64,000 nucleotides of DNA from Massilia mucilaginosa. Lineage in GTDB: Bacteria; Pseudomonadota; Gammaproteobacteria; Burkholderiales; Burkholderiaceae_D. The DNA lies in contig NZ_WHJH01000006.1 of NCBI RefSeq assembly GCF_011682145.1, positions 1-64,000 on the forward strand. The letters run 5' to 3'. Every line of letters begins with the position of its first letter. Within the stretch, counting starts at the first letter, position 1. Shown piece after piece: positions 1 to 64,000 of the stretch. The position numbers and the translations under genes are program-made. The notes beneath the pieces are model-generated. The model did not search any database. It had not been told where the DNA came from and saw only the letters and a list, made by a program, of their open reading frames with translations.

Positions 1-41
1 GCCGCAGTGGCAAGCCAAATGCTATCTGCCGACACATCCAT
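1..41 (-). CDS. tnpB: IS66 TnpB accessory protein, N-terminal fragment
   Basis: Only the first 13 complete codons lie in the window. They read MDVSADSIWLATA, which resembles the N-terminus of IS66 TnpB (Orf2), where a D-x-I-W-L-A motif is typical. The start codon overlaps the tnpA stop codon (TGATG), the usual translational coupling in these elements. TnpB is needed for IS66 transposition but its biochemical role is not settled. The gene is cut by the window edge and is not obviously broken. Confidence 0.6.
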   Translation of the reverse strand, partial: MDVSADSIWLATA

Positions 42-334
42 CACAGCGCCCGCATCAACTCGGCCAGCCAGCTGGCCGGCACGTCGAGCGGCACGGTCAC
101 GGTCCAGCCGCGTTCGCTGCGCAGAACAATACCGCTGGAAGCGCCAGTAGGCGTCACACGCACAGGCACAAATGCTGGTGACAACTGCGCTTCGCCCAGC
201 CGCCGCGCCCAGTAGCTGACCTGGCGCTGAGAGACACCGTTCTCAATAGCGAATGCGCGCTGGGACAGGCCGCTTGCCTGCCACCGTGCCACGCGCTCTT
301 GCCACTCGTTAATTTGCTCCACATTTGCCACCAT
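41..334 (-). CDS. tnpA: IS66 TnpA accessory protein
   Basis: This 97-residue protein has an N-terminal helix-turn-helix-like region (about residues 8-45, with SGLSQRAFAIENGVSQRQVSYW) typical of IS66 TnpA/Orf1, followed by a short beta-rich tail. Such proteins probably bind the element ends. The gene reads into the overlapping tnpB. A purine-rich ribosome-binding site (GAGGAG) sits about 6 nt upstream of the ATG. Nothing suggests it is damaged, so the element may still be intact beyond the window edge. Confidence 0.8.
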   Translation of the reverse strand: MVANVEQINEWQERVARWQASGLSQRAFAIENGVSQRQVSYWARRLGEAQLSPAFVPVRVTPTGASSGIVLRSERGWTVTVPLDVPASWLAELMRAL

Positions 335-375
335 ATTTCTCCTCGAAATTGAAGAAAGGAGTGTGGCCGCAGCGT

Positions 376-1014
376 TCAGGAATTCATAGATGGGTGGGCT
401 GGATGCTTACCAATAACTGCAAGCACACGCATTTCCTCATCAGGATCGAGACGTCGATCGCGTTCGGTATCCACTTTCAGCGTCCCGCCGTTCGCCAGGA
501 CCTGCCGCTCATCATCGGCGGAATAGGTAGCGAAACCGCGTTTAAACAGACGCAGGGGATTCTGTGCGAGGATCTCGGGGTGCGTGCGGAGAATCCAGTC
601 AAGGCAGCGGGCCAGAGCGCCATGGCGATGCCGTATCGTCGAAGGGGCGAGATTGAGCTCTCGTTTCATGCTGCGTATCCAGCTATTGGCCCAGTCGAAA
701 TTCATATTGGCACTGGTCAAGCCCAGCATCTGATTTTCAATGGTGCCCAGCAGCTTGGTTTCTGACACTGGTAACGCGTTCGCACGGACGTACTCAGCGA
801 TACAGCGCTTGAGCGACCAGGACGTCGACGGCCCTTTCCGCGGCTCCAGGAGGCTAGCTGGGACGATGCCTTGAGCGAGCAAGCCATCAAGCTGCTGCCC
901 GTAACGCTGCGCTTCGTCGAAAGTGTCAAACGTGGCCCAGAATGTCCTGGGCCACAGCTTGTTCTTCACGCTGAGCTGAAAGGTACCAGAGGGAGTGGTT
1001 TTGATCGAGGCCAT
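376..1014 (-). pseudogene. Tyrosine-type integrase, truncated by the IS66 insertion
   Basis: The reading frame gives 212 residues. The first 200 or so look like the arm-binding and core-binding domains of a phage or island integrase, including a terminal RDRRLDPDEE stretch that in this family comes just before the catalytic domain. The catalytic R-H-R-Y residues are absent. The frame enters the IS66 end at 410, so the last residues (KHPAHPSMNS) are encoded by the element. The gene starts 133 bp downstream of the 3' end of tRNA-Cys and runs in the same direction, the usual arrangement for an island integrated in a tRNA gene. The product should be inactive unless the element excises precisely. 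Confidence 0.75.
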
Positions 1015-1070
1015 GAATCCAAGATAGGACTCAAACGCCGAAAAGTCAAACGGCTAGTAGGCCGTTGTGA

Positions 1071-1100
1071 GGGAGGTGCACCTCCCGTGCCGGGAGGTGC
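1071..1100. repeat. Overlapping palindromes between integrase and tRNA-Cys
   Basis: A 16-bp perfect palindrome (1071-1086, GGGAGGTGCACCTCCC) overlaps a 10-bp perfect stem with a 3-nt loop (1078-1087 with 1091-1100). The GGAGGTGC module thus occurs three times in alternating orientation. It lies just upstream of the integrase start and downstream of the tRNA. It could be a binding site for an integrase or excisionase, an operator, or a terminator, though no T-run follows. The function is not known. Confidence 0.6.
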
Positions 1101-1146
1101 AGACCCTGTTCTAACAAGCTCAGAGTGAGCTAAGTCCTTGATTTTC

Positions 1147-1220
1147 TGGAGGCGAGGACGGGAATCGAACCCGTCTAAACGGCTTTGCAGGCCGCTGCAT
1201 AACCTCTTTGCTACCTCGCC
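1147..1220 (-). tRNA. tRNA-Cys (GCA)
   Basis: The minus strand folds as a complete cloverleaf with acceptor GGCGAGG/CCTCGCC, anticodon GCA in the loop CTGCAAA, T-arm GGGTTCGATTCCC and an encoded CCA at 1149-1147. It is the last gene of the tRNA operon that starts at the promoter near 1840. Its 3' end faces the integrase remnant, so the T-arm to CCA segment is the likely attachment site of the neighbouring island. Confidence 0.95.
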
Positions 1221-1286
1221 AGAGACTTGCTGCGCCACCCTTCTCGGGGTGACAAAAAAAGGAAGCGATGCTTCCCTTTTGAATTC

Positions 1287-1362
1287 TGGAGCGGGAGAAG
1301 AGTCTCGAACTCTCGACCTCAACCTTGGCAAGGTTGCGCTCTACCAACTGAGCTACTCCCGC
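1287..1362 (-). tRNA. tRNA-Gly (GCC), copy 1
   Basis: A 76-nt cloverleaf with acceptor GCGGGAG/CTCCCGC, anticodon GCC (loop TTGCCAA), a D-loop with GTTGGT, and encoded CCA. It is identical over its length to the three other copies in this operon. Confidence 0.96.
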
Positions 1363-1418
1363 ATTGGAGTTCTGCATTTTACAATTTACCGCTACTGCCT
1401 GCCTGACCCAGAACAAAC

Positions 1419-1494
1419 TGGAGCGGGAGAAGAGTCTCGAACTCTCGACCTCAACCTTGGCAAGGTTGCGCTCTACCAACTGAGCTACTCCCGC
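1419..1494 (-). tRNA. tRNA-Gly (GCC), copy 2
   Basis: Identical tRNA body to its neighbours, with encoded CCA. The spacer on its right (after 1494) is similar to the spacer after copy 1, both containing GGAGTyCTGCATTTTA, which points to tandem duplication of a tRNA-plus-spacer unit. Confidence 0.96.
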
Positions 1495-1547
1495 ATCGGA
1501 GTCCTGCATTTTACTACTTACCGCCACTTAAAGCCAGTCCAGAAAAC

Positions 1548-1623
1548 TGGAGCGGGAGAAGAGTCTCGAACTCTCGACCTCAACCTTGGCAAGGTTGCGC
1601 TCTACCAACTGAGCTACTCCCGC
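1548..1623 (-). tRNA. tRNA-Gly (GCC), copy 3
   Basis: Identical tRNA body to the other copies, with encoded CCA. The spacer to copy 4 is unrelated to the duplicated spacer seen around copies 1 and 2. Confidence 0.96.
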
Positions 1624-1700
1624 ATTTTTTCAAGACCATGATTATCGCAGAAACTGAGCAACATTTCAAGGATAACCTTACGACGTTATTTCCAGCTGAC

Positions 1701-1776
1701 TGGAGCGGGAGAAGAGTCTCGAACTCTCGACCTCAACCTTGGCAAGGTTGCGCTCTACCAACTGAGCTACTCCCGC
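1701..1776 (-). tRNA. tRNA-Gly (GCC), copy 4, promoter-proximal
   Basis: The first gene of the tRNA operon on the minus strand, about 40 nt downstream of the promoter -10 element. Identical body to the other three copies, with encoded CCA. Confidence 0.96.
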
Positions 1777-1816
1777 GTATTACAGCATCGTTACAACATC
1801 GTCACAACAGGGCGGC

Positions 1817-1844
1817 ATTATAGAGGATCTGAACAGGCTGTCAA
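1817..1844 (-). promoter_or_regulatory. Sigma-70 promoter of the tRNA operon
   Basis: Read on the minus strand: a perfect TTGACA (1844-1839), a 16-bp spacer and a perfect TATAAT (1822-1817). The next bases are GCCGCCC, a GC-rich discriminator of the kind found in promoters under stringent (ppGpp) control. Both hexamers match consensus, fitting strong expression of stable RNA. Confidence 0.85.
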
Positions 1845-1867
1845 GGATCGACAAACAATTACTGCGA

Positions 1868-2452
1868 TCAATCCATCATGCCGCCCTTTTCCTTGATCAG
1901 CGGCCAGGCCAGGCGCATGTAATAGAACATCGACCAGACGGTCAGCACGGCGGCCAGCACCATCAGGTATTCGCCCAACAGCTGGGTGTCGATGAAGCGG
2001 AACAGCATGTCATGCCACAGCAGCAGCGGGATGGCGGTCATCTGGGCGGCGGTCTTGATCTTGCCGATCGAGCTGACCGCGACCGAACGCGAGGCGCCGA
2101 TCTGCGCCATCCATTCGCGCAGCGCCGAAATGGCGATTTCGCGGCCGATGATGATGAAGGCGATGAAATGGTCGACCCGGTCCAGGTGCACCAGCACCAG
2201 CAGCGCGCCGGCCACCATCAACTTGTCGGCCACCGGATCGAGGAAGGCGCCGAAGGCCGAGGTCTGGTTCCAGCGGCGCGCCAGGAAGCCGTCGAACCAG
2301 TCGGTGACGGCGGCGATGACGAACACCAGGGTGGCCGCCATGTCCTGGTCGGAGCGCGGCAGCCAGTGCACCGGCAGGTAGTACACGCCGACGACGAGCG
2401 GAATCAGGGCTACACGTAACCAGGTCAGGAGAATCGGGATATTAAAGGGCAT
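1868..2452 (-). CDS. pgsA: CDP-diacylglycerol-glycerol-3-phosphate 3-phosphatidyltransferase
   Basis: The enzyme makes phosphatidylglycerol phosphate from CDP-diacylglycerol and glycerol 3-phosphate, the committed step to phosphatidylglycerol and cardiolipin, in the inner membrane. At 194 residues it is full length. The CDP-alcohol phosphotransferase signature is complete: DWFDGFLARRW at about residues 51-61, then G...D...D in GAFLDPVADK. Several hydrophobic segments fit a polytopic membrane protein. It lies downstream of uvrC and upstream of tRNA-Gly/tRNA-Cys genes, an order also known in Escherichia coli (uvrC-pgsA-glyW-cysT). Confidence 0.93.
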   Translation of the reverse strand: MPFNIPILLTWLRVALIPLVVGVYYLPVHWLPRSDQDMAATLVFVIAAVTDWFDGFLARRWNQTSAFGAFLDPVADKLMVAGALLVLVHLDRVDHFIAFIIIGREIAISALREWMAQIGASRSVAVSSIGKIKTAAQMTAIPLLLWHDMLFRFIDTQLLGEYLMVLAAVLTVWSMFYYMRLAWPLIKEKGGMMD

Positions 2453-2573
2453 AGAGGGGGGCGCACTGGTTAAGCGTTGATAGATGCTTGCGCCGCTAGT
2501 CTACCTTGCTCACGCTGTTTTAACCAGTTTGGGCCGTGCGCGGGGGGAACCGGCACGGCCCGCGTCAATATCG

Positions 2574-4451
2574 TCAATGCAGCTGCTTGTAAATCTCTTC
2601 GGCCAGCTGGGTCGAAATGCCTTCGACCGACATCAGGTCTTCGACGCTGGCGTCGACCACGCCGCGCAGGCCGCCGAAGCGCGCCAGCAGCTTCTGGCGG
2701 CGCTTGGCGCCGATGCCCTCGATCTCTTCCAGGCGCGAGGTCTGGCGCGTCTTGGCGCGCTTGGCGCGCATGCCGGTGATGGCAAAGCGGTGCGCCTCGT
2801 CGCGGATCAGGGCGACCAGCATCAGCGCCGCCGATTCCTTGCCCAGTTCCTGCGACGCGCGTCCGTCGACGAACATCAATGTCTCGAGGCCGACCCGGCG
2901 GCCCTCCCCTTTGGCCACGCCGACGATCAGCGAGATATCCAGGCCCAGTTCGGCGAACACCTGGCGCGCCATTTCGATCTGGCCCTTGCCGCCGTCGATC
3001 AGCACCACGTCGGGCATGACGCCGTCGCCGTTGGCGACCTTTTCGTAGCGCCGCATCAGCACCTGGCGCATGGCCGCGTAGTCGTCGCCCGGCGTGATGC
3101 CGTTGATGTTGTAGCGCCGGTACTCGCCGTTCTGCATGGCGTGGTGATGGAACACCACGCACGAGGCCTGCGTGGCCTCGCCCTGCGTATGGCTGATGTC
3201 GAAGCACTCGATGCGCAGCGCATCGAGGTCGCTCGCGTCGAGCGCGAGCGCTTCGGCCAGCGCGCGCGTGCGCGATTGCTGCGAGCCCTGTTCCGACAGC
3301 AGGCGCGCCAGCGAAATGTCGGCGCCCTTCTGCGCCATCTCGAGCCACTGGCGGCGCTGCCCCTGCGGCTGGAAGATCAGGTTGATGCGGTGTCCGCACT
3401 GCTCGGTGAGCGCCACCATCAGGGCCGGCTGGTCGAATTCGATATTCAGGATCAGCACTCCGGGGATGAATTTTTCGCTGTAGTGCTGCGCCAGGAACGC
3501 GGCCAGCACCTCGACTTCGATCGACCCTTCCGCGATCGCGGCGGCATCGCTGACCTGGGTCGGGAAGTAGGCCCGGTCGCCCAGGTGGCGCCCGCCGCGC
3601 ACCATGGCCAGGTTGACGCAGGCGCGCCCGCCCTGCACCACCACGGCGATGATGTCGACATCGGCGTCGCCGCCGGTCTCCATGCTTTGCTGGTGCAGCA
3701 CGCGCGCCAGCGACTGGATCTGGTTGCGCACGGCGGCGGCCTGCTCGAATTTGAGTTCGCCCGCGAAGGCGTGCATCTTCGCTTCCAGGTCGGCCATCAC
3801 CTCACTCTGGCGCCCGCGCAAAAATTTGGCGGCGTTGTCGACATCGAGCTTGTATTCGTCAGGCGTGATCAGGTCCACGCAGGGCGCGCTGCAGCGGCCG
3901 ATCTGGTGCAGCAGGCAGGGGCGCGTGCGGTTCGAAAACACGCTGTCCTCGCAGGTGCGCAGCATGAACACCTTCTGCAGGATCTGCATCGACTCCTTGA
4001 CCGCCCACGCGCTCGGGAAGGGACCGAAATACTGGTTCTTCTTGTCGACCGCGCCGCGGTAGTAGGCCATGCGCGGCACGTCCTGCCCGCTGATCTTCAG
4101 GTAGGGATACGATTTATCGTCGCGGAACAGGATGTTGAAACGCGGCTTGAGCGTCTTGATCAGGTTGTTTTCGAGGATCAGCGCTTCGGCCTCGCTGTGC
4201 GTGACGGTGGTTTCGAGGCGCGCGATGCGCTCGACCATCATGGCGATGCGCGGGCTGGACAAATTCTTCTGGAAGTAGCTCGAGACGCGCTTCTTCAGGT
4301 CGCGCGCCTTGCCCACGTACAGGACCGCATCGTTGGCGTCGAAATAGCGGTACACGCCGGGCAGGCCGGGCAGCTTGGCGACGGTGGCCAGCACCTGTTC
4401 GCGCGCGCCCGGGTCGGGTGCGGCGCTGGTATCGGGAGTTACATCGGTCAT
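2574..4451 (-). CDS. uvrC: Excinuclease ABC subunit C
   Basis: UvrC cuts the damaged strand on both sides of a lesion in nucleotide excision repair, after loading by UvrB. With an ATG start at 4451 the protein has 625 residues; an in-frame TTG at 4472 would add seven. Visible parts in order: an N-terminal GIY-YIG nuclease (GVYRYF...LYVGKA), a Cys cluster (CEDSVF...[13 protein letters not shown]), a UVR domain binding UvrB ([21 protein letters not shown]), the RNase H-like nuclease region ([19 protein letters not shown]) and C-terminal helix-hairpin-helix motifs ([16 protein letters not shown]). It lies 26 nt downstream of acpS and probably shares that transcript. Confidence 0.95.
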
Positions 4452-4477
4452 GGCAAAATCAATCCGGGTCAATTCAA

Positions 4478-4870
4478 CTAGGCTTGCCGGGTGACGATCA
4501 CGAAGGCGACGCCGTATTCGGCTTCATCGCTCACCGTCACCTGGGCGCAAAGCCCATTTTGCCGCATAAAGTCGGCCAGCGCGCCACTGCACACCATCAC
4601 TGGCTGGCCTTGCGGCGTATTGAGCATCTGGGCGCTGCGCCAGGCCATCGGCGCGCGCAGCCCGAGGCCGAGCGCCTTGGAGAATGCTTCCTTGGCCGCG
4701 AAGCGCGTGGCCAGGTAGCGCAGGCCGCGCACAGCGTTCTGTTCGCGGCGCTGGCGGAACACCGCCAGTTCGTCCTCGCCCAGGATCTTCGAGGCGAAGC
4801 GCTCGCTGCGCGCCAGCGCCGCGCCGATGCGGGACACCTGCACGATGTCGGTGCCGATCCCGTAGATCAT
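4478..4870 (-). CDS. acpS: Holo-[acyl-carrier-protein] synthase
   Basis: AcpS transfers 4'-phosphopantetheine from coenzyme A to a serine of acyl carrier protein, activating fatty-acid synthesis. The 130-residue protein has the family start [12 protein letters not shown] (Asp near residue 7 binds Mg2+) and the second conserved motif [12 protein letters not shown]. Its start overlaps the pdxJ stop by 4 bp (ATGA), so the two are translationally coupled, as in many proteobacteria. Confidence 0.94.
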
Positions 4871-5640
4871 CGCGCTACGGACGCTCCCGCCGCCAGGCGC
4901 GCCGCGACCATGATCGCCTTCATCTCGCGCACCGCGTTCTCGAATCCGGCGAACAGCGCGTGCGCGACGATCGCGTGGCCAATATTGAGTTCGCCGATAT
5001 CGGCCATCGCCGCAATCGCCTGCACGTTCTGGTAGTGCAGGCCGTGGCCGGCGTTGACCTTGAGCCCGCGCGAGACGCCGTAGCGCGCACCAAGCCGGAT
5101 CCGCTCGAGTTCCTGCGCCAGTTGATCCTGGCCGGCTTCGGCGTAGCGGCCGGTATGCAGTTCGATCACCGGTACGCCAAGGTCGGCGGCGGCGCCGATC
5201 TGCGCTTCGTCGGCGTCGATGAAGAGGCTGACGCGAATGCCCTCCCCCTGCAGCTGCTTGACCGCCGCTTCGACCTCCTTGTAATAGCGGATCACATCGA
5301 GGCCGCCTTCGGTGGTCACTTCCTCGCGCCGCTCGGGCACCAGGCAGACATCCTGCGGGCGCACCGAGCAGGCAAAATCGACCATCTCGCGCGTGACCGC
5401 CGCTTCCAGGTTCATGCGCGTCATCAGCTGCGGGCGCAGCGCAATCACGTCGGCGTCCTTGATGTGGCGCCGGTCTTCGCGCAGATGCAGGGTGATCACG
5501 TCGGCGCCGGCCTGCTCGGCCAGGATCGCCGCGCGCAGCGGGTCCGGATAGACGGTGCCGCGCGCATTGCGCAAGGTCGCCACATGGTCGATGTTCACAC
5601 CCAGGTCGATGACCGGGCCATTCGGTTGGAGAAAGCTCAT
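4867..5640 (-). CDS. pdxJ: Pyridoxine 5'-phosphate synthase
   Basis: PdxJ condenses 1-deoxy-D-xylulose 5-phosphate with 3-amino-2-oxopropyl phosphate to give pyridoxine 5'-phosphate, the last ring-forming step of vitamin B6 synthesis. The 257-residue protein has the conserved [13 protein letters not shown] near the N-terminus, [16 protein letters not shown], and [10 protein letters not shown], all typical of this TIM-barrel family. It is followed by the overlapping acpS and preceded by recO, the conserved recO-pdxJ-acpS order. Confidence 0.95.
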
Positions 5641-5687
5641 AGGGTTGCTCGCTTGCGTGGTTGCGTGATGATGGTTGCGTAATCAGC

Positions 5688-6509
5688 TTATAACTGCATC
5701 AGGTCGATCAGGATCTGGCGCGTGTTCAGGGTGGCGCCGCCCAGCTGGTGCGCCAGCAGGAAGCGCAGCAGGAGCTTGCTCTGCGCCTGCGTGACAGGGT
5801 CGCCGTAGTCTTCGCGCTCCATGTCGAGCAGGGTCTTGCCGCACACCACAGGCCAGCTGTCGCCAGCGCGCGCCGGGCGCGCGCCGCGCTCGGGGTCGAC
5901 CACGTAGTCGCCCTCCGGCTCGACCGCCGCGCGGGTGCTGGTGCAGCGGGTCAGGTCGGCCGCCACGCCTGTCTCTTTAAGTAAGGCCCGTTCGAATTTT
6001 CGCAAGACCACCGGCGCCGGTTCGTTATGCGCCAGCTGGTTCAGGGTCGAGACGTAGTGGTCGAACAACAGCGGATGCGGGTCGTCGCGCGCGATCAGCT
6101 TGACCAGCAGTTCGTTCAGGTAGAAGCCGCACAGCAGCGCGGTCTTTTCGAGGGGGAGCATGCCGCCCACCCACTCGGCGTCGATCAGGGTGCGCAGCTC
6201 GGACCTGCCGCTCCACGCCGCTTGCAGCGGCTGGAAGGTCTGCAGCACGCCGCGCAGTTTCGACAGCGGCCGCTTGGCGCCCTTGGCGACCAGGCCCACG
6301 CGGCCGAAGTCGCGCGTGAACATGTCGACGATCAGGCTGGTTTCTTTGTAGGGATAACTGTGCAGCACGAAGGCTGGCTGGCCGCTGACTTTTTCCACGC
6401 GCTGGGGCGCGCGCCGCCTGGCGGGCGCCGCCGCGGTCGTCGCTGCCGGGGTGGCGGGCGCCGCCGGCGCTGGTACGGCGACGGTCAGGTCGGCGTCGGT
6501 AATGGGCAT
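5688..6509 (-). CDS. recO: DNA repair protein RecO
   Basis: RecO works with RecR to load RecA on single-stranded DNA gaps coated by SSB. The OB-fold starts at about residue 43 ([21 protein letters not shown]) and is followed by a helical region. The first 40 residues are an Ala/Pro-rich extension ([13 protein letters not shown]) that is not part of the conserved fold. No four-cysteine zinc site is seen. It sits between era and pdxJ, 18 nt from era. Confidence 0.9.
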
Positions 6510-6527
6510 GCGGGCCGCGGCTGCGCC

Positions 6528-7430
6528 TTATTCGTAGCCGTAGGCGCGCAGGCCGGCTTCATTGTCGGCCCAACCGGACTTGACCTTGACCCAGATTTCC
6601 AGGTACACCGGGCCGCCGAACAGCTTTTCCATGTCGAGCCGCGACTGGGTCGAGACTTCCTTCAGGCGCGCGCCCTTGTTGCCGATGACCATGGACTTGT
6701 GGGTGTCGCGCTCGACCAGGATGGCGGCGAACACGCGCCGCAGGTCGCCTTCCTGTTCGAATTTTTCGATCAAGACGGTGCTGGTGTACGGCAGCTCGTC
6801 GCCGACCAGGCGGAACAGTTTTTCGCGCACGATTTCGGACGCGAGGAATTTTTCGCTGCGGTCGGTGATGTCATCCGGGCCGAACACCGGCGCGTTCTCA
6901 GGCAGCAGGCGCTTGATTTCGTTTTGCAGGCCGTCGAGCTGGAACTTGAGCTTGGCGGACACCGGCACGATGGCCGCGAAATCATGCTTGGCCGCGATCT
7001 GCTGGGCGAACGGCATCAGTGCCGCCTTGTCCTTGACCCGGTCCGACTTGTTGATCACCAGGATGCACGGCACGTCGCTCGGCAACAGGTCGATCACTTG
7101 CTGGTCGGCCGGCCCGAAGGTGCCCGCTTCGATCAGGTACAGGATCACGTCGGCCGAAATGAGGGTGTTGGTCACCGTCTTGTTGAGCGTCTTGTTGAGC
7201 GCATTCGAGTGGCGCGTCTGGAAGCCCGGCGTGTCGACGTAAATGAACTGGGCGTCGTCCACGGTCTGGATGCCGGTGATGCGGTGGCGCGTGGTCTGCG
7301 CCTTGCGCGAGGTGATCGAGACCTTGGCGCCGATCAGCACGTTCATCAGGGTCGATTTGCCCACGTTCGGGCGGCCGACGATGGCGATATAGCCACAACG
7401 GAAGTTTTCGGGGGTAGTTGTGGCGTTCAT
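6528..7430 (-). CDS. era: GTPase Era
   Basis: Era is an essential GTPase that binds the 3' end of 16S rRNA and helps 30S maturation. The ATG at 7430 gives 300 residues, the normal length. It shows G1 GRPNVGKS, G3 DTPGFQ, G4 NKSD and a C-terminal KH domain ([15 protein letters not shown]...[11 protein letters not shown]). A longer upstream frame exists but overlaps rnc and is not family-like. The start overlaps the rnc stop by 4 bp (ATGA), the conserved rnc-era coupling. Confidence 0.95.
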
Positions 7431-8275
7431 GCTGATTTCGTTTCTGGATGCGGGTGTTGAGGGGTTTTGGCGTCGACCGGCAAGGCGCCGTCGTCGTCGC
7501 CATGGGAATCGGGATCGGCGTCGCTCTGGATGGTGGCGATGCCGGCCAGCTTGAGCTGGGCGGCGCGCGGCTTGGCCTTGCGGCCGGCCGCCGGGGTTTT
7601 CAGCAGGGCTTGCTCGGCCACCTCGAGCGCGAGCTTGGCGGCGGCCTGTTCGCCGGCGCGGCGGCTGCCGCCACGGCCGTAGACCTGGATGCCGAGCTTG
7701 GGCACCAGGCATTCGATTTCGAATTCCTGGCTGTGCGCGGCGCCATGGGTGGCCACCACGTTGTAAGTCGGCAAAGAGATCTTTTTGCTTTGCAGGAATT
7801 CCTGCAAGAGCGTCTTGGCATCCTTGCCCAGGGTGCGCGGGTCGACCGAGTCGAGGATGGGAATATAGAAGGCGCGGATGACGTCGCGCGCGGCATTGAA
7901 ACCGGCGTCGAGGAAAATCGCGCCCAGCAGCGCTTCGAGCGTATCGGCCAGGATCGAGGGACGGCGGAAACCGCCCGACTTGAGCTCGCCCTCGCCCAGG
8001 CGCAGGAACTGCGACAGTTCCAGCTTCTGGGCGATTTCGTAGAGCGATTGCTGCTTGACCAGGTTGGCGCGCAGGCGCGACAGGTCGCCCTCGTCGATGG
8101 CGGCAAAGCGCTCGTACAGGACCGAGGCCACCACGCAGTTCAGGATCGAATCGCCCAAAAACTCGAGGCGCTCGTTATGCAAACTGCTGTGGCTGCGGTG
8201 CGTCAAGGCTTGCTGCAACAGGCCAGCATCCTGGAACGTATACCCTAAGCGCGTTTGCAATAACTGAAGATTCAT
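7427..8275 (-). CDS. rnc: Ribonuclease III
   Basis: RNase III cleaves double-stranded RNA in rRNA and mRNA processing. The 282-residue protein has the catalytic signature [14 protein letters not shown] at about residues 33-46, a second acidic site ([15 protein letters not shown]) and a C-terminal double-stranded RNA-binding domain to about residue 222. The last 60 residues ([10 protein letters not shown]...HPHPETKSA) are a low-complexity tail beyond the usual end. It is coupled to era. Confidence 0.95.
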
Positions 8276-8301
8276 GTGTCGGACTTCTTGGTTGGACTGC
8301 C

Positions 8302-8715
8302 TTAACGGACGGGTTCAGCTGGTTTTTCAGGAATCTTGCCGCTTGGATCGGTGGTGCCGGAATAATCGATCAGCAAGGTGACGTTGGTGATCAGCGGGAT
8401 GCGCGCGGTATAGTCGAACGCGACCTGGGTCTCGCCGGTATCCTTAGTAATGATCAGATCGGTACCCTTGATGGAGTCGATGCGGTTGATATCGGCGTGC
8501 TTGTCGAAGGCCAGCTGGATCTCGCGCACCGTGCCATCGGTCTTCTTGGCCGCCATGACGCCTTCCTTGACCGAGCGGTATTCCAGGAAGGTCGGAAAGA
8601 CTTTCATGGCAAACATGGCAAGAAACATGATGATTGCCAGCACAAAAATCAGGCCAACCAGGGAAACGCCCTGCTGCTTGGCCAGATTGGCCGGTTTCGG
8701 TCCGTACATAGTCAA
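8302..8715 (-). CDS. DUF4845 membrane protein
   Basis: This 137-residue protein has a basic N-terminal tail, one transmembrane segment (about residues 18-40, [20 protein letters not shown]) and a soluble C-terminal part rich in beta strands. It belongs to the DUF4845 family, usually found between lepB and rnc in betaproteobacteria, as here. The N-terminus resembles a prepilin-like helix but has no clear peptidase site. The function is unknown. The start could also be the ATG two codons later. Confidence 0.8.
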
Positions 8716-8727
8716 TTCCCTGTGATG

Positions 8728-9642
8728 TTAGTCAATGCTGCCGATGCGTTTGAGGCTACTGAAATTCATCCAGACGAAAAACGCCTTGCCGACGATATTC
8801 TTGTTCGGGACGAATCCCCAGTAGCGGCTGTCGGCGCTGTTGTCGCGATTATCACCCATCATAAAGTAATTGCCCGGAGGTACGACACAAGTAAACTGGT
8901 CGGTGCTGTAGGTGCAGGCTTCGTGTTGCGGGAAGGCCTTGACCTGCTCCGGGTTATACGTCAGCTTGCCCGGCTCGTTCAAGATGCGGTGCGGCGGCGC
9001 CGACAGGGTTTCCGTGAATTGCTTATGGTACACGAGTCTTTCGTCGTCAAGGTAGTCGTCCAGCGGCGCGTAGCCGAGTTCCTTGCCGTTGACCGAGAGG
9101 CGCTTGTTGGCGTAGGTGATTTTATCACCGGGCACGCCGACGACCCGCTTGATGTAGTCCTGCGACATGTCTTCCGGGTACTTGAACACCATCACGTCGC
9201 CGCGCTGCGGGTCGTTGACGTCGATGATCTTCTGGTTCAGCACCGGCAGGCGGATGCCGTAGGTGAACTTGTTCACCAGGATCAGGTCGCCGATCATGAG
9301 GGTCGGCACCATCGAACCCGAGGGAATCTTGAACGGCTCGTACAGGAACGAGCGCAGGATGAACACCAGCGCGATCACCGGAAAGAAACTGCCCGAATAC
9401 TCGATCCAGACCGGCTGGCGCAGGATCGCCGCGGTGATCGAGTCGCGGCTGGTGTTGTCGACCTTGATGCCTTCGGCGGTCAGCTTGGCATTGCGCGCGT
9501 CGAAGGCGGCCAGGGCCGCATCGGCCGCGGCGCGCCGCTGGCGCGCGAAGTAGAACACATCCAGACACCAGATAATGCCCGTGAGCACCATCGCCACGAA
9601 CAGGATCAGTGCAAAATTCCCTAAGATAAACTGCAGGTTCAT
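8728..9642 (-). CDS. lepB: Signal peptidase I
   Basis: LepB removes signal peptides from secreted proteins at the outer face of the inner membrane. The 304-residue protein has two N-terminal membrane segments (about 8-28 and 85-100), the catalytic serine in PSGSMVPTL at about residue 110, the general-base lysine in [11 protein letters not shown] and the C-terminal box [14 protein letters not shown]. Its start overlaps the lepA stop by 4 bp, the classical lepA-lepB coupling. Confidence 0.95.
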
Positions 9643-11432
9643 TTATCGTCCACTTGTAAAATTGCCAGGAAGGCTTCTTGTGGAATTTCCACCGAGCCAA
9701 CCTGCTTCATGCGCTTTTTACCCGCCTTTTGTTTCTCAAGCAATTTCTTCTTACGGCTGATGTCGCCGCCGTAGCACTTGGCCAGCACGTTCTTGCGCAA
9801 GGCTTTGACGTTCTCGCGCGAAATGACGGTGGCGCCGATGGCGGCCTGGATCGCCACGTCGAACATCTGGCGCGGAATCAGTTCGCGCATCTTGGCGGCC
9901 ACCTGGCGGCCACGGAACTGGCTGTTGGCGCGGTGCACGATGATGGCCAGCGCATCGACTTTTTCGCTGTTGATCAGCATGTCGACCTTGACCACGTCGG
10001 CCGCCCGGTATTCCTTGAACTCGTAATCCATCGAGGCATAGCCGCGCGAAGTCGACTTGAGGCGGTCGAAGAAGTCGAGGACGATCTCGGCCATCGGCAT
10101 TTCGTAGATCAGCTTGACCTGGCGGCCGTGGTAGCTCATGTCCATCTGCACGCCGCGCTTGCCGATGCACAGGGTGATCACCGAACCGACGTATTCCTGC
10201 GGCATGTACAGATTGACGGTGACGATCGGCTCGCGCACTTCCTCGATCTTGGACGGGTCCGGCATCTTGGACGGATTGTCGACCCGGATCAGGGAACCGT
10301 CGCGCATGATCACTTCGTACACCACGGTCGGGGCCGTGGTGATCAGGTCCATGTCGAATTCGCGCTCCAGGCGTTCCTGCACGATTTCCATGTGCAACAG
10401 GCCGAGGAAGCCGCAGCGGAAGCCGAAGCCCAGCGCCTGCGACACTTCCGGCTCGTACATCAGGGCCGCATCGTTGAGCTTGAGCTTTTCGAGCGAGTCG
10501 CGCAGCGCGTCGTACTGGTTCGCTTCGACCGGGAACAGGCCGGCGAACACTTGCGGCTGGACTTCCTTGAAGCCCGGCAGCGGCGCCGCGGCCGGCTTGG
10601 CGGCGTGGGTGACGGTGTCGCCCACTTTGGCGGCCTTGAGTTCCTTGATGCCGGCGATCACAAAACCCACCTGGCCGGCCGAAATTTGCGGCAAGGATTG
10701 CGATTTCGGGCTGAACACGCCCACGCTCTCGACCAGCTGCACCGATTCGGAGGCCATCAGCAGGATTTTTTCTTTCGGTTTCAGGGTACCGTTGATCACG
10801 CGCACCAGCATCACCACGCCGACGTAGTTATCGAACCACGAGTCGACGATCAGCGCCTGCAGCGGCGCCTCCGGGTCGCCTTTCGGCGGCGGCACGCGGG
10901 CGATCAGCGATTCGAGCACGTCTTCCACGCCCAGGCCGCTCTTGGCCGAGCACTTGACGGCGTCGGTCGCGTCGATCCCGATCACGTCTTCGATCTCGGC
11001 GATCGCATTGGCCGGATCGGCGTGCGGCAAGTCGATCTTGTTGAGTACCGGCACCACTTCCACGCCCAGGTCGAGCGCGGTGTAGCAGTTGGCCACGGTT
11101 TGCGCTTCCACGCCCTGGGAAGCATCGACCACCAGCAGCGCGCCTTCGCAGGCCGACAGCGAGCGCGACACTTCATAGCTGAAGTCGACGTGGCCCGGGG
11201 TATCGATCAGGTTCAGGTTGTACACCTGGCCGTCGCGCGCCTTGTAATGCAGGGCCGCGGTCTGGGCCTTGATGGTGATGCCGCGCTCGCGCTCCAGGTC
11301 CATCGAATCGAGCACCTGGGCTTCCATGTCGCGGTCGGACAGGCCGCCGCAGATCTGGATGATACGGTCGGCCAGGGTCGATTTGCCGTGATCGATGTGG
11401 GCGATGATGGAAAAGTTACGTATGTTGTTCAT
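9639..11432 (-). CDS. lepA: Elongation factor 4
   Basis: LepA is a ribosomal GTPase related to EF-G that acts under stress and in initiation or ribosome assembly. The 597-residue protein starts [18 protein letters not shown] (G1) and has DTPGHVDF (G3) and NKIDLP (G4), then the LepA-specific C-terminal domain ending in a Lys-rich stretch ([18 protein letters not shown]). It heads the lepA-lepB-DUF4845-rnc-era-recO-pdxJ-acpS-uvrC run on the minus strand. A terminator ends the upstream unit at about 11533. Confidence 0.96.
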
Positions 11433-11532
11433 TAATGCAATTCAAAACCAAGTAGGGAAGGACGACATTCGGGGTGGTCGCGCGCTCTTTGCAGTGCCGG
11501 CTAGCCGTATCGGGGCGACGCCGCCCCATACG

Positions 11533-11577
11533 AAAAAAGCGCTCCGTGGGGGCCATGGCAATCCCCAGGCGAGCGCC
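11533..11577 (-). terminator. Rho-independent terminator after the glutaredoxin gene
   Basis: On the minus strand the GCGCTC...GAGCGC arms (11576-11571 with 11544-11539), extended by a partly paired G/C-rich stem, are followed directly by six T residues (11538-11533). It lies between the glutaredoxin gene and lepA and probably ends the rpoE operon. Confidence 0.75.
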
Positions 11578-11690
11578 TTATCAAGCAAGAGAAGCTGTCA
11601 AGCTCAGGACAGAAGCTATTTCCGACCCCCGCATTTTACCGGATTTCAGGGTAGAAAGCCGGCTTAATCCCGAATTCCGCGTAAACATTG

Positions 11691-11951
11691 TTAAATCAAT
11701 ACATCGAACGTGGCCAGGTAGCCGCGCACCGCCGCCAGGTCGAGGAAGTAGTGGCACAGCTCGGGTTGGGACGGGTCGCCGAACAGCACCGGCACCAGTT
11801 CGTCGAAACGCGCCACCAGGGCCGGGTCGGCATCGACATCGATGACCTCCACAGTGAAGCGGACGGTCCCGGTTTGCAGGGCGTTGAGGGCGGCGAGCAT
11901 GTCGTCGCACAGGTGGCAGTAACCGCGGGAATACAGGGTAAATCGGATCAT
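11691..11951 (-). CDS. Glutaredoxin-family protein
   Basis: An 86-residue thioredoxin-fold protein with an N-terminal redox motif CHLC (RGYCHLCDDM, residues 12-15), like the DUF836 glutaredoxin-like group often found beside mucD and lepA in betaproteobacteria. Both cysteines are present, so a dithiol mechanism is possible, but the substrate is not known. It follows mucD by 67 bp and is the last gene of the sigma-E operon, which suggests a role in envelope or redox stress. This is inferred from position only. Confidence 0.8.
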   Translation of the reverse strand: MIRFTLYSRGYCHLCDDMLAALNALQTGTVRFTVEVIDVDADPALVARFDELVPVLFGDPSQPELCHYFLDLAAVRGYLATFDVLI

Positions 11952-12018
11952 GGGACGGGGGGCAGGAATGAAAAAGCGGCGGGCGCGCGGCCCGCCGGAG
12001 CAACAAGACGGGGACCCG

Positions 12019-13497
12019 TTACTGGCGCGGGCGGATCACCACGTACTGGGTGGTTTCGTCGCGGCGTACCAGCACGGCGGCGCTTTTCTTGGGATCGAGC
12101 CTGGCGACCATGGCGTTGAACTGCTTGGCATCCTTGACTTGAACATTGTTCAGTTGCAGGATCAGGTCGCCCGGACGCAGGCCGGCGCGCGCCGCCGCCC
12201 CTTCGCTGGCGTCGACCAGCACGCCGCCGGCAATGTCGAGCTCCTTGCGCTGCACCTCGCTCAGGTCGGACACGTGCAGGCCCACCGCGTTCGGGGCTTG
12301 CTCGGGGGCCGGCTTCTTGACGGCGGGCTTGCGCGCGGACTTGTCGTCGTCGAGGGCGACGATGCTCACCGGGATCTCTTTCTGCTGGCCCTGGCGCCAC
12401 ACGGTGACGACTGCCTTGCTGCCGACGGCGGTGGAGCCGACCAGGCGCGGCAGGTCGGCGCTTTTCTCGATATCCTGGCCATTGAATTTGAGGATGATGT
12501 CGCCGACCTTGATGCCGCCCTTCTCGGCCGGTCCGCCCGCTTCCACGCGCGCCACTTCGACGCCGCGCGCCTTGCGCAGTCCGAGCGACTCGGCCACTTC
12601 CTTGCTCACTTCGCCGATTTCGACGCCCAGGCGGCCGCGCGTGACGCGCCCGGTCTTCTTGAGCTGGTCGGCCACGCGCATCGCTTCGTCGATCGGCACG
12701 GCGAAGGAAATGCCGTTGTAGCCGCCGGATAAGGTGGCGATCTGCGAATTGATGCCGATCACTTCACCGCGCATATTGATCAGCGGGCCGCCCGAGTTGC
12801 CGGGATTGACCGCGACATCGCTCTGGATCAGCGGCAAATATTCGCCGGTATCGCGCGACTTGGCCGAAATGATGCCGGCCGTAACGGTGTTATCGAGATT
12901 AAATGGCGAACCGATGGCGATCACCCATTCGCCGACGCGGATCTTGTTGGAGTCGCCGATGGTCAGGCTGGGCAGCTGCTGCGCTTCGAGCTTGAGCACG
13001 GCCACGTCGGAGCGCTTGTCGGAGCCGAGCACCCTGGCCTTGAATTCGCGGCGGTCGGTCAGGGTGACCAGCACTTCGTCGGCGCCATCGACCACATGGG
13101 CGTTGGTCAGCACGAAGCCGTCCGCGGAGACGATGAAGCCCGAACCGACCCCGCGCTGCACTTCTTCCTCTTGCGGCTGCTGGGGCGAGCGGCGTCCGCG
13201 CGGATCCTGGCCGCGCGGCACCGCGCCGCCGAAGAAGCGGCGCAGGAATTCCTGCATTTCCTCTTCGCTGGGACTGCCCTGCCCCTGCTTGAGTTTTTCG
13301 GTGGTGCGGATATTGACCACCGCCGGCCCGACCTTGTCGATCAGGTCGGTAAAGTCGGGCAAGCCCTTGACCAGCGGCGCGCCGGGCGCGGCGGCGGCAA
13401 CCGCGGCGGCGCCCGCGCTGGGGACAAAGGCCAGGGCCGAAGCGGCGATAAACAGGGCGGAGAAAATCTTGTTGCCAGCGGAAAGTGTCATGGTCAT
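12019..13497 (-). CDS. mucD: Periplasmic serine protease, DegQ/MucD type
   Basis: An HtrA-family protease that degrades misfolded periplasmic proteins. With the ATG at 13497 it has 492 residues; a second ATG two codons on is equally possible. It has a signal peptide (IFSALFIAASALAFVPSAGA), a trypsin-like domain with the triad His (NAHVV), Asp (RSDVAVLK) and Ser (NPGNSGGP), then two PDZ domains (from GRLGVEIGEV and from NAVGLHVSDL). It is encoded after rseA in the sigma-E operon. No rseB/mucB gene lies between rseA and mucD. Confidence 0.94.
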   Translation of the reverse strand: MTMTLSAGNKIFSALFIAASALAFVPSAGAAAVAAAAPGAPLVKGLPDFTDLIDKVGPAVVNIRTTEKLKQGQGSPSEEEMQEFLRRFFGGAVPRGQDPRGRRSPQQPQEEEVQRGVGSGFIVSADGFVLTNAHVVDGADEVLVTLTDRREFKARVLGSDKRSDVAVLKLEAQQLPSLTIGDSNKIRVGEWVIAIGSPFNLDNTVTAGIISAKSRDTGEYLPLIQSDVAVNPGNSGGPLINMRGEVIGINSQIATLSGGYNGISFAVPIDEAMRVADQLKKTGRVTRGRLGVEIGEVSKEVAESLGLRKARGVEVARVEAGGPAEKGGIKVGDIILKFNGQDIEKSADLPRLVGSTAVGSKAVVTVWRQGQQKEIPVSIVALDDDKSARKPAVKKPAPEQAPNAVGLHVSDLSEVQRKELDIAGGVLVDASEGAAARAGLRPGDLILQLNNVQVKDAKQFNAMVARLDPKKSAAVLVRRDETTQYVVIRPRQ

Positions 13498-13625
13498 CGG
13501 AGTGGGGAATCGGAACAAAGATTGACGTTATGGTAAGCCAAAACGCCATCCTTGTCGCGCCGCCCTGCGCGTGGCGGGTGGCGGGCCAGGTTTTCAAGGA
13601 AAAACCCGCCCGCCAGCGGCCGGAC

Positions 13626-14336
13626 TCAGGACACCGGGGCGGTCGGCGGTTTCAGCGCGGGAGCGGCCTTGCCATCGGCCGCGCCATCGGCGGCGCCCGC
13701 GGCCACCTCCCCGCTTGCATCCGGCGCGCCGGCCAGACCGGCATCGCCGCCGGCAGCGGCCGCCAGCCCGGCTACGCCCGCCTCCCCGGGTTCGACCGTG
13801 GCCGCCGCCTGGACCACGGCAATCGACGCCAGCGCGGCGCCTGCCGCAATGCTGGCCTCGGCCTCGGCCGCGGCCGCGGCGCCGGCATCGAGCGTGTCCG
13901 CATCGTCCACGGCCTCGCCGAGCGCCTGGGCGTCGGGGGCGAGCGGCGTTCCCGCGCTCGCGACGGCGCCGGCGCCCTCGGGCGGCACGCCGCCGATCCC
14001 GGTCACCGGCCCGGCCGCGCCGGCGGCGACCGCCAGCGCGACCGGCGCCGGAGCGCTGCGCGCCAGCGCCTCGCCCGAGGCGCGCAGCGTGCGCTTGGCG
14101 GGCGACGGCTCGGCGGCCAGGCGCGCGGCCAGCTTGTCGGCGAAGCCGGGCGACAGGTGCGGCGCGCCCTGCTCGCGCATGACGTCGCGGATGCGGTGGT
14201 AGGCATGCCAGGCGTGCTCGCCCTCGGCCGAGCGCAGCGCGTCGTCGGGCAGCGTGGAAGGCGACAGTTCGTGGTCGCTGAATGCCGAGATCTGCTCCCG
14301 GATGGTTTTCGGGGTGTCCATCGATATTTCCATCAC
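13626..14336 (-). CDS. rseA: Sigma-E anti-sigma factor (RseA-like), atypical
   Basis: The first 70 residues match the RseA N-terminal domain that binds sigma-E (REQISAFSDHELSP...ALRSAEGEHAWHAYHRIRDVMR). The position after rpoE supports this. The rest is unusual: residues 90-236 are almost entirely Ala, Gly, Pro, Val and Asp. No clear tryptophan-flanked membrane segment is seen; the best candidates are 96-116 and 161-181. A normal RseA spans the membrane so that periplasmic cleavage can release sigma-E. The periplasmic part here is low complexity, so either the gene has diverged strongly or regulation works differently. Confidence 0.7.
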   Translation of the reverse strand: MMEISMDTPKTIREQISAFSDHELSPSTLPDDALRSAEGEHAWHAYHRIRDVMREQGAPHLSPGFADKLAARLAAEPSPAKRTLRASGEALARSAPAPVALAVAAGAAGPVTGIGGVPPEGAGAVASAGTPLAPDAQALGEAVDDADTLDAGAAAAAEAEASIAAGAALASIAVVQAAATVEPGEAGVAGLAAAAGGDAGLAGAPDASGEVAAGAADGAADGKAAPALKPPTAPVS

Positions 14337-14384
14337 TGTGATTGGTGACCAAAAGTTAACCGATTAGAGCGATCATTGCTACAC

Positions 14385-14987
14385 CTAACGTCGTTTGTCA
14401 TGCGGATCGTCGAGCAAGGGCCTCAACTTGTCGGCAATCACTTCGCGGGCCCGGAAGATGCGGCTGCGCACTGTGCCGATAGGACATGACATGACTTCAG
14501 ATATTTCCTCGTAGCTCAACCCTTCAATTTCGCGCAGGACAATCGCGGTCCGCAGTTCCAGCGGCAACGCTTCCATCGCGGCATTGACCGTATACGCGAT
14601 CTGCTTGCTTGCCAACACCGATTCCGGGGTGTTGATATCCCGCAAACTTTCCGCATCTTCAAACGCTTCGGCACGCTCGGCATCGGCCTCGGTCGAGGTC
14701 GGGGCGCGCCGGCCCTGTGTGACGAGAAAATTCTTCGCCGTATTGATGCCGATCCGGTACAGCCAGGTATAAAAAGCGGAATCCCCCCTGAAGTGCCGCA
14801 AGGCACGATAAGCCTTGATAAATGTTTCCTGTACGACGTCCTCGGCCTCGGCCGGATCATGCACCAGGCGCGACACCAGCCGCATCAGCCTGCGCTGATA
14901 TTTGCTGACCAGCAGGTCGAACGCCTGCCTCTCGCCAGCCTGGACGCGCTCAACCAGCAGTTGATCACACTCGCGTTCTGTCGTCAC
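14385..14987 (-). CDS. rpoE: Extracytoplasmic-function sigma factor, sigma-E type
   Basis: A 200-residue ECF sigma factor with region 2 (YQRRLMRLVSRLVHDPAEAEDVVQETFIKAYRAL, about residues 30-63) and region 4 (LPLELRTAIVLREIEGLSYEEISEVMSCPIGTVRSRIFRAR). The QETFIKAYRAL and MSCPIGTVRSRI motifs are those of the RpoE/AlgU group. It leads the operon rpoE-rseA-mucD-glutaredoxin. A sigma-E-type promoter upstream suggests positive autoregulation. The start is the first ATG of the conserved region. Confidence 0.95.
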   Translation of the reverse strand: MTTERECDQLLVERVQAGERQAFDLLVSKYQRRLMRLVSRLVHDPAEAEDVVQETFIKAYRALRHFRGDSAFYTWLYRIGINTAKNFLVTQGRRAPTSTEADAERAEAFEDAESLRDINTPESVLASKQIAYTVNAAMEALPLELRTAIVLREIEGLSYEEISEVMSCPIGTVRSRIFRAREVIADKLRPLLDDPHDKRR

Positions 14988-15030
14988 TGACCCTGCCCTC
15001 TTGGCTGCAGCAGCGAACCGTCCCTATGTC

Positions 15031-15059
15031 TATAGAGTTGGCCGCTTGCAATAAGTTCA
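15031..15059 (-). promoter_or_regulatory. Sigma-E-type promoter of rpoE
   Basis: On the minus strand: TGAACTT (15059-15053), a 16-bp spacer, then TCTATA (15036-15031). This matches the GGAACTT-N16-TCTAA pattern of the self-controlled Escherichia coli rpoE promoter closely. The first transcribed base would be near 15024, leaving a leader of about 37 nt. The -35 element overlaps the last codons of the upstream gene. Confidence 0.7.
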
Positions 15060-15650
15060 AAGTATTTTGTTATTTCCGACAAATTGTTTGTCCCGCCCGG
15101 CAATGGCCCGCAGAGCGACCGATAAGGCCCGGAACTGCGCGCGGGGCACGCTGTCCGGCCAGATGAGCTGCACAGTGATGAGCTTGCCGGTGGGTGAACC
15201 CAGCAGCAGGATCAGGCTGTGCGGCCAAATAGTCGATCCGGGAAGCAATTGCAGCACATCCGCTTGCGCCGGTACTGCGCTCAAGCTCTGTTGTACCGTC
15301 AGGCGAATCTCGCCGAGTCCAGAAATATCAATCCTGCGCCGCTTTTCCCCCTGTGCCGATGACCTCCATGCAAGCAATGCTGCCACGGCGCAAGCCACGG
15401 CGGACACTGCCGTCCAAACGCCAGCCGCGCCAATGCCTGCGGCCCAGCGCCCGGCGAGCGCAAGAGCCACAGCCAGATTGAGCGCGGCGTAGCCAAGCAG
15501 GACCAGGCGCAACAAGCGTGACGGCCTGATGCAGGCGGAAACCGCAATCGACATAATCAGTAGGAAAGGTGCTGCGGGGCGCCAGTGCGTCATGGTGCAC
15601 TGGGCAAATCGGACCCCGGCGAGTGCCGCCGGCGTTTCATCGACGCCCAC
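15057..15650 (-). CDS. YgfX-like membrane protein
   Basis: Up to 197 residues; an internal ATG at 15593 (MTHWRPAAPFLLIM) gives 178 and is perhaps the better start. Two hydrophobic segments (FLLIMSIAVSA and the alanine-rich stretch around AALNLAVALALAG to ACAVAALLAW) are followed by a soluble domain with LGEIRLTV, LLPGSTIWPHSLILLL and a terminal WPDS...FRALSVALRAI. This pattern fits the YgfX/CptA-like family. Such a gene often lies between fabF and rpoE in Oxalobacteraceae. The role is unknown; toxin activity was described for the E. coli homologue but should not be assumed here. Confidence 0.65.
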   Translation of the reverse strand: MGVDETPAALAGVRFAQCTMTHWRPAAPFLLIMSIAVSACIRPSRLLRLVLLGYAALNLAVALALAGRWAAGIGAAGVWTAVSAVACAVAALLAWRSSAQGEKRRRIDISGLGEIRLTVQQSLSAVPAQADVLQLLPGSTIWPHSLILLLGSPTGKLITVQLIWPDSVPRAQFRALSVALRAIAGRDKQFVGNNKIL

Positions 15651-15743
15651 ACTTGAGACAAGTGCGGGCGCCGAAAGTTCATACTATGACGCGAATATTT
15701 TCCTGCGCGTCATTGCCCTATGGATAGGGCGGGCGACAACATG

Positions 15744-16991
15744 TTACGCCTTGCCGAACACCAGGGTGCCGTTGGTGCCGCCGAAGCCGAACGAGTTCTT
15801 CACCGCGATGTCGATCTTCATCTCGCGCGCCGTGTTGGCGCAGAAGTCCAGGTCGCAAGCGGGGTCCTGGTTGAAGATGTTGATCGTCGGCGGCGAGATC
15901 TGGTGATGCATCGCCAGCACGGTGAATACCGCTTCGAGGCCGCCGGCGCCGCCCAGCAGGTGGCCGGTCATCGACTTGGTCGAATTGACCACCAGCTTGC
16001 CGGCATGGTCGCCGAAGGTTTTCTTCAGGCCCTGCACTTCGGCCACGTCGCCCTGCGGCGTCGAGGTACCGTGCGCATTGACGTAATTGACCTGGTCGGC
16101 GTTGACGCCGGCGTTGGCCAGGGCCGATTTCATGCAGCGGCTGGCGCCACTGCCGTCTTCGACCGGCGCCGTCATGTGGTAGGCGTCGGCGCTCATGCCA
16201 AAGCCCAGCAGTTCGGCGTAGATTTTCGCGCCGCGCGCCTTGGCGTGCTCGTACTCTTCGAGCACCATCACGCCGGCGCCTTCGCCCAGCACGAAGCCGT
16301 CGCGGTCGACATCCCATGGACGCGAGGCGGTGGCCGGATCGTCGTTGCGCGAGGACAGCGCGCGTGCCGAGGCGAAACCGCCCAGGCCCAGCGGCGAGAT
16401 GGTCGCTTCGGCGCCGCCGGCGATCATCACGTCGGCATCGCCGTACTCGATCAGGCGGCCAGCCGCGCCGATGCTGTGCAGGCCGGTGGTGCAGGCCGTG
16501 ACGATGGCCAGGTTCGGACCGCGCAAGCCGTACTCGATCGACAGGTTGCCCGAAATCATATTAATGATCGAGGCCGGAACGAAGAACGGCGAAATGCGGC
16601 GCGGGCCGCGCTTGCTGTAATCTTCTTTGGTGTCTTCGATCAGCGGCAAGCCGCCGATGCCGGAACCGACGATGACGCCGATGCGGTCGGCATTCTCTTC
16701 GGTGACTACCAGTCCGCTATCGCGCATGGCTTGCATGCCCGCCGCCATGCCGTAATGGATAAACGTATCCATGTGGCGGGCATCCTTGGCCGAGATGTAA
16801 TCCTCGATATTGAAACCCTTGACTTCGCCCGCGAAGTGGGTCGAAAAAGGCTGCGCATCAAACCTGGTGATGTTGGCAATGCCCGACTTGCCGGCCAGTG
16901 CGGCGTTCCACGTGTCGGCAACCGTGTTGCCGATAGGTGAAACGGCGCCCAGCCCGGTGATGACGACACGACGATTTCGTGAACGGCTCAA
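15744..16991 (-). CDS. fabF: 3-oxoacyl-[ACP] synthase II
   Basis: FabF elongates acyl-ACP chains by condensation with malonyl-ACP. The 415-residue protein starts [16 protein letters not shown] and carries the Cys-His-His triad: Cys in [11 protein letters not shown], His in [11 protein letters not shown] and His in [13 protein letters not shown]. It is the last gene of the plsX-fabH-fabD-fabG-acpP-fabF cluster, 27 nt after acpP. Confidence 0.96.
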
Positions 16992-17018
16992 GCGATTCTC
17001 CCGAGAAAATTGTAAAAC

Positions 17019-17258
17019 TTAGGCCTTGACGTGCGCCGTGGCGTAGTCGATTGCCTGTTTCACGGTGGTGATCTTTTCAGCTTGTTCGTCAGGGATTTCC
17101 ATTTCGAATTCGTCTTCCAGCGCCATCACCAGTTCGACGGTGTCGAGGGAATCAGCGCCGAGGTCGTCAACGAACGAGGATTCGATTTTGATGTCTACTT
17201 CTGCAACGCCCAGTTGCTCAGCGACGATTTTTTTAACGCGTTGTTCGATATCCGACAT
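17019..17258 (-). CDS. acpP: Acyl carrier protein
   Basis: A 79-residue acidic protein. The phosphopantetheine attachment serine is in [18 protein letters not shown], identical to the standard AcpP motif. It carries the growing acyl chain for FabD, FabG, FabH and FabF, all encoded next to it, and is activated by AcpS (4478-4870). The 179-bp gap upstream of it probably contains its own promoter, as AcpP is needed in high amounts. Confidence 0.97.
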
Positions 17259-17437
17259 GTTATGGCTCCATTGTGTGTGTTACGGAAAGTGCGCGCATTT
17301 TATCAGGTTTGCGCGGCGAAAAACTAATTTCGGTGTCTGCCGCAAATTCCACCGAACGTACTGCTAAATGACGAGAATTCCCTTTATTCTCTCCGTGCGC
17401 AGGGCCGCAAATGGGAGCGGACAAAGGGATTTCAACA

Positions 17438-18175
17438 TCAATTCATATACATTCCGCCATTCACGTGCAGGGTCGTGCCCGTGATGTACGCCGCCTGCGG
17501 CCCCGCCAGGAAGGCCACCGCGTGGGCGATGTCTTCCGGCGCGCCCAGGCGGCCCAGCGGAATCTGCGTCAGCAGACCGGTGTGCTGCTCGGCGCTCAAG
17601 GCTTTGGTCATATCGGTATCGATAAAGCCGGGCGCGATGCAGTTCACCGTAATGTTGCGGCTGCCGATTTCACGCGCCAGCGCCCGGCTCATGCCGGCCA
17701 CGCCGGCCTTGGCGGCCGCGTAATTCATCTGCCCCGCGTTGCCGGCCGAGCCGACCACCGAGGTGATATTAATGATACGCCCATGTTTGGCTTTCATCAT
17801 GCCGCGCAGGACCGCGCGCGACAGGCGCCCCACGGCCGACAGATTGGTGGCGATAACGCTGTCCCATTCCTCGTCCTTCATGCGCATAGCCAATTGATCT
17901 TGGGTAATGCCGGCATTGTTGACCAGGATCGACAGGCTGCCGAAGCCCTTTTGCACCTCGTCGATGGTGGCGGCGCAGGCGGCCGGGTCGGTCACATTGA
18001 GCACGGCGCCCTTGCCGCCGAACTCGGCGAGGTAGTCGGAGATGGCTTGCGCGCCGCTCTCGGTGGTGGCGGTGCCGACCACTTTGGCGCCCTGGCGGGC
18101 CAGTTCGAGAGCGATGGCCTTGCCGATGCCGCGCGACGCGCCCGTTACCAGGGCGACTTGATTTTCCAGATTCAT
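17438..18175 (-). CDS. fabG: 3-oxoacyl-[ACP] reductase
   Basis: An NADPH-dependent reductase of the first reduction step in fatty-acid elongation. The 245-residue short-chain dehydrogenase has TGASRGIGKAIA (cofactor), NNAGIT, the catalytic Ser in NITSVVG, and YAAAKAG (Tyr and Lys). It lies between fabD and acpP in the conserved order. Confidence 0.96.
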   Translation of the reverse strand: MNLENQVALVTGASRGIGKAIALELARQGAKVVGTATTESGAQAISDYLAEFGGKGAVLNVTDPAACAATIDEVQKGFGSLSILVNNAGITQDQLAMRMKDEEWDSVIATNLSAVGRLSRAVLRGMMKAKHGRIINITSVVGSAGNAGQMNYAAAKAGVAGMSRALAREIGSRNITVNCIAPGFIDTDMTKALSAEQHTGLLTQIPLGRLGAPEDIAHAVAFLAGPQAAYITGTTLHVNGGMYMN

Positions 18176-18220
18176 TGATATCCTTTTATGCTGATGTTCT
18201 GCGATACTGCGCTTAAAAGC

Positions 18221-19168
18221 TCAAGCCTGATTGAGGCTGCTCAATACGCGCTCCAGCGAAGCCTGGTCGACCAGCGCCTCGCCCACCAACTGCGCATCGA
18301 TGCGCTTGGCCATGCCGATCAGCACCTTGCTCGGCGCCGATTCGATCACTTGCGTGACGCCATCGGCCGCCATCTTCTGCATGGTTTCGACCCAGCGCAC
18401 CGCACCGGCCGCCTGGCGCACCAGCGCATCCTTGATCGCTTCGGGATCGTTCAGGATAGTCACGTCGACGTTGTTGATCAAGTCGATCCGCGGCACGGCG
18501 AACGGCACGTCTTTCAGGTACGCGCGCAGGCGGTCGGAAGCGGGTTTGAGCAAGGAGGAGTGGAACGGCGCCGATACCGCCAGCTTCATGGCGCGCTTGG
18601 CGCCTTTCGCCTTGGCCAGTTCGCAGGCGCGCTCGACGGCCCCATTGTGGCCGGCGATCACAATCTGGGTCAGCTCGTTGAAATTGACGGCCTCGACCAC
18701 TTCGGCCGGATTCGCGGCGGCTGCCTCGGCGCAGACCGCGCGCACCTGGTCGGCCGGCAGGCCGAGAATGACGGCCATGCCGCCCTGCCCGACCGGCACC
18801 GCTTCTTGCATGGCCTGGGCGCGGAAGCGCACCAGCGGCACCGCATCCTTGAAGGCGATCACGCCGGCCGCGACCAGGGCCGAATACTCGCCCACGCTAT
18901 GTCCGGCAACCACCGACGGCACGGCGCCGCCGGCCGCGATCCAGGCGCGGTACACGGCGACCGAGACGGTCAGCATGATCGGCTGGGTGTTGGTGGTCAG
19001 GTCCAGCTCTTCCTTGGGACCGTCGGCAATCAGCTTGCCGAGGTCGAAACCGAGGGCCTCGCTGGCTTCGGCGATGGTGTGTGCGACCACCGGGTTGCCG
19101 GCGAAGCCGTTCAACATGCCGATGGCTTGCGAACCCTGGCCGGGAAATACAAACGCGAATTTACTCAT
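18221..19168 (-). CDS. fabD: Malonyl-CoA-[ACP] transacylase
   Basis: FabD moves malonyl groups from CoA to ACP. The 315-residue protein starts FAFVFPGQGSQAIGM, and has the nucleophile elbow GHSVGEYSAL (catalytic Ser near residue 93) and the catalytic His in APFHSSLL. It lies 99 bp downstream of fabH. Confidence 0.96.
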   Translation of the reverse strand: MSKFAFVFPGQGSQAIGMLNGFAGNPVVAHTIAEASEALGFDLGKLIADGPKEELDLTTNTQPIMLTVSVAVYRAWIAAGGAVPSVVAGHSVGEYSALVAAGVIAFKDAVPLVRFRAQAMQEAVPVGQGGMAVILGLPADQVRAVCAEAAAANPAEVVEAVNFNELTQIVIAGHNGAVERACELAKAKGAKRAMKLAVSAPFHSSLLKPASDRLRAYLKDVPFAVPRIDLINNVDVTILNDPEAIKDALVRQAAGAVRWVETMQKMAADGVTQVIESAPSKVLIGMAKRIDAQLVGEALVDQASLERVLSSLNQA

Positions 19169-19267
19169 GGGATGATGTCCTCCTATTTTGTTTTTATGGC
19201 GGCATCCGCACCAAGGACTGGTGCGGGCAAAAATCGCTTGGCGCAGCCCGCAGGCGGCGCCCGGTCA

Positions 19268-20254
19268 TTACATGCGCACCAGCACGGCGCCCCAGGTAAA
19301 GCCGCCGCCGACGCCTTCCATCATGACGTTGTCGCCAGCCTTGATGCGGCCGTCGCGCACGGCGATGTCGAGCGCCAGCGGAATCGAGGCGGCCGAGGTA
19401 TTGCCATGCTGGTCGACCGTGACCACCATTTTGTCCAACGGCAAGCCGAGCTTTTTGGCCGTGCTTTTCATGATGCGGATATTCGCCTGGTGCGGCACCA
19501 GCCAGTCGAGCTGGTCGGCCGTCATGCCGGCGTGTTCCAGCACTTCGTTGGCCACCTGTTCGAGCACGGTGACGGCCAGCTTGAAGACGGCCGGGCCATC
19601 CATGTACAGGAAGCCGCTGCCGGCGATCGCGCCGCCGGCCAGGGTGCCCGGCACGCTCAGGATGTCCGAATAGCGCCCGTCGGCATGCAGCTTGGTCGAG
19701 AGGATGCCCGGCTCTTCCGAGGCGGACAGGACGATGGCGCCGGCGCCGTCGCCGAACAGCACGCAGGTGGTGCGGTCGTTAAAGTCGAGAATGCGCGAAA
19801 ACACTTCGGCGCCGATCACCAGCACGTTCTTGTGCGCGCCCGACTTGATGAAGGCGTCCGCCACCGACACCGCATACACGAAGCCGCTGCAGACAGCCTG
19901 CACATCGAAGGCGGCGCTGTTGTTGTGCATGCCGAGCTTGCGCTGGACGATGCAGGCGGTGCTGGGAAAGCTGCCGTGAAAGTCCGGGGTCGAGCTGGCC
20001 ACGATGACGAGGTCGATTTCCTCGGCATGCTTGCCGGCCATCTCGAGCGCCTGTTTGGCGGCCGCGACCGCCAGGTCCGAGGACAGTTCGTCCGGCGCTG
20101 CGTAATGCCGGTTCGAAATGCCGCTGCGCGAGACGATCCACTCGTCCGAGGTTTCGATGCCCTTGGCCGCCAGTTGCTCGGTCAGGTCGCCGTTGGAGAC
20201 GCGCTTGGCCGGCAGATAGCTGCCGGTGCCGATAATTTTGCTGTACAAGGTCAT
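19268..20254 (-). CDS. fabH: 3-oxoacyl-[ACP] synthase III
   Basis: FabH starts fatty-acid synthesis by condensing acetyl-CoA with malonyl-ACP. The 328-residue protein has the catalytic Cys in [13 protein letters not shown], His in VPHQANIRI and Asn in [11 protein letters not shown]. It follows plsX by 10 bp, so both are likely cotranscribed. Confidence 0.96.
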
Positions 20255-20264
20255 GCTGGCCGTC

Positions 20265-21326
20265 CTACGAGTGGGTTATTCCTGGCACTTCCGGGTCAGG
20301 CGTGCGGGGCATCAACTCGGTGATCATGGCCGAGAGCTGCTCCTGCACATTGTATTTTGCCGCGTCAAACGCCCTTTTGATCGCCCACTCATACGAGTAC
20401 GCATCGGCGCCGCCATGGCTCTTGAACACCAGACCGCGCAAACCGAGCAGGCTGGCACCGTTGTAGCGCGAAGGATTGAAACGGTTCGAAAATTTCTTCA
20501 GCGCACCGCGCCCGATCAGCGCACCCAGCATGGTCAGCGGATTGCGCTTGAACTCGGTGGTCAGGGCATCCTTGACGAAGCGGCCCAGTCCCTCGGCCGC
20601 CTTGAGCGTGACGTTGCCGACGAAACCGTCGCACACCACGATGTCGGTGGTGCCCTTGAAGATATCGTTGCCTTCGACATTGCCGAAGAAATTCAGGGCG
20701 CCGCGCTCATGGTCTTCGCGCAGCAGCTTGGCGGTGGCCTTGACCACTTCATTGCCCTTGATTTCTTCGGTGCCCACATTGAGCAGGCCGATGGTGGGCC
20801 GCTTGATGCCTTCCATGGCCGAGACCAGCACCGAACCCATGATGGCGAACTGGTGCAGGTGATGCGGCTCGCAGTCGACGTTCGCGCCCAGGTCCAGCAT
20901 ATAGGTCGGGCCGTCTTTCTGGTTGGGAAGGATCGAGCAGATGGCGGGACGGTCGACCCCGGCCATGGTCTTGAGCACATAGCGCGAGACCGCCATCAGG
21001 GCGCCGGTATTGCCGGCGGACACGCAGGCCTGGGCCTTGCCGTCTTTCACCAGCTCGATCGCCACGCGCATCGACGAATCCTTCTTGCGGCGCAGCGCGA
21101 TTTCGATGGGATCGTCCATCGTCACCACTTCCGAGGCATGCAGGATGGACAGGCGCGGATGGCTGTCGGCTTTGTGTTTTTTCAGTTCGGCGCGCACCTC
21201 GTCCTGCAGGCCGACCAGAATCAGTTCTGCTTCAGGTTCGCTGTCAAGGAAAGAAAGTGCTGCGGGGATAGTAACTGACGGGCCATGATCGCCGCCCATG
21301 CAGTCAATGGAAATTTTAATTGTCAT
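20265..21326 (-). CDS. plsX: Phosphate acyltransferase
   Basis: PlsX makes acyl-phosphate from acyl-ACP for phospholipid synthesis through PlsY. The 353-residue protein starts [21 protein letters not shown] and has [10 protein letters not shown] and [12 protein letters not shown], typical of the family. It heads the fab cluster. The upstream gap contains the rpmF terminator, so a separate promoter between 21327 and 21450 is likely. Confidence 0.95.
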
Positions 21327-21450
21327 TTTGTGGATTCGTACCGCGACTCAACAGCGTGTGGCGGCAGGATGCGATCTGTATGTGGACGAACGCCAAGCAG
21401 AGTCTGCGTAATTCGAAATGACGGAGTGCAAAGCTGGTTTGCAGCCGGGG

Positions 21451-21498
21451 ACAAAGAAAAAGCGGTGCGACGCACAAAAAAGTCGTTGCACCGCTTTT
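21451..21498 (-). terminator. Rho-independent terminator after rpmF
   Basis: On the minus strand an 11-bp perfect stem (AAAAGCGGTGC / GCACCGCTTTT, 21498-21488 with 21467-21457) encloses a 20-nt loop and is followed by a T-rich run (TTTTCTTTGT). It begins 25 bp after the rpmF stop and should reduce read-through into plsX. Confidence 0.75.
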
Positions 21499-21522
21499 AT
21501 CTTACTCAAACTAAAACGTCGA

Positions 21523-21705
21523 TTACTCGTCGTTTTTGGTTTTGAGAACTTTGCGACCACGGTAAAAGCCGTTAGGGCTGATGTGGTGACGCAGGTGCGT
21601 TTCACCGGTGGTTGGCTCGATGCCCAGTTGTGGCGCGACCAGGAAGTCGTGCGAACGGTGCATACCGCGCTTCGAAGGGGATTTCTTGTTTTGCTGAACA
21701 GCCAT
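21523..21705 (-). CDS. rpmF: 50S ribosomal protein L32
   Basis: A 60-residue basic protein starting [19 protein letters not shown], the standard L32 N-terminus. It lacks the four-cysteine zinc motif found in some L32 variants. It lies in the conserved yceD-rpmF-plsX order. A strong ribosome-binding site (AGGAG) precedes the start. Confidence 0.97.
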
Positions 21706-21925
21706 GATGACTCCTAATACATAAGTTCTAAAATTCTAACACAATCGATCAGCAAATACATGCGAATCGAGTATCCCAGCGGCAAAATTTCTTTACCGAC
21801 ATGTTTTAACGCCGACCTACCTTTACTACCAATGCCATACTCGACTACAACACGCGTTTGACACGTTCTTGACTACTACTTGTTCTGTATTCCAGCCCGC
21901 ATTCCAGCCATTCTTGGCGTGCAGA

Positions 21926-22423
21926 CTACTCCGGCTTGAGATTCTTCAGCCCCGCAAAGGGCGACGGCTTGTCGGACTTGACCACGTCGAGCAGTTTGTT
22001 GTCCGGGCACACGTCATGTTTCGGCACTTGCGGCAGGGCCAGCAAGGCTTCGTCTTCAAACAGGTCGCGCACATCGCATTCGCGGCTGCCGACGATGACG
22101 TCGATGCTCTCGTCGTTCAAGGCCTCTTCGATCTCGTCCGCATGCTCGTCATCCTTGCCGAGCATCAGCACGGTGGACGACTCCATCTCGTAAGCGAACG
22201 GGGCCAGGCAACGCTGGCATACCAGCTGGACCGTGCCGGAGACCGACAAGGTCAATTGCGGATAGCCCAGCTTGCTGGTCGACCCATCGATGGTCCAGGC
22301 GATCTGGCCCGACTGGTCGGCACAATCCTTGTTCAACCGGCTCATTTCAGCGACAGGCGTGACGCCTTCGCGATGGCCGTTGCTTCGACAAAACTCAAAA
22401 GCGTCGATGACAAAAGCACTCAT
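21926..22423 (-). CDS. yceD: YceD/DUF177 family protein
   Basis: A 165-residue DUF177 protein. It has the paired cysteines CQRCLAPF and the later HDVCPDN motif of the family and an acidic middle region (GKDDEHADEIEEAL). The family is linked with 23S rRNA metabolism and is nearly always upstream of rpmF, as here. The rpmF gene follows 220 bp downstream, probably on the same transcript. Confidence 0.9.
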   Translation of the reverse strand: MSAFVIDAFEFCRSNGHREGVTPVAEMSRLNKDCADQSGQIAWTIDGSTSKLGYPQLTLSVSGTVQLVCQRCLAPFAYEMESSTVLMLGKDDEHADEIEEALNDESIDVIVGSRECDVRDLFEDEALLALPQVPKHDVCPDNKLLDVVKSDKPSPFAGLKNLKPE

Positions 22424-22603
22424 TGCAGAAATTTTCCCCGGAAAACCTGCGATAATAACAGGCTTCTCGTTGTGGAGTCAAACACTTAGCGCGAATATTT
22501 GGGCAAGGACCCGCGCGCTGTTGCTGGCGCGTGCGCGCCGCGCCCGCCACATGAATCCCGCTGCCCCCGCCTGCCGGGACAGCCAACAGGACTTGAGTAC
22601 GAC

Positions 22604-23206
22604 ATGATACCAACTTCCAGCGCTCCGCGGCTAATTCTTGCGTCGAGTTCCGCGTACCGGCGCGAATTGCTTGAGCGCCTGCGCCTGCCGTTCGACGTTC
22701 TGGCGCCCGCTATCGATGAAACGCCGCAGGATGGCGAACTGCCCGAAGCGACCGCGCTGCGCCTGGCGCGCGCCAAGGCCGAAGCGGTGGCCGCGCGCGC
22801 ACCCGGCAGCGTGGTCATCGGTTCCGACCAGGTCGCCACGCTCGACGGCGCCCAGATCGGCAAACCCGGCAGCCACGCCAACGCCCTGCGCCAACTGCAA
22901 ACCATGCGCGGACGGCGCGTGGTGTTCCATACGGCGCTGTGCCTGTGGGATGGGCGCACCGGCACGGCGCAGGTGGAGAACGTGCAGACCTTCGTCACCG
23001 TGCGCGACCTGCCCGACGCCGAACTCGACGCCTACCTGCGCATCGAACAACCCTACGATTGCGCCGGCAGCGCCAAGAACGAAGCGCTCGGCATCGCCAT
23101 CCTGGAGCGCATCGACAGCAGCGACCCGACCGCCCTCACCGGCCTGCCCCTGATCGCCCTGACCGGCATGCTGCGGCGCGCCGGTTTTACCTTTTTTACA
23201 CAGTGA
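22604..23206 (+). CDS. maf: Maf-like nucleotide pyrophosphatase (YceF type)
   Basis: Maf proteins hydrolyse non-canonical or modified nucleotides; the YceF subgroup prefers 7-methyl-GTP. The ATG at 22604 gives 200 residues and the normal start LILASSSAYRRELLERL. The frame is open further upstream, but without similarity. The catalytic Asp lies in VVIGSDQVA. It is divergent from yceD, in the common yceD/maf arrangement, and is followed by a methyltransferase gene 5 bp later. Confidence 0.9.
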   Translation: MIPTSSAPRLILASSSAYRRELLERLRLPFDVLAPAIDETPQDGELPEATALRLARAKAEAVAARAPGSVVIGSDQVATLDGAQIGKPGSHANALRQLQTMRGRRVVFHTALCLWDGRTGTAQVENVQTFVTVRDLPDAELDAYLRIEQPYDCAGSAKNEALGIAILERIDSSDPTALTGLPLIALTGMLRRAGFTFFTQ

Positions 23207-23211
23207 GCATT

Positions 23212-23976
23212 ATGTCCGGCACCTTATATCTGATCCCCAACACCCTCGGCGCGGCCGACCCGGCCGACCCAGCCGCCCCGACCGACCATGCGCTGGCGCA
23301 CATCATCCCGGAGCAAGTCCAGGCCCTGACCGCGCGCCTCGATTACTTTGTCGCCGAAAACGCCAAGACCGCGCGCGGCTTCCTGAAACTGATTGCGGTG
23401 CGTCATCCATTGGCGAAGACCTTGCAGGAAATCGAGATTGCCGAACTGAACGTGAACACCCCGGCGCAAGCGCTGGCCGGCCTGCTCGAACCCCTGCTGG
23501 CCGGACGCGATGCCGGGCTGATTTCGGAAGCGGGCGTACCGGCGGTGGCCGACCCCGGGGCCGACCTGGTGCGCCTGGCGCACGAGCGCGGCATCCAGGT
23601 GCGGCCGCTGGTCGGGCCGTCGTCGCTGCTGCTGGCCGTGATGGCGAGCGGCTTGAACGGGCAGAGCTTCGCGTTCAACGGCTACCTGCCGACCGACGCC
23701 GCCCTGCGCACCAAGCGCATCAAGGAGCTGGAAGCACGTTCGCGCGCGGAAAAGCAGACGCAATTGCTGATCGAAACGCCGTACCGCAACGGCGCCATGC
23801 TTGAAGCCCTGGTCGGCGCCTGCCAGCCGGGCACCCTGATCTGCGTGGCGACCGACCTCAGCCTGCCGACCGAATCGATCCGCACCTTGAATGGCGGCAA
23901 ATGGAAGGCGCTGCTGGCGGCCGGCAAGGCGCCGGATTTCCACAAGAAGCCGACTGTGTTTTTGCTGCTCGCTTAA
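23212..23976 (+). CDS. SAM-dependent methyltransferase, tetrapyrrole-methylase fold (RsmI-related)
   Basis: The 254-residue protein starts SGTLYLIPNTLG, which resembles RsmI (16S rRNA C1402 2'-O-methyltransferase), and has ISEAGVPAVADPGADLVRLAHE and LVGPSSLLLAVMASGLNGQSFAFNGYLP, the fold's SAM-binding motifs. It differs from true RsmI in the middle (FVAENAKTARGFLK) and belongs to the separate RsmI-like group found after maf in betaproteobacteria. The substrate is not known. It is coupled to maf. Confidence 0.8.
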   Translation: MSGTLYLIPNTLGAADPADPAAPTDHALAHIIPEQVQALTARLDYFVAENAKTARGFLKLIAVRHPLAKTLQEIEIAELNVNTPAQALAGLLEPLLAGRDAGLISEAGVPAVADPGADLVRLAHERGIQVRPLVGPSSLLLAVMASGLNGQSFAFNGYLPTDAALRTKRIKELEARSRAEKQTQLLIETPYRNGAMLEALVGACQPGTLICVATDLSLPTESIRTLNGGKWKALLAAGKAPDFHKKPTVFLLLA

Positions 23977-24036
23977 TCCAGCACTGGCCGGACCGATAGA
24001 ACATTCGCTCAGGCCAGTCTCCCGGCATGTTGCCTG

Positions 24037-24219
24037 CTACTCGACGTCTTCTGGCGTCAAAACAATTCTTTGGCGCGTCAGCAAAAATTGCTTTGAAAGT
24101 TGTGCGTGCCGGATCGAGTAGACCATGATCATGGCCATACCCAGACACACAGCGATCAACGGCCATACGCTCAAAAAATAGAATGTCAAAAACACCCCCG
24201 TGGGCAACATGAGTGTCAC
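24037..24219 (-). CDS. Possible small membrane protein
   Basis: A 60-residue frame with a GTG start at 24219 (or ATG at 24210). It holds a continuous hydrophobic region (VFLTFYFLSVWPLIAVCLGMAMIMVY, one or two membrane passes) followed by a basic and polar tail (SIRHAQLSKQFLLTRQRIVLTPEDVE). The composition is protein-like, but no family is recognised and the ribosome-binding site is weak. It could be a chance frame in the 420-bp gap between two opposed genes. Confidence 0.35.
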   Translation of the reverse strand: MTLMLPTGVFLTFYFLSVWPLIAVCLGMAMIMVYSIRHAQLSKQFLLTRQRIVLTPEDVE

Positions 24220-24398
24220 CCATAGAACGGGTTACCAACAAGCAACGATGCAGGTTTGCAGGCGCTTAATCAGAAACTCGGCATTTGCTCACGCGAACCG
24301 AGCATATTCTGTTGCTTGCGAGGTGAACTGCGCCTTGCCGATTGTCAGCGCGCGAGCACGATGCTCCCCTGCGCCAGGATTTCCGGTTGGCGTCGGTC

Positions 24399-25658
24399 TC
24401 AAGTCACCAGCTCATTGACCCAGCCAAACGCCTCCATCTCGATCTCGCGCATGGTCGTGGCGCTCAAGCCAAGCGCTTTGAGCGCCCTGGCCAGTTCCGT
24501 CCCGCGTTTGGGGTGGTCGACCAGCTCGACCACCTTGAGCATCTCGCCCAGCACGCCCTCGCGCTCGAGCAAGGCGGCGCGCACTTCGTCGGCCACCACC
24601 ACGGTATTGAGAATATCCTGCATCGACATCGAAAACAGCGCATCCATCAGCGACATGATGCCCACCGTAAAGCCGGCCTCGGCACTGACGCGGCGCTCGG
24701 GCCGCACTTTCTGCGTCATCAGCTCCATCAGCTTGCCGCGCGTGGTGGCCATCTGCAGCAGCGGCGAATTGAGTTCGACCGCCGCCCCCGGCTTGGCGTA
24801 CAGCAAAATCTGCAGCCAGCGCTGCAATTGCTGACGCCCCAGCACGTACAGCGCCTCGGTCAGCGAATCGATGCGCCCGCGCGCACCGGCCGCCGGGGTG
24901 TTGACCAGGCGCAGCAGGTTCAGGCTGATCAGGGCGTCGCGCTTGACCGCGCGTTCGATCTCGGCATTGTCGGCGTCGGAATTGATCAGGTCGAGCAGGC
25001 GCAGGATCACCAGTTCCGATGGCGCTATCTTCTTGCCGCTGAGGATGGCCGGACGCGCGAAATAATAGCCCTGGAAATATTCGAAGCCGAGCGCCATGCA
25101 CATCTCGAATTCCTCGACCGTCTCGACCTTTTCGGCCAGCAGCTTCTTGTTGCGCCCGTTGAGCGCCGCCACCAGCCTGGGCAGATCGGCCGCCGCCACC
25201 GCCTGCACATCGACCTTGATGATGTCGACCAGGTCGACCAGCTTGCGCACGTCGTCGGATTCTTCCACCACATCGTCGAGCGCGAAGGTGAAGCCGAAGC
25301 CCTTGAGCTCGGCCACGCGGGCGACCAGTGCCGGGGTCGCCTTGACGGTTTCCAGAATTTCCAGGATGACCTTGTCGTGCGGCAGGAAGCGCACGAAGTC
25401 GCTCATCAAGACGATATCGTCGACATTCACGAACGCCAGGCGCTCGCCGACCACCTTGGCCATGCCGAGCTGGGACGCGTGCGAAATCACGGCCGCCGTG
25501 GCGGCGGCGTGATCGGTCACATTGGCGTCGCCGCCGTTGGCGCTGCGAAACAAGAGTTCAAAGGCAACCAGTCGCTGGTTACGTCCGAGAATCGGTTGGC
25601 GCGCGAGAAAGAAATCGTCGGACGGCAGCGCCAGCTCGGCCACGGTGTCAATAGGCAT
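24399..25658 (-). CDS. EAL-HDOD signalling protein
   Basis: The ATG at 25658 gives 419 residues; a longer frame adds 10. The N-terminal half is an EAL-type domain starting FFLARQPILGRNQRLVAFELLFRS and continuing with FALDDVVEESDDV, IIKVDVQAV and AEKVETVEEF. The E-A-L signature reads E-L-L and several metal ligands are changed, so c-di-GMP hydrolysis is doubtful. The C-terminal half is an HDOD domain (LLRLVNTPAAGARGRIDSL). Family members of this YuxH-like type are regulatory, often in motility or c-di-GMP signalling. It stands alone, separated from rlmJ by a long inverted repeat. Confidence 0.85.
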   Translation of the reverse strand: MPIDTVAELALPSDDFFLARQPILGRNQRLVAFELLFRSANGGDANVTDHAAATAAVISHASQLGMAKVVGERLAFVNVDDIVLMSDFVRFLPHDKVILEILETVKATPALVARVAELKGFGFTFALDDVVEESDDVRKLVDLVDIIKVDVQAVAAADLPRLVAALNGRNKKLLAEKVETVEEFEMCMALGFEYFQGYYFARPAILSGKKIAPSELVILRLLDLINSDADNAEIERAVKRDALISLNLLRLVNTPAAGARGRIDSLTEALYVLGRQQLQRWLQILLYAKPGAAVELNSPLLQMATTRGKLMELMTQKVRPERRVSAEAGFTVGIMSLMDALFSMSMQDILNTVVVADEVRAALLEREGVLGEMLKVVELVDHPKRGTELARALKALGLSATTMREIEMEAFGWVNELVT

Positions 25659-25728
25659 GGGAATTCCGGAAAACGGGGGCGCCGACAACAGCGCCTCCCG
25701 CGGTGACTATACTACGGCGGCAGACTTG

Positions 25729-25796
25729 GAGCCTGTTTGGGCAGGCCGGAGTCGCAGTGGACGCGCCTGCTTCCCCCGGCCTGCCGAAACAGGCTC
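25729..25796. repeat. Long imperfect inverted repeat beside rlmJ
   Basis: Two 21-nt arms (25729-25749 and 25776-25796) are complementary at 20 of 21 positions, with a 26-nt loop. The right arm abuts the rlmJ stop codon. On the minus strand it lies after rlmJ and could act as a terminator or as protection against 3' decay; it could also be a repetitive extragenic palindrome. No T-run follows. Confidence 0.65.
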
Positions 25797-27008
25797 TTAA
25801 GGACGGCGCGGGCCGCTGTTGCGTGGACCGGTCGGACGGGCGCTCTTGCCCGCCGTGCCGCCTTCGGCAGGGCGCGCACTCTTGCGCGTGACCCCGGCTT
25901 CGGTGGGACGGGCACTCTTGCCGGCCGCGGCGGCGGCAATGCTGGAGCGCTTGACGGTCGGGGCGCGCGGGGCGCCACCGGCCTGGCCGGGGGTGCCGGC
26001 GGGCGCCTGGCCGGGCAGGCGCAAGCTGCCGGTGCCGGCGGTCGGGCTGGCCTTGCGGGCGTTACCGACCGGCATGCGCGCGGCGCCATTGGCGCCGGTG
26101 CGGGCGGCGGCCGTGCCGGTCACCTGGGTGCCTTTTTCGATCACGTAGGTGGCGTCGGCATTCTTGCCCAGCACTTGCACCAGGTAAGGCATCACCTGGC
26201 GCAAGGTCGGCTCGAGCGTGTACGGCGGATTGAGAATGAACATGCCGCTGCTGTGCAGGCCGAAACCATCCGGACCCGGGGTGGTGATGGTCAGGGTGAC
26301 GTTGAGCCAGTCCTTGGCCGCCAGGCGCTTGAGCTTGTCGGCGAACTGGCGCGACTCCATGCGTTGCAGCACCGGATACCAGATCGCGTAGATGCCCGAC
26401 GGGAAGCGCACCAGCGCGTCTTCGAGCGCATCGCGCACCTTGCGGTAATCCTGCTTGTCTTCGTAGGGCGGGTCGATCAGCACCAGCGCGCGGCGCGAGG
26501 GCGGCGGCAGCAAGGTCTTGAGGGCGTGGAAACCGTCGCCGCGTTCGATCAGCACGCGCCGTCCGCGCGCGCTCGAGCGCTCGCCCTGGGCGGCGGCATG
26601 CTCCGCCACCTTGCGGAAATTGTCGGCCAGGATCTTGCTGTCGGCCGGATGCAGCTCGAACAGGCGCAGGCGGTCGTGCTCGCGCATGACCTTGTCGGCG
26701 CAGTACGGCGAACCCGGGTAGTAGCGCATCTTGCCGCTCGGGTTGAGTTCCTTGATCAGGTTGACGTACTCGGCCAGCGGCTTGGGCAAGTCGGTGCGCT
26801 CCCACAAGGGGCCGATGCCGGTTTCGTATTCGGCGTTCTTGGACGCGTAACCGCCATCGAGCGCATACACGCCGGCACCGGAGTGGGTGTCGATATAGGT
26901 GTAGGCCGTGTCTTTCTGATTCATGTACTCATGCAGCTGAATCTGCACGAAATGCTTCAGGACGTCGGCGTGATTACCCGCGTGAAAGGCGTGGCGGTAG
27001 CTCAACAT
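25797..27008 (-). CDS. rlmJ: 23S rRNA (adenine2030-N6)-methyltransferase with C-terminal tail
   Basis: RlmJ methylates A2030 of 23S rRNA. The ATG at 27008 gives the family N-terminus LSYRHAFHAGNHADVLKHF. The protein has DTHSGAGVYAL (SAM site), ELHPAD, the catalytic LIDPPYEDKQDY and FILNPPYTLEPTL. The conserved enzyme ends near residue 280; another 120 residues follow, rich in Ala, Gly, Pro, Lys and Arg, with repeated KSARP units (three close copies near the end). That tail looks disordered and basic and may bind RNA. Confidence 0.9.
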   Translation of the reverse strand: MLSYRHAFHAGNHADVLKHFVQIQLHEYMNQKDTAYTYIDTHSGAGVYALDGGYASKNAEYETGIGPLWERTDLPKPLAEYVNLIKELNPSGKMRYYPGSPYCADKVMREHDRLRLFELHPADSKILADNFRKVAEHAAAQGERSSARGRRVLIERGDGFHALKTLLPPPSRRALVLIDPPYEDKQDYRKVRDALEDALVRFPSGIYAIWYPVLQRMESRQFADKLKRLAAKDWLNVTLTITTPGPDGFGLHSSGMFILNPPYTLEPTLRQVMPYLVQVLGKNADATYVIEKGTQVTGTAAARTGANGAARMPVGNARKASPTAGTGSLRLPGQAPAGTPGQAGGAPRAPTVKRSSIAAAAAGKSARPTEAGVTRKSARPAEGGTAGKSARPTGPRNSGPRRP

Positions 27009-27091
27009 AACGTGGGAATTCCATAAAAAAGGGGGATCTGAGACGCCATTATCCTCCATAAAGGCGTTTCCGACGCAAAAAGCGCGTAAAT

Positions 27092-27157
27092 GCACAACGC
27101 CCTCCCCCTTGCCGGCGCGCCGCGAAAGGCGCACGGACAAGGGGGAAGGCGCTGTGC
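27092..27157. repeat. Long inverted repeat between aceA and rlmJ
   Basis: Two 20-nt arms (27092-27111 and 27138-27157) pair at 18 of 20 positions around a 26-nt GC-rich centre. It is 90-150 bp downstream of the aceA stop on the minus strand, so it may terminate aceA, though no T-run adjoins it. The remaining gap (27009-27245) shows no gene. Confidence 0.6.
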
Positions 27158-27245
27158 GTTTCCACCCGTGGGGGCGCGCGGCGGTCCTTGTCCGCACCGC
27201 CGCGCTGGCGGCGCTCCTTCTGGAAGCGCCGCGGATCAATAGCGT

Positions 27246-28544
27246 TTAAGCTACTTTCTTTTCGTCGAAGAATTGTTCATCTTCGGTCGAACCATGCAGC
27301 GCGGTGGTCGAGCTCTGGTTCTGCTGGATGGTCTGGGTGACGGCATCGAAGTAGCCGGTACCGACTTCGCGCTGGTGCTTGACGGCCGTGAAGCCCTTGT
27401 CGGCGGCGGCGAATTCGGCTTCCTGCAGCTCGACGAAGGCCGACATCTGACGGCGCGCATAGCCGTGCGCCAGGTTGAACATGCCGTAGTTCAAGGCGTG
27501 GAAGCCGGCCAGGGTGATGAACTGGAACTTGTAACCCATGGCGCCCAGTTCTTTCTGGAACTTGGCAATGGTGGCGTCGTCCAGGTTCTTTTTCCAGTTG
27601 AACGATGGCGAGCAGTTGTAAGCCAGCATCTTGCCAGGGAACTTGGCGTGCACGGCATCGGCGAACTGCTTGGCGAAGGCCAGGTCCGGCTTGCCGGTTT
27701 CGCACCAGACCAGGTCGGCGAAGGGGGCGTAGGCGATGGCGCGCGAAATGGCTTGCTCGATGCCCGGACGAACTTTGTAAAAGCCTTCTACGGTGCGCTC
27801 GCCGGTGCAGAATTCGCGGTCGTTGTCATCCACGTCGGAGGTCAGCAGGTCGGCCGCTTCGGCGTCGGTACGGGCGATCACCAGGGTCGAGGTGCCCATC
27901 ACGTCGGCCGCCAGGCGCGCCGCGGTCAGCTTTTCGACCGCTTCACGGGTCGGCACCAGCACTTTGCCGCCCATGTGGCCGCATTTCTTGACCGAGGCAA
28001 GCTGATCTTCGAAGTGAACGCCGGCGGCGCCCGCGTCGATCATCGACTTCATCAGTTCGTAGGCGTTCAGGACGCCGCCGAAACCGGCTTCGGCGTCGGC
28101 GATGATCGGTGCGAAGTAATCGATGTCATCCTTGCCTTCGGACCATTGAATCTGGTCGGCGCGCTGGAAGGTGTTGTTGATGCGGCGCACCACCAGCGGC
28201 ACCGAGTTGGCCGGGTACAGCGATTGGTCGGGATACATTTCACCAGCGACGTTGGCGTCGCCTGCGACTTGCCAGCCGGACAGGTAGATGGCTTTCAGGC
28301 CGGCCTTGACCTGCTGCATGGCCTGGTTGCCGGTCATGGCGCCGAGCGCGTTGACGAAGGGCTCGTTGTTCACCAGGTCCCACAATTTTTCCGCGCCGCG
28401 CTTGGCCAGCGTGTGCTCGATCTTCAGCGAGCCGCGCAGGCGCACCACGTCCGCCGCGGTGTAGTTACGTACAACACCTTTCCAGCGCGGGTTGGTGTCC
28501 CAATCTTTTTGCAGTTCTGCTACTTGCTGTTCACGAGTTGCCAT
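27246..28544 (-). CDS. aceA: Isocitrate lyase
   Basis: AceA splits isocitrate to glyoxylate and succinate, the first glyoxylate-shunt step for growth on acetate or fatty acids. The 432-residue protein has the catalytic [13 protein letters not shown] motif, [18 protein letters not shown] (Mg2+ site) and [13 protein letters not shown]. The ribosome-binding site AGGAG lies 6 nt before the ATG. No malate synthase gene is nearby. Regulation probably acts through the promoter and palindrome upstream. Confidence 0.96.
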
Positions 28545-28594
28545 GGTGTTCTCCTAATTGAAAAGCCGTTTAAGAAATGAAATGCCTTGAACAA

Positions 28595-28638
28595 ATGATA
28601 GACCGTTTTGCGCGCTGCAACAACACTCTTATATAAGA
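28595..28638 (-). promoter_or_regulatory. aceA: Candidate aceA promoter and operator
   Basis: On the minus strand TTGTTG (28623-28618), a 17-bp spacer and TATCAT (28600-28595) form a plausible sigma-70 promoter. Just upstream of the -35 is a perfect 12-bp palindrome, TCTTATATAAGA (28627-28638), a likely regulator site. The bound protein is not known. Confidence 0.5.
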
Positions 28639-28892
28639 CATATAACTAAATTTAATTCCTTAAAAATCAATTGCTTGCAATTCATTTTTCATGATGCGGA
28701 ACGGAATTTCTCTAAATGGAAGAGCGCGCAGGTGCAAACGCACCATGGCATTTTGCATTGTGAAATGCACTTCGCGCCTGATGAAATCCAGCACCCTTTT
28801 TGCGCCCGGGAAGCAGATCGGCGCCGGAGCCGGCCGCCGACGCACCAAAACAGGGAGATTTGTGTTGCACAGAAGACACACGAGGGTATAAT
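28639..28892. other. Non-coding gap upstream of aceA and of the first sensor leader
   Basis: I see no convincing gene. Short frames on both strands lack similarity and start signals. A promoter-like pair TTGCAC (28865-28870), 16 bp, TATAAT (28887-28892) on the plus strand could start the first sensor leader. A 6-bp inverted repeat GCATTT/AAATGC lies at 28748-28768. Confidence 0.5.
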
Positions 28893-29210
28893 TGTCACGA
28901 AAAACAACAGGAATCGCTCGAAAAACCATCGCTCGCTTACTGCTCCGTAGGATAATGTGCTCTCAGGCAATCCTTAACCACTGCCGCAGGGCGCAGCCGA
29001 CGTCTCCAGGCAGTTTGCAATGCGCTCCATGGCGGACAGTGCAACTCCTACCAACAATTCCTCATCCCAATCCCGTTGCGCAGACGAGCGGGATGGTTGC
29101 CAGATAAAGTCCGGCACGCTGTTTAGTGTCGGCCCAGCAATCGGTATCTTGATGTCCGATACGCTGGCCGATCTGCCACGTCAAGCAGACCTACATTACG
29201 AATGCAACTC
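28893..29210 (+). ncRNA. Conserved 5' leader of sensor gene 1 (candidate cis-acting RNA)
   Basis: This stretch aligns with the leader of the second sensor gene (30343-30669). Shared blocks in order: TCACGAAAwACAAC; ATAATGTGC; TCCATG..GGACAGTGC; a 7-bp hairpin 29071-29077/29087-29093; GGTTGCCAGATA; a second 7-bp hairpin 29111-29117/29126-29132; CGGCCCAGCAATCGGT; then the short upstream ORF. In both hairpins one G-U pair here is an A-U pair in the other leader, so pairing is kept while the sequence changes. Structure is inferred by eye. No known riboswitch class was recognised with confidence. Confidence 0.55.
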
Positions 29211-29214
29211 ATGA
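29152..29214 (+). CDS. Short upstream ORF, overlapping sensor gene 1
   Basis: A 20-residue frame, MSDTLADLPRQADLHYECNS, whose stop codon overlaps the sensor start codon (ATGA). The second sensor has the same arrangement with MSETLADLPRQADLYYEGPA. The first 42 nt of the two differ at one position only. Codons such as CCA, CGT, CAA and GCA are unusual in this GC-rich genome. It may be a leader peptide that couples translation, or the conservation may reflect RNA structure. There is no strong ribosome-binding site before it. Confidence 0.4.
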   Translation: MSDTLADLPRQADLHYECNS

Positions 29215-30287
29215 ACTCAAAATTTACTCTAAACATCTTCCACAAAGTACTCATCACGCTGTTAGCGGTCACGCTGATCCCTCTGATTACCTTGTGGCTG
29301 GTCAGTAACAAGGCGGCCCAGACCCAGTTGACGGCCAACGTGTCGCAAAACCTGGTCCTGACCATGGACACGGTGGCCGACGGCATTACCGCCTGGGACA
29401 GCACCAACGTGCGCGCCATGACCCAGGTCGGTTACCTGCCCGACATGGTATCGATGAAGGCCGAGCGCCAGAACCCGATCCTGTCCGTCACCGGCACCGC
29501 CTACGAATGGTCGTACCTGATGTTTACGGTCGCGCCCGACGGCAGCAACGTCGGCCGTAACGACGGCGGCGCCCTGACCCCCTACGGCGACCGCTCCTAC
29601 TTCCAGCAAGTGATCAAGGGCGCGCCGGTCGGCCGCCAGGTCGTGATCGGCAAGACCAGCGGCAAGCCGGCACTGATCCTGGCCACCCCGATCAAGGATG
29701 AAAGCGCCAACCTGGTCGGCGTACTGGCCATGTCGATGTACCTGACCGACATTTCCAAGATCGTGACCGATATCCGCGTCGGCGAAACCGGCCGTGCGAT
29801 CCTGCTCGACGCCAGCAACAAAGTCATTGCCCACGGCGATGCCTCCAAGGTGCGCGGCACGCTGCAGGATTTCGGCGCCTATCCCGCCCTCAAGGTGGCC
29901 GGCATCGACAAGGCGCCCGTGGTGTACACCACGGAAGACCGCAAAGTCATCGGCTTCATGCGCAAATTGCCGCAAGGCTGGACCCTGCTGGTCGAACAGG
30001 ATTACGACGAAGCGTTCCGCATCATGAAGCAGATGGAAAAGGATGCGCAGATCCTGATCGGCGTCAGCGTGGCGCTGGTCATCGCCATCGCGATTTTCCT
30101 CGGCAAGGCACTGACCCGTCCGATCAATGAACTGACCTCGATTGCCCGCCAGCTCAGTAACGGCGAGCTGCAAGTGACGATCGAACAAACCGAACGCGGC
30201 GACGAAATCGGCGCGCTGGCCCGCGCCATCGACCGTCTCGGCATCAGTATCAAGCTGGCAATGGATCGCCTGCGCAAGAAAAGCTGA
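29211..30287 (+). CDS. Membrane sensor with Cache and HAMP domains, copy 1
   Basis: A 358-residue protein with an N-terminal membrane segment (FHKVLITLLAVTLIPLITLWLV), a periplasmic double-Cache-like domain (about residues 35-275; PYGDRSYFQQVIKG, GVLAMSMYLTDIS, GRAILLDASNKVIAHGD), a second membrane segment (AQILIGVSVALVIAIAIFLG) and a HAMP domain (LTRPINELTSIARQLSNGELQVTI...DEIGALARAIDRL). It ends right after HAMP: there is no methyl-accepting, kinase or cyclase domain. It probably senses a small extracellular molecule and signals through a partner protein. The start at 29211 is chosen because the second copy has the same MNSKF start. Confidence 0.85.
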   Translation: MNSKFTLNIFHKVLITLLAVTLIPLITLWLVSNKAAQTQLTANVSQNLVLTMDTVADGITAWDSTNVRAMTQVGYLPDMVSMKAERQNPILSVTGTAYEWSYLMFTVAPDGSNVGRNDGGALTPYGDRSYFQQVIKGAPVGRQVVIGKTSGKPALILATPIKDESANLVGVLAMSMYLTDISKIVTDIRVGETGRAILLDASNKVIAHGDASKVRGTLQDFGAYPALKVAGIDKAPVVYTTEDRKVIGFMRKLPQGWTLLVEQDYDEAFRIMKQMEKDAQILIGVSVALVIAIAIFLGKALTRPINELTSIARQLSNGELQVTIEQTERGDEIGALARAIDRLGISIKLAMDRLRKKS

Positions 30288-30342
30288 ACCCCGCGCCATC
30301 GACAGTAGTGAAGTCGTTGCAGTAAATACACAAACGTCGCAA

Positions 30343-30669
30343 ATTCTCACGAAATACAACGAGACTTGCCGCAATACCGATGCTGTTGGTAAACACCGGT
30401 ATAATAATGTGCTTACAAGCAACCAAAATCACTGCTGACGATTGCGCCCCGGGATTGCTGGAAGACGGCGGCGCGGTCCATGAGGGACAGTGCCTCCCGC
30501 CGACAGCAAGCTCCGCATGAACGATCCCGTTGCGCCGCCGGCGAACGGGGTTGCCAGATACAGAAGTCCGACACCTTGTTTTTAATGTCGGCCCAGCAAT
30601 CGGTTCCTTGATGTCCGAGACGCTGGCCGATCTGCCACGTCAAGCAGACCTCTATTACGAAGGCCCAGC
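30343..30669 (+). ncRNA. Conserved 5' leader of sensor gene 2 (candidate cis-acting RNA)
   Basis: Fills the 382-bp gap between the two sensor genes. It is homologous to 28893-29210 with the same order of conserved blocks. Hairpin one is 30526-30531/30544-30549 with an extra inner stem (30533-30536/30540-30543); hairpin two is 30568-30573/30586-30591. A TATAAT at 30400-30405 could be an internal -10 element. Regions between the helices vary in sequence and length while the helices and single-stranded blocks are kept. Confidence 0.55.
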
Positions 30670-30673
30670 ATGA
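30611..30673 (+). CDS. Short upstream ORF, overlapping sensor gene 2
   Basis: MSETLADLPRQADLYYEGPA, stop overlapping the sensor start codon as ATGA. It matches the frame before sensor 1 at 15 of 20 residues, and differences cluster in the last six codons. A weak site GAAGG lies about 7 nt before the sensor ATG inside this frame. Confidence 0.4.
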   Translation: MSETLADLPRQADLYYEGPA

Positions 30674-31746
30674 ACTCAAAATTTAGTTTCAGTATTTTTC
30701 ACAAGGTCTTGATGACCTTGCTCGCGGTGACGCTGATCCCCCTGTGCACGCTGTGGGTGATCAGCGACCGGGCGGCCCAGCGCGAACTGACCGACAACGT
30801 CTCGCAAAGCCTGGTGCTGACCATGAACACGGTGGTCAACGGCATCAATGCCTGGGACGACACCAATATGCACGCCATGAACCAGGCCAGCCGCCTCGAC
30901 GACATGGTGTCGATGAAGGACGAGCGCCAGATTCCCCTGCTGAAAGCGACCGGCAAGGCCTACGAATGGTCGTTCCTGATGTTTACGATCGCGCCGGATG
31001 GCTCGAACACCGCCCGTAACGACGGCGCCGCCCCGATCAATTACGGCGACCGCAGCTACTTCAAGGCCGTGATGAGCGGCCAGCCGGTCGGCCGCCAGGT
31101 AGCGATCAGCAAAACCACCGGCAAGCCGGCACTGATCGTGGCCACCCCGATCCGCGACATCAACTCGGCCCTGGTCGGCGTGCTGGCGATGTCGATGAAC
31201 CTGACCGATATTTCCAAGATCGTGACCGATATCCGCATCGGCAAGACCGGCCGCGCGATCCTGCTCGACGCCACCAACAAGGTGATCGCCCACGGCGACT
31301 CGGCCAAGGTTCTTACCGCGCTGCAAGACTTTACCAACCATCCGGCCCTCAAGGTTCCCGGCATCAACGACGCACCCGTGGTCTATACTGCGGAAGAGCG
31401 CAAGAAGATCGGTTTCGTGCGCAAACTGCCGCAAGGCTGGACCGTGCTGATCGAACAGGACTACGATGAAGCTTTCGCCACCATGCACAAGATGGAAAAC
31501 GAAGCACGCATCCTGATCGCCGCCGCTGTGGCGCTGGTCATCGGCGTGGCAATTTTCCTGGGCAAGGCGCTGACCCGCCCGATCAATCAATTGACCGCCA
31601 TTGCCGTGCAACTGAGCAATGGCGAACTGCAAGTGGACATTCCGCAAACGGCCCGCGGCGATGAAATCGGCTCGCTGGCCCGTGCCATTGAACGTCTCGG
31701 CGTCAGCATCCAGCTGGCAATGGATCGACTGCGTAAAAAGGTTTGA
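30670..31746 (+). CDS. Membrane sensor with Cache and HAMP domains, copy 2
   Basis: A 358-residue paralogue of the preceding gene, the same length, with most residues shared. Domain order is the same: membrane segment, Cache region (NYGDRSYFKAVMSG, GRAILLDATNKVIAHGD), membrane segment (ILIAAAVALVIGVAIFLG), HAMP (RPINQLTAIAVQLSNGELQVDI). The Cache halves differ at several places (NVRAMTQVGYLPD against NMHAMNQASRLDD), so ligand preference may differ. It too lacks an output domain. It arose by tandem duplication that included the leader. Confidence 0.85.
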   Translation: MNSKFSFSIFHKVLMTLLAVTLIPLCTLWVISDRAAQRELTDNVSQSLVLTMNTVVNGINAWDDTNMHAMNQASRLDDMVSMKDERQIPLLKATGKAYEWSFLMFTIAPDGSNTARNDGAAPINYGDRSYFKAVMSGQPVGRQVAISKTTGKPALIVATPIRDINSALVGVLAMSMNLTDISKIVTDIRIGKTGRAILLDATNKVIAHGDSAKVLTALQDFTNHPALKVPGINDAPVVYTAEERKKIGFVRKLPQGWTVLIEQDYDEAFATMHKMENEARILIAAAVALVIGVAIFLGKALTRPINQLTAIAVQLSNGELQVDIPQTARGDEIGSLARAIERLGVSIQLAMDRLRKKV

Positions 31747-31767
31747 TACCGATGAGAGGTTACTGAT

Positions 31768-32358
31768 ATGTCACAACCGGAATTCATGCCATTTATCGAC
31801 GTGGTCGACCAGATCGCTGGCTTTTGCGCACAGCGCGTCAGCGGCACTGCCTTGGTCATCAGCGATGACAACCGCATGGCCCAGGTCCACCTGCAAGGCG
31901 GCAAGATCGTCTTCATCCTGTGCCGCGGCCGCCGCGGCCGCGACGGCCTGGCCATCATGCGCACCATGAAAAATGCGCGCCTGACCCTGGACAAGGCCGG
32001 CGTCGTCAATGCCGACGGCCTCGACTGGCCGACCGAAATCGTGCTGGGCTACCTCGACGGCACCCTGGACGACTTGCCGGGTACTGGCGTACTGGGCGGA
32101 GCGTCGCCACGCGCCGACACCGCGGCCGTGCGCCCGGTCGCCACGCCGGGCCTGACGCCCGACATCAAGGCCACCTTGCAGCGTTGCCTGGTCAAGTATG
32201 TGGGGCCAATGGCGGAGATCGTCTGCAGCGACCATTTCGACGGCGCCACCGATGTGCGCGCCGTGGTCATGGCGCTGGCCAAGGAAATCCCAAGCGACGA
32301 CCAGGCCGCCAAGTTCAAGGTCGACGTCGCCAAGGCGCTCGACATGCCGGCGTTCTGA
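31768..32358 (+). CDS. Cytoplasmic two-domain protein (DUF4388-like N-terminus)
   Basis: A 196-residue protein 21 bp after sensor 2, with GAGAGG upstream of the ATG. The N-terminal half (SGTALVISDDNRMAQVHLQGGKIVFILCRGRRGRDGLAIMRTM) has the pattern of DUF4388/PATAN domains known from bacterial signalling and gliding proteins. The C-terminal half (TLQRCLVKYVGPMAEIVCSDHF...VVMALAKEI) resembles a small helical domain found in serine/threonine-kinase and chemotaxis-like systems. It may be the missing output partner of the two sensors. That is an inference from position. Confidence 0.65.
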   Translation: MSQPEFMPFIDVVDQIAGFCAQRVSGTALVISDDNRMAQVHLQGGKIVFILCRGRRGRDGLAIMRTMKNARLTLDKAGVVNADGLDWPTEIVLGYLDGTLDDLPGTGVLGGASPRADTAAVRPVATPGLTPDIKATLQRCLVKYVGPMAEIVCSDHFDGATDVRAVVMALAKEIPSDDQAAKFKVDVAKALDMPAF

Positions 32359-32480
32359 CGAATCCCTGCGCGCAGCGGCTGCGGCCGCCGCGCGCAGGGT
32401 GCTCTATTGCCCCTCCCCCGCTGCTTTCCTTGTTTTCGCCGCTGTCGTTGTTTCCGCTGTTCCGCGCTTGTCCCTCCCTG

Positions 32481-32975
32481 TCACACCAGCTTCTGCTGCG
32501 ACACCACGATGCCATCGGCATCGGCATACAACCAGTCTCCCGGCTGCACCGCCACCCCGCTCACGCAGATGCGCACATTGCGTTCGCCCGCGCCCAGCTT
32601 GCTGCTCTTTTGCGGATGCGTGCCGAGCGCGCGCACCCCGATGGCGCAGGCATTGATTTCGTCGCTGTCGCGCACGCAGCCGTCCACCACGATGCCGCTC
32701 CAGCCATTGTTTTGCGCCAATAACGCCAGCTGACCGCCGACCAGCGCGCGGCGCAGGCTGGCGCCGCCGTCGATGACCAGCACATTGCCGTTGCCGGGCG
32801 CTTCCAGGGTAGCGCGCACCAGGGCGTTGTCTTCAAACACTTTTAGTGTCGTCACGCTGCCGCAAAAGCGCACACGTTGACCGTAGTGCCTGAACAGCGG
32901 CGGCAACACGGCCAGGCGGCCCTCTTCCAGCAGTTCGGGATGGTCGTCGCACAGGTCGGTGGTGGCAAAAGTCAT
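32481..32975 (-). CDS. rraA: RraA-like protein
   Basis: With an ATG at 32975 the protein has 164 residues, the usual RraA length. It carries ATTDLCDDHPE, GNGNVLVIDGGASLRRALVGGQLA, and GIVVDGCVRDSDEI, typical of the RraA/HMG-aldolase family. RraA inhibits RNase E; close relatives are 4-hydroxy-4-methyl-2-oxoglutarate aldolases. The VVDGCVRD motif fits both, so the exact role is open. It stands alone, opposed to the upstream signalling genes. Confidence 0.85.
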   Translation of the reverse strand: MTFATTDLCDDHPELLEEGRLAVLPPLFRHYGQRVRFCGSVTTLKVFEDNALVRATLEAPGNGNVLVIDGGASLRRALVGGQLALLAQNNGWSGIVVDGCVRDSDEINACAIGVRALGTHPQKSSKLGAGERNVRICVSGVAVQPGDWLYADADGIVVSQQKLV

Positions 32976-33197
32976 GTCGGCTCGCTCGCAAAAAATGGAA
33001 ATGAGAACAATTCTAAGCGATTGGCGCCGCCGCCCCTGCCCCTTGATTGAGTACGACCGCGCCACCGGGGTGTTGGTTCCCGTGAAAACAAGGTATGCGG
33101 GCGCGCCTGATGTGTCACAAGCGAAGCGCAGACAGCGGCTGACGCGGCGCCCGAGGCGCGCCATAATCGGTGCCTCGTTCTCGTCAAGGGGGCATGC

Positions 33198-33929
33198 ATG
33201 CTCAGCACGCTGTCACAGCTCAGGCGCCTGTGGGACGTTCTCGCCGCCATCGTCAAACTGCCGCTCGCTCACCTGCAATTCGACCTGGCGCTCGCGCCCG
33301 CCGAAGTGAGCGCCACCTACCGCAACTTTACGCGGCGCCATCCGCGCTACCGCATCATCGGCAACAAGACCATCGGCGCGGCCCTGCTCGACACCGGGCA
33401 ATTCGCATCGAGCACGCAATACCGCGACTCGATCGGCGAGCGCAACTGGGGCGGTTTCTTCGCGCGGCGGGCCAAGGCGCGCGGCTACCAGTTCACCCGC
33501 ATCGACCGCAACCGCTACGTCGACGAGATCCACGCCATCAACCAGTCCATGCCCGAGCGCCAGGGCCGGCCCATGGCCGCCGGCTACCATGACCGGGTGG
33601 CGCATTACACCGACCGCGAAAACTACCGCTATTTCGGCGTGCTCGATGCCTCGGGCAAGCTGGTGGCCTACTGCGAACTGGGCATCTACGGCAACTTCGC
33701 CCTGTTCTCGCGCCTGCTTGGCTACCGCAACAACGATGGCGTCATGCACTTCATGATCGTCGAAATCGTCAGCATGTTGATCGCCGAGCGCAGCGTGCGC
33801 TACGCCATGTACGACACCTGGTTCGGCGCCTCCGGGGGGCTGCGGCGTTTCAAGACCATCCTCGGCTTCAAACCGTACCGGGTGCGCTATGCGCTGCTGG
33901 GCGTGGCCAGCCTGTGCCCGGTCACCTAG
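33198..33929 (+). CDS. Acyltransferase-like protein (GNAT/FemAB fold suspected)
   Basis: A 243-residue protein. The region from about residue 130 (YRYFGVLDASGKLVAYCELGIYGNFALFSRLLGYR) to MYDTWFGASGGLRRFKTILGFKPYRV has the strand-turn pattern of GNAT or FemAB acyltransferases. The substrate is not known. The N-terminal 40 residues contain a short hydrophobic helix. Its TAG stop codon lies at the left edge of a 163-bp palindromic element. Confidence 0.6.
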   Translation: MLSTLSQLRRLWDVLAAIVKLPLAHLQFDLALAPAEVSATYRNFTRRHPRYRIIGNKTIGAALLDTGQFASSTQYRDSIGERNWGGFFARRAKARGYQFTRIDRNRYVDEIHAINQSMPERQGRPMAAGYHDRVAHYTDRENYRYFGVLDASGKLVAYCELGIYGNFALFSRLLGYRNNDGVMHFMIVEIVSMLIAERSVRYAMYDTWFGASGGLRRFKTILGFKPYRVRYALLGVASLCPVT

Positions 33930-34088
33930 TGTCCCGAGTCAGAAATTCGTTGAATAAATATGGCGATAATCGCGCCGATACCGCGTCACAAATGCTCGCC
34001 AGGCATTTGCCTGTCTGCGCTTTGTTCCTTGCCTCGGTGCGATTTCGCCATATTTAATCATCAACGGATTTCCAACTCGGGACACTAG
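33926..34088. repeat. 163-bp palindromic element (MITE-like)
   Basis: The two ends, about 48 nt each, are inverted copies with a few mismatches (both contain TGTCCCGAGT and AAATATGGCGA in opposite orientation). The centre holds a further 7-bp hairpin, CAAATGC/GCATTTG. Both ends are flanked by CTAG, which could be a 4-bp target duplication, though CTAG is self-complementary and so could also be part of the repeat. No protein is encoded. It separates two converging genes and could also terminate both. Confidence 0.7.
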
Positions 34089-34107
34089 TGCCCTGGCGGC
34101 GGCGCGC

Positions 34108-35316
34108 TCAGGCTTGCTTGAGCGCCGGTGCGCGGCTGCTGCCGCCCACGGTCAGGGCGGTGCCGATCGCCAGCACCTGGAACAGGGCGATGCAGCCGAA
34201 CACCCAGCCCGGATGGCCGCGGTCCATCATGGTGCCGAACAGCAGCGGACCGAGCGCCAGGCCGCTGTCGAGGCCCGAATACACGATGCCGAACACGCGG
34301 CCTGTCGCGTTTTTGGGCGCCGCGGCGCGAATCAGCAGGTCGCGCGAGGGACCGGCGACGCCGGCGGCCAGGCCGATGCCGCCCATCAGCACTACCGCCA
34401 TCCAGCCCGGCACCACGGCCGCGCCCACCAGCAGCGCCATCAGCGCGGCGCAGATGAAAGAGAGCGCGATGGTGCGGTCGTGGCGCTTGGCGCGCGTGGC
34501 CAGAAAGCCACCCAGGACCATGCCGGCGGCGGACGCGAGCATGTAAGCGGTGTACGCGGTGGTGGCCGAGGCCAGCGAAATGCCGTACAGCGCCACCAGG
34601 CTGGCTGACGAAAAACTCTGGATGCCGCCCAGTGCAATGGCGGTCAGGAAAAAGAAGCCGAAGCTCATCCACACCGCCGGCAGTTTCATGAAGGCGAACG
34701 AGCTGTCCTGCACCGTGCCGGCCGCCTGCACCGGGGCCGGGTCGGCGCGCAGGTGGGCGCGCTGGGCGAACAGCAGCGCCAGGGTGGCGAACGGAATGGC
34801 GGCGGCCGACAGCAGCGCGATGCGCCAGCCGGCCAGCGCGGCAATACCGGCCAAAAACGCGGGCGCAGCCGCCCAGCCCAGGTTGCCGCTGATGCCGTGC
34901 AGCGAGAACGCGTGGGCGATGCGCGCTTTGCTCACGCGCTGGTTGAGCAAGGTGTAGTCGGCCGGATGGAACACGGCGTTGCCGAGGCCCGCCAGCATCG
35001 ACCCGGCCGCCAGCATGAGGTAGCTTTGCGCGCCGGCCAGCACCAGGGCCGCCGTGCCAAGCAGCGCCAGCCCGGAAAACAGCACGCGGCGCGCGCCGAC
35101 CTTGTCCACCACGAAGCCCGACAAGGCCTGGCCGATGCCGGAGACCACGAAGAACAAGGTCATCAACAGCCCCAGCTGGGCGTACGACAGGTCGAAGGCG
35201 GGCTTGAGCCATGGAAACAAAGCCGCCAGGACCAGGTGATAGAAGTGCGATACGCCGTGCGCCAGGCTGACCAGGCCGATGACGCGCGCATCGTCGCGCA
35301 GGGTAGGTGTGTTCAT
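34108..35316 (-). CDS. MFS transporter, fosmidomycin-resistance-like
   Basis: The ATG at 35316 gives 402 residues with about twelve hydrophobic segments. The N-terminus SLAHGVSHFYHLVLAALFPWLKPAFDLSYAQLGLL, VVDKVGARRVL and GLGNAVFHPADYTLLNQRVS are typical of the Fsr-like family of major facilitator exporters. It is probably a drug or metabolite efflux pump of the inner membrane. It is divergent from an AraC-type regulator, a common regulator and transporter pair. Confidence 0.85.
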   Translation of the reverse strand: MNTPTLRDDARVIGLVSLAHGVSHFYHLVLAALFPWLKPAFDLSYAQLGLLMTLFFVVSGIGQALSGFVVDKVGARRVLFSGLALLGTAALVLAGAQSYLMLAAGSMLAGLGNAVFHPADYTLLNQRVSKARIAHAFSLHGISGNLGWAAAPAFLAGIAALAGWRIALLSAAAIPFATLALLFAQRAHLRADPAPVQAAGTVQDSSFAFMKLPAVWMSFGFFFLTAIALGGIQSFSSASLVALYGISLASATTAYTAYMLASAAGMVLGGFLATRAKRHDRTIALSFICAALMALLVGAAVVPGWMAVVLMGGIGLAAGVAGPSRDLLIRAAAPKNATGRVFGIVYSGLDSGLALGPLLFGTMMDRGHPGWVFGCIALFQVLAIGTALTVGGSSRAPALKQA

Positions 35317-35423
35317 AAGGCATCCATGGTTGAGCAGCGTCCAGTGTAAGCAAAAAGCCATCGACAGTTTTTAGACAGGAAGCCATACTTTGTCGCAAAT
35401 CCGCCAATTGCCCCCATCCACCC

Positions 35424-36215
35424 ATGTCCCTGACCATCCTCACCCATACCCGCTGGCAAGCGCCGGAACTGGCCCCGACCCCGGCGCGGCCGGTGCGCGC
35501 GCTGGCACGCGACCTCGACATCACCCAGTCGCTCGATCCGCACCGCCATCCCTGGGGCCAGCTCACCTTCGCCCTGTCCGGGGTGCTGCGCGTGAGCACG
35601 CCCGGCTCAAGCTGGATCGTGCCGCCGCTGCGCGCGATCTGGATTGCGCCGGAGGTGGTCCATTCGGTGCGCGTACTCGAAAACGCGCGCTTGCGCCCGC
35701 TCGGCATCCTGGCCGCGCGCGCCCCGTTCGAGGGCGACGAGTGCCGCGTGCTGGCCGTGTCCGCACTGCTGCGCGAACTGATCGTTGCGCTCGGCCAGAC
35801 CGGCGCGGGGCCGCGCGAAACGCTGCTGGCCGAACTGATCCTCGACGAGCTGCCCGGCGCGGCCACGCGGCCGATGCGCGTGCCGCTGCCGCAGGACAAG
35901 CGCCTCGGCGCCCTGTGCGCGGCCCTGATCGACGATCCCGCCTGCCAGCTGACCCTGGGCCAGTGGGCGGCCCAGGTCGGCGCCTCCGAACGCACCCTGA
36001 CCCGCCTGTTCGAACGCGAGCTGGGCATGCGCTTCGGCCACTGGCGCCAGCAGGTGCGCCTGGCGCACGCCGCGCCCCTGATCGCGCGCGGCATGCCGCT
36101 CTCGCAGGTGGCCGGGGAACTCGGTTACGCCAGCCAGTCGGCATTTTCGGCGATGTTCAAAAAGACCTACGGCAGCTCGCCGTCGGCATTTTTCGCCGGC
36201 GACAGCGCCGGCTGA
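35424..36215 (+). CDS. AraC-family regulator with cupin sensor domain
   Basis: A 263-residue protein. The N-terminal cupin (HRHPWGQLTFALSGVLRVSTPGSSWIVPPLRAIWIAPEVVHSV) resembles NimR/YeaM-like regulators. The C-terminal AraC domain has two helix-turn-helix motifs (LTLGQWAAQVGASERTLTRLFERELG and PLSQVAGELGYASQSAFSAMFKKTYG). It probably controls the divergent MFS exporter; the 107-bp gap would hold the operator. Confidence 0.88.
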   Translation: MSLTILTHTRWQAPELAPTPARPVRALARDLDITQSLDPHRHPWGQLTFALSGVLRVSTPGSSWIVPPLRAIWIAPEVVHSVRVLENARLRPLGILAARAPFEGDECRVLAVSALLRELIVALGQTGAGPRETLLAELILDELPGAATRPMRVPLPQDKRLGALCAALIDDPACQLTLGQWAAQVGASERTLTRLFERELGMRFGHWRQQVRLAHAAPLIARGMPLSQVAGELGYASQSAFSAMFKKTYGSSPSAFFAGDSAG

Positions 36216-36308
36216 GCTTGCGTTTTACAAATTGTGTATTTCTCAACGGTACTAAGCAAGTAAAGTATAGTGGCCGTTTCCTGTCCTACCCTTTCAAGGA
36301 GTTGCCTG

Positions 36309-37574
36309 GTGGTTTTACTTATCGGTTTTGCGCTGCTGGTCTGCCTGGTGATCCTGTTCTACCGCGTCACCGCCGCGCCGGAAGGAACGCCTGCCACCGC
36401 CCCGAACGCGGCGGGCTCGGCCAGCCTGGCCGGCATCGGCGTGGCCTACATCTCCAATGGCAATCTGTTCTACCAGCCCGACGGCGGCGCGGTGCGCCAG
36501 TTGCACAGCCCCTACATCCAGGAGACCGAAGACCGCCTCGCGCGCAGCAACGAGCGCAATTCGTGGAAGAAAGACACCAGCTTCGAAGTGGGCGCTTACG
36601 GCCAGATGAAGCAGTTCGGCGGCGCCGCCAATGGCATCCGCCACACCTCGGCCCAGTTCGACCGGCAGCAGTCGATCCTGTACTTCCTGCGCGACCAGAC
36701 CATCGGCGGCCTGTTCACCTTCAACCTCGACACCGGCGTCGAAACCCGCATCGTGCACCGCCAGCACCTCGACCTGAGCGACCTGCACCTGAACCCCCAG
36801 ACCGGCAAACTGGTCTGTACGTCCGCGTCCAAGGACAGCATCACCAACATCGCCACGCTCGACGTGGACGGCAACCACCTGCGCGAACTGACCGGCGGCG
36901 ACACGGCCGATTCCGCTCCTGCCTGGTGCGACGACGACACCATCGTCTACCAGTCGGCCGGCCTGGCGCGCGACAGCGGCGGCATGATCGTCGCGCTCGG
37001 CCACAGCACCATCGAGAAGCTGGACCTGCGCTCGGGCCAGCTGGAAACCGTGCTCGACGACGCCAATACCGACTTCCTGCATCCGCGCGTGACCGCCACC
37101 GGCGATCTGCTGTTCATCCGGCGTCCGTACGAGGCGCCGCAATACAGCAGCGGCAATATCCTGCTCGACACCGTGCTGTTTCCCTTCCGCCTGCTGCGCG
37201 CGGTGTTCCACTACCTGAATTTTTTCTCGCTCATGTACAGCCGCAAGCCGCTGACCGGCGCCAGCGGGCCGTCCGCGCAGGCCGACGTCAAGGCGATCAT
37301 CCTCAAGGGCAAGCGCATCGATGCCGAAAAAGCTTTGCGCAGCGAAAACATGGTGGCCGGCGTGCCTTCGCTGGTACCGGCCAGCTGGCAACTGGTGCAG
37401 CGCAGCCGTCGCGGCGACGAACGCGTGCTGGCGAGCAATGTCGCCTCGTACGACCTCACGCCGGCCGGTCAGATTCTCTACTCGAACGGGCGCGGCGTGT
37501 TCCTGCTGGGCGAGGATGGCCGCTCGACCCTGGTGCTCAAGGGCGACCTGGTGGGCGACATCATCGCGCATTGA
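36309..37574 (+). CDS. Membrane-anchored beta-propeller protein
   Basis: A GTG start at 36309 is chosen because AAGGAG precedes it by 8 nt; the 421-residue product begins with a membrane anchor (VVLLIGFALLVCLVILFYRV). Repeated blade-like units follow (GVAYISNGNLFYQP, QFDRQQSILYFLRDQTIGGLFTFNLDTG, LHLNPQTGKLVCTSASKDSITNIATLDVDG, SAPAWCDDDTIVYQSAG), resembling TolB/PD40 propellers. A hydrophobic patch near residue 285 (DTVLFPFRLLRAVFHYLNFFSLM) interrupts the propeller. Function unknown. Confidence 0.7.
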   Translation: MVLLIGFALLVCLVILFYRVTAAPEGTPATAPNAAGSASLAGIGVAYISNGNLFYQPDGGAVRQLHSPYIQETEDRLARSNERNSWKKDTSFEVGAYGQMKQFGGAANGIRHTSAQFDRQQSILYFLRDQTIGGLFTFNLDTGVETRIVHRQHLDLSDLHLNPQTGKLVCTSASKDSITNIATLDVDGNHLRELTGGDTADSAPAWCDDDTIVYQSAGLARDSGGMIVALGHSTIEKLDLRSGQLETVLDDANTDFLHPRVTATGDLLFIRRPYEAPQYSSGNILLDTVLFPFRLLRAVFHYLNFFSLMYSRKPLTGASGPSAQADVKAIILKGKRIDAEKALRSENMVAGVPSLVPASWQLVQRSRRGDERVLASNVASYDLTPAGQILYSNGRGVFLLGEDGRSTLVLKGDLVGDIIAH

Positions 37575-37698
37575 GCCAGTGGATCGGATCGAACATCGCG
37601 TCCAGTTCCTGCGGCGGGCAGATCGCTGCGATGTCCAGCTTGCGCGGCGCTGATCTGCGCCAGCCGGCGCGATGGCAGGAGCGCGACCATGCAAAAGG
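37561..37698 (-). pseudogene. Possible C-terminal remnant of an unknown gene
   Basis: A 45-codon open frame without a start codon ends antisense to the last codons of the propeller gene. It reads RKLDIAAICPPQELDAMF and DPIHWLNAR at the end, which is more protein-like than the surrounding frames and uses GC-ending codons. An in-frame stop lies just before it. It could be the decayed end of a gene once linked to the questin-oxidase-like unit, or chance. Confidence 0.2.
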
Positions 37699-37727
37699 TC
37701 AGGCTGAGGCTGGACGGACCGCTGTCT

Positions 37728-37985
37728 TCATGGCGCCACGCATGCCTGCAGCGTGGTCGTCAGCGCACCGAGCCGCAGGGTGACGCTCGCGACCGCTGGC
37801 CTCGCTCCTGGCGCGGCGAATGCCACGTCGAGCCGACCAGCCCCGAACGTGCCCGACAGATCCAGGCTTTCTTGCTCCAATGCGGCAGGAATCCGCGCTT
37901 GTTGCGCCAGGCAGGCGTGACTACTTCCGATGAGCGCCAGCAGCAACGGCAGGTGATTCAGTTTCACAAGGTCCTTTCGGTTCAT
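37728..37985 (-). CDS. Small secreted protein
   Basis: An 85-residue protein with a signal peptide (NRKDLVKLNHLPLLLALIGSS, likely cut after HACLA) and a short mature part (LDLSGTFGAGRLDVAFAAPG...TTLQACVAP). The start overlaps the stop of the upstream gene (ATGA), so the two are coupled. Cys near residue 27 could also mark a lipoprotein, though the lipobox SSHAC is weak. Function unknown. Confidence 0.5.
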   Translation of the reverse strand: MNRKDLVKLNHLPLLLALIGSSHACLAQQARIPAALEQESLDLSGTFGAGRLDVAFAAPGARPAVASVTLRLGALTTTLQACVAP

Positions 37986-38968
37986 TGCCTGGCGAGCTTG
38001 CGCGCGGCAATCGCGAGGTAGCGCGCGTCGCCGTAGGCCAGGTGTTCGCAATACGCCGACCAGCACAGCTTGACGACGTGCGCATCGCTAGCCCGCGCAG
38101 CTTGCGCCATGCAGGCGTGCCAGTCAATCTGCGCGGCTGCGGCGGGCACGGCGGCGTCCTCGGGTTCGACTGTCAACGTGGCCACGACGACCGCCTCCCA
38201 CAAGTAGCGCAGCGCCCGGCCCGGCTCGCCGGCATACGGCAGCAGCAGGCGGAACGCATGGCATGCCGTCACCGTGTGCAAGAGCGTGAAATCTTCGCGC
38301 GCATGGTAGGCGCCCAGCGCGAACTGCGCCACCTGCCGCAAGTCCAGCACGGATGGCTGGATCGCCGTCCCGGCCAGGCCAGGATGGCGCGCCACCTGCC
38401 GCATGCGGTCGATGATGATGCCGTCCCACGGCGCATGGCCTGCCACCGCGACCGCCAGGCGCGCGGCGATCGCGGCCGGCGTGTCGTCCACTGTGTCCGG
38501 CGGCAAGTCGAGGGTCACGTATTCCATCACCCAGTACGCCAGCGCGGCGCAGACCTCGTCATGGTCGCCGGCATCAACCGCGTACGCCAGCCGGATCGGG
38601 CAATGAAAAGCCGACGCCGCGACGCCCGGCAGCAGGCGCGGTACCCAGTCCCGCAGCACGGCGCCCGGCCCGTCACGGGCTACGCACGCCTGGAAATACA
38701 GTTCCAGCCCGCCGGCGTTGCTGCCCTTGCCCAGCCAGATTGCCGCGTCCACAACCGGGCTGATGCCGGCATCACGCGCCTGCAACTGGCGCGCATTGGC
38801 GTCGAACGCGCGCTGCATGCTGTCCACCGGCGCACCCAGGCGGTCGAGCGCGATGAGTGTCATCGGCAAGTGATTGGCGAGCCGGTCGCCATACAGCGGC
38901 CCGAAGCGCTTGCTGCGTTCGAGCAAGGCCCGGCAGGTGTCCGACACGGTTTCCATGCACATCTCCAT
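37982..38968 (-). CDS. Questin-oxidase-like protein
   Basis: A 328-residue protein of the questin oxidase-like (DUF4243) family, recognisable by NHLPMTLIALDRLGAP near the start, FHCPIRLAYAVDAGDHDEVCAALAYWV and the late HTVTACHAFRLLLPY. In fungi these enzymes do Baeyer-Villiger-type cleavage of anthraquinones; bacterial roles are unknown. No cofactor motif is seen. Three possible ATG codons lie at the start; the third (38956) has GGAG 7 nt upstream. It is divergent from the catalase gene. Confidence 0.75.
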   Translation of the reverse strand: MEMCMETVSDTCRALLERSKRFGPLYGDRLANHLPMTLIALDRLGAPVDSMQRAFDANARQLQARDAGISPVVDAAIWLGKGSNAGGLELYFQACVARDGPGAVLRDWVPRLLPGVAASAFHCPIRLAYAVDAGDHDEVCAALAYWVMEYVTLDLPPDTVDDTPAAIAARLAVAVAGHAPWDGIIIDRMRQVARHPGLAGTAIQPSVLDLRQVAQFALGAYHAREDFTLLHTVTACHAFRLLLPYAGEPGRALRYLWEAVVVATLTVEPEDAAVPAAAAQIDWHACMAQAARASDAHVVKLCWSAYCEHLAYGDARYLAIAARKLARQ

Positions 38969-39117
38969 TCAATGATTCCTACCAACCCGCCGCGCGCTTG
39001 GCGGCGCTCTGATCTCCCGCGCCGCATCGCCTGTCCGTGGTCAACCACGCGCGGCGTCAGCGATGCAAACTCGACAGGCCAGGGGCGCCCGGCCCCACTC
39101 TTTCTAAGAGGTAATCA

Positions 39118-41532
39118 ATGGTCACACGTAAAAAAAGCGGACCGTCCACCGACGGCGCAGGTTCCGTTCTCAGCACCGTCGCGGGTCCCTCGGACCCGAC
39201 CCTGCCCGGCAGCCTGGGCACCAGCAACCCGATCGCGGAGCGCCTGCTCGAAAAAGCCGGCGGCCAAGCCGACCTCGCCGACGAGCGCCCCTTCAACGCC
39301 ACCAAGCCGCTCGAATACGGCGCCGAAGCGCTCACGCCGCATACCGGCGAAGCCTACGCCCCATCGACGCCGCTGGCCACGGCCAGCACCAGCACCGAGA
39401 ACATCGCCTCGCCCAAGGTCGGCGCCGGCATCCCGCACCTGGGCGACAACGCCCTCAACAGTTCGCTCGACCGCGTGCGCGCCGACGATACCGAACAGCG
39501 CCTGACCACCAACCAGGGCATTCCCGTGTCCAGCAACCAGGACTCGCTCAAGATCGGCCTGCGCGGCCCGATCGCGCTGGAAGACTTCGTCATGCGCGAA
39601 AAGCTCACGCATTTCGACCATGAGCGCATCCCGGAGCGGGTCGTGCACGCGCGCGGTTCGGGCGCCCACGGCTACTTCGAATCGTATCAGGACCTGGGCC
39701 AGCTGACACGCGCCGCACCTTTCGCCTATGCCGGCAAGCGCACTCCGGCGTTCGTGCGCTTTTCCACCGCCACCGGCGAGCGCGGCTCGCCCGACACCGC
39801 GCGCGACGTGCGCGGCTTCGCGGTCAAGTTCTATACGGACGAAGGCAACTGGGACCTGGTTGCCAACAATATGCCGGTGTTCTTCATCCAGGACGCGATG
39901 AAGTTTCCCGACGTCGCCCACGCACTCAAGCCCGAACCGCACCACGGCATGCCGCAAGCGTCCAGCGCGCACGACAGCTTTTGGGACTTTGCCTCGCTCA
40001 GCCCGGAAATCACCCACATGCTGATGTGGCTCATGTCCGACCGCGCCATTCCGCGCAGCTACCGCATGATGCAAGGTTTCGGCGTGCACACCTTCAAGCT
40101 GATCAACACCAGCGGCGAGGTGCGCCTGTGCAAATTCCACTGGACCCCGCTGCAGGGCACTCACTCGCTGGTCTGGGACGAAGCATTCAAGCTGCGCGGC
40201 CTCGATACCGACTTCCACCGGCGCGACCTGTGGCAAGCCATCGAAGCGGGCAACTTTCCCGAGTACGAGCTGGGCCTGCAAGTGTTCACCGAAGAGCAGG
40301 CCGAGAGCTTCCCCTTCGACATCCTCGACCCGACCAAGCTGATTCCGGAAGAACTGATCCCGGTGTTCCCGGTCGGCAAACTGGTCCTGAACCGCAACCC
40401 GGACAATTTCTTCGCCGAGACCGAACAAGTGGCCTTCTGCACCCAGCACATTGTTCCCGGCATCGACTTCAGCAACGATCCGATCCTGCAGGGCCGCAAT
40501 CATTCCTATCCGGATACCCAGATTACGCGCCTGGGCGGCCCCAACTTCCACGAAATCCCGATCAACGCGCCGCTGGCCGACGTGCACAACAACCAGCGCG
40601 AGGGTTTTCACCGGCAGACGATCAACCGCGGCCGGGTCAACTACGAACCCAACTCGCTGGCCGGCGGCTGCCCGTTCCAGGTCGGCCGCGCCGGTTTCGT
40701 CAGCGTGCCCGAGCCCGTCAGCGGCAACAAGGTGCGCGGCAAGCCGGAGCTGTTCGCCGACCACTACTCGCAGGCGCGCCTGTTCTGGATCAGCCAGAGC
40801 GCGCCCGAGAAAGCCCACATCATCGACGCCTTCCGCTTCGAACTCACGCGCGTGGAAACGCTGGCGATCCGGGTGCGCATGGTGGCCGGGCTGGTCAATG
40901 TGGACGCGACCCTGGCGCACGCCGTCGCCTGCGGCCTGGGCATCGCCGTGCCGCCGCCGCTGCCGCTGGCCACCAGCCTGCCGCTGCCGGGCTACGCGCC
41001 CTCGCCCGCCCTGTCCCTGCTCAGCCGTCCCGGGGTCACCGGCATCCGCACGCGCCAGGTCGCCATCTTCATCGCGCCCGGCGTCGATGGGGCCGCCGTG
41101 CGCGCGGTCTACACGGCCTTGCTGGAAGCCGGCGCCGTGCCGCGCCTGGTGGGCCAGCGCCTCGGACAGGTCAGCTCGCTCGACGGTGTTGCGCTCCATG
41201 TCGAAACCACCGTCGACGTCACGCCCTCGGTGGTGTACGACGCGATGGTCGCGCCGGGCGGCGACGATGGCGTGATCGCACTCGGGCGCGATGCGCGCGT
41301 GATCGACTTCGTGCGCGAGCAGTACCGCCACGGCAAGCCCATCCTGGCCCTCGGCAACGGCGCCGCCCTGCTCGCCAGCGCCGCCATCCCCACGACCCTG
41401 CCGGACGGCTGCGGCGACCCCGGCATCGTCAGCATGGACCCGGCGCTCGCCACGCTGGCAATCGGCCAGTTCAAGCTGGCGCTCGCGCGGCACCGCACAT
41501 TCGAGCGCGCAACCGATCCGCCGGCCGTATAA
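39118..41532 (+). CDS. katE: Large-subunit catalase (HPII/KatE type)
   Basis: An 804-residue clade-2 catalase. It shows the distal His region ([18 protein letters not shown]), [27 protein letters not shown], the distal Asn ([10 protein letters not shown]) and the proximal region ending [18 protein letters not shown] with the haem Tyr. In the proximal motif, GRLFSY of E. coli HPII reads GRNHSY, an uncommon change beside the Tyr. From about residue 640 a DJ-1/PfpI-like domain ([13 protein letters not shown]...[15 protein letters not shown]) follows, as in large catalases. It removes hydrogen peroxide, often in stationary phase. Confidence 0.94.
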
Positions 41533-41550
41533 GCGGCATGGTGTGTGGTA

Positions 41551-41574
41551 AAGCCGGCATGCGCCGGCTTTTTT
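41551..41574 (+). terminator. Rho-independent terminator of katE
   Basis: A 7-bp perfect stem AGCCGGC/GCCGGCT (41552-41558 with 41563-41569), loop ATGC, followed by six T residues. It lies 20 bp after the catalase stop. The gap from 41575 to 41831 holds no gene; TATCAT at 41753-41758 may be the -10 of the next gene. Confidence 0.85.
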
Positions 41575-41831
41575 GTGCAGCGCAAAATAGTGTCGCCATC
41601 CGCCCCATCCTGCTGAGTTCAGGCAAGAAAGCCGATAAAGTAGCAGGAGGCGATACCAAAATCACATCCGTACCAATGACATCGGCCCTGTCGCAAAACA
41701 AGCTCACGTGAATTGCTCACAACCATCCATCGTGTTCTGCCGCGCGGCGGTGTATCATTATTGCCTACAACCAAGATCGCCTTTTATTAACCCATTGCCT
41801 TGAAAAAAGGTAACGACGGAGAGCTGTTCGC

Positions 41832-43622
41832 GTGTTTACTTCAAGTTACGAAACCAATGTCGGCATAGGCGTTTTTATCATTTTGTTGCTCTACGTGGCG
41901 TATCGCGTGGTGATCTACAAGTTGCGCGAACGCGAGATCAAGGCCTTGCAACAACGCGATGAACCGTCCATGCTCGATGCTAACGAGCAGGCAAAGAATT
42001 TCGCGCGCATCCAGGCCGAGAAGGAAGCCGCCGAGGAAGCCGCGCGCGTCGAAGAGGCCCGCCTGATCGCCGAAGCGCGCGCGCAAGACGAACAGAACCG
42101 CCTGGCGGCGCTGGAACAAGCGCGCCTGGAGGAAGAACGCCTGGCTGCCGCCGAACAGGCGCGCCTGGAAGAGGTGCGCGAGGCCGCCCGCCTCGACGCC
42201 GAACGCATCGCCGCTGCCGAGGAAGCGGCGCGCCTGGAAGCCGAGCGTCTCGCTAGCGCCGAGGCCGAGCGCCTGGAAGCCGAACGCCTGGCCGAAGAAG
42301 AGCGTCTTGCCGCGGAAGAAGCCGCGCGTGCCGAAGCGGCGCGCGCCGCCTTCGACGCGGCCGTGCGCGTGGAAGCGGAACGCATCGCCGCCATCAATAT
42401 CGCCCGCATGGAAGCGGAGCGTCTGGCCGCCGAAGAAACCGCCCGGCAAGAGGCCCAACGCCTCGCCGACGCGCAGGCGGCGCAACTGGAAGCGCAGCGT
42501 CTGGCCGATGAGCAGGCCGCGCAGGCGCAAGCGAAGCGCATCGCCGATGAGCAGGCGGCGCAACTGGAAGCCGCACGCCTGGCCGATGAGCAAGCCGCGC
42601 AACTGGAAGCCAAACGCCTCGCCGACGAGCAGGCCGCAGAGCTGGAAGCCAAACGCCTGGCCGACGAACACGCGGCGCAGCTGGAAGCACAGCGCATCGC
42701 CGCCGAGCAAGCCGTGCAACTGGAAGCGCAGCGTGTTGCCGATGAGCAGGCTGCGCAGCTGGAAGCCGAGCGCATCGCCGCCATCGAAGCGGCCCAGCGT
42801 GAAGCCGAGCGCATCGCTGCCGAAGAAGCCGCCCAGCGTGAAGCCGAACGCATCGCTGCGGCCGAAGCCGAGCGGATCGAAGCCGACCGCCTGGCTGCGG
42901 AACAGGCGGCGCGCGTGGAAGCGCAGCGCCTCGCGGACACCGAGGCTGCACGCCTGCAGGCCGAACAGGCGGCAGCGGAAGAAGCTGCACGCGTCGCGGC
43001 TGCGCAAGCGGAAGCTGCGCGCGTGGCTGCTGAAGAAGCCGCTCGCGTGGATGCCGAACGCCTTGCTGCGGAACAGGCTGCCCGGCTTGAAGCCGAGCGC
43101 GTCGCTGCGGAACAAGCCGCGCGCCTGGAAGCTGAACGCGCCGCCGCCGACGAGGCAGCACGCGTGGCGGCTGCCAACAGCGCCCCCGCTGCCGCGCCCG
43201 AGGTAGCCGCTCGCGCCGCCCCCGCACGCGTGCACCAGCCCAAGGTCGCCACCGACACCGTCGTCATGATCGCCGACGATTCCAAAGTGGTCCGGGTAAA
43301 AACCAACCGCTTGCTGGTCAACAATCAGTTCCAGGTCGCGCAGGCCGAAGACGGCCTCGACGCAATGAAGCAGATCGCCGAGCGCATGCCCGACGTGCTC
43401 ATCACCGACGTCGAAATGCCCGGCATGAATGGCTTCGAGCTGACCAGGCACGTGCGCCAGAACCCGCTGACGGCGCACATTCCCGTCATCATGATCAGTG
43501 CCGAGGAAAGCTACCAGGTCAAGGCCGCCGAAGCCGGTGTCGATGTCCTGCTCGGCAAGCCGTATTCGGATGCCGTCATGCTCGATCACATCCAGCGCTT
43601 CATGCGCGAGGGCCGCGCCTGA
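41832..43622 (+). CDS. Membrane-tethered receiver-domain protein with a repeat stalk
   Basis: A 596-residue protein with a GTG start (GGAGAG 8 nt upstream). One membrane segment (about residues 11-28, [18 protein letters not shown]) is followed by about 430 residues of charged, alanine-rich helix. Part of this is at least thirteen tandem 13-residue units of the pattern [13 protein letters not shown]. From about residue 476 comes a response-regulator receiver domain with the acidic pair ([10 protein letters not shown]), phosphoacceptor Asp ([14 protein letters not shown]), the Ser/Thr position (MISAEES) and the Lys (LLGKPYS), all intact. There is no DNA-binding or enzyme domain. The helix resembles TolA domain II in kind. 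Function unknown. Confidence 0.85.
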
Positions 43623-43649
43623 CCCGTCCGACGGCCGATCATCCCGACC

Positions 43650-43689
43650 AAAACCGCCATCCCTGCAAACGCAGGCATGGCGGTTTTTT
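43650..43689 (+). terminator. Rho-independent terminator of the stalk-receiver gene
   Basis: AAACCGCCAT (43651-43660) pairs with ATGGCGGTTT (43677-43686), with an inner CCTG/CAGG stem, and a T-run follows. It lies 28 bp after the stop codon. Confidence 0.85.
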
Positions 43690-43931
43690 CTTTCCGTCCA
43701 ACCCTCCTCGCGCCCACGCGGCACTGTCGGATATCTTTACACCGCAACTGTCAAATCCGCCCTTGTTCAAAATTTAATGTTTAGTAACAAGGGCTTAAAT
43801 TTCAGGCGCGAAACTTGCTTTTAGAATACGCTTTTACGAGTGAGCCATGCGGGCAATGCCCTATTGCACCAAGCATGGTTAAAAATATACCAATAGTCTG
43901 ATTCTAATCAGCGACACCTTGAAAAGCGGAA
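43690..43931. other. AT-richer gap upstream of the metalloprotease gene
   Basis: No gene is seen. A 9-bp perfect inverted repeat, GCCCTTGTT/AACAAGGGC (43759-43767 with 43786-43794), with an 18-nt AT-rich loop could be an operator or hairpin in the promoter region. No -24/-12 sigma-54 promoter was found, although PEP-CTERM genes often have one. Confidence 0.45.
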
Positions 43932-44984
43932 ATGAAAACCTTAAAACGTCTCTTGAAGATCGCGCCGGTCCTGCTGTGCGCTTACGCCGGCTCTGCCCAG
44001 GCACTCGTCATCAACTTCACCCCGGCCCCCGGCATGGATCCGCTGGCGCTGGCCGGCTTCCAGGCCGCCGCTGCGCGCTGGACCAATGTGTTGCACGATA
44101 ACGTGCAGGTCAACCTGAACATCGGCTTCCTGGAGCTTGAGGCGGGCGTGCTCGGTTCGACCGGCTCGACCCAAGAGCTGTTCAGCTACGACGACTACCG
44201 CAACGCGCTCGCCAAGGATTCCTGGAGCACCAGCGACAAGCAGGCCGTGTCGAACCTGTCGACCAGCAGCTGCCTGAACGTGATCATGAACGGCACCGGC
44301 ACCAACCCGTCGGGCATCGGCAGCGCCACGCCCTTCCTGGACGATAACTGCGACGATAACAACAACAGCATCCGCATGACCCGCGCCAACGCGCGCGCTG
44401 TCGGCCTGAGCGACGCCAAGGACGATGTCTCGGACGGTGAAATCAATTTCAGCAGCCTGTTCGACTGGGACTTCGATCCCGACAATGGCGTCGACGGCAA
44501 GGCCTACGACTTCATCGGCGTGGCCGCGCACGAAATCGGCCATGCGCTCGGCTTCATCAGCGGCGTCGACGTCCTCGACTACAACCGCGACGGCGACTAT
44601 GCCGACTCGGAGTTCAGCTACATCGCCCCGGGCGACCTGTATCGCTGCTCGTCGCACAGCAAAAAGAAAGCGGCGGACCTGGACTGGTCGGCCGACACGC
44701 GCACCAAGTTCTTCTCGCTCGATAAATGCCAGACCACGCTGGCGACCTTCTCCACCGGGTCGGTGTATGGCGACGGCCAGCAGGCCAGCCACTGGCAGGA
44801 TGACATGAATCTGGGCCTGCTCGACCCGACCGCCGGCCGTGGCGAAAAACTCGGCCTGTCGCCGCTGGACTTGCAGTATTTTGACGTGATCGGCTGGAAC
44901 GTGAACGCGGTTCCGGAGCCGGGCGCGCTGGCGCTGTTCATGCTTGGCCTGGCTGGCCTGGTCGGCGTGCGCCGCAAGCGTTGA
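43932..44984 (+). CDS. PEP-CTERM zinc metalloprotease (NF038122-type)
   Basis: A 350-residue secreted protein. It has a signal peptide (LLKIAPVLLCAYAGSAQA), a zinc-protease motif HEIGHALGF at about residue 200 (two His ligands and the catalytic Glu; a third ligand probably follows in the SGVDVLDYNRDGDY region) and a C-terminal sorting tag VPEPGALALFMLGLAGLVG followed by RRKR. The tag is processed by exosortase systems linked to exopolysaccharide export, so the protein is probably surface-held or released. No exosortase gene is in the window. Confidence 0.85.
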   Translation: MKTLKRLLKIAPVLLCAYAGSAQALVINFTPAPGMDPLALAGFQAAAARWTNVLHDNVQVNLNIGFLELEAGVLGSTGSTQELFSYDDYRNALAKDSWSTSDKQAVSNLSTSSCLNVIMNGTGTNPSGIGSATPFLDDNCDDNNNSIRMTRANARAVGLSDAKDDVSDGEINFSSLFDWDFDPDNGVDGKAYDFIGVAAHEIGHALGFISGVDVLDYNRDGDYADSEFSYIAPGDLYRCSSHSKKKAADLDWSADTRTKFFSLDKCQTTLATFSTGSVYGDGQQASHWQDDMNLGLLDPTAGRGEKLGLSPLDLQYFDVIGWNVNAVPEPGALALFMLGLAGLVGVRRKR

Positions 44985-45000
44985 TGCTAAGCTAAGCTCC

Positions 45001-45049
45001 GTCATTCCCGCCACTGGCAGAAATGACTTCCCGCGCAGGCGGGAATGAC
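45001..45049. repeat. GTCATTCCCGCC inverted repeat
   Basis: A perfect 12-bp stem (45001-45012 with 45038-45049) encloses a second, mutually exclusive 7-bp hairpin TTCCCGC/GCGGGAA. Repeats of the type ATTCCCGC..GCGGGAAT are spread in many proteobacterial genomes. It lies between the 3' ends of two converging genes (metalloprotease and clpB) and could terminate both. Confidence 0.7.
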
Positions 45050-45086
45050 GTGGCGCAGGGGGCGCAATGCCCTCCTGCGCCGGCAC

Positions 45087-47681
<2,595 letters not shown>

Positions 47682-47719
47682 GGTCGAGCTCCACATAAAG
47701 TGTGATTAACTTGATTGAC

Positions 47720-47747
47720 AGATTGGGCCACGCCCGACTTTTTCAAG
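47720..47747 (-). promoter_or_regulatory. clpB: Sigma-32 heat-shock promoter of clpB
   Basis: On the minus strand: CTTGAA (47747-47742), a 14-bp spacer, CCCAATCT (47727-47720), against the heat-shock consensus CTTGAA-N14-CCCCATNT. The match is seven of seven defined -35/-10 positions except one C-to-A. It leaves a leader of about 30 nt. Confidence 0.75.
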
Positions 47748-47817
47748 GCGCAGCCCCCTGGACGGCGCACTGCCCATGATATTCTTTCATCATTGAAACT
47801 TTTATTGGACTGCCGCC

Positions 47818-50454
47818 TTGTCTATTTCCCGATTCAGCGCCCTGGGCGCCCTCCTCCTGGCCGGCGCAAGCTGCGCAGCCGCCCCGGCGCCCTCGCCCGT
47901 GCGCGCCGACGCGCTGACCCAGGCCGACGCCGCGGCGCGCTCGAAACGCATCGCCAACGTGGCCTATGTGCTCGACTTCACGCTGACCGGCGCCGAGACC
48001 TTCAGCGGCGCCAGCACCCTGCGGTTCGACCTGGCCGACACGCGCGCGCCGATCACGGTCGATCTCGACAAGGCCAGCATCGCCAGCCTCGCCGTCAACG
48101 GCGTGGCGGTGACGCCGCAGTACAACAAGGCCTACATCACGATCGCCGCGCGCGACCTCAAGGTGGGGCGCAACAGCATCACCGTGAGCTACCAGCGCGC
48201 GCACAGCACCAATGGCGAAGGCCTGCACCGCATGCTCGACCCGGTCGACGGCAAGGTCTACACCTACTCGCACTTCGAGCCGGCGGCGGCGCAGCAGATG
48301 TTCGCCCTGTTCGACCAGCCCGACCTGAAAGCGACCTACCAGCTGACGGTGACCGCGCCGGCCGACTGGCAGGTGGTGTCGACAAAACGCGAAAGCGCCA
48401 TCGAAGATCGCGGCGCCACGCGGCGCTGGACCTTCCCGGCCACCAGGCAGCTCTCCGCCTACAATTTTTCGATGCACGCCGGCCCGTACAAGGTCTGGGA
48501 AGACAACAGCGGCCCGTATCCGATGCGCCTGCTGGCGCGCCAGTCGGTGGCCGCGCAAGTCTCGCCCGCCGACTGGTTCAAGTACACCAGACAGGGCCTG
48601 GCCTACTTCGACAACTACTTCGGCATTGCCTACCAGTTCGAAAAATACGACCAGGTGCTGGTGCCGGACTTCCTGTACGGCGCGATGGAAAACGCGGCGG
48701 CGGTCACCTTCGCCGAAGACGGCTTCCTGTACAAGGCGGCCATGACCGAGGCCCAGCGCGAAAGCCTGGCCGAAGTCATCCTGCACGAGATGGCGCACCA
48801 GTGGTTCGGCGACCTGGTGACCATGAAATGGTGGAACGGCCTGTGGCTCAACGAAAGCTTCGCCTCCTTCATGGCGACCATGGCGACGGCCGAATCGACC
48901 GAATTCACCGGCGCCTGGCAAACCTTCTACGCCGAAGGCAAGCAGGAAGCCTACGTGCAGGACCAGAGCCCGGCCACGCACCCGATCGAGGTGCCGGTGG
49001 CGTCGACCGCCAACGCCTTCGACAACATCGATGCGATCACCTACTCGAAAGGCGCCTCCACCCTCAAGCAGCTGCGCCATCTGCTGGGCGAAGAAGTATT
49101 CCGCAAGGGCGTGCACAACTACCTCGTCAAGTACCAGTACAAGAACGCGCAGCTCGACGACTTCATCGGCAGCCTGGGCGAGGCCGCCGGGCGCGATCTC
49201 ACGCCGTGGACCCGGCAATGGCTGTACAAGGCCGGCGTGAACACGCTGGCGGCCGACTACCGCTGCGGCGCCGGCAAGATCGCCAGCTTCACCCTGCGCC
49301 AGAGCGCCCCGGCCGCGCTGCCGACCCTGCGCGAACAGCGCGTGCAGGTAGCCACCTTCGTGTTTGACGCCGGCAAGCTCGCTCCAGCAAAAACCGTGGC
49401 TGTCACCTACAAGGGCGCTGCGACCCGCGTGCCCGAACTGGTGGGCAGCGCCTGTCCCGACCTGGTGTATCCGAACTACCAGGACTGGGGCTACGTCAAG
49501 GTCAAGCTGGACAAGCGCTCGTTCGCCTCGGCCAGCGCGCACCTGGGCGCCATCGACGAGCCGCTGCTGCGCGCGATGATGTGGCAAAGCCTGTGGGATG
49601 GCGTGCGCGATGGCGAACTGCCGCTGGAAAGCTTCATCCAGACCGCGCTGGCCAACGCTCCGCTCGAAAAGAACTACAAGCTGCTCGGCGACGTGCTGGC
49701 CAAGGTGGCCGGCGCCAAGTACTACATCGACGTGATGCACGCGCCGCCGCGCTACGCCCAAAAGACCGTCGCCGCACTCGAAGCGATGACGTGGCGCGGG
49801 GTCGAAGCGGGCAAGGGCAACGCCAACTTTACGCACCGCTGGATGGACGCCTACCTGAACGCGGCCACCAGCGCGCAAGCCCAAGAGCGCCTGGTGTCGA
49901 TCCTGGACGGCGCGACCGTGCTTGACGGCGTGCCGCTCGACCAGGACCTGCGCTGGAAAATCATCGAAGCGCTCAGCCGCGCAGGCTACGCCGGCAGCGG
50001 CGCGCTCATCGCGGCCGAACAGGCGCACGACAATTCCGATGCCGGCCAGGCCGCCGCGCTGCGCGCCACCGTGATCCGGCCCGACGCCGCCGTCAAGCGC
50101 CAGTGGCTGGCCACGATCATGAACCTGAAAACCACGCTGCCGTTTTCGCGCGTGCGCACGGCGATGGAAAACCTGTATCCGGCCGAGCAGCGCGTGCTGA
50201 GCGAAATGAGCGCGGCCGAGCGCCTGCGCCAGTTGCCGGCGCTGGACAAGGCCGCCGGCCCGGTCTACATGCGCAGCTGGGCCGCGACCCTGATACCGAA
50301 GGACTGCACGCCGGCCAGCGTGGCGCGCCTGGCCAGGGCCGGCAAGGAGTTGAAGGGATTATCGGAAGGGACCATGCGCGCGCTGCGCGACCAGCATGAA
50401 AACGAGCGGCGCTGCCTGGCGGTGAGAAAGGCGATGAAGTTCCCGCGGGAGTGA
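47818..50454 (+). CDS. M1-family metallo-aminopeptidase, exported
   Basis: An 878-residue protein with an unusual TTG start and a signal peptide (FSALGALLLAGASCAAAPA; the Cys may mark a lipoprotein). It has the exopeptidase motif YGAMENAAA, the zinc site HEMAHQWFGDLVTMKWWNGLWLNE, the catalytic Tyr region ITYSKGASTL and an ERAP1-like C-terminal helical domain. It removes N-terminal residues from peptides in the periplasm or at the surface. It is divergent from clpB, and no close ATG alternative exists for the start. Confidence 0.9.
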   Translation: MSISRFSALGALLLAGASCAAAPAPSPVRADALTQADAAARSKRIANVAYVLDFTLTGAETFSGASTLRFDLADTRAPITVDLDKASIASLAVNGVAVTPQYNKAYITIAARDLKVGRNSITVSYQRAHSTNGEGLHRMLDPVDGKVYTYSHFEPAAAQQMFALFDQPDLKATYQLTVTAPADWQVVSTKRESAIEDRGATRRWTFPATRQLSAYNFSMHAGPYKVWEDNSGPYPMRLLARQSVAAQVSPADWFKYTRQGLAYFDNYFGIAYQFEKYDQVLVPDFLYGAMENAAAVTFAEDGFLYKAAMTEAQRESLAEVILHEMAHQWFGDLVTMKWWNGLWLNESFASFMATMATAESTEFTGAWQTFYAEGKQEAYVQDQSPATHPIEVPVASTANAFDNIDAITYSKGASTLKQLRHLLGEEVFRKGVHNYLVKYQYKNAQLDDFIGSLGEAAGRDLTPWTRQWLYKAGVNTLAADYRCGAGKIASFTLRQSAPAALPTLREQRVQVATFVFDAGKLAPAKTVAVTYKGAATRVPELVGSACPDLVYPNYQDWGYVKVKLDKRSFASASAHLGAIDEPLLRAMMWQSLWDGVRDGELPLESFIQTALANAPLEKNYKLLGDVLAKVAGAKYYIDVMHAPPRYAQKTVAALEAMTWRGVEAGKGNANFTHRWMDAYLNAATSAQAQERLVSILDGATVLDGVPLDQDLRWKIIEALSRAGYAGSGALIAAEQAHDNSDAGQAAALRATVIRPDAAVKRQWLATIMNLKTTLPFSRVRTAMENLYPAEQRVLSEMSAAERLRQLPALDKAAGPVYMRSWAATLIPKDCTPASVARLARAGKELKGLSEGTMRALRDQHENERRCLAVRKAMKFPRE

Positions 50455-50503
50455 TGGATGCCGGCCAGCGGCCGGGCCGGGCCGCTGGACCTTGAGCGCA
50501 GGC

Positions 50504-50938
50504 TTATTCCTTGCCCGAATCGACGTACACGTTGGCGTCCTGCGACAGCGCGACGTCGCGCACGTTCTTTTGCACCGCCACCGCCGCAAACAGGCTCAGG
50601 ACGAAAGACATCGCATAAAACCCCTTTTCGCTCGGCGCCAGCGTGGCATTCCACAGGCCCACCGTCAACAGCAGCACCGACAGCAGCAGCGACACCCAGC
50701 ACAGCGCGAAGTAAATGGCGGTCACCTTCACGCCTTCGAGGCGGTCGCGCACCGATTTTTGCAGCGACACGGCGGCAAACAGCCCGTACATCAGCAAGGT
50801 GAAATAGTAGCCGCGCTCATTGAGCTGCATCGTCGAATTCCACAGCCCGACGAGGAAGGTGCCGGCACCGACGAACAGGGCCGCCCACGATGCGCCGATA
50901 AAGGCCCCGGTGGGACGTTGCGGCAGTTGCTTGGACAT
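50504..50938 (-). CDS. yiaA: YiaAB-family inner membrane protein
   Basis: A 144-residue protein with four membrane segments in two similar halves (FIGASWAALFVGAGTFLVGLWN...YYFTLLMYGLFAAVSLQKSVRD and VSLLLSVLLLTVGLWNATLAPSEKGFYAMSFVLSLFAAVAVQKNVRD), the YiaAB two-helix repeat. The biochemical role is unknown. It follows crcB by 21 bp on the same strand. Confidence 0.85.
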   Translation of the reverse strand: MSKQLPQRPTGAFIGASWAALFVGAGTFLVGLWNSTMQLNERGYYFTLLMYGLFAAVSLQKSVRDRLEGVKVTAIYFALCWVSLLLSVLLLTVGLWNATLAPSEKGFYAMSFVLSLFAAVAVQKNVRDVALSQDANVYVDSGKE

Positions 50939-50959
50939 TCAATTCTCCTTGGTTTGACA

Positions 50960-51334
50960 TCACGTGGACAAAGCGCGCCAGCTGGCATGGCCGGCGATAC
51001 AGCAGATAATCGAGCCGGCCAGGTGCAGGGCCGAATGCGCCAGCGCCCAGCCATAGTCGCCGCGTTCGAGCAGCACCATCGCCTCGCCCGAAAAGGTGGA
51101 AAACGTGGTCAGCCCGCCCAGGAAACCGGTCACCGCGAACAGCCGCCATTCGGGCGGCAGCTGCGGATGCGCGCCAAACAATCCCAGCGCCACGCCGATC
51201 AGATAGCCGCCGGCCAGGTTAACGGCCAGGGTGCCGAGTTGCAGCTTCGGGTGCCAGGCGCCCATCCACAAGCCCAGAGTCCAGCGCAGCCACGCGCCGA
51301 GCGCGGCGCCCACGCCGACGGCGACGAAGTTCAC
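50960..51334 (-). CDS. crcB: Fluoride channel CrcB/Fluc
   Basis: A 124-residue four-helix channel that exports fluoride as a dimer. The GTG start overlaps the moaE stop (GTGA). It has GAWLRWTLG, the pore-lining TLAVNLAGGYLIG (Asn) and GGLTTFSTFSGEA, which holds the conserved Phe residues and the central sodium site. No fluoride riboswitch is seen because the gene lies inside an operon. Confidence 0.93.
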   Translation of the reverse strand: MNFVAVGVGAALGAWLRWTLGLWMGAWHPKLQLGTLAVNLAGGYLIGVALGLFGAHPQLPPEWRLFAVTGFLGGLTTFSTFSGEAMVLLERGDYGWALAHSALHLAGSIICCIAGHASWRALST

Positions 51335-51789
51335 CCGTTGGCCCACTTGGCCAGCGCGGCGTCGTCGGTCACGCGCGCGTCGACCCAGCGCGCGCCATCG
51401 GGGGTTTGTTCCTTCTTCCAGAACGGGGCGTCGGTCTTGAGGTAGTCGATGATGAATTCGCAGGCCGCAAACGCTTCGCCCCGGTGCGCGGCGCTGCACG
51501 CCACCAGCACGATCTGGTCGAGCGGCGCGAGCGGACCGACCCGGTGCACCACCAGCGCGCCGTACAGGGGCCAGCGCTCGCCAGCCTGCGCCACGATCTT
51601 TTCCAGCGCCTGCTCGGTCATGCCGGGATAGTGTTCGAGCTCCATCGCGGCCACGCTGGCGCCGTCGTTCATGTCGCGCACCGTGCCGACAAAGCTGACC
51701 ACGGCGCCGATGCGCGCATCCTGCGCGCGCAGGGCCGCTATGTCGGTGCTCAGGTCGAAGTCGGCGGTCTGGACCCGCACCGCCATCAT
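51331..51789 (-). CDS. moaE: Molybdopterin synthase catalytic subunit
   Basis: MoaE with MoaD inserts sulfur into precursor Z to make molybdopterin. The ATG at 51789 gives 152 residues; the ATG directly after is also possible. It has GAVVSFVGTVRDMNDG, ALVVHRVGPLAPLDQIVLVACSAAHR and the catalytic Lys region YLKTDAPFWKKE. Its start overlaps the stop of the upstream DUF349 gene (ATGA). No moaD is adjacent in the window. Confidence 0.94.
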   Translation of the reverse strand: MMAVRVQTADFDLSTDIAALRAQDARIGAVVSFVGTVRDMNDGASVAAMELEHYPGMTEQALEKIVAQAGERWPLYGALVVHRVGPLAPLDQIVLVACSAAHRGEAFAACEFIIDYLKTDAPFWKKEQTPDGARWVDARVTDDAALAKWANG

Positions 51790-54353
51790 TTGGCGTCCTT
51801 CGATTTGTCGTCCCTGACAATACGCGTGAACAGGTGTTCGATGCGCGAGGCGGTGCGGTCGTCCACCAGCGCCGGCATGGCGCACAGTTGCAGGAATTGG
51901 GCGGCCTGGTTGCCCGGCTTTTGCCCGGACTTGAGCGAGGACTGCAAGGTTTCGACCTGGAGTTTCAGGCGCTCGCGCGCGAACTCGCTGCCGCTGTCGA
52001 TGCCGGCCGCGATTTCGAGACGGAGGATTTCGTGCAGCAGCGCAGCGCGGTTTTTCTCGAGCAGCGCGGCAAACGCGGCGCGGCCTTCGCCACGCGCCGC
52101 CAGCGCCGCGTCGAAGCGCGCTTTGAGCGTGCGTTCGTGGTTGGCGTCCAGCGCCGGCAAGGCGCTCCAGCGCGCGGCCCAGTCGCAGCTAGCGGCCAGC
52201 TCGCTGCCGGCGGCGACGGCCGCTTCGAGTTCCTGGCACAGGCGCAGCTTGTCGCGCAGCGCGCTGGCCTGGGCCCGGCTGGCGTCGCGTTTGGCGGCAT
52301 CGACATGGTGCTGCAATGCGGCGATGGCGGCGTGGTAGCGTTTCTCGACCTTCGCTTCGTTGGCGCGCGGGACGGCGCCGATGGCGTTCCATTCGGCCGC
52401 CGCTTCGCGCAGCAGCCTGGCGGCGTGGGCGGCGGCGTCAGGCTCGCCGGCGGCAAGTTCGAGGCGCGCGCTGATGGCGTCCTTGGCTTCCTGGTGGCTG
52501 CGCCGTTCGGCGTCGGCGGCGTTGGCGCTTTCTTTGCGGCGCGCGAAGACGGCGTCGCAGGCGGCGCGGAATTTCTGCCACAGGGCTTGCTCGGACTTGC
52601 GTTCGAGCGGCAGCGCCCTGGCGTGTTCCTGCCAGCGTTCCTGCAAGGCGCGCAGGGTGTCGAGCGCATGGCGGTCATGCGCGTCGAGCGCGGCCACTTG
52701 GGCGATCATCGCCTCGCGTTCGGCCACCTCGTTCTTGCGCTGCTGTTCCAGCGGCGCCTGCAAGGTGTTGAGCGCATCGGTGAATTCGTGGTCGAGGCGC
52801 TTCTTTTCCTTGCGGTCGATCGCGCCCAGGTGGCTCCACGCCAGGCGCATGCGCTGCACGGTGGCGGCCATGTGCTTCCAGTCGACGCTTTCGCCTTCGG
52901 CCAGCTTGGCGGTTTCTTGCGCCGCCTCGGCGATCAGGGCTTGCGCCTTGGCCGCGTTGGTGTGGCGCTCGTCGGCCAGGTGCTTGAAGTGGGCCGCGGC
53001 CGGCGCGTAGGCGGTGCTGCAGGCGGCGTCAAAGCGCTCCCACAGGCTCTTCGGCGCGGCGCCCGACAGGGTGTCGAGCGCCTTCCAGCGTTCGCGCATG
53101 CTGCCGACCTTTTTCGCCAGTTCGCTCATCGCCAGTTTTTGCGTGCCCAGCTGCTCGACCGCCTTGATCAATTCTTCGCGCGAGACATTGCCGCCCCAGC
53201 GCGCCCAGTCCGACAGGCGCTTGAGTTCGGCGCGCGCGTGCGCCAGGCGGTCCGACAGGGCGGGCGTGAGGCGCGTGCCCTTGCTGTCCTTGAGGATCTT
53301 GTCCATCTCGGCCGCGCTGCCGAGCGAACCGTGTTGCAAGGCCGCTTCCATGGCGTCGAGCGCGTCGAGGAAATGCTGGTCGGGCGCTTGCGCGGGGGCG
53401 TTCTTGCGCGGCTCCCTGGCCGGCTTGCCGGGCGCGGCGACCGGCGCCGGCAGCAAGGCAAGCAACTCCTCGAAGCGCTGCTGCAAGTCGGCCGCTTCGC
53501 CCGCCGGGGCCGGCGGCAACTGCTGCCAGGCTTTCTTGAGCTGCTCCTGGTTGAACGCGCCGGGCGGCGTGGCGCGCCATTCGGCCAGCGCGGTCTCACG
53601 CGCGATCACGGCCGACTGGCCTTGTTCGAGCGCGCCGAGCGAGGCCGTCAGGCGCGCGTGCTCGGAAGCGAATTCGTTGGTCAGGCTGCGCGGCAGCGAG
53701 GCGTGTTCCGGCGCGGCCAGGGCGGCGGCCTGTGCCTGCGCCATCTGTTCCAGCCGTTCGCCCAGCTCAAAGGCGCGCAGGCCGCTTGTGCCCAGGGCGC
53801 GCAAGGCGCCCAGGCTGTCGATCATGGAGCGCTGCAAGGTCATCTGCGCTTCGAGGCGTTGCGCCAGCTGCGCGCGGATGGCGTTGAACTGCTCGGCCAG
53901 TTCCCGGGCGGCGATCACCGACCAGCGGCGGTCCAGGTCGGCTACCTGGTTGGGCGAGAGTTTCTCGTCCTTGAGCAGGGCCTGGGCCTGGTCGATGCAG
54001 GCCTGGCCACGGGCCAGCTCGGCCTGGTGGTGGCGCAGCGCGTCCAGTCGCGACTGCATGAGCTTGGCGACGCGGCGGTCGGTGTTGCGCATGGCGGCGT
54101 GGACTTTTTCGAGCTGGGCCGCTGTATGGACGTGCTCGGCGGCAGCCAGGCGCAGCTCGGAGAAATCGGATTGCAGGATGAACTCGACGGCGGCGGCTTC
54201 ATCGCCAGCCAGCGCGGCTACCTTTTCGGCCTGCTGGGCACGCAGCACGCTGGTCTGCGAGGGCTGCGGCGCCGGATTCGGGCTCGCCTGCGCGGACTTC
54301 CCGGCAGGGGTGTCGGACTTGTCGGCCGGTCGCTTGAAAAGGAATTCGAACAT
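51786..54353 (-). CDS. DUF349-domain helical protein
   Basis: An 855-residue, mostly alpha-helical, charged protein with repeated DUF349 segments, recognised by conserved W-x-x-x-G/A blocks (EWNAIGAVPRANEAKVEKRYHAAI, RLAWSHLGAIDRKEKKRLDHEFTDAL, ERWQEHARALPLERKSEQALWQKFRAACD). No membrane segment or enzyme motif. Family members have no firm function. It is the first gene of the moaE-crcB-yiaA run, and all four genes overlap or are closely spaced. Confidence 0.8.
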   Translation of the reverse strand: MFEFLFKRPADKSDTPAGKSAQASPNPAPQPSQTSVLRAQQAEKVAALAGDEAAAVEFILQSDFSELRLAAAEHVHTAAQLEKVHAAMRNTDRRVAKLMQSRLDALRHHQAELARGQACIDQAQALLKDEKLSPNQVADLDRRWSVIAARELAEQFNAIRAQLAQRLEAQMTLQRSMIDSLGALRALGTSGLRAFELGERLEQMAQAQAAALAAPEHASLPRSLTNEFASEHARLTASLGALEQGQSAVIARETALAEWRATPPGAFNQEQLKKAWQQLPPAPAGEAADLQQRFEELLALLPAPVAAPGKPAREPRKNAPAQAPDQHFLDALDAMEAALQHGSLGSAAEMDKILKDSKGTRLTPALSDRLAHARAELKRLSDWARWGGNVSREELIKAVEQLGTQKLAMSELAKKVGSMRERWKALDTLSGAAPKSLWERFDAACSTAYAPAAAHFKHLADERHTNAAKAQALIAEAAQETAKLAEGESVDWKHMAATVQRMRLAWSHLGAIDRKEKKRLDHEFTDALNTLQAPLEQQRKNEVAEREAMIAQVAALDAHDRHALDTLRALQERWQEHARALPLERKSEQALWQKFRAACDAVFARRKESANAADAERRSHQEAKDAISARLELAAGEPDAAAHAARLLREAAAEWNAIGAVPRANEAKVEKRYHAAIAALQHHVDAAKRDASRAQASALRDKLRLCQELEAAVAAGSELAASCDWAARWSALPALDANHERTLKARFDAALAARGEGRAAFAALLEKNRAALLHEILRLEIAAGIDSGSEFARERLKLQVETLQSSLKSGQKPGNQAAQFLQLCAMPALVDDRTASRIEHLFTRIVRDDKSKDAK

Positions 54354-54500
54354 GACGTGATATCAACCATTCAAAACCACCATGATAGCAAGAATGGCGA
54401 GGAAAGCACGCGATCGGATCGAGTATTCACTGCCGATACGACGGGTGGCATCGGCCGCCACGGTTGCTGGCGGCGCGCCGACGCATTGAGCGGCCGGCCG

Positions 54501-55115
54501 TCAGTGGGCCGGAAGGGTGGCGAAGCGGCGCCGGCCCGCGTCGTCGGCGCGCGCGGCCCCACGCTCGTGCCCGTACCCGGCCGTGCCGATGGGCGCCCGC
54601 GAGGGCTTGCGTTCTTGCTCGTACGCATCGTGCACCAGCATCTGGTTGGCGATTGAAAACCACGCTTCGCCGGAAATCACCGCCCGCGCCACCGGGAACA
54701 GTTCTTTTTCCTCGCGCTCGAGGCGCTTGAGCGTGGCGCTGCAAAAGGCTTCGAGCGCGGCGCAGAACTGGGCCACGCCGGCATAGGTGTCGAGCGCCGT
54801 GACGCCAAGGCGCACTACCAGCACGCCCACCGCGTCGGCGGCGGCCCGGCCCAGTTCTTCCAGGTCGAGCAGCAGCCGCTCGGCGGCGGGACTGGCCTTG
54901 CGGATGGCCGGCACCAGGAACATGTCGATCTTGCGCCAGTGACAGTTTTCGTAAAGGCGTTTGACCATCTCGCATGCGGCGCTTACCTGCCCGGCGGCCA
55001 AGGCATTCTGGTGCGCGAAGGCCGCATGTAGCATCTTTTGCAAGGTCTGCACTTGCTTGCGAATATTCGCTTGCTCGACAGACAGTGCAACCAGGGTATA
55101 TGTCGCCGTTAACAT
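54501..55115 (-). CDS. Hemerythrin-like protein
   Basis: A 204-residue helical protein. Spaced histidines and acids (FAHQNALA, ENCHWRKIDMF, REEKELFPVARAV, MLVHDAYEQE) resemble a hemerythrin HHE domain with a di-iron site, though spacing is not canonical. The last 30 residues are low complexity. Hemerythrins bind or sense oxygen. An FNR-like half-match site lies about 170 bp upstream. The family call is moderate. Confidence 0.5.
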   Translation of the reverse strand: MLTATYTLVALSVEQANIRKQVQTLQKMLHAAFAHQNALAAGQVSAACEMVKRLYENCHWRKIDMFLVPAIRKASPAAERLLLDLEELGRAAADAVGVLVVRLGVTALDTYAGVAQFCAALEAFCSATLKRLEREEKELFPVARAVISGEAWFSIANQMLVHDAYEQERKPSRAPIGTAGYGHERGAARADDAGRRRFATLPAH

Positions 55116-55516
55116 TCGTTCTCCTCAGAAGAGCTGCATACGCAAGATCCGGACGCTGGCAGCCAGCTATTGTGGCGTGGTGTGTTCAGGCCGGCTTGGA
55201 GAATGGCCCCTGAAGTTGCTTTTTATGAACTCTTGCATCGGCCCGGAGAAACCAGTGTAAAGAACTCCGACACCGTCCGTTTGATCTAGCGCAAGGCGTG
55301 CGTCATCAGCGAGTTTCTTGTCGGCACATCGCAACGTGGCGCAGGGTATTTGGTAACGAAACACCACGCTTTGTTCTTGTCTCCAAGATTTTTTCGCGTG
55401 CGCCAGGCACACCGCCTGTATTTGCGCGCAGAATGTAAGTTAGCGTGCGGCGCCATGTCAAGCAGTTGCGCCTGCACCATGTCTTTTGATGCCACTCAAC
55501 CATCAGGGGGACGCCT
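55116..55516. other. Non-coding gap between the hemerythrin-like and diguanylate cyclase genes
   Basis: No gene is visible on either strand; small frames are not protein-like. Possible signals: TTGAT-N4-CGCAA at 55282-55295 (FNR/Anr-like, 8 of 10 at best) and an AGGGGG Shine-Dalgarno at 55505-55510 that would serve the next gene. Confidence 0.45.
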
Positions 55517-55597
55517 ATTCCTTCCGCCAGCGCATTTCGCCGATCAGCCAGGCGCCTGTTCCGGGTCCTGCTGCTCCCGTGCTTCGCGCTCGCGCTG

Positions 55598-58510
55598 GTG
55601 GGGTCCATGTGGTTCACCCTGTTCCACCATATGCGGATCGAGCGCGACGCCGCCCATCACGATGCGGTCCTCGGCAGCCAGGCGCTGGCGCGCGTGCTGT
55701 CGGAGCACGTCAGCCACATCCTGCGCCAGAGCGACCACGCGACCCAGCTGTTCAAGCTCAAGTTCGAGGAAACCGGCGGCGCCCTGCGCCTGGCCGAGTT
55801 CAGCCAGCGCAACGGCCTGCTCGACAGCGTGCTGCCGGCCAAGCTCAATCTGCCGATGGCCCTGGTCGCGAGCGACGGCACCCTGCGCGACAGCGCCAAT
55901 GGCTTCCATGCCGGCGCCGCCGCCGGCGCCGCGTGGTTCCAGGCGCTCGCGCGCGGCAGCGGCGAGGCACAGTTCTCGACCCCGTTGGTCGAGCCGCGCA
56001 GCGGCAAGTGGATGATCCAGATCGCGCGCCGCCTGAACGATGGCGCCGGCCGTTTCGCCGGCGCCATCGTGATCATGATCGACCCGCTGTACTTCGTCGA
56101 CGACTACGACCGCGTCAACGTCGACGATGAAGCGGCCCTGTTCCTGTGGGCGCACGAGGCCAAGCTGAGCATCGGACGGGTGGACGAACACCTGTTCGTG
56201 GGCGAACGCCTGGGTTTTCGCGCGCGCAGCAAGGGCTCGGACGAACTGGTGCCGACCACGCCGCCGGACCGCATCGCGCGCATCTACAGCTACAGCGACA
56301 TGGACCGCTACGCGCTGGTGGCGGTGGTCGGCGTCACCGAGCGCGCCGCGATGGAAAAATTCGAACGCCACCGCATCCGCTACCTGACGATGGCGCTGGC
56401 CGCGACCCTGGCGATCGTCTTGATCACGGCGCTGCTGATGCACCAGAGCGCGCGCCTGCGCGCCAGCATGCGCGCCGCGCGCGACGCCCAGGCCACCTCG
56501 CGCGCGGCGGCCGAGGGCAGTCTCGATGGCGTCATGTTCCTCAAGGCGCGCCGCGACGCCCAGGACGTGGTCGCCGATTTCACCGTCACCGACATCAACG
56601 ACAAGGGCGCGGCCCTGTTCGGCCACACCCGCGCGGCCATCATCGGACAAGGCATCCTGCCGCTGCTGCCGGTCGGGGTGGACCCGCCGTTCCTGGCGCG
56701 CTACGCGCGGGTGCTGGGCGAATCGCGCCCGCTGGAAGAAGAAGTCGAACTGCGCACGCCGGGCGAGCGAGCGCTCTGGATCCGGCACCAGATCGTGCCG
56801 CTGCCCGACGGCGTGGCGGTGAGCTGGCGCGACATCAGCGCGCGCAAGCTGGCCGAACTCGAAATCAGCGGCAACCGCGGCTTCTTGCAATCGCTGATCG
56901 AACACCTGCCGCTGCTCATTTACGTCAAGAGCGTGCGCCCGGCCAGCTTCGGCACCATGGTGGTGTGGAACAAGGCGGCCGAAGCGGCCACCGGCTACGC
57001 CGCCGAGGATGTCATCGGCAAGACCGACTGCACCGCCTTCGCGCCCGATTTCGCCCTGTGCAGCGTTGAAGAAGACCGCGCCATGCTGGCCAGTCCGGCG
57101 GTGGTCGACCTGCCGGAAAAGCCGCTGCGCCGGCCCGACGGCGAATTGCGCTACCTGCACACGGTGTCGGTGCCGCTGTTCGACAGCGCCGGCGCCATCG
57201 AGTACATCTTATGCATCGCCGAAGACGTCACGCGGCGCCATGAGCAGGACCAGAACCTGCGCAACAGCGAAGCGCAGCTGACCGCGATCACCAATGCCTC
57301 CCCGCTCGGCCTGATCCGCGCCGACCTGCGCGGCCACTGCACCTACGTCAACCGCATGTTCGAAACCATCACCGGCCTGACGCGCGCGCAGGCGCTGGGC
57401 AGCGGCTGGAAAGACGCGCTGCTGCCCGAAGAACGCGACAGCCTCGACACCATTTTCCTGCATCAGCGCAGGACCACCGAGCCGTTCAAGAAAGTGGTGC
57501 GCTGCCAGCATCCGGACGGCAGCGTGGTATGGGGCTCGCTCAAGGTAGCGGCGGTCCGCATCGGCGAACGCATCGAAGGTTTCGTGGGCACCATCGACGA
57601 CATCACCACCCTGCGCGAAGCCGAGATGGCGCTGCGCGAAAGCGAGGCGCGCCTGCGCACCATCGCCGACACCTTGCCGGCCATGGTGGCCTACATCGAC
57701 GCCAACCAGGTCTACCGCTTCCACAACCTGGCCTACGACCGCGAGTTCGGACGCGGCGGCACCCAGGTGCCCGGCATGACGGTGCGCCAGACCGTCGGCG
57801 AGAAACGCTTCGCCACGCTCGAACCGTACATCCTGCGCGCGCTGGGGGGCGAGACCCTGGTCTTCGAAGAACACGACGGCAGCGAAGGCAGCGAGCGCGC
57901 GCTGGAAGTGACCTACATTCCGCAACTGGGCGAGGACGGCGTGACGGTGGTCGGCTTTCACGTCATGCGCCAGGACATCACCTCGCAAAAGCGCGAGAAG
58001 AAGCGCCTGCTCAAGCTGGCCCAGGTCGACGCGCTGACCGGGCTGGCCAACCGCGCCGGCTTCCTGCTCAAACTCAGCGTGGCCATGCGCGAAAGCGCCG
58101 ACGACGGCCAGTTGATGGCGCTGATGTACATGGACATCGACCATTTCAAGCCGGTCAACGACACCCATGGCCACCATGTGGGCGACGCCCTGCTCAAGGC
58201 GTTTTCGGCGCGCCTGACGCAGACCCTGCGCGCCAGCGACACGGTGGCGCGCCTGGGCGGCGACGAATTCACCATCATCATGGAAAAGCTGGCGCGCCCG
58301 GAAGACGCGCAGGCGATCGCGGCCAAGATCGTCAGCGCGATGCAGGCGCCGTTCGAGCTGGGCATGGTGACGGTGTCGGTCTCGGCCAGCATCGGGCTGG
58401 CCTACTTCAGCGGAGGCACCCCGGATCCGGACGCGCTGCTGCAGCAGGCCGACATGCAGCTGTACCAGGCCAAGCAGGCCGGGCGCAACACCTGGCGCGC
58501 GGCGGCCTGA
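55598..58510 (+). CDS. Diguanylate cyclase with periplasmic sensor and PAS domains
   Basis: The frame gives 970 residues from GTG 55598. In frame upstream it continues RRLFRVLLLPCFALALVG, a basic tail and membrane helix needed for a normal protein, so translation may start at ATT 55517 (SD AGGGGG 6 nt before; 997 residues). Order: membrane segment, Cache-like periplasmic region, second membrane segment (MALAATLAIVLITALLM), then about four PAS domains and a GGDEF domain. The active-site motif RLGGDEF is intact and RASD five residues before it is an inhibitory I-site. It should make c-di-GMP with product feedback. Confidence 0.9.
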   Translation: MGSMWFTLFHHMRIERDAAHHDAVLGSQALARVLSEHVSHILRQSDHATQLFKLKFEETGGALRLAEFSQRNGLLDSVLPAKLNLPMALVASDGTLRDSANGFHAGAAAGAAWFQALARGSGEAQFSTPLVEPRSGKWMIQIARRLNDGAGRFAGAIVIMIDPLYFVDDYDRVNVDDEAALFLWAHEAKLSIGRVDEHLFVGERLGFRARSKGSDELVPTTPPDRIARIYSYSDMDRYALVAVVGVTERAAMEKFERHRIRYLTMALAATLAIVLITALLMHQSARLRASMRAARDAQATSRAAAEGSLDGVMFLKARRDAQDVVADFTVTDINDKGAALFGHTRAAIIGQGILPLLPVGVDPPFLARYARVLGESRPLEEEVELRTPGERALWIRHQIVPLPDGVAVSWRDISARKLAELEISGNRGFLQSLIEHLPLLIYVKSVRPASFGTMVVWNKAAEAATGYAAEDVIGKTDCTAFAPDFALCSVEEDRAMLASPAVVDLPEKPLRRPDGELRYLHTVSVPLFDSAGAIEYILCIAEDVTRRHEQDQNLRNSEAQLTAITNASPLGLIRADLRGHCTYVNRMFETITGLTRAQALGSGWKDALLPEERDSLDTIFLHQRRTTEPFKKVVRCQHPDGSVVWGSLKVAAVRIGERIEGFVGTIDDITTLREAEMALRESEARLRTIADTLPAMVAYIDANQVYRFHNLAYDREFGRGGTQVPGMTVRQTVGEKRFATLEPYILRALGGETLVFEEHDGSEGSERALEVTYIPQLGEDGVTVVGFHVMRQDITSQKREKKRLLKLAQVDALTGLANRAGFLLKLSVAMRESADDGQLMALMYMDIDHFKPVNDTHGHHVGDALLKAFSARLTQTLRASDTVARLGGDEFTIIMEKLARPEDAQAIAAKIVSAMQAPFELGMVTVSVSASIGLAYFSGGTPDPDALLQQADMQLYQAKQAGRNTWRAAA

Positions 58511-58626
58511 TTCTCGCCTGGCGCACCCTCGGAACGCCACTGTAGTTGTGACAATTCGAGAGCGTTGGCACGCCGCCGCGGCGCATACCCGGTGCTGGAG
58601 CGACATCAAGCCGGACGATCCCGTCT

Positions 58627-59697
58627 TCAAGGCCTTGATGCGGGTCGATTTTCAGCGGGCGGTATCGGACCGCGCCCGCCAGCCTGACCGTCGCTGCCGC
58701 TGCCGGCGCCCGGCTGGCGCTGCGCCGGCAGGCATCCGGCGTAGCCGGGCCATGGCCGCACGCAGCGCCAGGCCGGGGGCGCGGCCCTGGTGATGCCGCG
58801 CCGGTACAGCAGCTTGCCATGGAGGTCGTAAAACTCGGCGCTGAAACGGTTGCCGTCGATGCTGGCCCACAGGAAGCCGGGCGTGCGGTCGTAGGCGAAG
58901 TGCACCGGATTGGCATCGCGTCCGACCAGTTGCGTGGTTTTCGAGCCGGCCCCGGAGACGATGAATTCCGTGCCGCAGCGCGCCGCCGGCCATTGCAGGT
59001 TGTGGTCGTGGGCGCTGAGGACGATGTCGGCGTTGCCGCAGATGATGTCCTCGAACAGGCGCTTGAGGGGCGCGCCGTTGACGATATCCGGGCAAAGATT
59101 GCCGCAGCCTTCATAGTTGCCCGCATTGCCGTGTTGGCCGTTCGACAGGTAGGGATGGTGTCCGGCAACGATCTTCCATTTCGCCCCGGAAATAGCCAGC
59201 GCGTCGGCCAGCCAGGCGCGCTGCGTGTCGGTGTTGACGCCCTGCAGGTAGCCGGTGGTGTCGAGCGCAAACAGGGCCACCTCGTCTTTCTGGACGTGAT
59301 AGAACGGGTGCGGCATTTTCCAGCGCGCCGAGCGCCAGGTGTAGGCGATCTGGAACTGCGGCTTCCAGTAATCCAGGGGCGGATCGCCGTAGTCGTGGTT
59401 GCCCAGCATGGCATAGAACGGCAGGTCGAGGCCGGCGTAAGGCAATTCGAATTTTTGCCGGAACTGGGGATCGTCCGGGCTGGTGATGCCTTGGCCGCAG
59501 AAATTATCGCCCAAATAGATCACGAAATCGCAGCCCTTGCGCGCGCACAAGGCCGCCATGGCCTTGCCGTTCGCGTACTGGGCGCGATTGCCTTCGCCGG
59601 CGTCGCCCAGGGCCAGGAAGCGCACCGCGGCAGTGGCCGGCAGGGCCAGCGCGGCGCACAGCAGCGCGCAGATCCAAGGTCTTAGTCGAGCAAGCAT
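58627..59697 (-). CDS. Metallophosphoesterase, purple acid phosphatase-like
   Basis: The ATG at 59697 gives 356 residues with a signal peptide (ICALLCAALALPATA). It has the metal-site motifs LGDAGEG, YLGDNF, AMLGNHDYGD, VAGHHPYLSNG and LSAHDHNLQW of the tartrate-resistant acid phosphatase group. A phosphomonoesterase role in the periplasm is likely. The last 45 residues (CVRPWPGYAGCLPAQRQ...PPAENRPASRP) are low complexity and may come from a frameshift near the end. Confidence 0.85.
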   Translation of the reverse strand: MLARLRPWICALLCAALALPATAAVRFLALGDAGEGNRAQYANGKAMAALCARKGCDFVIYLGDNFCGQGITSPDDPQFRQKFELPYAGLDLPFYAMLGNHDYGDPPLDYWKPQFQIAYTWRSARWKMPHPFYHVQKDEVALFALDTTGYLQGVNTDTQRAWLADALAISGAKWKIVAGHHPYLSNGQHGNAGNYEGCGNLCPDIVNGAPLKRLFEDIICGNADIVLSAHDHNLQWPAARCGTEFIVSGAGSKTTQLVGRDANPVHFAYDRTPGFLWASIDGNRFSAEFYDLHGKLLYRRGITRAAPPAWRCVRPWPGYAGCLPAQRQPGAGSGSDGQAGGRGPIPPAENRPASRP

Positions 59698-60020
59698 GGC
59701 GGGGCCTCCCGGTTGAGCGTCCGGTTTGACTGTAGCAGCAGCGTCAGGATGGCTGCTGAGCGGGCACAAGGCCAGAATTGTCGCCAGCGCATTTGTTGGC
59801 GGTGATTGAGCAAGCGGGCGTTGCGGGGCATCGTGGCGGAAAAGGCGCGAGGATGGCCCGGGGGCGGGAACTCGGACGATGCGCGCATGTCCAACTTCTG
59901 TCGCAGGCAGTTGGCTGGCGTTTTTGCAGGCCGACGCTGCGGGAACGGCAGGCGCGCGGGGGCATTCCGGCCCAATTGCGCCAGACCGATATGGCATGCA
60001 TGAACAATGGGGAGCAACGC
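59698..60020. other. Non-coding gap upstream of the toxin-antitoxin-like pair
   Basis: A 323-bp gap between divergent genes. No RNA gene or convincing frame is seen. Reading frames that extend the next gene upstream lack a good start, and the ribosome-binding site GGGAG sits just before 60021. Confidence 0.45.
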
Positions 60021-60548
60021 ATGAGCCCATCCAATGAAAACAGTGGCGCTACCGCGTGGAGCACGGAACGTTCATCGCCCGCAGGCACGGCACCGGAGCA
60101 AAGCCGGGATCAGGCCGCAGTCACAGGTCCGGCGCCATCTTACTCGACGCATGTCCATCTGAACTATGTAGCGACCTTGCATGAAACGGGCAACCGTGGT
60201 GAAGACAGAAAAGTCCATCAGATCCGCTATTCCTACGGTTCCGAAATGAGAACGAGCAGTTCCGACCCGCAGTCGCACATGTTGATTACGTGCAAAATCG
60301 ACGTCAAGGGTGACGCTGATGAGGTGCGCGTTGACATCGACGCAAGCGCTTCGGAAGCCGAGCCAGTGGCGTCGCCCGATACGCCTCATCGGCCAGGGGA
60401 CACGGAATCGGCTGAAGATGCCTTGAAAACCGTGCGTGAACAGCGCTCGGCAGCGCTCAAGGAAATGTTCGGCGCCTGGAAAGATCGAGACGACACCCCC
60501 AAAGACGGTCTTCAATATCAAATCGAGTCGAGGGCTGAATGGCCTTAG
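60021..60548 (+). CDS. Antitoxin-like protein with atypical N-terminal domain
   Basis: A 175-residue acidic protein; GGGAG lies 6 nt before the ATG. The C-terminal end (ALKEMFGAWKDRDDTPKDGLQYQIESRAEW) matches the toxin-binding tail seen in VapB-type antitoxins (A-x-F-G-x-W-K-D-R-D-D). The N-terminal part is not a ribbon-helix-helix or AbrB domain; it is a beta-rich stretch (HVHLNYVATLHETGNRG, HQIRYSYGSEM, HMLITCKIDVKGDADEVRVDIDAS) that I do not recognise. It overlaps the PIN toxin by 10 bp, the usual antitoxin-then-toxin order. Confidence 0.5.
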   Translation: MSPSNENSGATAWSTERSSPAGTAPEQSRDQAAVTGPAPSYSTHVHLNYVATLHETGNRGEDRKVHQIRYSYGSEMRTSSSDPQSHMLITCKIDVKGDADEVRVDIDASASEAEPVASPDTPHRPGDTESAEDALKTVREQRSAALKEMFGAWKDRDDTPKDGLQYQIESRAEWP

Positions 60549-60975
60549 TCTTGTTCGATACAAATATCGTCATCGACGCTTTGAATGGCACTGCTCAAGC
60601 CAGTCAAGAGCTGGAGTATTACGCCAATCCAGCCATCAGTACGGTCACGTGGATGGAGCTGATTGCGGGAGCTTCACTCTCGGAGCAGCCTCGCGCACGG
60701 GCTTTTCTGATCAAGCTGGGATTTGAAGTCATCCAGACCAATGAAGCGATCATGCATGAGGCCGCGGCGCTCCGCAGCGCAGCGCAAGTATGCTCAGGCC
60801 GCCGAAAATTCCATTGCTGGACGCGATCATCAAGGCCAGCGCAGCTGTAACGGGACGGCTGATCATCACCCGAAACAAAAAGGACTTTGTCGGCCAGAAT
60901 ATCCGTGTTCCCTATGAACTGGAAACACAAACGATCATAAAAGTAATCAACGTTATGCCGCCGCCTCCGCCATGA
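60539..60975 (+). pseudogene. PIN-domain toxin (VapC-like), frameshifted
   Basis: The first frame reads ALVLFDTNIVIDALNG, STVTWMELIAG and NEAIMHEAAALR, the acidic motifs of a VapC PIN ribonuclease, to about 60785. The second half (IPLLDAIIKASAAVTGRLIITRNKKDFVG, with its two Asp-containing motifs) is in another frame from about 60790. A single-base change near 60780-60800 separates them. Either the gene is broken or the sequence has an error there. A complete protein would have about 140 residues. Codon use is less GC-rich than around it, suggesting transfer. Confidence 0.7.
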
Positions 60976-61146
60976 CGCGTTGGTGAAACGCCTACGAAGA
61001 AGTCAAGCAGATGGCAGCGGGGTAATACGCTACGTCAACGGCGTAGCGCCCGTCGGCTACGCAAATCCTCCCGCTGAGTAGTTCACCTACCGGCAGTCGT
61101 TCCGCGCTAACGTTTCTGCGCTGAACGGGCTACGTCGGCGTGGCCT

Positions 61147-61449
61147 TCATGCCGTGTTGCCCAGCTCGCTCACCGAAGCGGGCGCCACGACTTGCCGCAC
61201 GAACCAGTCGCGCTGCTCCAGGTCGCAACCCTGCTCACGCAACAAGGCGACGATGGCGCTCTGCCCGCTGCGGACCGCCTCGAACAAGGGCAGGCGGGAC
61301 CCATCGTCGAGATGATCCGGGGCGACGACGTCGGCGAAACGGCTGGCGCCGGCTTGCTTGCACTCATCGACGATGGCCGCGACGGCCGCTGCATCGCCGG
61401 CCGCGATGGCGGTTTTGAGTTGTTCACGCAGAAACAAAGGAGTGTGCAT
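61147..61449 (-). CDS. Ankyrin-like small protein
   Basis: Taking the ATG at 61449, 100 residues. The sequence LREQLKTAIAAGDAAAVAAIVDECKQAGAS and SRLPLFEAVRSGQSAIVALLREQGCDLEQRDWF has two helix pairs with ankyrin-like spacing. Proteins this short often mediate binding. The neighbours (toxin remnant and sbcD) give no clue. The gap 60976-61146 holds only short GCTACG-type repeats. Confidence 0.5.
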   Translation of the reverse strand: MHTPLFLREQLKTAIAAGDAAAVAAIVDECKQAGASRFADVVAPDHLDDGSRLPLFEAVRSGQSAIVALLREQGCDLEQRDWFVRQVVAPASVSELGNTA

Positions 61450-61638
61450 GCGGCGCGCCTGTCGAATGAAGTGGAATGTTGTTGGTTGTGCCAAAAGGCA
61501 AATTTACTTTCCAGATTATCAGGAAAGCGGCGTGCACCGTGCCGGCGAACGCCGAGTTGGCCGCCGCCTGCGCCGGCAGCGCTCGTGCGCTGCCAACTTG
61601 CGCTATATTGAGCGCCTCTCTCTCGCTTCAACCATCCT

Positions 61639-62910
61639 ATGCGCCTGCTGCACACGTCCGACTGGCATCTCGGCCAGACTCTCCACAATCACGACCGCAC
61701 CTACGAGCACCAGTGTTTTCTCGACTGGCTGCTCGACATCATCGTGCTGGAGCGCCCCGACGCGCTGCTGGTCGCCGGAGACGTGTTCGACACGGCCAAT
61801 CCTTCCGCCGCCTCGCAAAAGCAGCTGTACCGCTTTTTGCAGCAGGCCCGCACGCGCGCGCCATCGCTCGACATCGTCATCATCGCCGGCAACCACGATT
61901 CGCCGGGCCGCCTGGAAGCGCCCGCGCCGCTGCTCGAAGCCTACGGCACCGCCGTGGTCGGCCACGTGGCGCGCCGGCGCGATGGCGAGATCGACCTCGA
62001 ACGCCTGATCGTGCCGCTGCACGACGCGACCGGCGCGGTGGCCGCGTGGTGCATCGCCGTTCCCTTCCTGCGCCCGGGCGACGTGCCGCGCCTGCCCGCG
62101 CTTGACGCGGCCGCGCAAGGACCGGAAGCACCGCCGCCGGACCCCTACCTGAACGGCATCGCCCTGCTCTACCAGCAGGTGTTCGCGCTGGCCAAAGCGC
62201 GCTGCGAAAACGGCCAGGTGGTGGTCGCCATGGGCCACTGCCACATGGTCGACGGCCAGGCCTCGCTCGACTCCGAGCGCCGCATCGTCATCGGCGGCAC
62301 CGAGGCGCTGCCGGCGGCGATCTTCGACCCGGCCATCGCCTACGCCGCGCTGGGCCACCTGCACCTGGCGCAGCGCGTCGGCCAGAAGGAGCAGGTGCGC
62401 TACAGCGGCAGTCCGCTGCCGCTGTCGTTTTCCGAGGTCGCCTACCGGCACCAGATCCTGCGCATCGACCTGGCTGACGGCGCGCTCGACGTCGAAGCGC
62501 TGCCGGTGCCGCGCGCGGTCGACCTGCTGCGCGTGCCGTCGCAACCGGCGCCGCTGGAAGAAGCCCTGGCCGCACTCGCGGCGCTCGACCTGGAAGACTT
62601 GCCGCTGCCGGCCCAGCCCTTCCTGGAAGTGCGGGTGCTGCTGGACGCGCCCGAACCGGGCCTGCGCGGCCGGGTCGAAGCGGCCATCGCCGGTAAACCG
62701 GTGCGCCTGGCGAAGATCGAACCGACCCGCAAGCACACTGGCGCGGGCGAAGCGGGCACGGTGCTCTCGCTCGAACAACTGGCGCAAATCCAGCCGGACG
62801 ATATTTTCCGCCGCCTGTACCGCCAGAAGTTCGGCGACGAGGCGCCGCCCGACCAGCTCAGCGCCTTTGCGGAACTGATGCTGCCCGGCGCGCTCGGGGA
62901 CGACGCATGA
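61639..62910 (+). CDS. sbcD: Exonuclease SbcCD subunit D
   Basis: SbcD is the Mre11-type nuclease of SbcCD, which cuts hairpins and DNA ends blocked by protein. The 423-residue protein has the phosphodiesterase motifs LHTSDWHLGQTL, LLVAGDVFDTANPS, IIAGNHDSPGRLEA, MGHCHMVDG and ALGHLHLAQ. Its stop codon overlaps the sbcC start (ATGA). Confidence 0.95.
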   Translation: MRLLHTSDWHLGQTLHNHDRTYEHQCFLDWLLDIIVLERPDALLVAGDVFDTANPSAASQKQLYRFLQQARTRAPSLDIVIIAGNHDSPGRLEAPAPLLEAYGTAVVGHVARRRDGEIDLERLIVPLHDATGAVAAWCIAVPFLRPGDVPRLPALDAAAQGPEAPPPDPYLNGIALLYQQVFALAKARCENGQVVVAMGHCHMVDGQASLDSERRIVIGGTEALPAAIFDPAIAYAALGHLHLAQRVGQKEQVRYSGSPLPLSFSEVAYRHQILRIDLADGALDVEALPVPRAVDLLRVPSQPAPLEEALAALAALDLEDLPLPAQPFLEVRVLLDAPEPGLRGRVEAAIAGKPVRLAKIEPTRKHTGAGEAGTVLSLEQLAQIQPDDIFRRLYRQKFGDEAPPDQLSAFAELMLPGALGDDA

Positions 62911-64000
62911 AGATCCTCAAGATCAGCGGCAGGAACCTCGCTTCGCTGGCCGGCGAATTTTGCGTCGACTTCGAACAGGAGCCGCTCGCCGCGGCCGGCC
63001 TGTTCGCCATCAGCGGCCCCACCGGCGCCGGCAAGAGCACCCTGCTCGACGCCCTGTGCCTGGCCTTGTACAACGCCACGCCACGGCTGCTCAAGATCGT
63101 CCGCAACGGCAGCGTGCTCCCCGATGTGGGCCAGGACACCGTGTCGGCCCACGATCCGCGCACCTTGCTCCGGCGTGGCGCGGGCGAGGCGAATGCCGAA
63201 GTCGACTTCGTCGGCAACGACCAACTGCGCTACCGCGCGCGCTGGAGCGTGCGGCGCTCGCGCGGCAAGGCTGGCGGCGCCCTGCAACCGTCCTCAATGA
63301 GCTTGCACAAGCTGCCGGACCTGATTCCACTCGGTGGCACCAAAACCGAGGTCCTCGACGAGATCGTGAAGTGCATCGGGCTCTCGTTCGACCAGTTCAC
63401 GCGCGCCGTGCTGCTGGCGCAGAACGAGTTTTCAGCCTTCCTGAAAACCGAAGACAACGACCGTGGCGAACTGCTTGAAACGCTCACCGGAAGCGCCATC
63501 TACACCGCCATTTCGAAGCGCGCCTTCGAGCGTTTCAGAAAAGAGCAAGACGAATTGAAACGCCTGTGCGCGCGCCTTGCCGACCAGGCCCCGCTGCCGG
63601 CCGAGGCCCGCGCCGAGATCGACGAACGCAGCGGCGCCGCCGACACCGCCCTGGCGGCGCTGGACCAGCGCAAGGCCCTGCTCGAGCATCAGCTGCGCTG
63701 GCACCAGGAGCGCGCGCGCCTGCGCCGCAACGAACTGCTGGCCGAGGAAACCCTGGCCAGCGCGCGCGCCGAGTCGCAGCAAGCCGAAGCGCGCCGCCGC
63801 CACCTCGCCACCCTGGACGCGCTGCAACCGGCGCGCGCGCTGCTGGCCGAACAGGCCCGGCTCGACGCCGACATCGCCGCCCTCGATCAAGCGCTGGCCG
63901 CCAGCGGCGACGAACTGCAGCGCGCCCAGGACATGCGGCAAAGCGCAACCCTCGCCCTGGCCGACGCCAGCGCCGCCTTGCACGACAAGGAACAGGCCCT
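62907..64000 (+). CDS. sbcC: Exonuclease SbcCD subunit C, N-terminal part
   Basis: Cut by the window edge after about 364 residues; open throughout. It is the Rad50-type ATPase partner of SbcD. It has SGRNLASLAGEFCVDF, the Walker A GPTGAGKSTLLDALCLALYN, the Q-loop LAQNEFSAFLK and then a long charged coiled coil (from about residue 210). The signature and Walker B motifs lie outside the window. Confidence 0.94.
   Translation, partial: MKILKISGRNLASLAGEFCVDFEQEPLAAAGLFAISGPTGAGKSTLLDALCLALYNATPRLLKIVRNGSVLPDVGQDTVSAHDPRTLLRRGAGEANAEVDFVGNDQLRYRARWSVRRSRGKAGGALQPSSMSLHKLPDLIPLGGTKTEVLDEIVKCIGLSFDQFTRAVLLAQNEFSAFLKTEDNDRGELLETLTGSAIYTAISKRAFERFRKEQDELKRLCARLADQAPLPAEARAEIDERSGAADTALAALDQRKALLEHQLRWHQERARLRRNELLAEETLASARAESQQAEARRRHLATLDALQPARALLAEQARLDADIAALDQALAASGDELQRAQDMRQSATLALADASAALHDKEQA

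Follow-up and report, generated by a model that had tools for sequence, protein, structure and literature searches.

A candidate lineage-specific leader RNA ahead of dCache_1-HAMP sensor genes in Massilia mucilaginosa

Two tandem sensor genes of Massilia mucilaginosa are each preceded by a long leader, which we regard, with reasonable probability, as an undescribed, lineage-specific cis-acting RNA that belongs to one sensor family and probably controls translation. This reading comes from sequence comparison, which shows that the leaders are homologous in seven genomes, are constrained at the nucleotide level, carry some compensating changes and no coding signature, and are linked to the sensor everywhere that was searched. 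At present, the leader counts as a candidate cis-regulatory RNA with a narrow distribution and without any match in Rfam release 15. If it does control the translation of a sensor gene devoid of a Shine-Dalgarno sequence, it would offer a compact case in which to test how RNA shape steers ribosome entry, and natural variants are at hand for comparison: the twelve leaders, the diverged type of a second genus, and a homolog (L085) whose leader is nearly lost. To our knowledge, few leader RNAs control receptors rather than metabolic genes.

The sensor locus and its two leaders

The window, i.e., the whole stretch of DNA that was analyzed, comprises 64,000 nucleotides of contig NZ_WHJH01000006.1, and all coordinates refer to it. 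The sensor locus contains the following features.

28948..28956, + strand: putative promoter-like -10 of leader 1, TAGGATAAT, without a good -35; GTAGGATAATGTGC is conserved in 5 copy-1 leaders
~28960..29210, + strand: leader 1 of sensor 1; its homologs are leader 2 and 10 leaders from 6 further genomes
29202..30287, + strand: sensor 1, dCache_1-HAMP (Pfam, ORF list); start probably at 29211 by comparison with other sensors
30400..30405, + strand: promoter-like -10 TATAAT of leader 2; GGTATAATAATGTGC is conserved in 5 copy-2 and 2 single-copy leaders
~30411..30669, + strand: leader 2 of sensor 2, homologous to leader 1 and to the leaders of other genomes
30670..31746, + strand: sensor 2, dCache_1-HAMP (Pfam), with its ATG at 30670
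31768..32358, + strand: partner gene (196 aa) in the sensor operon, without a Pfam match

Both tandem sensors contain dCache_1 and HAMP domains, and no further Pfam domain lies above the cut-off save Cache_3-Cache_2 in sensor 2. The sequence of sensor 1 contains an in-frame ATG at 29202 besides the one at 29211. According to the ORFs and Pfam, the divergent gene upstream of the pair encodes isocitrate lyase (aceA). Proteins similar to the 196-aa product are encoded directly 3' of sensors in other genera; its sequence is reminiscent of PATAN/DUF4388-type domains, and the protein may be a candidate effector of these output-less sensors. When sensor 2 was used as the query against genome contigs, five loci were retrieved, the three close ones being those of Massilia aquatica (95% identical), M. 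atriviolacea (93%), and Pseudoduganella violaceinigra (64%). Elsewhere in the window, five consecutive tRNA genes occupy the minus strand at 1150-1776, four of them with an identical covariance score.

The original prediction placed homologous leaders ahead of both Cache-HAMP sensors, and reading the sequence bears this out, at about 260 nt each. Constant blocks in the same order, separated by variable spacers, had been described, and the blocks are indeed common to both leaders, with indels in the spacers. The pair changes noted between the two copies are exact in hairpin one (U29076-G29088 in leader 1, U30530-A30545 in leader 2) as well as in hairpin two (G29114-U29129 and A30571-U30588, respectively).

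Both leaders (~250-260 nt) begin below a TATAAT-like box. Each sensor gene would have its own promoter-like box, from which a leader of ~260 nt would be transcribed, starting for leader 1 probably at ~28960-28964. Since a strict sigma-70 consensus scan of both leader regions gave no full promoter, the transcription starts of both leaders are positions that we infer. No intrinsic terminator (a hairpin followed by a T run) was found on the + strand of either leader region; a single one lies on the minus strand at 30591-30568, and shuffled sequences contained 0.6 on average.

Predicted helices, folding, and covariation

A structure-anchored alignment of 12 leaders from 7 genomes gave the helices P1, P2, H1, H2, H3, and H4. 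The leader would fold into an ordered series, in which P1 surrounds P2 and H1, H2 follows, and H3 and H4 come last, immediately ahead of the start codon; the last two hairpins may join via their loops. Probabilities in the list below are pair probabilities in the leader named.

28966-28970 / 29097-29101, + strand: P1 of leader 1, long-range helix GGCAA/UUGCC, enclosing P2 and H1
30418-30422 / 30551-30555, + strand: P1 of leader 2, AGCAA/UUGCC, with an outer A-C mismatch; probability 0.00 (unconstrained folding)
28979-28987 / 29032-29041, + strand: P2 of leader 1, CACUGCCGC / GCGG-A-CAGUG, with a bulged A
30430-30434 / 30488-30492, + strand: P2 of leader 2, CACUG/CAGUG; probability 0.00
29070-29077/29087-29094, + strand: H1 hairpin of leader 1 (hairpin one of the original prediction); probability 0.91
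30524-30531/30544-30551, + strand: H1 hairpin of leader 2; probability 0.99
29111-29116/29127-29132, + strand: H2 hairpin of leader 1 (hairpin two of the original prediction); probability 0.09
30568-30573/30586-30591, + strand: H2 hairpin of leader 2; probability 0.07
29134..29167, + strand: H3 hairpin of leader 1, CCAGC..AUCGG / CCGAU..GCUGG, with CUUGAUGU in its loop
30593..30626, + strand: H3 hairpin of leader 2, with one end pair A-G (CCGAG)
29172..29189, + strand: H4 hairpin of leader 1, UCUGC-CACGUCAA-GCAGA, invariant in 12/12 leaders
30631..30648, + strand: H4 hairpin of leader 2
29148-29155 with 29178-29185, + strand: possible loop-loop (kissing) pairing in leader 1, CUUGAUGU with ACGUCAAG
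30607-30614 with 30637-30644, + strand: possible loop-loop pairing in leader 2

The 5' helices vary among the leaders. P1 has five standard pairs in 7 of 12, and its outer pair is A-C in 5 copy-2 leaders. Its UUGCC strand belongs to the block CGGGrUGGUUGCCAGA, which is shorter in copy-2 leaders and can pair in this way with the GGCAA of the 5' end. The outer part of P2 is paired in 97% and the inner part in 81% over the 12 leaders, with A-A at one pair in 5/12 and a broken helix in G014_1; one inner pair is C-G in 6, U-G in 4, and U-A in 2. In H1, one pair is C-G in 10 and U-A in 2 of the 12 leaders and another is U-A in 9, U-G in 1, and C-G in 1, the twelfth being G-A; a C-C mismatch in 2/12 and some inner mismatches are its faults. 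The H2 pair highlighted by the original prediction is A-U in 5, G-U in 4, and G-C in 3 leaders of the 7 genomes. H3 is nearly invariant over the 12 leaders and displays no covariation.

In unconstrained folding of the 12 leaders, the mean pair probability was high for H1 (0.76), for the two parts of H3 (0.85 and 0.95), and for H4 (0.86). It was low for P1 (0.41), P2 (0.32-0.34), and H2 (0.31), which are not part of the favored fold in many leaders, and that of H1 was near 0 in G007_1 and G016_1. The single-copy leaders G012 and G003 formed the proposed helices at a probability of at least 0.83. Judged by eye, H2 overlaps bases of a longer form of H3, possibly an alternative state. The folding-energy z averaged about -1.8 over the 12 leaders (range, -0.7 to -4.2), with 6/12 above -1.45 and values of -3.4 and -4.2 for the single-copy G012 and G003, respectively; for comparison, it was about -0.4 in nine upstream regions of the third paralog, -0.9 for G005, +0.6 for G006, and -0.0 to -2.4 for four leaders of the second genus (g40).

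Five pairs change on both sides (two in inner P2, two in H1, and one in H2). For a tree null, 1000 alignments were generated by replaying the observed substitutions along the sensor tree, at columns chosen at random. Paired cells amount to 94.5%, which the tree null attains in 0/1000; the covariation score of 2.09, versus a tree-null mean of 0.75 (standard deviation, 0.59), is attained by 30/1000, and the count of five double-change pairs by 68/1000, so that this count is not rare. In a second control, random helices that pair in leader 1 were used (n = 300), the varying helices being trimmed to six pairs each; they attained the paired cells in 34/300, the score in 3/300, and the double-change count in 1/300. 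Sliding the partners of the varying helices lowered the paired cells from 93% to 23-44%, with 0 to 3 double-change pairs still present. Finally, H2-H4 alone in a plain alignment (A2) have one double-change pair, and letter shuffles attain this count in 127/500 and the score in 94/500; this lack of an excess arises because most H2-H4 pairs never vary. All of these controls flatter the proposed structure, since it was drawn from the same sequences on which it was tested. Taken with this bias, the compensating changes appear to lend moderate support to the helices. The most conserved helices hardly vary, and covariation therefore cannot speak for them.

The conserved 3' block and the sensor start codon

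The most conserved part of the leader is a 55-nt 3' block, from CUUGAUGU to UUACGAA, rather than the hairpins of the original prediction. In the 12 leaders, 49 of its 55 columns are invariant, including an invariant run of 24 nt; by comparison, four-fold degenerate sites of the sensor are invariant in 41/112. Within the block, the H3 loop UUGAUGU and the H4 loop ACGUCAA are complementary over 7 nt in 12/12 leaders, or over 8 bp with the closing G of H4, and 64 of 5000 shuffled H3/H4 loop pairs were of equal or greater strength.

The main rival to an RNA is a site acting at the level of DNA, an unlikely explanation in our estimate: the 3' block would be an operator or an internal sensor promoter, TCTGC-N8-GCAGA and ATCGG-N11-CCGAT would be protein half-sites, and the RNA hairpins would be a by-product. 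The block is dyad symmetric and free of indels in the 12 leaders, its helices vary too little for covariation to favor RNA, and the transcription start is a predicted one, all of which would suit such a site. However, the block lies roughly 190 nt downstream of the TATAAT-like box and within ~75 nt of the start codon, and the A-U/G-U/G-C steps in H2 and C-G/U-G/U-A steps in P2 are typical of RNA. Moreover, when up to two mismatches are allowed, the two leaders are the only places in this genome with the core pattern, so that no regulon is seen.

A 20-codon ORF, which begins with the ATG in the H3 loop, spans the 3' block, and its stop overlaps the sensor start as ATGA. This arrangement raises the possibility of a short leader peptide translationally coupled to the sensor, which we consider very unlikely. 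The start ATG, the stop, and the length are kept in 12/12 leaders, and coupling through the TGA-ATG overlap would suit the 7/12 sensors that lack a Shine-Dalgarno sequence. Over 19 codons, however, substitutions are spread evenly over codon positions 1, 2, and 3 (6, 5, and 6, versus 192, 126, and 482 in the sensor), which places the constraint on the nucleotides and not on a peptide. Accordingly, a test for a leader-peptide attenuator found no conserved coding signature in the 20-codon ORF of the 12 leaders. By eye, the mini-ORF has no Shine-Dalgarno sequence of its own, and the g40 leaders have no equivalent ORF overlapping the sensor start. Coupling without conservation of the peptide may still be compatible with such even substitutions. 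A longer coding protein was also considered, as the leaders of win1, G016_1, G012, and G003 contain a continuous ORF of ~61-66 aa. It was rejected: in other leaders, stops or frame differences precede the final ~28 codons, and in these 28 codons 8, 9, and 8 substitutions fall on the three codon positions.

Shine-Dalgarno pairing is absent (-0.1 kcal/mol) in 7 of the 12 sensors with a leader; in the remaining 5 it is weak, at -3.8 to -4.0. It is -5.8 in 7/9 genes of the third paralog, the other two having 0.1 and -0.2 with the start chosen. Among diverged homologs, the values are -5.0 for G005, -5.8 for G006, -6.4 for G121, -2.5 for three other g40 genes, -2.6 for G328, and -1.1 for both G212 and G395. 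Of the window genes, four (aceA, the gene for the 196-aa protein, and the ORFs 32481-33164 and 33198) range from -5.9 to -10.3, and two others have -0.3 and -0.9. Since some third-paralog and window genes also lack a Shine-Dalgarno sequence, its absence is not unique to the leader genes, and translational control is a role that we infer for the leader.

We favor an RNA leader whose most likely role is to set or switch sensor translation. Given that a Shine-Dalgarno sequence is missing in 7/12 copies, access of the ribosome would be governed by the presentation of the H3-H4 block and of the stretch that follows it. In a more specific version, which we hold to be quite unlikely, the sensor would be an RNA-gated membrane protein: kissing loops beside a start codon without a Shine-Dalgarno sequence would admit ribosomes in one state only, the trigger being temperature, a metabolite, or a protein, none of which the data single out.

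Distribution among relatives and comparison with known RNAs

The 12 leaders occur in 7 of 17 genomes of the genus, every one directly ahead of a sensor; the sensor itself is found in 9/17 at E ≤ 1e-60. According to the original prediction, the similarity would reflect recent duplication if this pair were the only one and other genomes had no conserved helices; the helices are in fact kept in the other leader genomes. A promoter-leader-sensor unit that was simply copied, with no RNA function, is a highly improbable explanation. It would account for the tandem pair in 5/7 leader genomes, in which copy-1 and copy-2 sensors form separate clades (FastTree), but G003 and G012, with one copy each, have the same leader, and the 3' block shows stronger conservation than the silent sites of the sensor. 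Judged by these sequences, the leaders are more than a recent duplication.

The two sensor genomes of the genus without this leader, G005 and G006, have leaders of another sequence that are alike (0/500 shuffles attain their score). By eye, these leaders (L032 and L033) have in common a hairpin, GCGUUCC-nGA-CGC, whose closing pair is U-A in one and A-U in the other; a similar hairpin is also seen in L083. The alignment of the middle of the G006 leader with that of G322 was equaled or bettered by 7/500 shuffles.

We built two covariance models, R1 from the genus leaders and R2 from four g40 leaders, and searched 383 genomes of the family, sampled evenly from a larger set. R1 hit 12 places in 7 genomes and R2 hit 5 in 5 genomes, and every hit lay at the sensor gene; the filters were strict and few candidates were scored per genome, a setting in which weak relatives may escape. 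The sensor protein is encoded in 17/383 family genomes at E ≤ 1e-60 and in 5/74 g40 genomes at E ≤ 1e-90. The core 19-mer, allowing up to two mismatches, occurs in 29/392 family genomes, 7 of which carry the leader; its places in the other 22 were rejected as leader copies, the context resembling the leader in none. Beyond the family, 40 order-level genomes were searched by DNA similarity and viral contigs for an exact pattern; the exact 20-mer had no match in the viral contigs. In a DNA search of 100 relatives, a single 35-bp match was obtained in G088 (E, 2.4e-4).

The g40 leaders (L083, L084, L086, and L087), located upstream of the sensor, constitute a second, diverged structured type, with the helices CUGAGCAAC/GUUGCUCAG and AAAUCAC/GUGAUUU; among the four sequences, both sides differ in 4 of the 69 predicted pairs. 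In L085 (G328, also g40; ~1475-1512), the leader is almost wholly gone, and only its two ends match R2, with 22.7 bits. The genus and g40 leaders have in common a UUACGA motif ahead of the ATG and, in most copies, a start of the form GCAAC-(5-6 nt)-AUCAC. R1 and R2 fail to detect each other's leaders, and the leaders of the nearest other homologs are mostly not alignable. Local alignments of genus and g40 leaders were attained by 13 to 360 of 500 shuffles at the 5' ends (eight pairs), by 13 to 51 at the 3' ends, and by 156 to 436 in the middles (four pairs each). Given this absence of cross-detection and alignments often matched by shuffles, we do not claim a single class for the two types.

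Turning to known families, only five tRNAs of the whole window reach the gathering score of Rfam 15, and none lies in the leaders. A permissive cmscan of 28850-30720 at E ≤ 10 gave three chance-level matches, none of them to the c-di-GMP-I riboswitch, a faint likeness to which had been suggested by the original prediction. That prediction's proposal of an undescribed cis-acting RNA otherwise fits, in that there is no Rfam match, the helices are kept elsewhere with moderate covariation, and the constraint acts on nucleotides; the c-di-GMP-I hint is not supported. What the leader shares with that riboswitch (GEMM), whose model has no match here, is a position ahead of a signaling gene. In a widespread metabolite riboswitch, the aptamer would recur in distant taxa and ahead of various genes, whereas in the 383 family genomes, under strict filters, R1 was found only before this sensor gene, in 1 of 44 genera. 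The leader resembles those of ribosomal protein genes and of cspA, which are gene-specific and act on translation, in being long and structured, in preceding one gene, in forming a narrow sequence family, and in having no + strand terminator; in contrast, its gene encodes a transmembrane sensor. A limited set of open papers contained nothing on such a leader, and six genus or family names do not occur in the main text of either PMC8632094 or PMC11109978.

In six related loci, Rfam at E ≤ 1 gave six matches, to microRNA-type and snaR models, all below the gathering score. Downstream of the sensor in L084 (3195-3295), both strands score against microRNA hairpin models, below the thresholds, which suggests a long palindrome.
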